Shown: positions 1 to 35,104 of the stretch, one piece after another | How the letters are laid out: each line of letters opens with the position of its first letter | How positions within the stretch are numbered: position 1 is the first letter of the stretch | DNA from: Acidobacteriota bacterium | GTDB lineage: Bacteria > Acidobacteriota > Thermoanaerobaculia > Multivoradales > J023 | Direction: 5' to 3' | NCBI GenBank assembly: GCA_029263395.1 | Contig: JAJCXO010000130.1 | Span: forward strand, 1-35,104 | Length of the DNA stretch: 35,104 bases | Position numbers and translations under genes: made by a program | The notes under the pieces: model-generated | What the model was told of the DNA's origin: nothing | The model's input: the letters and a program-made list of their open reading frames with translations, nothing else | Databases searched by the model: none

Positions 1-590
1 ATGGGGGGGAACAAGGCATCTTCGTTTTCGTCGAGTTCGGAAGCCATGTGGTGAGCGGTGTCATAGGCCGTCGTAACGGCCTTGTCGATCCACTTGAAGA
101 AGACCTTGTATTTGACCTCGTCGCCATGATCGCGGCCTAGCGTCAGATCCTGACGTCGCAAGTGTTGTGGGATCAGTTTCAGGCGTCGGGTCACTTCCAG
201 AGAGTGGTAGAGCCAGAAGATGCCGGCATAGTTGCCACCGTGGCGGGCGAGGGTCACGTTCTCCAGAGCTTGCGAAAGCCGGGCGCGATATTGTTCCCAT
301 TTCTGCGCATAGATACGGGTATCGAAACCGAGCCGCATATGGTAGGCAAACTGGACTTCGCATTCGGCCTCGAGATAACTGCCGAGGGCGGTCTCCAGCG
401 CTGTCAGTTGCGGTGACAGGAGAATCGGGAAGCCGTAAAGAGGTGATGCTGTCTCAGCCGCCCGAAAGATCGCTTGCGGTTCAGGCAGAATCGCTGCAGC
501 CCGGGGTATGACGCGGCGAATCTCGGCGGCATCATTGAGCAGGAAGTTGTAACTTCCGCGAGTGAGGTGATCGATGACGGAGGTGGACAT
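1..590 (-). CDS. Partial helical protein of unknown function (C-terminus off the left edge)
   Basis: This is an open frame on the minus strand with an ATG at 590. An in-frame TGA lies about 18 codons upstream, so the start is well bounded. About 196 codons are visible with no stop before the window edge, so the C-terminus is missing. The protein starts MSTSVIDHLTRGSYNFLLND and looks soluble and helix-rich. It has many aromatic and charged residues (YLEAECEVQFAYHMR, ARHGGNYAGIFWLYHSLE) and a His/Asp/Glu-rich stretch near the visible end (YDTAHHMASELDENED). I see no signal peptide, membrane segment or cofactor motif, and I do not recognise the family. It is transcribed away from the OppD gene. 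The opposite strand also has short open frames here, but they lack any recognisable pattern. Confidence 0.6.
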   Translation of the reverse strand, partial: MSTSVIDHLTRGSYNFLLNDAAEIRRVIPRAAAILPEPQAIFRAAETASPLYGFPILLSPQLTALETALGSYLEAECEVQFAYHMRLGFDTRIYAQKWEQYRARLSQALENVTLARHGGNYAGIFWLYHSLEVTRRLKLIPQHLRRQDLTLGRDHGDEVKYKVFFKWIDKAVTTAYDTAHHMASELDENEDALFPP

Positions 591-758
591 TTTGCCGGGC
601 TCGGAGGGCCTTGGGTCAATTACGAAGGATCATTCGAAGCGATGACTCTACGTATAACATAGCCGGGGCGACGACGTAAGATCCCAATCGCCTCACAAGG
701 CCACCTTGGCTGGCCAGAGACCTTCCGAATGACCTGTCTGGTGTACCCGATCGAGACG

Positions 759-1841
759 ATGTCCGCAAGAGCTACCGCAGGTGATGCCACGGACCGGTTG
801 GCAAATGCCACGGACCGGGTGGCAAATGCCACGGACCGGGTGGCGAGTCTTGAAGCGGCGCCGCTGCTGAGACTGCGGGATCTGAGTGTGAGCTTCGGTC
901 CCGGGCAAGAGGTTCTCAGGCGCGTCAACCTGACGATCGACAAAGGCGAAATCGTAGGCCTGGTAGGGGAGTCGGGAAGCGGCAAGACGCTGACAGCGTT
1001 GTCGATTCTCGGCCTACTGCCGCCGGGTGCCAGAACCGAGGAGGGACAGATTTGGTTGGATGGCACTGACAACCTGCTGCAACTCGATGAGAAGCAACGA
1101 CGTCAGATTCGGGCTCGGCGTCTTGCAATGATCTTTCAAGAGCCGATGAGTGCCCTGAATCCTGTCTTCAGTCTCGGGTATCAGATCGGCGAGGTTCTTC
1201 GATTGGGTGGACGGATGGACCGGGGGCAGGCCAGGCGCGAAGCTCGCCGACTTCTGGAGAGAGTTGCGATGCCTGATCCAGAACGTCGGCTACGCAGTTT
1301 TCCGCATCAGCTGTCGGGCGGTCAATTGCAACGTGCGATGATCGCCATGGCATTGGCGGCCGGCCCGGACTTGCTGTTGGCCGACGAACCGACAACCGCG
1401 CTCGACGTGACGGTGCAGGCACAAGTCTTGGAGCTCCTGACAGATCTGCGCAGCCAACTCGGTCTAGCAGTGCTGTTGATTACCCATGATTTGGGAGTTG
1501 TCGCCCAGTGCTGCGATCGGGTGGTCGTGATGTACAGCGGACAGGTGGTGGAAGAGGCGCCGGTCGAAGAGTTATTCAGCCATCCATCCCATCCATACAC
1601 CCGGGCGCTGCTCGATGCAGTGCCGAAACTCGACGGCCGAGATCCCAGTTTCCTCGGCATACCGGGACGTGTGCCGGAAATTCAGGCTCTGCCGTCGGGT
1701 TGTACGTTTCACCCGCGCTGCAGGGTCGCTTTGGAAACGTGCAGCCGCTCAGAGCCGGATCTCTATTCAATCTCGAGTATCGGGGAAGCGGTCCGGGGAC
1801 AGCATCATTCTTGCCGATGTTTTCTGGTCGAGGACCGATGA
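759..1841 (+). CDS. oppD: Oligopeptide/dipeptide ABC transporter ATP-binding protein, OppD/DppD type
   Basis: The 360-aa ATPase would energise import of peptides, or nickel-like substrates, through an OppBC-type inner-membrane permease. Walker A (GESGSGKT, about residues 70-77), the signature LSGGQLQR (about 185), Walker B (LLLADEPTT, about 205) and the switch His (LLITHDLGVV) are all present. The C-terminal oligopeptide-type extension with PSGCTFHPRC, whose Cys residues may hold a cluster in this family, is also present. ATG 759 is preferred; a frame extension to 729 adds only ten unconserved residues. Just after the start, three 21-bp repeats add ATDRLAN/ATDRVAN/ATDRVAS before the ATPase domain. 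The stop overlaps the start of OppF (ATGA), so the two are translationally coupled. No permease or binding-protein gene is in the window, so the substrate is unknown. Confidence 0.9.
   Translation: MSARATAGDATDRLANATDRVANATDRVASLEAAPLLRLRDLSVSFGPGQEVLRRVNLTIDKGEIVGLVGESGSGKTLTALSILGLLPPGARTEEGQIWLDGTDNLLQLDEKQRRQIRARRLAMIFQEPMSALNPVFSLGYQIGEVLRLGGRMDRGQARREARRLLERVAMPDPERRLRSFPHQLSGGQLQRAMIAMALAAGPDLLLADEPTTALDVTVQAQVLELLTDLRSQLGLAVLLITHDLGVVAQCCDRVVVMYSGQVVEEAPVEELFSHPSHPYTRALLDAVPKLDGRDPSFLGIPGRVPEIQALPSGCTFHPRCRVALETCSRSEPDLYSISSIGEAVRGQHHSCRCFLVEDR
785..847 (+). repeat. Three 21-bp in-frame tandem repeats at the OppD N-terminus
   Basis: Units at 785-805, 806-826 and 827-847 differ at only a few positions and keep the reading frame. 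They encode three copies of a seven-residue ATDR(L/V)A(N/S) element that precedes the conserved ATPase fold. The near identity suggests recent replication slippage. Confidence 0.85.
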
Positions 1842-2827
1842 CAACGTTGCTGGAGGTCAGGAATCTGTCGAAGTCGTTCATCTGGCGGCTTCCGTGGCGG
1901 CAGCGACAGTACTTGAAGGCGGTCGACGAGGTGAACCTCGACGTTGTCCGAGGGGAATGTTTAGCGGTTGTTGGGGAGTCCGGGAGCGGCAAGACGACCC
2001 TGGGACGTTGCCTTCTACGTCTACTCGAGCCTGACACCGGCGAGATTCATTTCGACGGGGAAGACCTGATACAGCTGACGCGCCGCCAGCTTCGGCGTCG
2101 ACGAGTCCAGTTTCAAATGGTGTTTCAGGATTCTGCCGCTGCCCTCGACCCACGCATGCGAATCGCGGCTTCGATCGCTGAACCGATACGCTTCCATCAC
2201 CTGCGGCCGGCGGCTGAGGTGGATTCGCGGGTGAACTCCTTATTGGAGCTGGTGGGGTTAGCCGCGTCTCTGAACGACCGCTACCCTCACCAGCTCTCTG
2301 GAGGGCAGCGGCAGCGAGTGGGCATCGCAAGAGCGCTCGCGACCGAGCCGAAACTTCTGTTACTCGACGAGCCTGTCTCGGCCCTCGATGTCTCAGTCCG
2401 AGCGCAGATTCTCGGCTTACTCGCTGAGTTGCGTCAACGCTTGGCGTTGACCATGATTTTCATCGCTCATGACCTGGCAATGGTGGAACAAATTGCCGAT
2501 CGCGTCGCGGTGATGTACCTCGGCCGGGTTGTTGAAATTGGCGACCGCCGCGCCATCTTCAAGCAGCCTCGACACCCCTATACAAGAAGCCTGTTACGGG
2601 CGATTCCGATCCCAGATCCTCGCCGCCGACAGCGCCGGGAGGTGTTGACGGGCGAGGTCCCTAGCCCTTTGTCACCACCGCCAGGGTGCGCCTTTCATCC
2701 CCGATGTGCGACCGCACGGAAGCCTGATGGTTCGTTGAAACCGCTGTGCAGCGAAGTCAAGCCAGAGTTGGTAGCCTCGGACAGCGCGCATCCGGTAGCT
2801 TGCCATTACCCGACAGGGGAGTCTTAG
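1838..2827 (+). CDS. oppF: Oligopeptide/dipeptide ABC transporter ATP-binding protein, OppF/DppF type
   Basis: This 329-aa partner ATPase of OppD is expected to form a heterodimer on the cytoplasmic face of a peptide importer. It carries Walker A GESGSGKTT (about residues 46-54), signature LSGGQRQRVGIARAL (about 154), Walker B LLLLDEPVSALD (about 174), the H-loop IFIAHDL and the C-terminal PPGCAFHPRC of the oligopeptide_HPY extension. The start is the ATG of an ATGA overlap with the OppD stop, which also gives the usual N-terminus TTLLEVRNLSKSF. The open frame extends back to 1508, but only as a shadow of OppD. There is no downstream partner: a 157-bp gap and a TolC-like gene follow. Confidence 0.9.
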   Translation: MTTLLEVRNLSKSFIWRLPWRQRQYLKAVDEVNLDVVRGECLAVVGESGSGKTTLGRCLLRLLEPDTGEIHFDGEDLIQLTRRQLRRRRVQFQMVFQDSAAALDPRMRIAASIAEPIRFHHLRPAAEVDSRVNSLLELVGLAASLNDRYPHQLSGGQRQRVGIARALATEPKLLLLDEPVSALDVSVRAQILGLLAELRQRLALTMIFIAHDLAMVEQIADRVAVMYLGRVVEIGDRRAIFKQPRHPYTRSLLRAIPIPDPRRRQRREVLTGEVPSPLSPPPGCAFHPRCATARKPDGSLKPLCSEVKPELVASDSAHPVACHYPTGES

Positions 2828-2984
2828 CTGGCGTTTTGGCGCAACCTTCTATGTGATCTCGAGCATTGACTCTTTGTAACTTTTGCGTTGGACTTACGTA
2901 CGATTGACGAGCTGGTACCGCATTCGATCGGTGCCGGGAACACACCTCCGGTAGCCGTAGACATAACACCAAAGGGAGTTGAGA

Positions 2985-4643
2985 ATGAAGAATCCTATTC
3001 GAGGATTAACCGTGAATGCCTGGCGACTCGGGCTGATGCTGTCAGGGCTGCTATGCCTCTTGCCGCTGGCTGTTGATGCGTCCGAGGTCCGCACCACGGT
3101 CTCACCCGGTGATGCTCAGGCCATGGCTGACCTGCCGTCCGACGCCGCCGAGCTCGGCATGCGGAGAGACGGCGACAAGATCGAGCTCAAGCTCGAGGAT
3201 GCAGTGGCCCTCACTTTACAGCGTAATCTTTCTTTGGTGGTCGAACGGTATCGGCGTAGCCAGTCGGTGCTCGGTATCCAAGAAGCCATGGGTGTCTTCG
3301 ATCTCAATATTGGTTTGGCCGGCGGACTGAGCGAGGACACGAGCCCAACAACCTCGACGTTGCAACAAACCGATGAGAACTCAATCACCGACGAGAATGC
3401 TTTTCTGAATTTTGATCTTTCGCAGTTGACAGCATTCGGTGGTACCGCGAGCTTGGGTTTCGACAACGGTCGAGCCGAGTCGTCGAATTTGCGTACTCAG
3501 CCCAATCCTCAGTTTGGCGTCAACTTCGACCTGTCCTTCACCCAACCGCTGCTGCGTAACTTCGGTCGTGAGGTGACTTACAATCCGATCTTGGTGGCAC
3601 GCAACAACAGCGCGATCAGCCGAGAGGTGTTCCAAGCGGAAGTCGAAACGATCGTGCAGCAAGTCTCGGATCGCTACTGGGTCTTGGTCGAGGCAATGGA
3701 GCAGCTCAAGGTGACGCAAGAAAGCTTGGCCCTCGCCAAAGAGCTTCATGAGATGAATCGGATTCAGGTTGAGGTTGGCACCATGGCGCCCTTGGAAATG
3801 GTGTCGAGTGAGGCTGGAGTAGCGACTCGCGAGGAAGAGATCATTCGCCGGCAAGCTGATGTCGAAGATTCAGCCGATATCTTGCGGCGCCTTCTCAATT
3901 TGGACCAAGCACAGTACTGGGATTTGGAGATCGTACCGGTGACGGATCCGATCACCAACTACATCAAGATCGATTTCGACGAGGCTTATAAGACCGCCAT
4001 CGAGAAACGTACGGATGTCGAGAGACAGCGTTTGGGCAACTCCAATCGAGAATTACAAGCGCGTTTTGCCAAGAACCAGAAGAAGCCTAGCCTCGATCTG
4101 ACGATTAGTTACGGCCTCAATGCTGTCGATGGCGACGTCGTCGCCTTGGATCCGGATACGGAAGAACCGTTTACCATCAGCCGCGACTACTTCGATGCCC
4201 TCGATCAGCTCATCGAAGCTGAGTCGGACGGATGGTCCGTGCAGGCGGTGCTCGCTTACCCGCTCCAAAACCGTACCGCCAAGGCGCGGCTTGCACAAGC
4301 TGATCTAGACGTTGAACAGGGTGAGCTCGAAATGTCCGATCTTGAGCAGCAAGTTTTGCTCGACGTCCGGAGCTTGTCGCGGGCAGTACGCACTGCTGAA
4401 CAACAAATCGAGTCCGCCAAAGTGTCGACCAAGCTTCAACGCAGGAACCTGGACGCGGAGCAGAAGCGTTATGAGAACGGTCTGGCAACCAGCTTCGAAG
4501 TGCTGCAGATCCAAGAAGATCTCACCGAGGCACTCAGTCGTGAGGTCAGCGCTATCACCAACTATCGTCGTGCTCTCAACGCCTTCTATCTCGCGACCGG
4601 TGAGATTCTGGACGAGGTGGGTGTAGAGCTGTTGGGCGACTAG
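2985..4643 (+). CDS. TolC-family outer-membrane efflux protein
   Basis: This 552-aa protein is predicted to form the outer-membrane and periplasmic channel of a tripartite efflux or type I secretion system. An N-terminal signal peptide (hydrophobic LGLMLSGLLCLLPLAV, cleavage near VDA-SE) is followed by two long helical repeats. In each, an ALTLQRNLSLVVERYRRSQS-like start leads to beta-strand segments and a heptad-rich coiled coil (ARLAQADLDVEQGELEMSDL; LDAEQKRYENGLATSFEVLQ), which is typical of TolC/OEP proteins. ATG 2985 is chosen because AAAGGGAG at 2971-2978 sits just upstream; a TTG at 2979 would add two residues. No membrane-fusion or inner-membrane pump gene is adjacent, so the partner is unknown. 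The gene ends in a strong hairpin shared with the convergent bactofilin. Confidence 0.85.
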   Translation: MKNPIRGLTVNAWRLGLMLSGLLCLLPLAVDASEVRTTVSPGDAQAMADLPSDAAELGMRRDGDKIELKLEDAVALTLQRNLSLVVERYRRSQSVLGIQEAMGVFDLNIGLAGGLSEDTSPTTSTLQQTDENSITDENAFLNFDLSQLTAFGGTASLGFDNGRAESSNLRTQPNPQFGVNFDLSFTQPLLRNFGREVTYNPILVARNNSAISREVFQAEVETIVQQVSDRYWVLVEAMEQLKVTQESLALAKELHEMNRIQVEVGTMAPLEMVSSEAGVATREEEIIRRQADVEDSADILRRLLNLDQAQYWDLEIVPVTDPITNYIKIDFDEAYKTAIEKRTDVERQRLGNSNRELQARFAKNQKKPSLDLTISYGLNAVDGDVVALDPDTEEPFTISRDYFDALDQLIEAESDGWSVQAVLAYPLQNRTAKARLAQADLDVEQGELEMSDLEQQVLLDVRSLSRAVRTAEQQIESAKVSTKLQRRNLDAEQKRYENGLATSFEVLQIQEDLTEALSREVSAITNYRRALNAFYLATGEILDEVGVELLGD

Positions 4644-4645
4644 GG

Positions 4646-4696
4646 GGTTGGGGCTAGCGAGCCATCGGTCGATGCCAGCTCGCTGGCCCCCAAGCC
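4646..4696. terminator. Bidirectional terminator hairpin between tolC-like gene and bactofilin
   Basis: The arm at 4646-4662 pairs almost fully with 4678-4696: GGGGCTAGCGAGC faces GCTCGCTGGCCCC, and the outer GGTTG pairs with CAAGCC. It starts three bases after the TolC-like stop and ends five bases before the bactofilin stop, so it can serve both convergent genes. There is no clear T-run. Confidence 0.75.
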
Positions 4697-4700
4697 GACT

Positions 4701-5195
4701 CTAAGCGGTGGCGACGCGGCCACGTTTGGTACGCGTCGCGGGTCCTGGGGCGTTAGTGCTGGTAGAGGTTGGAGCCGGTTTCATATCGATGCTGCCTCGG
4801 AAGTTGCAGCCGTTCTCGAGGGTCACGCGAGGCGCTTTGGCGTTACCCTCGACCCGACCTGATTTGCGAATCAGGATCTCATCCCCGAGCAGGTCACCTT
4901 TGACCTCACCATCGATGCAGATGCGTTTGCCGTGAATGTCGGCTACCACCCTGCCGTTGCGGCCGACGGTGACGTTATGTTGTCGGAGCTGAATGGCTCC
5001 TTCGACGGTACCTTCGATCAGTAGATCCTCGTCGCCGGTGATATCGCCCTTCACGGTGATGGAGGGGCCGAGGATCGCAGCCGGGCCAGGTGTTGTCGAG
5101 ACCGGTTTCGATGGTGTCGAGTGGGCCACTGGTGGGCTGGTTCTGGCAGCTGGCTGAGGAGGCGAGTCTTCTGCAAGTTCGTTCTTTTTCCACAT
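4701..5195 (-). CDS. Bactofilin (polymer-forming cytoskeletal protein)
   Basis: The 164-aa protein is a bactofilin. These polymerise without nucleotide into cytoplasmic filaments, often membrane-bound, and organise cell shape, pili or chromosome positioning. A disordered Pro/Ser/Thr-rich N-terminus (about 1-42) precedes the right-handed beta-helix core. Core rungs such as VKGDITGDEDLLIEGTVEGA, GEVKGDLLGDEILIRKSGRV and VEGNAKAPRVTLENGCNFRG show the Gly spacing of the family, and a basic tail (TRTKRGRVATA) ends it. The start ATG at 5195 has TAGGAG about 6 bases upstream. It is transcribed divergently from mtaB, with a repeat-rich leader between them, and converges on the TolC-like gene. Confidence 0.9.
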   Translation of the reverse strand: MWKKNELAEDSPPQPAARTSPPVAHSTPSKPVSTTPGPAAILGPSITVKGDITGDEDLLIEGTVEGAIQLRQHNVTVGRNGRVVADIHGKRICIDGEVKGDLLGDEILIRKSGRVEGNAKAPRVTLENGCNFRGSIDMKPAPTSTSTNAPGPATRTKRGRVATA

Positions 5196-5217
5196 GATGG
5201 TCTCCTAGGATGTTGAT

Positions 5218-5286
5218 GGATCTGCTCGAGACTCTGGATCTGCTCAAGACCTGGATCTGCTCAAGACCTGGATCTGCTTTAGACTT
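5218..5286. repeat. Four 17-18 bp tandem repeats in the bactofilin leader
   Basis: Units start at 5218, 5236, 5253 and 5270, each beginning GGATCTGCT. Units 2 and 3 are identical; units 1 and 4 are variants. They lie 22 bp upstream of the bactofilin start, in the divergent region shared with mtaB. They may be a slippage tract or an array of protein-binding sites. Confidence 0.85.
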
Positions 5287-5307
5287 TGAATCTCAAAGTA
5301 GATTCAA
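5286..5307. promoter_or_regulatory. Inverted repeat in the bactofilin/mtaB divergent region
   Basis: TTGAATCT and AGATTCAA form a perfect 8-bp inverted repeat around a 6-nt loop, immediately next to the tandem repeats. An operator or a leader hairpin are both possible. The remaining region up to 5439 shows no convincing promoter, though CTGGCG-A-CGCCAG at 5395-5407 is another perfect palindrome. Confidence 0.4.
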
Positions 5308-5439
5308 TCAGAATATTTGCATCAAGCTATGAAAGGTCTCGGCATCTGTCAAGAGTTGGGTGCCTCGGGACGGTCTGTAAATCTCTGTTGTCAGCTGGCG
5401 ACGCCAGGCGACCGGGACAGCTGGTAGCATGCCAACGAT

Positions 5440-6795
5440 ATGCGAATCTATTTCTCCAATCTGGGTTGTAAGCTCAATCAAGCCGAAGTCGACGCTCACG
5501 CACGTCGTTTTGTTGCCGCTGGCCACTCGTTGGTCTCGCGGTTGGAAGAGGCGGACTTCCATATCATCAACTCGTGTACCGTGACCCATCGAGCGGCGCG
5601 AGATTCCCGTAAGGTCGCTCGCCGAGGAAACCGCCAAGGCCTTGGTCTCAAGACCGTTTTGACGGGCTGTTACGCCTCTGCTGAGCCTGCTGAGGCGGCG
5701 CGCTTGGCCGGCGTTGATTTGGTTGTCACCAACGATCAAAAGGACCGCCTGTTGGAGTTGGTTCACGAGGCGTTTCCTGAAGCGATCCCTGAGGCTGAGC
5801 GGCTCCCGATTCCTTACGTCCCGATTCGATTCGGTCGTGCGCGAGCCTTGGTCAAGGTGGAAGACGGATGCAACATGCGGTGTTCCTTCTGCATTATTCC
5901 GTCGACCCGCGGTCGCCAGCGGAGCCGGACGGTGTCGGAGGTAGTGGCCGAGGTTGATGCCTTGGTCGCGGGTGGGTACCAGGAGGTTGTGATCACTGGT
6001 GTCCAGATATCTGAGTATCAGGATGGTGACCAACGTCTCTACGACCTGGTGGCGGCGATACTCGAACACACCGACGTGCCCCGGTTGCGGCTGACTTCTA
6101 TCGCACCCTGGAAGTTTGATCGGCGACTGCTCGAGCTGTGGTCAGACTCACGCTTGGCCCGACACATCCACATGTCCCTTCAGAGCGGCTCTTCCGCAAC
6201 TTTGCGTCGAATGCGACGCCCCTATTCAGCAGATGCTTTTGAAGCGTTGGCCGCGGAGCTGCATGCGGCGATACCGGGGCTGGCCCTGACGACGGATGTG
6301 ATCGTAGGCTTCCCGGGGGAAACAGCGGCAGAATTTTCGGAGAGTCTGGCCTTCGTCGAAAAGATCGGCTTCGCTAAGCCGCATGTCTTCTCTTATTCGG
6401 AGCGAGCCGGAACCCATGCTGCTAGTTTGCCAGATAGCCTACCTCCCGAAGAGATCAAGCAGAGGACTGCCGAGATGTCCAAAATTGCGGCCACCAGCGA
6501 CCGTAATTTTCGGCGCCGGTTCTTGGGCGAGAAAATACAAGTCTTGTGGGAAGAGTGCAAAACTGGACAGTGGAGTGGACTGACCGACAATTACATTCGA
6601 GTCAACGCCGAACAGCATCACGGCCTGCCGACAAAAGACCTGACCGGATCGCTTGGTTATGCTCAACTTGTTGAACTCGATCGGCGTGGGATCCGGGGAT
6701 CTCTTGCCGATTCAGTCGACTGTAACTCGTCCCCCAGTAATTCGCCCCCCAGTAATTCGCCCCAGTTTTTGAAGGCGTTCGATGTGAGCGCCTAG
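5440..6795 (+). CDS. mtaB: tRNA (t6A37) 2-methylthiotransferase MtaB
   Basis: This radical-SAM enzyme (451 aa) is predicted to convert t6A to ms2t6A at position 37 of ANN-decoding tRNAs. The N-terminal MTTase domain holds the three Cys ligands of the auxiliary [4Fe-4S] cluster (LGCKLNQAE C10, NSCTVT C46, TGCY C77). The radical-SAM CxxxCxxC is at C144-C148-C151 (GCNMRCSFC), followed by IIPSTRGRQRSR and the QSGS.....MRR motif. A TRAM-like C-terminal region follows (FLGEKIQVLWEE...GLTDNYIRV). The LGCKLNQAE start is characteristic of MtaB rather than MiaB or RimO. The Shine-Dalgarno is weak. The last 28 codons overlap the 3' end of the convergent Nudix-MBL gene and contain a duplicated 15-bp unit encoding the SNSPPSNSPQ tail. 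Confidence 0.9.
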   Translation: MRIYFSNLGCKLNQAEVDAHARRFVAAGHSLVSRLEEADFHIINSCTVTHRAARDSRKVARRGNRQGLGLKTVLTGCYASAEPAEAARLAGVDLVVTNDQKDRLLELVHEAFPEAIPEAERLPIPYVPIRFGRARALVKVEDGCNMRCSFCIIPSTRGRQRSRTVSEVVAEVDALVAGGYQEVVITGVQISEYQDGDQRLYDLVAAILEHTDVPRLRLTSIAPWKFDRRLLELWSDSRLARHIHMSLQSGSSATLRRMRRPYSADAFEALAAELHAAIPGLALTTDVIVGFPGETAAEFSESLAFVEKIGFAKPHVFSYSERAGTHAASLPDSLPPEEIKQRTAEMSKIAATSDRNFRRRFLGEKIQVLWEECKTGQWSGLTDNYIRVNAEQHHGLPTKDLTGSLGYAQLVELDRRGIRGSLADSVDCNSSPSNSPPSNSPQFLKAFDVSA

Positions 6796-8355
6796 TTGAC
6801 GAGCAGCAACCGGGTGAATGGCCTCATCGATGCCGCTGTAGATCGATTTGACCATCTCTATCGGTTCTCGTTGCCCAGCTTGCCACGCCTGAAAGACTTC
6901 TTCTTCGCGCGCTAAACGATGGCGCTCGAGCTTCTCGAGCTTTTGAACGGCATTCAAGACCGCCGGGCCGTGCGCTGGAAACAGGATTTCAGGCATCAAC
7001 TGACGAACTCGCCGAAGCGACTCCAAGTACGCATCCATGTCGCCGTCTGGGGGATCGATGACAATCGTGCTCAGGGTTGACACTAGGTCGCCTGCGATCA
7101 GGGATCGATGCGATTCGACAAAAAAGCAGAGGTGCCCGCGGGTATGTCCAGGGGTGTGGATGACCCGTACCGGGAAAGCCTCCTCGCCACCGAGATCGAA
7201 CAGCTGATCGTCGTGCAGCTCTTGATCAACAGTGAGGCCCGTAGCGGCGAGATGTCGAGCGGTCTGTGGATGGGCGCAGATCGGCACCTCGAATTCGCGG
7301 CGCATCGCATCGGCTGCCCCGATATGGTCGGGATGGTGGTGAGTCAACCAAATGGCTTGGAGCTGGATGCCCTGTGCCTGCGCGGCATGGATCGTCAGCC
7401 GCAGGCGTTCCGTTTCGTCGGCATGGGGTGTCGCCGGGTCGACCAGAACCGCACGTTTGTGGCCCAATAGGTAAGCATGAGTGTGCGTTGCTGGGGGCAA
7501 GGTAGGCGTCAGCAGGGGTATCAGAACAATGCCGGGGCGTAGTTCGATGCGGCGCATCGGGCCGAGGTTGGCTTCTTGCGTGTTCCGCAGACGATGGCTT
7601 CCGGCGGCTGGCCCGACCTCGCCCAGGACCTTCAAAATATGGAGAATCGGGGGCGCCAGAGTGACCTCTCCTCGAGTCCACCGTTCGATTGCACGGTGCG
7701 GCTCGATCCACTCTCCGTGATCGAGCTCTGTGCCCATCATGCTCGGTTGTTGGTCTTCCTCTTGGTCCCAGCGCAGCAGGAAAAAGCGATTGTCGAAGCG
7801 CATTGGCGCCAGTGGCGGCGTCAGCCAGCGGCCAGCAAACTCGAGCGCCTCGGCATTCAGTTCCCATCCTCGCTCAGTCAGGAGGTCTGAGAATGAGATC
7901 TTTTTGTCGAGCAGCCGCATGCGATCCGGTCCAATGCGGGCTTCGTCAAGGGGTTGCTTCGAGTCCGAGAGCAGCAACAAGCCTGTCTCTTCGAATAACT
8001 CTCGCAGCGCGCAAGCCACCAAGCCAGGTATCAGATCCGGGCCGAGGCGTTGGATCTCCCCCGCGTTGGTGCTTGGATCCGCATCGGAGAAGCTTGTATC
8101 GGACGCGCCTGACGGCATCTGGCCAACGTGCAGCGCAACATCACTGCGCGCCAACCCGCCTCCAGGGAAGGCGTACCAACCCCCCATGAAGCGCATCGTC
8201 GGCGAACGACGGACCCAGTAAACCTCGATCTTGTCGTTGTTGTTCTTCCGCCAAGGTACAATAGCAGCCGACGGTCTAGGGGGCTTGTTGCCTGCGGCGT
8301 CTGAGGCTGATGCTTGTAGAAGCCGTTCGTAGTAGCTCTGTTTGTCGAGTTTCAT
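6712..8355 (-). CDS. Nudix hydrolase-metallo-beta-lactamase fusion protein
   Basis: The 547-aa protein joins two hydrolase folds. Residues about 28-215 are a Nudix domain of the NUDT19/RP2 kind: FPGGG (63-67) is split from RELFEETG (118-125) by about 50 residues, the large insertion known in that subgroup. Its members act on CoA-type or related nucleotide diphosphates. Residues about 265-490 are a metallo-beta-lactamase domain with zinc-site THHHPDHIGAAD, VIHTPGHTRGHLC, the Asp of IAGDLV and the final LFPAHGP, followed by a LACTB2-like helical tail. Two-step breakdown of an acyl-CoA-like compound is plausible but inferred. ATG 8355 has a strong AGGAGG 5 bases upstream. The 3' end overlaps mtaB by 84 bp and carries a duplicated GGRIT unit. 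Confidence 0.85.
   Translation of the reverse strand: MKLDKQSYYERLLQASASDAAGNKPPRPSAAIVPWRKNNNDKIEVYWVRRSPTMRFMGGWYAFPGGGLARSDVALHVGQMPSGASDTSFSDADPSTNAGEIQRLGPDLIPGLVACALRELFEETGLLLLSDSKQPLDEARIGPDRMRLLDKKISFSDLLTERGWELNAEALEFAGRWLTPPLAPMRFDNRFFLLRWDQEEDQQPSMMGTELDHGEWIEPHRAIERWTRGEVTLAPPILHILKVLGEVGPAAGSHRLRNTQEANLGPMRRIELRPGIVLIPLLTPTLPPATHTHAYLLGHKRAVLVDPATPHADETERLRLTIHAAQAQGIQLQAIWLTHHHPDHIGAADAMRREFEVPICAHPQTARHLAATGLTVDQELHDDQLFDLGGEEAFPVRVIHTPGHTRGHLCFFVESHRSLIAGDLVSTLSTIVIDPPDGDMDAYLESLRRVRQLMPEILFPAHGPAVLNAVQKLEKLERHRLAREEEVFQAWQAGQREPIEMVKSIYSGIDEAIHPVAARQLGAHIERLQKLGRITGGRITGGRVTVD
6728..6764. repeat. 15-bp tandem duplication inside the mtaB / Nudix-MBL convergent overlap
   Basis: Units at 6728-6742 and 6743-6757 plus a partial third differ at one base. 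Because the unit is 15 bp, both opposite-strand frames stay open: SPSNSPPSNSP for mtaB and GRITGGRITGG for the fusion enzyme. Confidence 0.85.
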
Positions 8356-8511
8356 GAATCCTCCTAGGAGACTGTGTGCTTATACCAAGGACTCGACAAT
8401 AGGGAAAGATCAAACCTTCTTTCCTTATCAGTATTTAGCTTTATTGGCGGTTTGCGCTACGATCAAGAGACCGGAGACATCCGTCAACCGGTGACTGCAG
8501 CCGGGAGTGAG

Positions 8512-10371
8512 ATGACTAAAGACAATCAAGGCGAATCCCACCGCCGGAGCGCAACCCGTGCACCGATCGGTCGTCCGATCAAACTTCAGTTCGACGACTC
8601 GATGGATGTGATCGAGGGACACTGTCGGAACATCTCTATTGGTGGCATGTTCATCGACTTCGACAGCTCGAGGCCGCCGGGCAGCCTGGTGCGTTTTGAT
8701 CTTGCCCTGGACGACGATAGTGCGATTCGTGGTCTCGGGGAAGTGATTTGGATGCGTGCCAAAAGTGACTTTGGCGGCCCTGATGCAGGATTTGGACTGA
8801 AGTTCCGCTTCTTGGAGCAGCAGGATCGTCAGCTTATTTTCAAGCTGGTCAGCCAACACATCAAGAATCGTTTGTCCCGCCGCGAGGGTGAACCTGAATC
8901 AGGTCTGGCTGCGGCACTACCCACGAGCCTACCGCCGACAACCGACTCTCGGCAGGGTGAAGAGTTGTTGCCACCCATTGCTAGCTCTACCTTGGGCGAG
9001 CTTTCTTCACCTGAGCAGGAGGCGCCTGCACCAGCGCATGAATCGATACCAGCCTTCGCCGCCGAACCCGTGGCACCCCCGGTTGAGCAGGCGACTGCCG
9101 CCCCCTACCTCGAGAATTCAGGGTTTGAGGCGTTGACGCCCGCTTCGCAAGCCTCAGGAACCGACGAGACAGTAGCCGAATCAGCAGGTGGCGCCAGTAG
9201 TTTCGAAGCACCCAGTTTCGAAGCACCCAGTTTCGAACCGACAAGTTTCGAACCGACTGAGTTCCCGCCTCGGGTATCGGCCGCTGAGATGTCACAACGT
9301 GAGCCAGCTGGCAAGGCTGTCGAGCCTGCAGCTTCCACCCAATCCGGGGTGAACTTGAAGTTGAGCCCGATGGATCTGAATCCGTCGGTTGGCGATACCC
9401 CCTTATACGAAGTCGGACTGGATCCAGAGTCCCCGCGACCAAGTCTGTTCCAGCAGTCGACCGACGGCCCTGAAGCGACGGACGAGGGCGTTTCCGGTTG
9501 GGGGACCACGGCCTCGGCCGAAAGAGACCTGATGATCGGCACAGAGGCTACGGTTGAGCCTGAAGTCTTGCCTAGCACAACGTCCGGCAAACGAACGTTC
9601 CTGGTATTGCCTGTGGTGGGTGTGCTGCTAGTGGCGTTGGCGGCGGGTTATTACTTTTTTGCGGGTGGTGATCCGGGGCAAGGCACAGTCCCAACGACCC
9701 CTTCAGACGTGGTCGCAGAGCCACAAGATCACCTGATCAACGAAGAGGTCTCACCAGGCACCACTGTCTCACCAGATGCCACAGTCTCACCAGATGCCAT
9801 AGCCGGCGCCGATACCAGCCCTGATCGCAGTTTGGACGATGCTGCTGGTACACCTCCAGTGGAGACGACGGCTCTCGAGCCTGGCTCGGAATCTCAAGCG
9901 TCGATGCCGGTCAGCGAATCACCGATAGCAACAACGCCTGAGCCCAAGCCGACGATGGTCGAGCCATCTCCTCCCCCGCCTTCACCGCCGCCTCGAGCTG
10001 TCGCTGAGACGACCCCGCAGACCTCAGGCAACACATTCTCGCGATTACTCGATATCTCGTGGAGTGATGTCAGCACCGGATCCAAGATTGTTTTGACGGC
10101 GGACGGCCCAATCACCGCCGGGCGTTACAAATATCTTCGATTGGACGGCGAGTCCCCGCGTGAGGTTGTCAAGTTGCTTGGCGTCAGTCGCCGCTTCGAG
10201 AAGTCCACTCTAGCGGTTGTGGCTCCTGGCATTCGACAGATACGAACCGGCTTTCACCAAACCTCGAAGGGCTCGGAGCTTCATATCGTGATCGACCTCA
10301 TCGGGCCAAAGTGGAAGATCACCGAGGTCCGCTCCGTCGGTGATCAACTCGAGCTGTTGATCGGCCAGTAG
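8512..10371 (+). CDS. PilZ domain-transmembrane-AMIN domain protein
   Basis: This 619-aa protein probably links cyclic di-GMP to the cell envelope. An N-terminal PilZ domain (about 10-125) has the binding elements RRSATR (RxxxR) and NISIGG (N/DxSxxG). A long Pro/Ala/Glu-rich linker (about 130-360) follows, then one transmembrane helix (FLVLPVVGVLLVALAAGYYFF, near 365-385) and a second Pro-rich periplasmic linker. The C-terminal AMIN-like domain (about 505-619, starting FSRLLDISWSDVSTG and ending LELLIGQ) belongs to a domain family that binds peptidoglycan or secretin parts. ATG 8512 with GGGAG upstream is preferred over the frame start at 8374, which adds 46 unconserved residues. Two in-frame repeat tracts lie in the linkers. 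It is divergent from the Nudix-MBL gene. Confidence 0.85.
   Translation: MTKDNQGESHRRSATRAPIGRPIKLQFDDSMDVIEGHCRNISIGGMFIDFDSSRPPGSLVRFDLALDDDSAIRGLGEVIWMRAKSDFGGPDAGFGLKFRFLEQQDRQLIFKLVSQHIKNRLSRREGEPESGLAAALPTSLPPTTDSRQGEELLPPIASSTLGELSSPEQEAPAPAHESIPAFAAEPVAPPVEQATAAPYLENSGFEALTPASQASGTDETVAESAGGASSFEAPSFEAPSFEPTSFEPTEFPPRVSAAEMSQREPAGKAVEPAASTQSGVNLKLSPMDLNPSVGDTPLYEVGLDPESPRPSLFQQSTDGPEATDEGVSGWGTTASAERDLMIGTEATVEPEVLPSTTSGKRTFLVLPVVGVLLVALAAGYYFFAGGDPGQGTVPTTPSDVVAEPQDHLINEEVSPGTTVSPDATVSPDAIAGADTSPDRSLDDAAGTPPVETTALEPGSESQASMPVSESPIATTPEPKPTMVEPSPPPPSPPPRAVAETTPQTSGNTFSRLLDISWSDVSTGSKIVLTADGPITAGRYKYLRLDGESPREVVKLLGVSRRFEKSTLAVVAPGIRQIRTGFHQTSKGSELHIVIDLIGPKWKITEVRSVGDQLELLIGQ
9198..9257 (+). 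repeat. Four 15-bp in-frame repeats in the PilZ-protein linker
   Basis: Units start at 9198, 9213, 9228 and 9243 and encode SFEAP twice, then SFEPT twice. The pairwise pattern suggests stepwise slippage. They lie in the cytoplasmic linker between the PilZ domain and the transmembrane helix. Confidence 0.85.
9748..9801 (+). repeat. Three 18-bp in-frame repeats in the periplasmic linker
   Basis: Units start at 9748, 9766 and 9784, each GTCTCACCAG-led, and encode VSPGTT, VSPDAT and VSPDAI in the linker just after the transmembrane helix. Confidence 0.8.
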
Positions 10372-10402
10372 CCCTAGAAGGGTACGAGGCCGATCGGTTC
10401 GC

Positions 10403-11647
10403 TCAGGCGACGGCAACCGCGGGCTCGGCCTTGGAAGCTTCCGCGCTGTCGGCACCCAAGACACCTTCGATCCGATCCAGGGCCCAGTTGAGTTCGGCCT
10501 GCTGGATGACCAACGGCGGAGCGATCCGGATCACATGGTCATGGGTCTCCTTACACAACACACCCTGGTGTTGCAGGGCCTCACAGAATCGTCGAGCTCC
10601 GCCAGCCTCTGGGTGCAACTCGACACCGATCCACAGTCCACGGCCACGAATCTCTTTGACGTGCGGCGAATCGAGCTGGCGCAGTCGACTCAATGCCTGT
10701 TCGCCGAGATTGCGCGAGTTTTCGATCAACTCTTCTTCGACCAACACTTTGAGTGCCGTCATGCCAACCGAGGCGGCGACTGGGTTGCCACCGTAGGTCG
10801 AGCCATGGTCACCAGGATGGAAAACGCCCATCACCTCGTCGTCAGCAAGAATGGCTGAGACAGGGTAGAGACCCCCCGAGAGCGCCTTGCCGAGAATGAC
10901 GATATCCGGTCGCACTTCTTCGTGCTGGTAAGCGAACAGTTTGCCAGTCCGTCCGAGGCCGCTCTGGATTTCGTCGAAGATCAGCAGACTGCGGTGCTCG
11001 TCGGCGAGATCGCGGAGGTGACGGAGATAACCATCTGGCGGCACGATGATGCCACCTTCACCTTGGATAGGCTCCGCCAGAATGCCAGCGACATTGGCAT
11101 GCATCGCCTCGGTGATGGCGTCGAAGTCGCCATAGGGAATGATGCGAAAGCCGGGGGTGAACGGGCCAAAGCCTTCGCGGTATTGCTCTTCAGAGGAGAA
11201 ACCAACAATTGTCGTGGTCCGGCCATGAAAGTTGTTGGAGAAGACCAAAATTTCGGCCTGATCCCGCGGTGTATTCTTCACCGTGTAGGCCCATTTGCGG
11301 GCTGCCTTGATCGCCGTTTCGACCGCCTCCGCGCCAGTGTTCATAGGCAACACCTTCTCGAAGCCGGTGAGCTCGCTCAGGTATTTGTAGAATGGACCGA
11401 GAGCGTCGTTGCGGAAGGCGCGTGAGGTCAGGGTCAGGCGCTCGCTCTGTTCGATCAAGCTCTTGACCAGGCGGGGATGGCAATGTCCCTGGTTGACAGC
11501 TGAATAAGCCGCCAGCAAATCCATGTATTTTTTGCCTTCGACATCCCACACCCAGACGCCCTCGCCGCGATCGATCACGACATCGAGAGGATGGTAGTTG
11601 TGGGCGCCGTAGCGATCTTCCAACGCGATAAAATCGGCAGTCTTCAT
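10403..11647 (-). CDS. rocD: Ornithine aminotransferase (ornithine-oxo-acid transaminase)
   Basis: The 414-aa PLP enzyme transfers the delta-amino group of ornithine to 2-oxoglutarate, giving glutamate semialdehyde (arginine/ornithine breakdown or proline supply). The N-terminus AHNYHPLDVVIDRGEGVWVW followed by YMDLLAAYSAVNQGHCHP is typical of RocD/OAT. Further class-III transaminase motifs are NTGAEAVETAIKAARKW, the FDEIQSGLGRTGK Asp, and the Schiff-base Lys in ILGKALSGG (about K252), followed by GDHGSTYGGNPVA. It matches the family in length. The ATG at 11647 is preceded by TTAGGAG. The C-terminus has a short Ala/Glu-rich extension. It is divergent from the aconitase-like gene and has no other arginine-degradation gene nearby. 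Confidence 0.92.
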   Translation of the reverse strand: MKTADFIALEDRYGAHNYHPLDVVIDRGEGVWVWDVEGKKYMDLLAAYSAVNQGHCHPRLVKSLIEQSERLTLTSRAFRNDALGPFYKYLSELTGFEKVLPMNTGAEAVETAIKAARKWAYTVKNTPRDQAEILVFSNNFHGRTTTIVGFSSEEQYREGFGPFTPGFRIIPYGDFDAITEAMHANVAGILAEPIQGEGGIIVPPDGYLRHLRDLADEHRSLLIFDEIQSGLGRTGKLFAYQHEEVRPDIVILGKALSGGLYPVSAILADDEVMGVFHPGDHGSTYGGNPVAASVGMTALKVLVEEELIENSRNLGEQALSRLRQLDSPHVKEIRGRGLWIGVELHPEAGGARRFCEALQHQGVLCKETHDHVIRIAPPLVIQQAELNWALDRIEGVLGADSAEASKAEPAVAVA

Positions 11648-11843
11648 TATCGAGTCTCCTAAGCTGCTGGTGGCGAAAGACGGTGGGATTCTGGCTCGAT
11701 GAGCGAGCCCGGTACCGGACGTGGAGAGCTGATGGTTTCTTGGGTCCGTTTTACCACAAATCAGAGTGCGGACGTCACCCCCAAAATCCTCGGAAATCTT
11801 TGGAAGGTTCTAATCAAACCGGACACTAGGATACGATGAGAAC

Positions 11844-13838
11844 ATGACCAAGATGAAACTTGCAGACACCTTTGCCCTCACTCCAGGCAAGCGCACCCTA
11901 TATCTCACCAAAGACCCGGATTTGATTCGGCGTCAGTTGACGGGAGAGGTGGATCTGAGCCTGCGAGACGTCGCCTTAGAGGACCTTCTGGACGACGTGA
12001 ACACCGATGTCATGACTCCGGCCTGGGTGTGTTTCCAACATCGCCCGGAAGATATCGCCCGCGAAGCGTATGCCGGCCTGATCGTCGACGGCGACCGCGT
12101 TTTTGGGCGTGACGCATTGGCCAATGGCAATTTTGAGGTCATCGTCTCTGGCTACCGGAAGGGCGTCGGGAGCTCTCGGGAGACTGCGGTTCAGGCTGAG
12201 AAGTGGTGTGGTATCCGATTGGCGATCGCCGAGTCGTTTGCCCCGATCCATGCCCGCAACAACGTCAATCAGGGTGTTTTAATGGCGGGGTTCGACATCC
12301 TTGCGCGCCTGGAAGCGGGAGAACACATACCGCTCGAGGCATTCAGTAAAGGTTATGACCCGATCACTCGCGAAGTGGTCCGTCACGGCGGGCTGTTCGC
12401 GTTTGCCCGGGCTCTCGAAGCGGAAGAGATCGAGGTCCCGGCGCATCAAACACCCAAACGGCCGATGACGATGAGCGAGAAGATCCTTTCGCGGCATCTC
12501 AAAGGCACCACCGGACCGGGTTATGTCAAGCCTGGAGATGCGGTGTTGGTGGAAGTGGATGGTGGCTACTCCCATGACTTCACGTCAGCGCAGGTGCATT
12601 ACTTTTTGCAGCAAGAGTACGGACCGGACTACCAACTCCGTCACCCGGAACGCTTCGCGGCGTTTGAAGATCATCTCGTTTACGCCGACGAGGTCGTTCG
12701 GATGCGTCCCTACTTGGCCAACGTCAACACGATGCGAGATCTGCAGAGGGAATTCCAGGCGCATTCCGAGGTCGGGGACTATCTCGCCAAAGACGGTGTC
12801 TCGCCGGGGATCTGCCACGAAGTTGCACGCCAAGACATGGTGAGCCCGGGTGACTTCATCCAAGCCACGGACAGTCATACGTGTATGGGCGGGGCCAACA
12901 ACGCCCTGGCGTGGGGAGTTGGATCCACCGAATACGCCAACTTGATTTACAGCGGTTTCACCCAGGTTGAGGTGCCAGAGTCGATCTGCTTTGAGTTGGT
13001 GGGGGAACTGAGCGAAGGGGTCACCGCCAAAGATGTGATGCTCTTCATCCTGTGGAATTTTGCCCGCGAGCAGAAGACCCTGAATCGGGTGATGGAGTTC
13101 ACTGGTGATGGGGTTTCGTCCTTGTCGATGGATGAGCGAGCAACGCTGGCCAATATGGCCACCGAATGTTCAGCTCGCGGTGCGGTGGTGATTGCAGACG
13201 ATAAGACGGGGATCTGGATCGCCGAGAGCCGCCCGGGCACAGATATCGCCGACTTGATGTCGCGGGCGGTGCACCCAGACCCGGATGCTGATTACGTGGG
13301 CGGTGTGCACCGGATCAACTTGCCGGAACTACGGCCGATGGTGGCGCATCCCGGAGACCCGGATCATGGCGTGCCGTCGGACCCCACGAACGGTGCCTGG
13401 ATCGAAGACCTGGGGCAGGTCGAGATCGATATCGCCTACGGCGGTAGCTGTACCGCTGGCAAAATCGACGATCTGGAGTTCTACCACCGAGTTGTCAGTG
13501 AGGCCGTGGCATCGGGTCGCAAGATCCACCCAAGAGTTTCATTTTTGATCCAGTTCGGTTCCAAGACGGCAGAAACCTACGCCCGCGAGCACGGCTTCGT
13601 CGAGGCCTTCGAGCAAGCCGGAGTTCGTCTGATCCAACCCGGGTGCGGAGCCTGTATCGGTTGTGGCCCGGGTGTATCCGAAAACAGCGAACAGGTGACC
13701 GTCAGTGCAATCAATCGCAACTACAAGGGCCGGTCTGGGCCGGGCAGACTCTACTTGGCCTCACCGCTGTCGGTCGCAGCGTCAGCCTTTGTCGGCCACA
13801 TCGTCGCCTACCGGCCCGGCATGTTCGCCAGCAGTTGA
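11844..13838 (+). CDS. Aconitase-superfamily hydro-lyase with N-terminal swivel domain
   Basis: This 664-aa [4Fe-4S] hydro-lyase is related to aconitase, isopropylmalate isomerase and homoaconitase. The swivel (LeuD-like) domain comes first, with VGSSRETAVQAEKWCGIR near residue 107 and IAESFAPIHARNNVNQG, the equivalent of LeuD GSSREHA...SFADIF.N. The catalytic LeuC-like domains follow: DHLVYADEV, ATDSHTCMGGANNALAWGVG (about 340), IAYGGSCTAGKIDDLE (about 533) and QPGCGACIGCGPG (about 599). These supply the three cluster Cys. The end is INRNYKGRSGPGRLYLASPLSVAASA. Swivel-first order is like AcnB, but the HEAT domain is absent. The substrate cannot be told from sequence. The start is ATG 11844 with GATGAG just upstream; M4 is an alternative. 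Confidence 0.85.
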   Translation: MTKMKLADTFALTPGKRTLYLTKDPDLIRRQLTGEVDLSLRDVALEDLLDDVNTDVMTPAWVCFQHRPEDIAREAYAGLIVDGDRVFGRDALANGNFEVIVSGYRKGVGSSRETAVQAEKWCGIRLAIAESFAPIHARNNVNQGVLMAGFDILARLEAGEHIPLEAFSKGYDPITREVVRHGGLFAFARALEAEEIEVPAHQTPKRPMTMSEKILSRHLKGTTGPGYVKPGDAVLVEVDGGYSHDFTSAQVHYFLQQEYGPDYQLRHPERFAAFEDHLVYADEVVRMRPYLANVNTMRDLQREFQAHSEVGDYLAKDGVSPGICHEVARQDMVSPGDFIQATDSHTCMGGANNALAWGVGSTEYANLIYSGFTQVEVPESICFELVGELSEGVTAKDVMLFILWNFAREQKTLNRVMEFTGDGVSSLSMDERATLANMATECSARGAVVIADDKTGIWIAESRPGTDIADLMSRAVHPDPDADYVGGVHRINLPELRPMVAHPGDPDHGVPSDPTNGAWIEDLGQVEIDIAYGGSCTAGKIDDLEFYHRVVSEAVASGRKIHPRVSFLIQFGSKTAETYAREHGFVEAFEQAGVRLIQPGCGACIGCGPGVSENSEQVTVSAINRNYKGRSGPGRLYLASPLSVAASAFVGHIVAYRPGMFASS

Positions 13839-13888
13839 CGGTAGCACTCACGTCTTTGCCGACGACCCGTTGGTGTAGACAGCGGTTA

Positions 13889-14163
13889 GCTTGATCGCAT
13901 CCGTTATCAAGTCGATCAAGCGCACCTGCTTGCTTGATCGCATCCGCTATCAATTCGATAAAGCGTCTTGATCTGCTTGATCGCATCTCTTGCCAGGTCG
14001 ATAAAGCACGCTGTCTGCTTGATCGCATCCGTTTTCAGGTCGATCAAGCACCTCGGTTTGCTTGATCGCATCTCTTGCAGAGTCGATAAAGCAATCCATC
14101 TGCTTGATCGTATGGATAAGAAAGGCGATCAAGAATGCCTGTCGCTTGATCGAATAGCGGACG
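13889..14163. repeat. Hairpin-forming tandem repeat array, seven units of 42-43 bp
   Basis: GCTTGATCG recurs at 13889, 13932, 13975, 14017, 14060, 14102 and 14144, a period of 42-43 bp. In units 1-6 it is followed 15 nt later by CGATCAAGC (units 1 and 4), CGATAAAGC (units 2, 3, 5) or CGATCAAGA (unit 6). Each is therefore a 9-bp stem with a 15-nt loop, separated by 9-10 nt. Loops are of two main types, CATCCG... (units 1, 2, 4) and CATCTCTTGC... (units 3, 5), so units 2-3 and 4-5 look like a duplicated pair. Unit 7 is a half unit that ends at the acr3 stop. The array fills the whole gap between the convergent aconitase-like and acr3 genes. It contains short open frames on both strands that I regard as by-products. 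Confidence 0.9.
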
Positions 14164-15276
14164 TTACCGGGTCTCCAGAGACTCTCCCTTGGACCCGGAA
14201 TACAACCGACGGCGTAGGGCCAGGCTCACGTGGACTAGGCTGATCAACACCGGCACCTCGACCAGGGGCCCGACAACTGTCGCAAAGGCGACGGGCGAGC
14301 TGATCCCAAAGACGCCGATGGCTACAGCGATCGCCAGCTCGAAGTTATTGCCGGAGGCGGTGAATGCGAGAGTTGCAGCCCTTGGGTAGTCGGCGCCGAC
14401 CCTCCAGGCCATGAAGAAGCTGACGAAGAACATGATCCCGAAGTAGGCGCTCAGGGGAAGCGCGATCCAGAGAACGTCCAAAGGCTGACTGAGGATCTGC
14501 TCGCCCTGGGTCGAGAACATCACCACGATCGTGAAGAGCAGGGCCAGCAAAGTGATCGGAGAGATGCGAGGCACGAAGACGCGGTCGTACCAGTCTGCTC
14601 CCTTCAGGGGCAGCAGGATCTTCCGGCTGAGAATCCCGGCCGCAAAGGGAATGCCCAGATAGACCATCACACTCGCGAAGATCTCGCTGATCGTCACCTC
14701 GACGATCGCTCCCTCGAGACCGAAAAGCGGCGGCAGTACGGTGACAAAAACCCAGGCGTAGATACCGAAGGTCAAGATCTGGAAGACGCTGTTCAGGGCC
14801 ACGAGCCCTGCCGCATACTCGCTGCTACCCTGGGCGAGCTGGTTCCAGACGAGCACCATGGCGATACAGCGGGCGATGCCGACCAGAATCAAGCCCACCA
14901 TGTACTGGCTCCAGCGCGGATCCGGCCCGAAGAGAGTGGGCGCCAGGAAACCGAAGAAGCCGATGGCCAGCAGGAACATTAGCGCCGGGCCGACGATCCA
15001 GTTTTGGATCAAGGAGAGTCCGAGGACCTTAACGTCCGCGAATACCTTTGGCATCAGCTCGTACTTCACCTTGGCCAGCGGCGGGTACATCATGAGGATC
15101 AGCCCCGCCGCAATCAGTAGATTGGTGTTCTCGCCGACCGTCAGGGCTTCGTTGAATTGCGCGACCCGCGCCTGGAAGAGGACCCCGATGGCCACCCCGA
15201 GCGCCATGGCCAGAAAGATCCAAACGGTTAGGTACCGGTCCAGGAGAGAGAGATTCTTGCTGAGATTCTGTTCCAT
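14164..15276 (-). CDS. acr3: Arsenite efflux transporter, Acr3 family
   Basis: The 370-aa integral membrane protein has ten predicted helices and would pump arsenite out across the inner membrane using the proton gradient. Family marks are [41 protein letters not shown], the functional Cys in [13 protein letters not shown], and [20 protein letters not shown] followed by [11 protein letters not shown]. It matches the family in length. No arsR, arsC or arsM is adjacent, which is unusual because acr3 normally sits in an ars operon. The YfcE-like gene lies upstream on the same strand across about 72 bp containing a duplicated 18-mer. The stop abuts the hairpin array. Confidence 0.92.
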
Positions 15277-15294
15277 TAGATGTAGTGGCCTCGG

Positions 15295-15330
15295 TGTCGC
15301 CCACCGTTGTTATGTCGCCTACCGTTGTTA
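15295..15330. repeat. Two 18-bp tandem repeats between yfcE-like gene and acr3
   Basis: 15295-15312 and 15313-15330 are copies of TGTCGCC(C/T)ACCGTTGTTA, one mismatch apart, in the acr3 leader. A degenerate third copy may follow. Confidence 0.8.
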
Positions 15331-15348
15331 TTCGGTCCCAGCCACCAG

Positions 15349-15804
15349 TTATTCGATCGAGAGGATCTCCGGTACCAGGCGATCAGCGTTGACCGTGACA
15401 AAAGCCATCGTCAGCGGCAGCTTGAAGCGTCGAGGACCGATGGCGCCTGGGTTCATGAGCAGGCATCCCCGGTTCCACTCGAGCTCTGGACGGTGAGAGT
15501 GGCCGAACACAATGAGTTGGCAGTCGCGGGGCCAGTCGGCACCTACATCTTCACGACGATGGGTCATTCGATAGGAGATTCCTTCAACCGAGCCGGTGAC
15601 CGTCAAAGGTAAGCTAGCCGCCAGCGCGCCGCCATCCGTGTTCCCCCGAACAGCCTCTACCGGTGCAATCGTTGCGAGCTGCTCGAGGATAGTACGGTCG
15701 CCAACGTCTCCGGCATGAAGGATGCGATCGACTCCGATCAGCCGGTCCAGAATGCCGGGCCGCAACAGACCATGGGTGTCAGACAGGACGCCGAGTCGGA
15801 ACAT
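15349..15804 (-). CDS. YfcE/MJ0936-family metallophosphodiesterase
   Basis: The 151-aa calcineurin-like phosphoesterase is of the small YfcE type, which hydrolyses phosphodiesters; physiological substrates are mostly unknown. All metal-binding motifs are present in order: SDTHG (residue 8 on), HAGDVGD (about 31-37), RGNTDGG (about 54), the MTHR His (about 80), FGHSHRPELE (about 99) and the closing NPGAI. It is cytoplasmic, with no signal peptide. It is upstream of acr3 on the same strand, but the spacing leaves co-transcription open. The ATG at 15804 has no strong ribosome-binding site. Confidence 0.88.
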   Translation of the reverse strand: MFRLGVLSDTHGLLRPGILDRLIGVDRILHAGDVGDRTILEQLATIAPVEAVRGNTDGGALAASLPLTVTGSVEGISYRMTHRREDVGADWPRDCQLIVFGHSHRPELEWNRGCLLMNPGAIGPRRFKLPLTMAFVTVNADRLVPEILSIE

Positions 15805-15880
15805 GGTTGCGAGTCTACGGCAGATGATAACCTTGCGCCATCTACCGTTTTTATTGAGCGATCTCCAGAAGGCCTACGCA

Positions 15881-16219
15881 ATGTATGTAGACAAGAGCCG
15901 AATCGAAGGGATGAGTCTTCTGCGGGTCGAAGGCATCATCAAACTAGGGGAGAGTGCGGAGTTTCTAGCCGAGAATCTCAAGCGTACGCTCGAGAAAGAC
16001 GACGGGCATGTCCTTCTCGACTTCTCGAAGATCAACTACATCGATTCGACCGGCATCGGAGAACTCGTAGGCTATCTGGGGCGGTTCACGGAGCTTGACC
16101 GCAAGCTCATCTTGATCAATCCCTCAGATCGAATCCGCAAGTTACTGGCGATCGCCCAGCTAGACAGCCTGTTTCCGACCTACCCCGACGTCGAGTCGGC
16201 AGTAGCGGCCGAAAGTTAG
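15881..16219 (+). CDS. STAS-domain anti-sigma factor antagonist (SpoIIAA/RsbV-like)
   Basis: This 112-aa single STAS domain probably binds an anti-sigma kinase and is switched off by its phosphorylation. The diagnostic LLDFSKINYIDSTGIGELVG contains the phospho-acceptor Ser in DSTGIG, preceded by VEGIIKLGESAEFLAENLKR and followed by DRKLILINPSDRIRKLL. ATG 15881 is preferred, with AGAAGG nine bases upstream; earlier starts in the frame only read through the yfcE-like promoter side. No RsbW-type kinase or sigma factor is adjacent, so the partner is encoded elsewhere. Confidence 0.85.
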   Translation: MYVDKSRIEGMSLLRVEGIIKLGESAEFLAENLKRTLEKDDGHVLLDFSKINYIDSTGIGELVGYLGRFTELDRKLILINPSDRIRKLLAIAQLDSLFPTYPDVESAVAAES

Positions 16220-16223
16220 CGGC

Positions 16224-16278
16224 TCAGGCCAAGAGGGTAGGGTTCTGTTCCAGACACTCCCCCTTGGCCCAACCAGCG
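16224..16278. repeat. Dispersed palindromic element, copy 1
   Basis: GGCCAAGAGGG (16227-16237) pairs with CCCCCTTGGCC (16259-16269), with a smaller TCTGTTCCAGA palindrome in the loop, and is followed by CAACCAGCG. About three quarters of the positions match copy 2 at 22929-22981 by eye. It sits directly after the STAS gene and before the hydrolase pseudogene. Confidence 0.7.
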
Positions 16279-16291
16279 AGGAGAGTGCGCC

Positions 16292-16688
16292 TTGAAGCGC
16301 ATCAAAGCCATGTTGATCTTTGTATTGTTGACGGTCGGCAGACACGGCTGATAGAGAGCCTTTCCGACCTGGCTTCGCGATCCTTCAATATCCGGGACAT
16401 CTTTGGGATGAGAGCAGCCCCAAGACAAGTCTCGAGCTTTCGCCGTGGGTCGAAATCAGCGCGGACGCCCCGCCAACTTTGTTGATCCACGCCATGAACG
16501 ATCCCACCGACAATATCCGGCATTCCATGGCTTATGGTCTGGCTTTGAATGACGCGGGCGTTCCGGTCGACATGCGCTTCTATGCCAAGGGCTGTCACGC
16601 GTTCGGGATGCGCCCGACGTCTGATCCAATCACCACGGAATGGCCTGAGTTTGTCGTGAAATGGCTGCAAAACATCAACGTGTTATGA
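16292..16688 (+). pseudogene. Internally deleted secreted alpha/beta-hydrolase (BD-FAE/xylan esterase-like) remnant
   Basis: A TTG at 16292 with GAGGAG about 8 bases upstream opens a signal-peptide-like start (KRIKAMLIFVLLTVGRHG) that hits a stop after about 20 codons. From about 16332 a second frame runs without a start codon to 16688. It encodes the C-terminal third of an alpha/beta-hydrolase: FRPGFAILQYPGHLW, SPWVEISADAPPTLLIHAMN, the acid in NDPTDN, NDAGVPVDMRFY, and the catalytic His in KGCHAFGMRP. The GxSxG nucleophile and core strands are missing. The simplest reading is a secreted esterase gene that lost roughly 200 internal codons with a frameshift. A short ORF from 16479 alone would not give an active enzyme. 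Confidence 0.75.
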
Positions 16689-16727
16689 AATTGGGGCTTG
16701 CGTGCTGAACGAAGAGATGTGCGCCGC

Positions 16728-16750
16728 TCTGGCAAGCTATAGCTGCCAGA
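16728..16750. promoter_or_regulatory. 23-nt near-perfect palindrome
   Basis: TCTGGCA and TGCCAGA flank the palindrome GCTATAGC with one extra A. It lies in the 241-bp gap between the pseudogene and the 3' end of the surface-protein gene, where I see nothing else. It may be a terminator hairpin or an operator. Confidence 0.4.
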
Positions 16751-16929
16751 GGCCGTGTTGGATGCAGGCGGAGAGAACAAGAGTCACCGCAATCAACGGG
16801 AGAATAGAATCGCGTGCCGAGGTGGCTGGGGTTTCTCTTCTGCAATTTGAATGAGGTTGCCGCACGTGTCGTCAAGAGCCCTTGCCAATCCAGCCGGGAT
16901 GCCCAGGAGCTTACCGCGTAGGGCTCAAG

Positions 16930-18897
16930 CTACCGGGTCACTGTAGCGGTCCAGGCTTCGGTCGTGCCATCTTCGAAGCCGTCGACGAAGATTGGGCTGC
17001 TGACGACCACGCTCAGCACAACCGGATCATTACTGACCTGCCAGGCAGCACCGGCCGGAAGCTCCAAGAGATCGAAAGCGCCGGTGGTGTTGGCGTCGGC
17101 GAGGAGGAAGCTGTCACCAACTTGGGGCCGGAATCCCTGCGTGAGTTGCACGTTGAGAGTGCCGCCGAGACTGACCAAACCTGTTGCCGTGAGCTGATCG
17201 TAGTTGGTACCGGCAGCGAGACCAGCAAGCTCGACGACGAAGGAGCTGGCCGCGGTCAACGAGACGTCACCGTCGAAGTCCAGCGTGCCCGGTGAGTTAC
17301 CCGGCGCCAGAAAGCCCCCGCCAGTCAAGTTGCCGATGAGCTGCAAGTTGCCGGCGATCGTGCCAGAATCGACCGTCGAGAGCGTGTTCATTACGACGGT
17401 CCCAGAACCGAGGAGCATGCCACCTTCGATCGTGACCACACCGGTACCGGCAGCGTTGGCGATGAGCTCGCCATCGATCTCGACGAAACCGCCCTCGAGG
17501 TCCAGGCTCGACGCGATCAGGGTCTGGCCTTTGGACACCCAAGTTGCGCCCGCCGTCTGAAGGTACCTGCCGGTCCCCCCTTTCAGCTCGAGCGCACCGT
17601 TCAAAATTTCCACCATACCTGCATTGGACACGTCGAGCTGTAGACTGGTGATACCACCGCTCGACGTTTTTTGCACCAAGCCTTGGTTGACGAAAAATCC
17701 CTGGCTTGCGCCGCGTGAGAGCACAGCGTCCGTTTGGATTTCGAAGCTGGCCGAGGACGTGTTGCGTAGGGTCGTTTGATCGAGGAAGATCGTGCCCGAG
17801 CCTTGCCAAGTCCCGGCGCCGCGATTCTCGATCGTGAACATGCCCGCCGCGATCTTAGAGCCGTTGCCGAGGATCGTGAAGGTAGTGGTAGCGATCTTGT
17901 CACCCGGCCCCTGCAGTGTGCCGCCCGACCACTCCAAATGAGCGACAGTGAATTCGGCGTCGCCTTGTAGACGGCCGCCGTTTTGCTGCCAGCGTTCGGC
18001 CGAGCCGGCTCCGTCGATGTCGACCACGCCGCCGCTCTGGCCGGCGAAGCCAACACCGCTGAACGAAAAGCCGGCGAGCAGTTGGTGGGTACCGCTAGTG
18101 AAGGTAATGACCAACAGGTCGGCGACTTCAGCCTGGAAGACGCCGGTACTGGTGCCGCCAGCGAACTCTAGGGCGCCTTCCTCGACGCGCACCGTACCTG
18201 CGTTGTCGAAGTCAGCGCTTGTGAAGACGGTGGTTCCGGGCAGCCCGGCTAGGGACCGTTCGCGACGAGACGCAACCGGTATCGGGCGTTCGAAGGTGCC
18301 CAGGTTGACGAACGAACCGGTTGTTGATCCGCCTTGTCCGGTAAATGTCTGGTCGCCTGCGAGGCGCATTGTGGCGCCCTCGGGTATCCGAATCTCGCCC
18401 TCGCTGGTGAATCCTCCGATGATGATCTCGCCGGTGTCGACCACCTCGGAGATGCCGCCGCAGACCACGCTGCGACCCACCACCTGCTTGCTGGCTGCAC
18501 CGCTGAAAAAGCAGCCCGTGGAGGTGGTGAGTTGTACGGTGGTGAAGTCGGCGCCAGCCAAGAGACCACCCGTCCACTCGAAACGGGCTGCAGCAACATC
18601 AAAGAGGCCGGAGAGCGTGCCGCCCCCTAGCTGTAGCGTCTCTACGCTGACGTCGAGATCAAGCGCCACCGAACCTGAGTTGATGATCGCGCAGTTCCCA
18701 GGCCCCGGCACTCCCTGATTGCTCAAGCCACCCAGTAGCCATCGGCTCTGGTCGCTCCAGTCGCCGACCGTGCCGTCCCAGGAGTATGCGTTGACGCAAC
18801 CACCGTTGGCGAACAGAGTTGCCGGGAATAACAGGCTTAATAGAAGAATGGCTGAGCCCAGAATACGTTTGGAGAGATATCGGCTGGAGTTGGGCAT
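16930..18897 (-). CDS. Secreted beta-repeat surface protein
   Basis: The 655-aa protein begins with a basic N-terminus and signal peptide (ILGSAILLLSLLFPATLFA, cleavage before NGGCVNAYSW). The rest is Gly/Thr/Val-rich with short repeating strands: GTVRVEEGALEFAGGTSTGV, GMVEILNGALELKGGTGRYL and GGFVEIDGELIANAAGTGVV. These resemble the parallel beta-helix of autotransporter or adhesin passengers. The segment GGTLNVQLTQGFRPQVGDSF followed by ADANTTGAFDLLELP is the typical end of such passengers. There is no beta-barrel. The tail instead ends FVDGFEDGTTEAWTATV, close to the DGFESG..SAWS ending I know from secreted Acidobacteriota-type proteins, perhaps a sorting tail. ATG 18897 has GAGGTG five bases upstream; the longer frame to 18948 is not preferred. 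Exact function unknown. Confidence 0.75.
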   Translation of the reverse strand: MPNSSRYLSKRILGSAILLLSLLFPATLFANGGCVNAYSWDGTVGDWSDQSRWLLGGLSNQGVPGPGNCAIINSGSVALDLDVSVETLQLGGGTLSGLFDVAAARFEWTGGLLAGADFTTVQLTTSTGCFFSGAASKQVVGRSVVCGGISEVVDTGEIIIGGFTSEGEIRIPEGATMRLAGDQTFTGQGGSTTGSFVNLGTFERPIPVASRRERSLAGLPGTTVFTSADFDNAGTVRVEEGALEFAGGTSTGVFQAEVADLLVITFTSGTHQLLAGFSFSGVGFAGQSGGVVDIDGAGSAERWQQNGGRLQGDAEFTVAHLEWSGGTLQGPGDKIATTTFTILGNGSKIAAGMFTIENRGAGTWQGSGTIFLDQTTLRNTSSASFEIQTDAVLSRGASQGFFVNQGLVQKTSSGGITSLQLDVSNAGMVEILNGALELKGGTGRYLQTAGATWVSKGQTLIASSLDLEGGFVEIDGELIANAAGTGVVTIEGGMLLGSGTVVMNTLSTVDSGTIAGNLQLIGNLTGGGFLAPGNSPGTLDFDGDVSLTAASSFVVELAGLAAGTNYDQLTATGLVSLGGTLNVQLTQGFRPQVGDSFLLADANTTGAFDLLELPAGAAWQVSNDPVVLSVVVSSPIFVDGFEDGTTEAWTATVTR

Positions 18898-19036
18898 GGT
18901 GCACCTCGGTTGTGGAGTGAAACATGACTCCAGGCTACGAAAGTGCAACGGTTGCTAAAACCACGAAAACTCGGGATGTTGCCATAGGGGCGGCTGTGAA
19001 ACGGCGCTACTCTGCAGTGGTTCCGTTCCAGTGCCC

Positions 19037-19717
19037 TCAAACTAACCCCTCGCGCAATGCCTTGGCGATGGCGCCGCTTCGAGAGCTGACGTGTAGCTTG
19101 CCGTAGATGTTGCGAATATGACTGTCGATGGTGTGGTAGCTGACCTCGAGACGAGCCGCAATCTGCTTCATGAGCATGCCATCGACCATCCAGTGCAGAA
19201 TCTCGCGTTCCCGTTCGGTCAGGCCGTAATCACCAGGTGGCTTGGCCAGCTCGGCGAAACGGTCGAGTACCTTGCGAGCGATGTAGGAGTTGATCGGAGC
19301 CGCCCCGCGCTCCACTGCTCGCATCGCCTCGAGGATCGCTTTGGTGCCTGACGATTTGAGGAGATAGCCCGAGGCACCAGCACATATCGCTGCGAAAACC
19401 TTGTGGTCTTCTTCGTGTACGGTGAGCACGATCACCCGCGTTTCAGGATGGCGGCGACTCAGGTCGCGGATACCGTCGATCCCGCTCTTGCCTGGCAGCC
19501 CTAGGTCCATGAGTACGATACCTGGAGGCGGATGGAGCTCGAGAACATCGAGAGCCTGTTCCCAAGAAGAAACCGCCACCGGGCAACAGACCCCGGGGGT
19601 GATCTCGATCAATTCCGCAATCGTGCGCCTATAGAGGCCGTGATCCTCGACCAGCCAGACGCTGACGTCAGCGGTGTTGTTGTTTTGCCCATGCAAGTGG
19701 GCTCCTTCGGGCTCCAT
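19037..19717 (-). CDS. NarL/FixJ-family response regulator
   Basis: This 226-aa transcription factor has an N-terminal receiver domain (VWLVEDHGLYRR, phospho-acceptor Asp in VLMDLGLPG near residue 71-74, switch Thr in VIVLTVHEED, Lys in YLLKSSG). The C-terminal LuxR-type helix-turn-helix reads LTEREREILHWMVDGMLMKQ, then IAARLEVSYHTIDSHIRNIY. ATG 19717 follows GGAAAGG at good spacing; a GTG three codons earlier is possible. It lies 90 bp downstream of the propeller sensor kinase on the same strand and is its evident partner. Confidence 0.92.
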   Translation of the reverse strand: MEPEGAHLHGQNNNTADVSVWLVEDHGLYRRTIAELIEITPGVCCPVAVSSWEQALDVLELHPPPGIVLMDLGLPGKSGIDGIRDLSRRHPETRVIVLTVHEEDHKVFAAICAGASGYLLKSSGTKAILEAMRAVERGAAPINSYIARKVLDRFAELAKPPGDYGLTEREREILHWMVDGMLMKQIAARLEVSYHTIDSHIRNIYGKLHVSSRSGAIAKALREGLV

Positions 19718-19807
19718 CGTGTACACCTTTCCGTTCAGCCTTGAAACTCAGAGGCTGGTGAGCATAGAGGCCAGTGATCCTTGAGACCGTTGATCTTAGC
19801 GGCAGCC

Positions 19808-22800
19808 CTATCGGCGAGCCATCACGAATTCTCGCCAGGGCCGAGAGCTGGTGTTGCGTACCTCGAGGCAGGTGCCATGACCCACGGCGCTTTCGATTCG
19901 AAGCTCGGCACCGAGAGCGCGGACCCGTGCCTGCATGCTGTTCAGACCGTGCCCCTCTGACAGCTGCCGGGTATCGAAGCCTCTGCCATCATCCCGGATG
20001 GTCAGGTGGAGCAGCCGCTTCGAAACCACCAGCACGACCTCGACACGTGTGGCGGCAGCGTGCCGGGCGATATTGTGGAAAGCTTCCTTCATGATCAAAT
20101 AGAGATCCCGCCGAGCTCGCATGCTGATCCCTTGCTTCCCGGGTATCGAGATTTCGAACAGAAGCTCGGCTTCCGGTAGCAGACTCTGCGCCAGGGAACG
20201 ACAGCGACGGACGGTGGCATCCATCGTGTCATGCTCGGGGTTGACGTACCACACGATGTCACGCAGCGCATCGACCATGTCGACCGCACGCTGGCGGATC
20301 TCGGCCAGCCGCGAACGATCTTCGCCAGCAAGATGTGATTGGCCCGCAATGAAGTCGGCCACCAGAGCGACAGCGCTCAGCTCGCTCCCAAGATCGTCGT
20401 GCAGGTCGCTAGCGATCCGTACCCGAGTGCGCTCGACGGCGAGTAGCGAGTGCACGCGATAGCGAAACAAGGCGATGGCCAATCCCAGCACGGCCAGCGC
20501 GACCGCACAGCGAAACCACAACGTCTGCCAGATCGTCGGTTCGACAGTCACCAGCAGGGCGGCGCCGTCTTCGTCCCACAAACCATCGTTGTTTGAGCCG
20601 CGGACGCGAAAGACGTACTTGCCAGGTGGTAGATTGGTGTAGCGTGCGTAACGCTGGTGGCCTGCATCGATCCATTTGGACTCGAGGCCTTCGAGCCGAT
20701 AGGCATATTGATTTCGGGCCGCGTTGGTGAAGGAAATCGCGGCGAATTCGAATGTCACCGTCGAATAACGAGGCGGCAGAACCAGGCGCTCCAGAGAGCG
20801 CGTCGGAATCTCTAGCGCCCCGTCGCGGCCGTAGGACCGAACTCCCGTAATCCGCACCGGCGGCAGAAAAGAATTGTCGACGACGTGGAGAGGATCGAAC
20901 GCGGTGAGTCCGCCGACCCCGCCGAAGAGAAGACTACCGGTTGTGGTCGCGAACGCAGCGCCGCGGTTGAACTCGTGGCTGCCGATGCCGTCTGGGAGAG
21001 AGAAGTTGCGGAACTTGGCGCCTTGGGTGCCGGCTTCGTCGAAACGAGACAAACCTTGGTTGGTACCCAACCAAAGTCGACCGTCGATATCGGCGGCAAT
21101 GCTGTAAACCACCGAGCCGGGGAGGCCGTCCCGGGTCGAAAAATGGTGTGAGCCGGCGACTGGGTCGCCGTTGGCAGGGTCGAATCGATTGAGGCCGGCG
21201 CCGGTCGCCAGCCAGAGGTGCCCTCGCACGTCCTGGTGTAGGTCGAAGATGCCCTCGGTGCCGATGACTTCGCCACTGGCGCTGCGCAAGACATGATGTT
21301 CGAAGGTTCGTGTCACGGGGTCCAACCGGTCGAACGTGCCGGCGACGGTACCCAGCCACAGGGCATCAGGGGTGCGAAGCAGCGTACTGATCTGGCGATC
21401 GCTTGGGCCATGCTCGTCGCCGGTGGGCGAGTAGAGCCGGCTCTGCTCAGAGTCGGGATCGAAGTGCACCAGGCCATTGAAGGTAGCCAACCACAACCCA
21501 TTACCTTCGGCTGCGGCAATGCCGGTGACCCGTGACTGCAATCCGCGACCCTGCGGGATCGGCAGGCTGTGGCGGGCACCACAGTGCGACTCCAGATCCA
21601 GGCTGCACAAACCCGATTCAGTACCGAGCCACAGCCGGTCAGGGCTCGATCGTTGGTCTGTGTAAAGGCTCCAAATCAACGCATCACACAGCCCGTTGGG
21701 GGCCTCTGGATCGTACGTCAGGCGCTCGATCTGGCGCAGGTCCGACCCAACACGATTAAGCCCGCCGCCGAAAGTACCCACCCACACCTGACCAGAGCCA
21801 TCTTCGGTCAACGATGACACCGCGTCAGAGCTCAGACTCGCCGGGTTCTGTGAATCGTGGTGCAGCTGCATGAAGGGTTTAGCCGCTGGCTCAGTCCGAA
21901 ATAGCCCGCCGAGGGTCCCGAGCCACAGAGCACCGGCAGTATCTTGGTTGATCGCCAGGACGAAGCTCCCGAGCCAGTCGCCGCCGACATCCTGGCTGAT
22001 GAGCCGATCCTCTTCGACGGTGGCGTGGCCGAGCCCCGACTCACTGCCGACCCAAACATCGCCCCCTGCGTCTTCGAACAGTGCCCAGATCGGAGTCGAC
22101 GCCAACTGGCCCGGTGCTATCTGCAAGTGACCAACAAGGAGCTCGGGAGGCAAATCGACGTTCGCATCGAGCCACAACCTGCCGTCTCGATCGATCAAGA
22201 AGGTGTAGATCTGGCGGCCCTCAGTGTCGAGATCAAAGCTGCGACTGTCGCCGTCCACCGCGGCCAGGCGTACCAGACTCGCTCGGCTGGGATCTCCTCC
22301 TGCATCGAGGGCGAGCAGCCACAGGGCATCATCGTCTTCCTGTAGACGGACGATGTTGGAGTGCGCCAGGAGGTCATCGAGAGCGCCTGATTCGTCGTCG
22401 TTCACCCACGGCTCGAATCGGTCGAGCTCGGCACGATAGTAGAAAAGCCCGCGTGAGGTACCAAGCCACAGAGTACCGGTTCGTGACTCGAAGAGAGCCT
22501 GCGCAGTCGGCTCCGCTTCCCCGGCTGGAGCCAGCCGGTAGCGGATAACCTGCGTCCGGGTCTCATCGAGTCGATCGATGCCGGCATCGGTACCGACCCA
22601 GAGGCGTCCAGCGCGATCTTCGTGCAGGGCGCGAACGATGTTGTGTGAGAGCGTCTGGGGATCGTTTGGATCGTGGCGCAAGACCTGAAAGACGACCCCA
22701 TCGTAGCGATTGAGCCCATCGAGCGTGCCGAGCCACAGGTAGCCGTCGTTATCCTGCAGAATCGACAACACACAGCTGTGTGAAAGGCCGTGCTCGCTGC

Positions 22801-22948
22801 CGATGCGCTCCAATCTGGGCATCGGGCTCGATGCTGGGACCGCCAACACCGCAGCGGTGAACGCAACAGCCCGGACGGCCAACAACGCACTCAGGCTGAA
22901 GCTTATCCTGAAGTGGCTCGGCCACCGGTCAGGCCAAAAGGGGAACAT
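19808..22948 (-). CDS. Propeller-type sensor histidine kinase (ReG_prop, Y_Y_Y, HisKA_3, HATPase)
   Basis: The 1046-aa sensor has a hydrophobic N-terminus (signal or anchor). It is followed by about a dozen two-component propeller repeats of the form LWLGTxxGLxRFD (for example LWLGTLDGLNRYDG, VWVGTFGGGLNRVG, LWLGTNQGLSRFDE), together about two seven-bladed beta-propellers in the periplasm. A Y_Y_Y domain (YAYRLEGLESKWIDAG; YVFRVRGSNNDGLWDEDG) leads to one transmembrane helix (FRCAVALAVLGLAIALFRYR). A HisKA_3 dimerisation domain has the phospho-His near residue 850 (SDLHDDLGSEL), and a HATPase domain has NIARHAAA, DDGRGFD and GHGLNSM. This build matches kinases that pair with NarL-type regulators; in Bacteroidetes relatives the ligand is a glycan. 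The start at 22948 is uncertain because it lies in a palindromic element; the frame stays open to 23059. Confidence 0.88.
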   Translation of the reverse strand: MFPFWPDRWPSHFRISFSLSALLAVRAVAFTAAVLAVPASSPMPRLERIGSEHGLSHSCVLSILQDNDGYLWLGTLDGLNRYDGVVFQVLRHDPNDPQTLSHNIVRALHEDRAGRLWVGTDAGIDRLDETRTQVIRYRLAPAGEAEPTAQALFESRTGTLWLGTSRGLFYYRAELDRFEPWVNDDESGALDDLLAHSNIVRLQEDDDALWLLALDAGGDPSRASLVRLAAVDGDSRSFDLDTEGRQIYTFLIDRDGRLWLDANVDLPPELLVGHLQIAPGQLASTPIWALFEDAGGDVWVGSESGLGHATVEEDRLISQDVGGDWLGSFVLAINQDTAGALWLGTLGGLFRTEPAAKPFMQLHHDSQNPASLSSDAVSSLTEDGSGQVWVGTFGGGLNRVGSDLRQIERLTYDPEAPNGLCDALIWSLYTDQRSSPDRLWLGTESGLCSLDLESHCGARHSLPIPQGRGLQSRVTGIAAAEGNGLWLATFNGLVHFDPDSEQSRLYSPTGDEHGPSDRQISTLLRTPDALWLGTVAGTFDRLDPVTRTFEHHVLRSASGEVIGTEGIFDLHQDVRGHLWLATGAGLNRFDPANGDPVAGSHHFSTRDGLPGSVVYSIAADIDGRLWLGTNQGLSRFDEAGTQGAKFRNFSLPDGIGSHEFNRGAAFATTTGSLLFGGVGGLTAFDPLHVVDNSFLPPVRITGVRSYGRDGALEIPTRSLERLVLPPRYSTVTFEFAAISFTNAARNQYAYRLEGLESKWIDAGHQRYARYTNLPPGKYVFRVRGSNNDGLWDEDGAALLVTVEPTIWQTLWFRCAVALAVLGLAIALFRYRVHSLLAVERTRVRIASDLHDDLGSELSAVALVADFIAGQSHLAGEDRSRLAEIRQRAVDMVDALRDIVWYVNPEHDTMDATVRRCRSLAQSLLPEAELLFEISIPGKQGISMRARRDLYLIMKEAFHNIARHAAATRVEVVLVVSKRLLHLTIRDDGRGFDTRQLSEGHGLNSMQARVRALGAELRIESAVGHGTCLEVRNTSSRPWREFVMARR

Positions 22949-22981
22949 TCTGTTCAAAGACTCCCCATGGCCCAACCAGCG
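22929..22981. repeat. Dispersed palindromic element, copy 2
   Basis: GGCCAAAAGGGG (22932-22943) faces TCCCCATGGCC (22962-22972) and is followed by CAACCAGCG, matching copy 1 at 16224-16278. It spans the proposed start codon of the sensor kinase and the gap before it. Confidence 0.7.
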
Positions 22982-23012
22982 CGGCAGACACCATGAACCC
23001 GGCGATTGATGC

Positions 23013-23465
23013 CTACGCCGGCTTGAAACGAAGTACCAAGCCGGCTCCGATCGCTGCAAGCACCAAGCCGAAGTAGAACCAGATTTCGGGTGACGTCTTG
23101 GGGCGGTGCCAGGTCATGCTGATCAGTACATTGACGATCGGCGCGCCGGCGAAAACCAACGGTGCAACGAAGAGGGGCGTGCCACCACTCTTGAGCGCCA
23201 TGATGATGCAGAGTGCCCCTGCCGCGCCGGCAATACCCGCGATAAAAGCCAAACGTGTGCCGTCCCGATTGAATTCCCACGGTTCAACTTTGGCACCCAA
23301 GAGTCCGAGCGGAATGAGGACGGCGGTCAAGAAGTAGGCGACACCTACACAGAGGAAAGCCCGTAGCGCCCCGCCTTTGAGGAGCGTTTGCCCTTGATGC
23401 ATCAGAGGGACATACGAGCCCCACGAAATAATTGCGCCGATCACGAAAATAAGCCAAAGCTTCAT
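23013..23465 (-). CDS. Small multispanning membrane protein, EamA/DMT-like half transporter
   Basis: The 150-aa hydrophobic protein has about five predicted helices (WLIFVIGAIISWGSYVPL; ALRAFLCVGVAYFLTAVLIP; LAFIAGIAGAAGALCIIMAL; LFVAPLVFAGAPIVNVLI; IWFYFGLVLAAIGAGLVL). The SWGSYVPLMHQG start and the MALKSGGTPLFVAPLVFAGA segment resemble one half of an EamA/RhaT-type drug/metabolite transporter, so it would need to dimerise. AAGGAA lies 7 bases upstream of ATG 23465. It follows the ABC permease by 63 bp on the same strand and precedes the sensor kinase. The substrate is not predictable. Confidence 0.75.
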   Translation of the reverse strand: MKLWLIFVIGAIISWGSYVPLMHQGQTLLKGGALRAFLCVGVAYFLTAVLIPLGLLGAKVEPWEFNRDGTRLAFIAGIAGAAGALCIIMALKSGGTPLFVAPLVFAGAPIVNVLISMTWHRPKTSPEIWFYFGLVLAAIGAGLVLRFKPA

Positions 23466-23528
23466 AACGATTCCTTTCTTCGATAAATCAAGACACGAGG
23501 AATCTCGCCGACCCCTCGCCTTTTGCTG

Positions 23529-26500
23529 TCAGTGTTCTGCTTTGAGAGCAGGCATCAGCGGGATGCGGAGCGCGCCGATCGATGCCCCGGCACAGGCGGC
23601 CAGGCCAAAGAGCAGAATCCCACCGAGTGTGCCCAGAATTTGTGTCCAGGGAATGCTGGATCCAGCACTCAGCAAATGTGGTCCAGCGGTCACGAGGGCG
23701 GCGGTGGTGCCAATCAGGAGACCGCCAATCAGTAACAAGCTGTTTTCGATCAACACCATCCAGGTGAGGGTCGAGCGGCGATAGCCGAAGGCCCGCAGAG
23801 TTGCCAATTCCCCCCGGCGTTCGAGGACGTTGCGGAGCAGGACAATGGCCAGCCCCACCGTACCGAGTAGGAGTCCCAGGCCGCCTAGGGTCCGAAACGT
23901 CGACAGGAACGTGTTTTGCACTGCGTGGAACGATGCGAGCCTCTCGAGAGTTGGTACCGCATCGAATCCATAGGGGCCAAGTGAGCTTTCGAGAGCGCGG
24001 GTCAATTCATCCGTCGTCTCGGTGGGGGCATCGATCAAGAACACAGAAGCACCCTCTTGCTGGGGGAAATACGTCTCGAAGTTCTTCTGTGAGACGAGCA
24101 GCTCGCTCTGGAAAATACTGGTCTTCAGGTTGCCCACGAGACGCAGCGTGACCTCGCCTCCGCGTCCATCGGGCATCACCAGGTCTTCACCGAGGGGGAG
24201 CTTGAGAATCCACTGAGTCGAGTTGATATCGCCGAAGGCTGGTATGACCCCGGGTTCGAGCTCTTGTTCGAGCAGACTCCAAGGGTTCTCGACAGCTTCC
24301 AAGGTGTTTTGAAAAATGAAGCCTCCACGCTCGATCATGTTCGGTGGCACAGCCAGAATTCTTGGCTCACGCGGTTGGTATAGGTTGAGACAACTGGTGT
24401 CGTCTCCAGGTAGCAGTCTGAGTGCGGTGACTGTAACCCCTTCGAAGAGCGCCTCGTCTTCCGAAGCCAAGCCGAGCTCGAAGCGACCGCTGGAAGAGTC
24501 GAGGCTTCGCAGAATGGGGACGTCGGCTTCCCCGATCAGTTGGTAACCTCCGGCTCCGGAGTCCCTCCCCAGGGATTGGTTCGCGAAGTCTTCGTGGAAT
24601 GCAGCAACCGTGACGATCATGAAACTGGCTGAAGCAACCAGCGTCGTGGCCAAGATGCTACGACTTCGGTTGCGGCCCCCGTTTGCGGTGGCCATCCTGA
24701 CCAACGTCCACGTCCCAGGCTGGTCTAGTTTGCCGGCGCCTCCTCCCAACAGCAGTGAGAATGCTGCCAGCAGACCGATGAGGAGGGCTGGCCCAGCAAT
24801 TCCGAAGATGGCTGCGTTGCGAGTATCCCCAGTAATGACGGCAAAAAGTAGCAGAGCTGCGGCGAGGCCCAGGGCGATGACCGTGGTCCAGCGGGCGCGA
24901 CGTCCGGCCCGTGTATTGACCGGCTCGCTGACATTCTTGAGCAGCGCGGGGGTAGGGATTTTGCGCAATCCTTGCACCCGCCGCCAGATCGTGAACAGGA
25001 CAACAAACACGGACAGAAGAAAGCCGGTCACTAGTGACGCCGGCTCGACATGCAGGAACAGTTCCGAGGTGCCGAAGGCTGGGCGCCACCAAGTGCGCAG
25101 GGCTGCCATCATGAGCGCGGCATAACCGAGCGCTCCCAGAAGGCCAACTAGACCACCCAGTACGGCGAGTATTCCACCTTCCGTCAAGAGTTGCCGTCGG
25201 ACCTTGGAGGAACTGTAGCCGACAGCTTGAAGTAGTCCAACTTCAGCGGCTCGTTGTTCGACGCCAAGGCTGAACAGCAGACCAACCAAGAGAGCCGAAG
25301 AGAGGATGAGGAAGAAACTGAAGCCGAGGAAGTACTGCGAGTAGTTGCTCGAACCAACCGAGGCTGCGAGCCCGAGCTCTTTGACGGGTTGGAAGGTCAG
25401 GCCGAAGGCATCGAGTGGCAGGCGCTCGATGAGCTGTTGCCCGAAGCTGTCGGCGAAGGTTTGGGCGTCGCCGTCCGAGATCGCGCTTTGCTCACCCTCG
25501 GTCGGCAGCGCAAGACGGATTGCGGTGAGATCACCCCAACGATTCTGCCAGAGCCTTTTGCCGGTTTCGATGGCCAGGAATGCCTTGGGAGTGCCACGGT
25601 AGAGATCCCAATAGTCTTCGTCAACACTCCGAATGCTGCCGAGATCGATCGGAAAGGGGGGATCCCAATCGGCCATGTTGTCGTTGCCTGCGATTCCGGG
25701 ATATTCCTGCGATAGTGACGGGTCGGCTCCCATCCCTTCTAGCGCGACGATTCCGCTAAGGGATAGGGAGGATGTTGCAGGGATCAGCTCCTCTTTCGGA
25801 CCGACTCGGAAATACTCGAGTTCGACCGTGTCGCCAACGGTGGCTCCGAGGTCTTCCGCTGTCCAAGCATTGAGCAGGATTTGATTGTCGCCGAGCGCAG
25901 GAGCCGGCGAGCCATCGAGCAGGGTCAGGGTGTTGGTCTCAGCTCCACCCTGAGAGGTCGCTACGCTGCTGGCCGTGCCAACCAAAGGGGAAGCTGTGTG
26001 GGTGGCCGTGACGGTCGAGTAGGGGACCAGTCGATCGCCGATCCGTATCCCGTTGGCCAAGTAGGTCAGGATCGGCTGGGTTGCAGATCCCATGTCTTGG
26101 GCCAACGATTCGATCGTGGTGGTCAAGGAGGAATTGAGGATGAACTCCTGACTCTCGATCGACAGCTGTTGGTTTCTAACCTGCAAGATCAACCCAAGGT
26201 CCGGCACCTCGAGTGCCTCGTGCAGGATCTCGTTCAGGAGATTGCTCCGTTCCCCTTCTTTGCGGTCGGGTTTCTCGGCAACCACTAGCCCGTTGATCAT
26301 CCCCTGCTGATCCAGCGCCTTTTGGAGGGCCGGCAGAGGTACGAAGACGTTATAGGGTGAAGATTGGTGGGCGGCGAGGCCAAAACGCCCGAGATGTTTG
26401 TCGGGTAGGACACGGACAATCTCTAGCCGAATGGTTTCAACAGCACTCGCCGTGTCTTTGCGGCCGAGGAGAGAGCTCCTGGGGACGTCGCTCCAGCGTT

Positions 26501-27020
26501 GCAGCGAGATCAGGATTTGATCCCCTGTTTCGGCCTGCAGCGCTCGTTGTAATGCTTCATTGATCACGGCGGGTGGAAAGATGCCTTCGTACGGCTCAGT
26601 GAAGAACGCGGCTGCGTCTGTTGATCCGCCCTGCTCATCCGAGGACTTGGCGCCTGAGCTACCGTCGGCAAAGATGGTGAGGAACCCATTTTCGATGCCT
26701 TGTAGGCCAACTTGGGACGCACGGGTCCGAGTGTCGGCATGCAGCGCACTGCCCTGAAGCAGGATGACCGGCGCGACGGCTTCGTATCCGGTCTCGAATT
26801 CCTCCAAAGCGGCCAGTCGATCAGCGACATCCTGGGCAAAGAAGCGTTGTCCCGCCAGCGCATGGTCGATCCCGCCGAGCCGTTCGAGCGTGAGTTCTTC
26901 CAGGCTGTCTTGAACAGAGTCTCCGACCAACAGAGCCCCGGCCAGGACCGCCGTAGCCACGGCGGCGCCGGCGGCCACTGCCACGTTCATGGGCCAATAA
27001 TGTGCTAGTGATCGGAACAC
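23529..27020 (-). CDS. Large FtsX/MacB-superfamily ABC transporter permease
   Basis: The 1163-aa inner-membrane permease belongs to the mechanotransmission (FtsX/LolCE/MacB-like) branch. One helix near the N-terminus (NVAVAAGAAVATAVLAGALL) is followed by a periplasmic domain of about 530 residues, then a first FtsX core (FFLILSSALLVGLLFSLGVE, then AAEVGLLQAVGYSSSKVRRQ and further helices near 600-740). A middle helix pair, a second periplasmic domain and a C-terminal FtsX core (GLGLLLGTVGLAIVLLRNVL; GELATLRAFGYRRSTL) follow. The duplicated core in one chain suggests it acts without a second permease subunit. It starts with GTG 27020, overlapping the ATPase gene by 16 bp, so the two are coupled. 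Export or membrane extraction of a lipid, lipoprotein or peptide is likely but not specified by sequence. Confidence 0.88.
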   Translation of the reverse strand: MFRSLAHYWPMNVAVAAGAAVATAVLAGALLVGDSVQDSLEELTLERLGGIDHALAGQRFFAQDVADRLAALEEFETGYEAVAPVILLQGSALHADTRTRASQVGLQGIENGFLTIFADGSSGAKSSDEQGGSTDAAAFFTEPYEGIFPPAVINEALQRALQAETGDQILISLQRWSDVPRSSLLGRKDTASAVETIRLEIVRVLPDKHLGRFGLAAHQSSPYNVFVPLPALQKALDQQGMINGLVVAEKPDRKEGERSNLLNEILHEALEVPDLGLILQVRNQQLSIESQEFILNSSLTTTIESLAQDMGSATQPILTYLANGIRIGDRLVPYSTVTATHTASPLVGTASSVATSQGGAETNTLTLLDGSPAPALGDNQILLNAWTAEDLGATVGDTVELEYFRVGPKEELIPATSSLSLSGIVALEGMGADPSLSQEYPGIAGNDNMADWDPPFPIDLGSIRSVDEDYWDLYRGTPKAFLAIETGKRLWQNRWGDLTAIRLALPTEGEQSAISDGDAQTFADSFGQQLIERLPLDAFGLTFQPVKELGLAASVGSSNYSQYFLGFSFFLILSSALLVGLLFSLGVEQRAAEVGLLQAVGYSSSKVRRQLLTEGGILAVLGGLVGLLGALGYAALMMAALRTWWRPAFGTSELFLHVEPASLVTGFLLSVFVVLFTIWRRVQGLRKIPTPALLKNVSEPVNTRAGRRARWTTVIALGLAAALLLFAVITGDTRNAAIFGIAGPALLIGLLAAFSLLLGGGAGKLDQPGTWTLVRMATANGGRNRSRSILATTLVASASFMIVTVAAFHEDFANQSLGRDSGAGGYQLIGEADVPILRSLDSSSGRFELGLASEDEALFEGVTVTALRLLPGDDTSCLNLYQPREPRILAVPPNMIERGGFIFQNTLEAVENPWSLLEQELEPGVIPAFGDINSTQWILKLPLGEDLVMPDGRGGEVTLRLVGNLKTSIFQSELLVSQKNFETYFPQQEGASVFLIDAPTETTDELTRALESSLGPYGFDAVPTLERLASFHAVQNTFLSTFRTLGGLGLLLGTVGLAIVLLRNVLERRGELATLRAFGYRRSTLTWMVLIENSLLLIGGLLIGTTAALVTAGPHLLSAGSSIPWTQILGTLGGILLFGLAACAGASIGALRIPLMPALKAEH

Positions 27021-27688
27021 AGACCTGCCCTCAACTCCAGCCGGCGATCGAATCGTCCGGCCAGTTCCAAGCTGTGCGTCACGACAATGAGGATCGTGTC
27101 CACGTTCTGCAAGCTGGTCAGTAGATCGCCGACGTCGCCAGCGGTTTCCTGGTCCAAGCTTCCGGTGGGTTCGTCACAAAGCACGAGGCTAGGGCCGTTG
27201 ATCAACGACCGAGCCACCGCGACGCGTTGCCTCTCGCCGCCGGACAATTCAGCGGGTCGATGCTCGAGGCGATGTTCGAGGCCAACACGCTCGAGCAATT
27301 GGATCGCGGCATCCCGCGATGAGCTCGACCCCGAAGTGGGGTAGGCAAGGGTTGGGATCAAGACGTTCTCCAACACCGAATACTGAGGGAGAAGATGGTG
27401 GTCTTGAAAGACAAAACCGATAGCCGAGTTTCGGAACCGAGCAAGCTCGGCCTCCGGCAAGCTGAAAGGATCACGGCCATTGATCATGACGATGCCAGCC
27501 GACGGTTCGTCGAGAGTCCCCAAGATTTGCAGAAGAGTACTCTTGCCGGAACCAGAAGGACCTGTAATGGCGAGAGATTCACCCCCAACCATCTCGAAGC
27601 TAATGCCTCGAAGCACTTCGACCGTGTTGTGGGCGGTCGAATAATTCTTGAAGACGTTGTCGACGTTCAGGGAAACTGCAGAGGGCAA
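27005..27688 (-). CDS. LolD/MacB-type ABC transporter ATP-binding protein
   Basis: This 227-aa ATPase has Walker A GPSGSGKST (about 40-48), Q-loop FVFQDHHLLPQYSVLENVL, signature LSGGERQRVAVARSL, Walker B LVLCDEPTGSLD and H-loop IVVTHSLE. The DEPTGSLD and NVLIPTL pattern is that of the LolD/FtsE/MacB class. Its stop overlaps the large permease by 16 bp, and the two clearly form one transporter. It follows the thioesterase gene by 24 bp, probably in the same transcript. Confidence 0.92.
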   Translation of the reverse strand: MPSAVSLNVDNVFKNYSTAHNTVEVLRGISFEMVGGESLAITGPSGSGKSTLLQILGTLDEPSAGIVMINGRDPFSLPEAELARFRNSAIGFVFQDHHLLPQYSVLENVLIPTLAYPTSGSSSSRDAAIQLLERVGLEHRLEHRPAELSGGERQRVAVARSLINGPSLVLCDEPTGSLDQETAGDVGDLLTSLQNVDTILIVVTHSLELAGRFDRRLELRAGLCSDH

Positions 27689-27712
27689 TTCAAATTCTCC
27701 TTGTCTAGCAAG

Positions 27713-28186
27713 CTAGGCATCGGCCGATGGCTTGTGAGGGACCAAGAATTCCGGGGCCGTCTCGATTTTGTCCGCAAGGGCTGGCGGGATAGGAAGAGGC
27801 TGAGGCTTACGCTCCACCGTCTGCTCGATTCTCGGCTTCCACGGTAGGGCACAAAAAATGCTAGAGATCTCGCCTTCGGCAATGGTTCGGCCCTGGCACC
27901 CAAAGTGGATGCGGTAAGTCATCGCCCGTCGTCCCTTGCGTCGCACCTTGAGGTGAATATCAAGGACATCTCCAAGACGGGCAGGGCTTTTGTATTGGCA
28001 CGAGGCGGCGACTCGCGGCCAGCCGACCTCACAGTCCTGATGGTCGAAGTGGACCGGCGTCCCGAGGCGTTTCAGAAACTCGTGCTCCGCCGTCTCCATA
28101 AATACGAAGAAGCGGGCAAAATGGACGATGCCGGCCATGTCGGTATCCGCGAACTCGATCTGACGCTGAGTGTGAAGCTCATACAT
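27713..28186 (-). CDS. Acyl-CoA thioesterase, hotdog 4HBT/YbgC-like
   Basis: The 157-aa hotdog-fold enzyme is predicted to hydrolyse acyl-CoA thioesters. The signature FADTDMAGIVHFARFFVFME contains the catalytic Asp of the 4-hydroxybenzoyl-CoA thioesterase group, followed by EHEFLKRLG, the strand GWPRVAASCQYKSPARLGDV and MTYRIHFGCQGRTIAEGEIS. The start at ATG 28186 (MYELHTQRQIEF) fits the family; the frame extends to 28249 without conserved content. The C-terminal tail is Pro/Glu-rich. It leads the same-strand run with the ABC transporter, which hints that the transported substrate may be acylated. That link is inference. Confidence 0.85.
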   Translation of the reverse strand: MYELHTQRQIEFADTDMAGIVHFARFFVFMETAEHEFLKRLGTPVHFDHQDCEVGWPRVAASCQYKSPARLGDVLDIHLKVRRKGRRAMTYRIHFGCQGRTIAEGEISSIFCALPWKPRIEQTVERKPQPLPIPPALADKIETAPEFLVPHKPSADA

Positions 28187-28333
28187 ATCGATATCGTAAC
28201 CGATCCAGTTGGTCGACGTAGAGGCGCTCTGGCCATGGCGTCGAGGCAAGTGGCAGCTGTCGGCGAGATCCTCCGTTGATGGCTCGTTGTCTCGGCTGAA
28301 GACACGTTAGAATTGGAGCCACAGGTCAATACG

Positions 28334-29773
28334 ATGAATAAGTCAGAACTAGAGATGCTGATCGTCCGATTGGCAGTCCATTATCAAGTCTTGTCGAAAG
28401 AGAAGGTTGCTGAGGCTGTTCGCCAGTGGCGCAATCAGCCTGGTGGCGGAGAGTTCGGCGTGTTCTTGGTCGAACAGGGGTACATCACAGAGGCGGTTCT
28501 TCGCAAGCTTGAGATGGCACGTGGCCAATACCTGGAGAAGAACCGGCCCCAGACCACCTCGGCAGGGGCATCGAGCGCACCGCAGCCTGCGTCAAGTGCG
28601 GCTAATGAGTCGGCGAATACGGTTGATGAGTCGGCGAACACGACGGCGTCACCGCCAGTTGTGGAGGCGGAACCAGAGCCAGCAGCGGCGGTGGTCGACG
28701 ATCCCGGTTGGAAACTCCGATTCGACCCGGCAACCACGCTCGAAGACCTGCTGTGTCAAGCTCAAGAGTTGCAAGCCAGCGACCTACATCTTCATAGCGG
28801 TGCGCCCCTCAAGGTCCGGCTGCAGGGGCGTCTCGAAACAGCGTCGGCGACGATCGACCGTGCCCGTGCTGAGGAACTGGTCTATGGCCTGCTCAGTGAT
28901 GAGCAGCGCGATCTACTGGACGAACACAGACAGTTGGATTTTTCGTTTGCGATCGCCGATGTCGGTAGATTCCGAGCCAACGCGTTCTGGCAACAACGCG
29001 GGTTGGATGCAGTCTTCAGAACCATACCGTTAGAACCGCCCACGTTGGCTGAGCTCGGTTTGCCGGACTCGTTCAAAGAACTCGTGTCATTCCATCAGGG
29101 CATTGTCTTACTGACTGGACCGGCGGGATGCGGCAAGTCGTCGACCATGGCAGCCTTGGTCCGCTTGATCAATGAACAGCGGCCCGATCACATCATCACC
29201 GTCGAAGATCCGATCGAGTATGTTCATCCCTCTGCTCGCTGCGTCGTCAACCAGCGCCAGGTAGGCCCTCATACGGAGTCCTTTGCCAGGGCCTTGCGAG
29301 CGGCGCTGCGCGAAGATCCCGATATCATCGTGATCGGCGAGTTGCGCGATTTGGAGACCGTCTCTCTTGCATTGACCGCCGCCGAGACGGGGCATCTGGT
29401 CCTTGCGACGCTGCACACCTCGAATGCTATCCGGACCATCAATCGGATCTTGGGAGTTTTCCCTCCGGATCAACAGGCACAGATCCGAATGATGTTTTCG
29501 GAGTCACTGCGTTCGGTGGTGTCACAGCGTTTGCTTCCGAGGCGTGATGGTGTCGGCAGGGCAGCCGCCATCGAGATCCTGAACAACACCAAAGCTGTCA
29601 GCAATCTCATTCGAGAGCAGAAGACGTTCCAGTTGCATTCGGTCATGCAGACCGGCGCACAATATGGCATGTGTCTGCTGGATCATTCCTTGGCCGACCT
29701 GGTCAAGAGACGAATCATCTCGAAGGAGGCTGCTGGAGCCGAGGCCGAAAAACCAGAAGCCTTTCGAGAGTAG
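28334..29773 (+). CDS. PilT-like twitching ATPase with extra N-terminal domain
   Basis: The 479-aa secretion ATPase likely powers pilus retraction at the inner membrane. A small N-terminal helical module (about 1-70, EFGVFLVEQGYITEAVLRKL) resembles the adaptor found at the start of PilB/GspE proteins. A low-complexity Ala/Ser/Glu linker with a repeated ESANT motif (about 75-115) follows. The PilT core has LQASDLHLHSGAPLKVRLQG, Walker A GPAGCGKSS (about 260-268), the Asp box VEDPIEYVH, Walker B-type IIVIGELRDLETVSLAL (about 330) and the His box ATLHTSNAI. The usual GPTGSGKST Walker A is varied to GPAGCGKSS. ATG 28334 is chosen over a TTG at 28313. The next PilT gene starts 12 bp downstream. 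Confidence 0.88.
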   Translation: MNKSELEMLIVRLAVHYQVLSKEKVAEAVRQWRNQPGGGEFGVFLVEQGYITEAVLRKLEMARGQYLEKNRPQTTSAGASSAPQPASSAANESANTVDESANTTASPPVVEAEPEPAAAVVDDPGWKLRFDPATTLEDLLCQAQELQASDLHLHSGAPLKVRLQGRLETASATIDRARAEELVYGLLSDEQRDLLDEHRQLDFSFAIADVGRFRANAFWQQRGLDAVFRTIPLEPPTLAELGLPDSFKELVSFHQGIVLLTGPAGCGKSSTMAALVRLINEQRPDHIITVEDPIEYVHPSARCVVNQRQVGPHTESFARALRAALREDPDIIVIGELRDLETVSLALTAAETGHLVLATLHTSNAIRTINRILGVFPPDQQAQIRMMFSESLRSVVSQRLLPRRDGVGRAAAIEILNNTKAVSNLIREQKTFQLHSVMQTGAQYGMCLLDHSLADLVKRRIISKEAAGAEAEKPEAFRE

Positions 29774-29785
29774 AGGATTGTAGGT

Positions 29786-30856
29786 TTGGCACGAATCCAC
29801 GAGTTGTTCCGTATGTTGAAGGAAATTGGAGGGTCGGACCTCCATTTGGCGGCTCCCTTGAGCCCTCGAATTCGGGTTCATGGCGAACTCGAGGATGTCG
29901 AGGGTTGGGCTGGACTGTCGGATCAGGATCTCCAGAATCTACTGCAAGAGATCACAACTGAAGAGCAGTGGCAGGAATACCAGCGTTCTGGTGATCTCGA
30001 CTTTGCTTACGGTCTAGAAGGTGTGGCTCGGTTCCGGGCCAACTATCTGCGGCAAGAGAATGGGGCCGCAGCTGTGTTTCGGATCATCCCAGAGAAAATC
30101 CTCACGCTTGATCAACTGGGCCTACCTGAATCGATCGAAGGGCTGGCGCATACTCGGCAAGGACTGGTCCTCGTGACCGGTCCAACGGGCTCGGGAAAGT
30201 CGACAACGTTGGCTGCGATCATCGACCACATCAATGACACCTACGAGAAGCACATCGTCACGATCGAAGATCCGGTGGAATTTGTCCACCCGAACAAGAA
30301 GTGTGTGCTCTCGCAACGCGAAGTGGGCACCGACGCAGTCAGTTTTGCAGCCGCACTCAAGGTGGCGGTCCGTCAAGACGCCGACGTCATTCTGGTGGGT
30401 GAGATGCGTGATCTCGAGACCATCTCACTGGCCATTACTGCGGCAGAAATGGGCACGTTGGTTTTTGGAACCCTGCATACCAACAGTGCTGCCAAGACGA
30501 TCGACCGATTGATCGATGCGTTCCCTGCCGAAGAGCAGAATCAAATTCGGACGACCTTGGCCGAATCCGTTGTGGGTATCGTTTCACAGCTGTTGCTGCC
30601 GACTGCCGATGGCAAAGGGCGATGCGCAGTCCACGAGATCTTGTTGAAGACAGCCGGCCTGGCCAATGTCATTCGAGAAGGCAACACTCCAATGCTGCAG
30701 TCGATCATTCAAGGCGGACGGGGACGGGGAATGTGCATGATGGACGATTCCCTGTTCGAGAAAGTCGAGGCTGGCAAAATCACCGCCGAAGCCGCGTTCA
30801 TGAAGGCTCAAGATAAGGCTCGATTCGAGCCACTGATCGATAGGGAAGAAACTTAG
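29786..30856 (+). CDS. pilT: PilT twitching motility ATPase
   Basis: The 356-aa hexameric ATPase is predicted to retract type IV pili. It shows SDLHLAAPLSPRIRVHGELE, a consensus Walker A GPTGSGKST (about 131), IEDPVEFVH, the GEMRDLETISLAITAAEMG Walker B region (about 204), GTLHTNSAAKTIDRLIDAFP, and the C-terminal RCAVHEILL and AVNVIREG-type region. TTG 29786 is the start: AGAGGA lies 8 bases before it and no ATG precedes the conserved N-terminus. It is the second of two tandem PilT paralogues, probably co-transcribed. The more canonical motifs suggest this one is the main retraction motor. Confidence 0.9.
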   Translation: MARIHELFRMLKEIGGSDLHLAAPLSPRIRVHGELEDVEGWAGLSDQDLQNLLQEITTEEQWQEYQRSGDLDFAYGLEGVARFRANYLRQENGAAAVFRIIPEKILTLDQLGLPESIEGLAHTRQGLVLVTGPTGSGKSTTLAAIIDHINDTYEKHIVTIEDPVEFVHPNKKCVLSQREVGTDAVSFAAALKVAVRQDADVILVGEMRDLETISLAITAAEMGTLVFGTLHTNSAAKTIDRLIDAFPAEEQNQIRTTLAESVVGIVSQLLLPTADGKGRCAVHEILLKTAGLANVIREGNTPMLQSIIQGGRGRGMCMMDDSLFEKVEAGKITAEAAFMKAQDKARFEPLIDREET

Positions 30857-30863
30857 CATCCAG

Positions 30864-30896
30864 AACCCTCTTCGGGCTCAGAACCAGAAGAGGGTT
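30864..30896. terminator. Hairpin after the PilT pair
   Basis: AACCCTCTTC (30864-30873) and GAAGAGGGTT (30887-30896) form a perfect 10-bp stem with a 13-nt loop, eight bases after the pilT stop. No T-run follows, so termination may be partial. A TCAGAACCAG direct repeat overlaps it. Confidence 0.6.
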
Positions 30897-30924
30897 CAGA
30901 ACCAGAGAGTCTCTCGAGGAACCG

Positions 30925-32622
30925 ATGAACATGCGAACGATGAGCGCTGTTGTTGTCTCACTACTGCTGTTGGTGTCTGCTTGTACTCAGGTCAAGACAG
31001 CAACCGTCCAATCTCCGAAGTCTGAAACCATGCGCCTCGAGGCTGAACCAGAGATGGCTGACATGCCGGGCATTGATCAACGTCTACGTAAATACACATC
31101 GTTCGAGCTGGCGGCGGATCTCGAGGGACTCAGCAGTCGACAGAAGCAAATGATCCCCTTGCTGATCGAGGCCGCTGAAGCCATGGACGAGGCCTTCTGG
31201 CTTCAGGCCTATGGCGATCGTGATGAACTGATGGCGTCGCTCGACGACGACAACGTGAAGCGGTTTGCTGAGATCAACTATGGCCCTTGGGATCGTTTGG
31301 ACAGCAATCAGCCTTTTGTTCCAGGCGTTGGAGCCAAACCCAAGGGTGCTAATTTTTATCCCACGGACATGACCATCAGCGAGTTCGAGAAGGCTGTCGA
31401 GGAAAATGCCGCGCTTGGAGACCCCTACACGATGGTGCAACGAACTCCTTCTGGTGACCTGAAGGCAGTGCCCTACAGTGAAGCCTTTGGCGAACTCTAT
31501 CGAAAGGCGGCCGGTAAGCTGCTCGAGGCCGCTGATTTGGCAGAGGATGCTGGGTTCGAGAAGTACCTGCGGCTGCGTGCCAAAGCGCTCCTCTCTGATG
31601 AATATTATGAGAGTGACTTGGCTTGGATGGACATGAAGACCAATGCTATCGACATTGTGATCGGGCCGATCGAGAACTATGAAGACGCGCTGTTCAACTA
31701 CAAAACAGCAAATGAGGCCTATGTCCTGATCAAGGATCTGGCCTGGAGCAAGAATCTACAAAAGTACGCTGCGATGCTGCCTGCACTGCAAACGGGGTTA
31801 CCTGTTGACGATGTCTACAAGCAAGAGAAGCCGGGTACCGACTCGGACCTCAACGCCTACGATGTCGTCTTCTATGCAGGCGATTGCAACGCCGGCTCGA
31901 AGACGATCGCCATCAACTTACCCAACGATGAGCGGGTGCAACTGAAGAAAGGGAGCCGGCGTCTTCAGCTCAAGAATGCGATGCGGGCCAAGTTCGACCG
32001 CATTCTGATTCCGATCGCCGATACTCTCATCGCCCCCGATCAACGGTCACTGGTGAGTTTCGAGGCATTCTTCGAAAACACGATGTTCCATGAGGTTGCT
32101 CACGGACTTGGAATCAAGAAGACGATAACTGATGGCGGTACAGTTCGTTCTGCTCTCAAGAACCACGCGTCGGCACTCGAAGAGGGTAAGGCTGATGTCC
32201 TCGGTTTATACATGTTGACGTCGCTCCATCAGCAGGGAGAATTGGATGATGGCAAGATTGAAGACAACTATGTGACCTTCATGGCGAGCATTTTCCGCTC
32301 GATCCGGTTCGGTGCTTCGAGTGCTCATGGAGTCGCCAATCTGATCCGGTTCAATTTCTTCTCAGAGCTAGGCGTCTTCTCACGCGATTCGAAGTCGGGT
32401 GTTTATCATGTGGATATCGCCAAAATCGGTAAAGCAACGAACACCCTGTCCGCCGCAATCCTGAAACTGCAAGGGGATGGCGATTACGACGCGGTGGGAG
32501 CGTTTGTCGCTCGATACGGTACGCTCGACGCGACTCTGAAGGCTGACCTCGAAAGACTTTCGGCTGCCGGTATTCCCGTCGATGTGGTCTTCGACCAAGG
32601 TGTCGAGGTACTGGGCTTGTAA
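30925..32622 (+). CDS. M49-like (dipeptidyl-peptidase III family) metallopeptidase lipoprotein
   Basis: The 565-aa protein has a lipoprotein signal (VVVSLLLLVSAC, lipid Cys near residue 20), so it should be membrane-anchored and face the periplasm. The catalytic region reads FHEVAHGLGIKKTI (about 388) and, some 30 residues on, ALEEGKADVLGLYML, which supplies HExxH plus the Glu/Asp ligands. This is the layout of peptidase family M49, but with the pentapeptide HExxH in place of the usual HExxxH of DPP III, as in the plant Nudix-DPPIII fusions and a few bacterial members. The upstream SLVSFEAFFENTMFHE and YDVVFYAGDCNAGSKTIAIN stretches fit that family. The start ATG has GAGGAA upstream. A dipeptide-releasing peptidase is likely; the substrate is unknown. 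Confidence 0.8.
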   Translation: MNMRTMSAVVVSLLLLVSACTQVKTATVQSPKSETMRLEAEPEMADMPGIDQRLRKYTSFELAADLEGLSSRQKQMIPLLIEAAEAMDEAFWLQAYGDRDELMASLDDDNVKRFAEINYGPWDRLDSNQPFVPGVGAKPKGANFYPTDMTISEFEKAVEENAALGDPYTMVQRTPSGDLKAVPYSEAFGELYRKAAGKLLEAADLAEDAGFEKYLRLRAKALLSDEYYESDLAWMDMKTNAIDIVIGPIENYEDALFNYKTANEAYVLIKDLAWSKNLQKYAAMLPALQTGLPVDDVYKQEKPGTDSDLNAYDVVFYAGDCNAGSKTIAINLPNDERVQLKKGSRRLQLKNAMRAKFDRILIPIADTLIAPDQRSLVSFEAFFENTMFHEVAHGLGIKKTITDGGTVRSALKNHASALEEGKADVLGLYMLTSLHQQGELDDGKIEDNYVTFMASIFRSIRFGASSAHGVANLIRFNFFSELGVFSRDSKSGVYHVDIAKIGKATNTLSAAILKLQGDGDYDAVGAFVARYGTLDATLKADLERLSAAGIPVDVVFDQGVEVLGL

Positions 32623-32673
32623 GTGCCGCCGTCTCTTGAGCGCTGCCGTCTCTTGGGTGCCGCCCGTCTCTAG
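32623..32673. repeat. Three degenerate 17-bp tandem repeats
   Basis: Between the M49-like stop and the convergent methyltransferase stop, a GYGCYGCCGTCTCTTG-like unit occurs three times (from 32623, 32640 and 32657), with decreasing identity. Confidence 0.65.
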
Positions 32674-33446
32674 GGCATTCCGCGGCGCCGAAAAATCTCG
32701 AACAGGGCCACGGCAGCGGCCACGGTCGCGTTCAGTGACTCCACAGGTGGCAGGGTAGGGATCGTCAGCTCGAGGTCGATATTGGCCTGTACCTGTGGAG
32801 ATAGTCCTCGACCTTCAGCTCCTAGTGCCAAGACGAGGCAGCCGGAAAAGTCCGCCTCGAACAGATTCTGCCCCCCTCGAGTTGCCAGCCCCAACCAACG
32901 GGGCAGCTTCCCCTCTAGGCGAGTGCCGAGAGCTTCTGGAGAACAGTTGACCGCTACAGGTATCCTTAACAGGCTGCCTGCGGAAGCTCTCAGGGCTCTT
33001 GGGTGATTGGGGTGGACTGTGTGTCGGTTGAGGCAGAGAGCTGCAGCTCCAGTCGCTTCCGCGACCCTACTGAGTGCTCCCAGATTTCCTGGGTCCTGGA
33101 GCCCGTCGGCATATACTACGACTGGACTCTTGCCAAAGGAGAGCGCTTCAATCTGTTGCCGTGGTAAGCGCATGACCGCGACAATGCCCCGGGGCGAGTC
33201 ACTATCTGTGACTTCGGTGAGTAACCCTTGATCGATTGCCAACGGACGGAAGGGGAGTAGGGGAGCCAGCTTCCGTGCGGCTGCGCTATCCATAAACTCA
33301 GGGGTAGCTAGCACTGAGCGGGGCTCATACCCTGACGTCAGGGCTTCTGCAATCAAGTGAGGCCCCTCGAGCAACGCCCATCCGTCTTTACTTCGCTGCG
33401 CCTGACGAATAATCTTCAGTTGTTCATTCTTACGACTGGTGATCAT
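32670..33446 (-). CDS. TrmH/SpoU-family rRNA or tRNA 2'-O-methyltransferase
   Basis: The 258-aa SPOUT enzyme transfers a methyl group from AdoMet to a ribose 2'-OH. An N-terminal substrate-binding domain (MITSRKNEQLKIIRQAQRSK, then WALLEGPHLIAEAL) is followed by the knotted domain with motif 1 DPGNLGALSRVAEATGAAAL, motif 2 LALGAEGRGLSPQ and motif 3 IPTLPPVESLNATVAAAVAL. The RlmB/TrmH-type N-terminus suggests an rRNA target, but the exact base cannot be told. The ATG at 33446 overlaps the divergent gene's ATG by 2 bp. Confidence 0.9.
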   Translation of the reverse strand: MITSRKNEQLKIIRQAQRSKDGWALLEGPHLIAEALTSGYEPRSVLATPEFMDSAAARKLAPLLPFRPLAIDQGLLTEVTDSDSPRGIVAVMRLPRQQIEALSFGKSPVVVYADGLQDPGNLGALSRVAEATGAAALCLNRHTVHPNHPRALRASAGSLLRIPVAVNCSPEALGTRLEGKLPRWLGLATRGGQNLFEADFSGCLVLALGAEGRGLSPQVQANIDLELTIPTLPPVESLNATVAAAVALFEIFRRRGMP

Positions 33447-34053
33447 GAGACGCGATCATACGAATTTCTGGCAGCGCTTCCAATCAGGGATTGACGTTGC
33501 GCTCGGTGGAGATGCTCCCGAGAAGCTGCTCGGTGTCCGAGATGGCTTGGCGCGGTATTTTCACGATGGGCAAGAGCGACCGATTCCGATCTCGGTTAGT
33601 CCTCAGCCAATGGATGAATCGCGAACGCCTTTGCCTTTGGCCGATGCCGAGATTCTCTCTCTCGCACAAGCTCGAGCTCGAGACTTGGAGCACAACCACA
33701 AGGACCATTTCAGCCTTTTTGTGGGCAGTGAAGCCGGTCTCCTTCAGGTCTCTACCGGAGGGTTGACCCGCTACCTGGTCCGAAGTTGGTCGGTGGTGAT
33801 CGGCCTAGGAGAGGAAACCTGGGGGAGCAGCGGTTCAGTTCAGCTTCCGGAATCGGTTATCAGTGGACTCGGCGATGGCGATCTTCCATTCTCTGTACCG
33901 GGTACTCGCCGCAGCGGAGGAATGGTCAGTTCGCTGACTGGCGGTCTCGAGACTAGTCGAGACACGACAGCGCTGGCTACCTTCAATGCGATCTCGACGC
34001 TGATGTACGGGCGACTCGAAAATCGCCCACTTGCAAATCGCCCTAGGCGCTGA
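33445..34053 (+). CDS. DUF84-like (inosine/xanthosine triphosphatase family) protein
   Basis: The 202-aa protein resembles the YjjX/DUF84 family, which hydrolyses non-canonical purine NTPs such as ITP and XTP. The opening VALGGDAPEKLLGVRDGLAR parallels the S/G-x-N-P-x-K-x-x-A-V-x-x-A nucleotide loop. SLAQARARDLEHNHKDHFSL, FVGSEAGLLQ and the WSVVIGLGEETWGSSGSVQL block followed by PESVISGL match the family order. The usual Asn of the loop is replaced (GDAPEK), so activity on NTPs is not assured. ATG 33445 lies within the CATG that also starts the divergent methyltransferase. A GTG at 33439 is an alternative. The C-terminal 40 residues are Ser/Thr/Gly-rich and family-typical. Confidence 0.6.
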   Translation: MRRDHTNFWQRFQSGIDVALGGDAPEKLLGVRDGLARYFHDGQERPIPISVSPQPMDESRTPLPLADAEILSLAQARARDLEHNHKDHFSLFVGSEAGLLQVSTGGLTRYLVRSWSVVIGLGEETWGSSGSVQLPESVISGLGDGDLPFSVPGTRRSGGMVSSLTGGLETSRDTTALATFNAISTLMYGRLENRPLANRPRR

Positions 34054-34066
34054 GTACTGGCGATTC

Positions 34067-34465
34067 CTATGGCCACTGTCGAGGATCAGTAGGAGACGGT
34101 CTGTCGATTTGGTCCTGCAAGTGCCACTGTAAGACTCGGTGAGCTTCGCTAGTCCCAGTCTGGCCAAGTCTCTGTTGGAAGAAGACTGCCAGTGCGGTGG
34201 AAGCTAGGGTGGTTGCGATGAGTACCACCAGAAAGAAGGACTCTATAGGGCCGATACCCACCGTGAACAGATCGCGAAAGTGGGACGTCAAGATACCGAG
34301 GCAGCCGAAGCCACTGCTTGCAGCAATACCTGTGAAGAGGTTGCGTTGCGCCTTCTCTGGCTCCGCTCTTTGAGACGCCAGAAGAATCTCCAAGTCATGC
34401 CTGGAAACAAAGCAGGCGGATTCAGAACCTAGATCAGTCTGTGACGAACTGGCATAGCTATTCAT
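34067..34465 (-). CDS. Small two-helix membrane protein of unknown function
   Basis: The 132-aa protein has an acidic/Ser-rich N-terminus, a soluble helix (FVSRHDLEILLASQRAEPEK), two likely transmembrane helices (LFTGIAASSGFGCLGILTSH; FFLVVLIATTLASTALAVFF) and a polar C-terminus. A very strong ribosome-binding site (GGGAGGTGA, about 7 bases before ATG 34465) fixes the start; the open frame extends to 34570 only as a shadow of the upstream gene. Its ATG lies inside the last codons of the preceding gene (8-bp overlap), so the two are translationally coupled. I do not recognise the family. Confidence 0.7.
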   Translation of the reverse strand: MNSYASSSQTDLGSESACFVSRHDLEILLASQRAEPEKAQRNLFTGIAASSGFGCLGILTSHFRDLFTVGIGPIESFFLVVLIATTLASTALAVFFQQRLGQTGTSEAHRVLQWHLQDQIDRPSPTDPRQWP

Positions 34466-35104
34466 GATCGGAGTCACCTCCCGTAACTTGATATTCGAGA
34501 AAGTCGATCTGTCGGCGAACGACATCGAGATCTGCCTTGGTGAGCTTTGTCGGTAGCCAGAGTTTGGCAACCTGGTTGTTGGAAAGCAGGAACTCGAAAC
34601 GTTGTCCGACGTCTCCCTGCGGCGGATCCTCTCTGCTGTCCCTGTCTCGGGGAATCCTAAGCAACCCCTCAGGAGTCAGGGCATCAGCAAACCGTGCGGA
34701 CCGCACGAACACCTCGGCGGCAACCGTACTGGCCTTCTGTGTGATGCCATGGTCCCTTATCAAGATCTTTGCAAGCTGCACTGGTACTCGCCCTTGAGGC
34801 TCGTATTGGTCGAGCAGAGCTCTAAAGAGTGGCGGACGCCTGAGCGCCTGGTTCAGGGCATGATACCGATCGCGTCCCTCGGGTAGATGGAGGAGAGTGG
34901 TCGCCAGTCGAGTTGGGTTATAGAGCCCAGCCCGACGTTCCAAGAGCCCGTACTGCAAGAGAGCAGAGATTTTCCTCGCTCCCGGGCCCCCATAGACATT
35001 CGAGTACCCCAGAGCCTCAGCAAGCAGCTCGCGACTAAACACGTCAATGCTTAGCTGCTTGGTGATCTGGCTCAGGGCCCGGCAGGCCTCTTCCAGGCAG
35101 ATAG
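34458..35104 (-). CDS. Winged-helix-like protein of unknown function, N-terminus off the right edge
   Basis: About 215 codons are visible and the frame is open to the window edge, so the N-terminus is missing. The visible start ICLEEACRALSQITKQLSID continues into SRELLAEALGYSNVYGGPGA, then RKISALLQYGLLERRAGLYN. This 'sub-domain x LG Y xxx G A K x L x Y G L L E' layout is a winged-helix-like element common in DNA-associated proteins. The rest is helical, with an EVFVRSARFADALTPEGLLR segment and no membrane helix. A GTG at 35042 could be mistaken for the start, but conserved-looking sequence continues upstream. It overlaps the downstream membrane-protein gene by 8 bp. A partnership of the two is inferred from that coupling. 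Confidence 0.65.
   Translation of the reverse strand, partial: ICLEEACRALSQITKQLSIDVFSRELLAEALGYSNVYGGPGARKISALLQYGLLERRAGLYNPTRLATTLLHLPEGRDRYHALNQALRRPPLFRALLDQYEPQGRVPVQLAKILIRDHGITQKASTVAAEVFVRSARFADALTPEGLLRIPRDRDSREDPPQGDVGQRFEFLLSNNQVAKLWLPTKLTKADLDVVRRQIDFLEYQVTGGDSDHE

Follow-up and report, generated by a model that had tools for sequence, protein, structure and literature searches.

The palindromic units described here can be likened, by description alone, to the NIME/dRS3 elements of Neisseria and to boxB of the pneumococcal BOX element, which have inverted arms that enclose a variable core, or a unit of about 45 bp repeated in tandem. GTAG- and CGTC-tagged REPs and BIMEs are intergenic palindromes of 20–40 bp (PMC3733652, PMC2817692); REPs are described as found chiefly downstream of genes, where the neighboring genes converge or run in one direction (PMC3733652). 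In Pseudomonas fluorescens SBW25, REPs form ordered tandem arrays, one type of which has separations of 72 and 112 bp (PMC3116915). Among TnpAY1 proteins, subclass 2.1 (TIRYT) is reported to have no REP-like sequences in its vicinity; class 3 HUH proteins are reported to occur in Acidobacteria, where Solibacter has about 600 atypical structures (PMC6006769). A study of Solibacter ran repeat finders, with no repeat periods given in the part of its text that was available (PMC3174227).

The window (the whole 35,104-nt stretch of DNA analyzed) is contig C130 of an Acidobacteriota genome, G000, of 10.7 Mb in 291 contigs. At 13888–14155 it contains six complete 35-nt palindromic units and a left half-unit, of the formula TGCTTGATCG-N15-CGAT[C/A]AAGCA. 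The motif GCTTGATCG starts at 13889, 13932, 13975, 14017, 14060, 14102, and 14144, with unit-to-unit spacings of 43, 43, 42, 43, 42, and 42; linkers between units are 7–8 nt long, all units share one orientation, and Tandem Repeats Finder calls the array at periods of 43, 85, and 128. The first-pass annotation had described a seven-unit array at 42–43 bp spacing, and both starts and spacing agree with this, except that the seventh unit (14143–14155, forward strand as for all units) is a left arm only. Stems had been called conserved, which is fully true of unit 1 (13888–13922) and of unit 4 (14016–14050; perfect stem and the top model score within the window), where all nine pairs are present. 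Units 2 (13931–13965), 3 (13974–14008), and 5 (14059–14093) carry the right arm CGATAAAGC, which places one G.A mismatch inside the stem, and unit 6 (14101–14135), whose loop is divergent, has lost the outermost G-C pair. Two alternating loop types, as had been proposed, are not what the sequence contains: there are three types (CATCCG in units 1, 2, and 4; CATCTCTTGC in 3 and 5; TATGGA in 6), and their order does not strictly alternate. The duplicated two-unit block was recovered, with 85 nt present twice (13926–14010 and 14011–14095) at 80% identity. A CRISPR array with unique spacers of about 25–40 nt is ruled out by the 7–8 nt linkers, as the annotation had correctly judged.

The array is comparable to the REP/REPIN arrays of SBW25, likewise evenly spaced extragenic palindromes that occur in several groups per genome together with RAYT genes; it differs from them in its 42–43 bp period, in the unrelated families to which such arrays belong here, in lacking the GTAG tag, and in the few arrays per family (PMC3116915). 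The units are like tagged REPs and BIMEs in being short intergenic palindromes between genes that converge or run in one direction. However, BIMEs alternate in orientation where the window units do not, and, unlike tagged REPs, the given units are confined to arrays except for weak single sites (PMC3733652, PMC2817692). By eye, no GTAG/GGAG or CGTC tag was found in units or linkers. The palindrome does recur at several places in the genome, in three arrays; two further marks of REPs and REPINs, numerous single units dispersed through the genome and a cognate RAYT gene flanked by the repeat, were not found in G000. Because tag, cognate RAYT, and numerous dispersed copies are all lacking, we do not class the units as REPs, but only as elements that would act in a similar way.

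Whole-genome DNA searches recovered two further arrays of the family in G000, one of six units on contig C143 and one of five units plus a right half on C36. The pattern CTTGATCG-N8-24-GATMAAG gave 33 strand hits in the whole genome, 24 of them in the three arrays and nine scattered, and the same pattern read backwards, as a control, gave none. With covariance models, all G000 matches better than E 0.1 (17 scored units) fell inside the three arrays, and single sites outside them were weak (E 0.13–0.64). The same approach identified a fourth array on contig C747 of G001 (Acidobacteriota OFTM268), the sole genome of the same genus in the set searched; this array has five units and a decayed one at the right spacing. 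The search for other copies that the first-pass annotation had called for succeeded, and its alternative, that the array is nothing but local slippage, is refuted in that form by the array copies elsewhere in the genome and in the congener.

Outside these two genomes the family appears as single sites. Model R1 matched 13 of 59 genomes at E 0.01: G000, G001, and 11 others, each of which has one or two single sites of weak score, several of them in a common sequence context. When repeats were checked at eight loci, an array was present only in the G001 locus, and no arrays of the family were found in five other genomes of the taxonomic family or in 52 of the order. Across 84,980 species, represented by one genome each, the unit was found in 42 stretches, with an array only in the congener (L055); one other stretch, L063 from Treponema, carries its own tandem repeat, with a period of 21/63. 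Three single sites of the unit were found in viral contigs.

For both strands of the window array, the predicted fold is more stable than in dinucleotide shuffles (z -6.9 and -6.3; 0/200 shuffles as good), and the predicted whole-array fold consists chiefly of long-range pairing between units, not of seven separate hairpins. No intrinsic terminator (a GC-rich stem and T run) was predicted within 13888–14155, where the intrinsic terminator reading is accordingly rejected; the sole predicted site lies outside the array, at 14206–14223. No Rfam model matched the window at gathering score, and a known Rfam RNA family was rejected on that ground. The bidirectional terminator or barrier that had been suggested from the palindromic symmetry is not supported by the same terminator prediction, and the two sister arrays in G000 sit between genes of the same direction.

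Across the 22 units of the four arrays, arms are conserved where loops and linkers drift. Between arrays, identity is 0.87 and 0.86 for the two arms, 0.40 for loops, and 0.29 for linkers; within arrays, it is 88–90% for arms, 58% for loops, and 48% for linkers. Loops are more alike within than between arrays (0/500 label permutations reached the observed likeness), which points to tandem duplication inside each array. A check of stem covariation, also proposed by the first-pass annotation, found no compensatory change among the 22 units (nor among 17 units), with 11.8% of stem cells in the family unpaired. The absence of changes on both sides of the stem suggests that the sequence of the arms has been kept, rather than pairing as such, and these comparisons favor a conserved arm sequence, as a candidate binding site, over a conserved RNA shape.

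The window array lies between an aconitase-family gene on its left (11844–13838, forward strand) and an acr3 arsenite efflux gene on its right (14164–15276, reverse strand; TIGR00832, 405 bits). It had been said to fill the whole gap, which overstates its extent by 49 nt on the aconitase side and 8 nt on the acr3 side. A 1.93-kb segment of G000 (13839–15770), comprising the array, acr3, and a YfcE-like gene, is missing at the counterpart place in G001, where the aconitase gene is followed by about 30 nt and then by sequence matching the window from 15771 on, including a STAS gene (15803–16219 in the window). This STAS gene was not found in stretches around the aconitase gene from five other genomes of the taxonomic family. 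Acr3 shares 92% of its residues with a protein in G002, from another genus, and 59% over 255 residues with one in G001; at the DNA level, acr3 is 88% identical to that of G002, and the adjoining aconitase gene about 71–72%. This closeness to the G002 copy suggests that acr3 was probably acquired horizontally.

At C143 and C36, each array's two flanks match separate G001 contigs, and the sequence read next to these matches is a different one. The neighborhood of the congener array has just one partial match in G000, and no empty site was shown there. All four family arrays have one end 8–45 nt from a stop codon, and they sit in convergent or tandem gaps. Beside the C36 array, sequence at L134 1279–1680 (G001 contig C659) joins stretches that lie about 2 kb apart in G000; at this junction most of the body of an ADOP-type permease gene is missing in G001. 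Other tandem repeats occupy counterpart places in related genomes, at L138 2343–2565 (14-bp units), L144 3647–3852 (52/25-bp), and L135 3198–3244 (13-bp). Since counterpart places hold different repeats, intergenic arrays seem to turn over fast.

Intergenic, often palindromic arrays that favor a period of 42–43 bp form a genus-wide class, to which the window array belongs. The 1.55 Mb sampled from G000 has 510 gaps of 100 nt or more; arrays at lags of 20–70 (lags under 20 being excluded from this count) occur in 38 of them, and 24 of these 38 have a period of 41–44 bp, mostly in unrelated sequence families; shuffled gaps gave no arrays. The proportion is 21/35 with the given family set aside. 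Most G000 stretches came from contigs with pattern or PF01797 hits; the least biased sample, 303 kb for which round contig numbers were the sole basis of choice (C140 left out), agrees with the fuller one, at 3/5 arrays. In G001, six of eight arrays have periods of 41–43 bp, and in 400 kb of G002 and G006, two other genera of the same taxonomic family, none of five arrays falls at 41–44 bp and one falls at 40. The window array itself belongs to the class as a noncoding tandem array at 41–44 bp. The 305 kb of the 42 stretches from the species-wide scan hold 11 noncoding arrays, of which the one at 42 bp is the congener's own.

Other counting schemes gave the class different shares. A looser scan (lags 20–90, reduced to the fundamental) placed 30 of 60 noncoding G000 arrays in the class. 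Tandem repeats of many periods abound in the noncoding DNA of this lineage: in 1.15 Mb of G000, Tandem Repeats Finder, at periods of at least 10 bp, put 11 of 66 noncoding arrays at 41–44 bp, the commonest periods being 14–17 bp (29/66); for arrays of at least 90 bp (n = 21), the 41–44 bp group was the largest. Autocorrelation of noncoding sequence has its top lag at 42 in both G000 (z 13.6) and G001 (z 6.3), and lags 84 and 126 are elevated too; at lag 42, z is 2.3 in G002, and in G006 this lag is outside the top 12. With the G000 arrays masked, lag 42 drops out of the top 12 and 84 remains (z 4.5).

A period of 42 could also stem from 14-residue protein repeats (42 = 3 x 14), which is unlikely, as window-type arrays drift between 42 and 43. 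For 27 of 29 arrays, no stop-to-stop frame across the array exceeds 219 codons, the exceptions being L283 (460 codons) and L265 in G001 (447); more than one frame is open in many arrays of pure 42-bp period, and 2/83 G000 arrays overlapping called genes are at period 42. Single arrays may still be coding.

The sequence families within the class are diverse. Of 29 consensus units, 16 join five clusters above the highest of 600 shuffled alignment scores (22), one marginal pair (score 23) bridging two of the clusters, and 13 remain single. A second family, ATCTAACGG..CCGTTAGAT (also ATCTAACGGG..CCCGTTAGAT), shares the layout of the window family, a 35-nt palindrome and an 8-nt linker, and forms three G000 arrays; it had no match in G001–G006. 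One of its 195 stem cells is changed on both sides, fewer than in shuffles. With hand-set array bounds, the mean fold z of consensus units was -1.7, as compared with -0.5 for random noncoding windows, and 13/29 units vs 8/40 windows fell below -1.65; predicted hairpins are common, not universal, in the class.

Transposase-like genes were surveyed as possible partners. Matches to Y1_Tnp (PF01797) number about 17–18 in G000 and 16–21 in G001. G000 has long TnpAY1-like proteins, a point of likeness to the subclass 2.1 and class 3 systems (PMC6006769); three long proteins (322–368 aa) score 42–44 bits with NCBIfam REP_Tyr_transpos, below its cut-off of 80. Among 15 long TnpAY1-like genes, seven have a 39–45 bp-period array within 700 nt on the 5′ side and two have one on the 3′ side; four of the 15 (L184, L171, and two in L250) joined the set once their neighboring arrays were known, one L250 gene is bounded by homology and not by a clean frame, and L147 (short-type, with its frame extended, and without an array) was excluded by hand. 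Two long genes had too little upstream sequence and were dropped, leaving 7/13 testable genes with a 5′ array vs 35/447 control genes, for which an upstream gap of 200 nt or more was required (Fisher 4e-5). Long genes within the sampled stretches gave 6/9 (Fisher 3e-5), the long ones (n = 11) among 20 PF01797 loci gave 3/9 testable, and a broader test of all 20 loci gave 7/20 vs 142/1865 and 164/1834 control windows. This position is unlike what is reported for subclass 2.1, to which the G000 proteins may belong (PMC6006769). At L171 (9217–9768) and L157 (2130–2404; G001 contig C113), arrays of 41–42 bp period stand at the equal 5′ place of matching TnpAY1-like genes; the genes are 82% identical over 1.27 kb, and the consensus units of the two arrays do not align above chance.

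Other observations count against such a link. PF01797 matches number 22 in G006 and 12 in G002, roughly as many as in G000 and G001, yet the sampled stretches of these genomes lack the class. No PF01797 match was found on C130, C143, C36, or G001 C747, the contigs that carry the given family, and the model of that family had no match in the 20 TnpAY1 loci, where only scattered CTTGATC/GATCAAG motifs occur. A short IS200-type Y1 transposase gene at L149 has its own 57-nt inverted repeats (1377–1433 and 1979–2035; 96% complementary), and their difference from the arrays also counts against a transposase link. Sequence related to this L149 repeat was seen by eye as a 110-bp tandem pair at L214 11260–11480. 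RAYT-like genes as a cause are thus supported by position for some arrays, and weakened by the gene counts of G006 and G002.

As to the function and the maker of the arrays, we infer a reading toward which we lean tentatively, while stopping short of calling it probable: the window array would represent REP/BIME-like tandem extragenic palindromes, with arms recognized by a protein, as a member of the genus-wide 42–43 bp class. Inverted arm pairs would be recognized in DNA, perhaps by a TnpAY1/RAYT-like HUH enzyme or by another protein that sees inverted pairs; seeds would spread to intergenic places that tolerate insertions, and each array would then be grown and homogenized by tandem duplication in steps of 42–43 bp. 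Such a step is close to four turns of B-DNA and could keep successive sites on one helix face. Counting against this reading are the lack of GTAG and CGTC tags, the 42-bp families that are not strongly palindromic, the small share of 41–44 bp arrays in the all-period Tandem Repeats Finder survey, and the observations given above against a transposase link. RNA hairpins would form wherever an array is transcribed, probably as a by-product. Were these hairpins instead the functional form, acting at transcript 3′ ends as a bidirectional terminator, barrier, or mRNA stabilizer, the stop codons close to one end of all four family arrays, the strong folding of both strands, and the enrichment of 41–44 bp arrays in convergent gaps (9/24 vs 77/510 gaps, Fisher 0.005, with gap contexts from codon-score-based gene calls) would be accounted for. 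However, 8/24 of these arrays lie in divergent gaps, no T-tract terminator is predicted in the window array, and compensatory stem changes are absent in the given family and rarer than in shuffles in the second, so that we consider an RNA element very improbable.

Conservation of arm sequence without compensation, together with a period near 42 bp in many families, is also what would be seen if the arms were operator or architectural sites, bound by a dimeric regulator or nucleoid protein with phasing of about four turns and no tie to a transposase. This is unlikely in our view, as arms are unrelated among the other families, and many proteins would be needed; moreover, the four family arrays stand in convergent or tandem gaps near stop codons, and no candidate protein was found. 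A selfish or neutral minisatellite, in which palindromes stall replication, slippage expands the array, and the duplication machinery sets a period of no function for the cell, fits a lineage whose noncoding DNA is full of tandem repeats of many periods, the homogenized units within arrays, and the places beside matching genes that differ in their arrays or have none (L171/L263, L135/L138). Against it stand the arms, which keep 86–87% identity from array to array and across species although loops and linkers have diverged; their recurrence on three contigs, too, goes beyond slippage alone. We judge it distinctly unlikely.

What is new here is the preferred period across families; no description of a 42–43 bp array class was found in the literature, as judged by titles and abstract openings. 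One sharp period across unrelated noncoding sequences, limited to the genus in the present sample, would call for a ruler, whether a protein, a duplication mechanism, or DNA phasing. In a broader version, which we regard as possible if somewhat doubtful, the genus would carry, by extrapolation, something of the order of a hundred intergenic satellites of unrelated families measured by one 42–43 bp ruler and made by a dedicated activity, possibly that of the long TnpAY1/HUH proteins. If true, this would constitute a bacterial satellite system in which unit length is fixed and sequence is free. Should the link to long TnpAY1 genes hold, the arrays would be a candidate DNA partner for such proteins, whose possible subclass was reported without REP-like neighbors (PMC6006769).

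Further short tandem repeats, with periods of 15–21, occur in the window at 784–844, 5217–5278, 6722–6763, 9199–9252, 9748–9799, and 32623–32675; by eye, the repeat at 784–844 contains the palindrome TGCCAC..GTGGCA.
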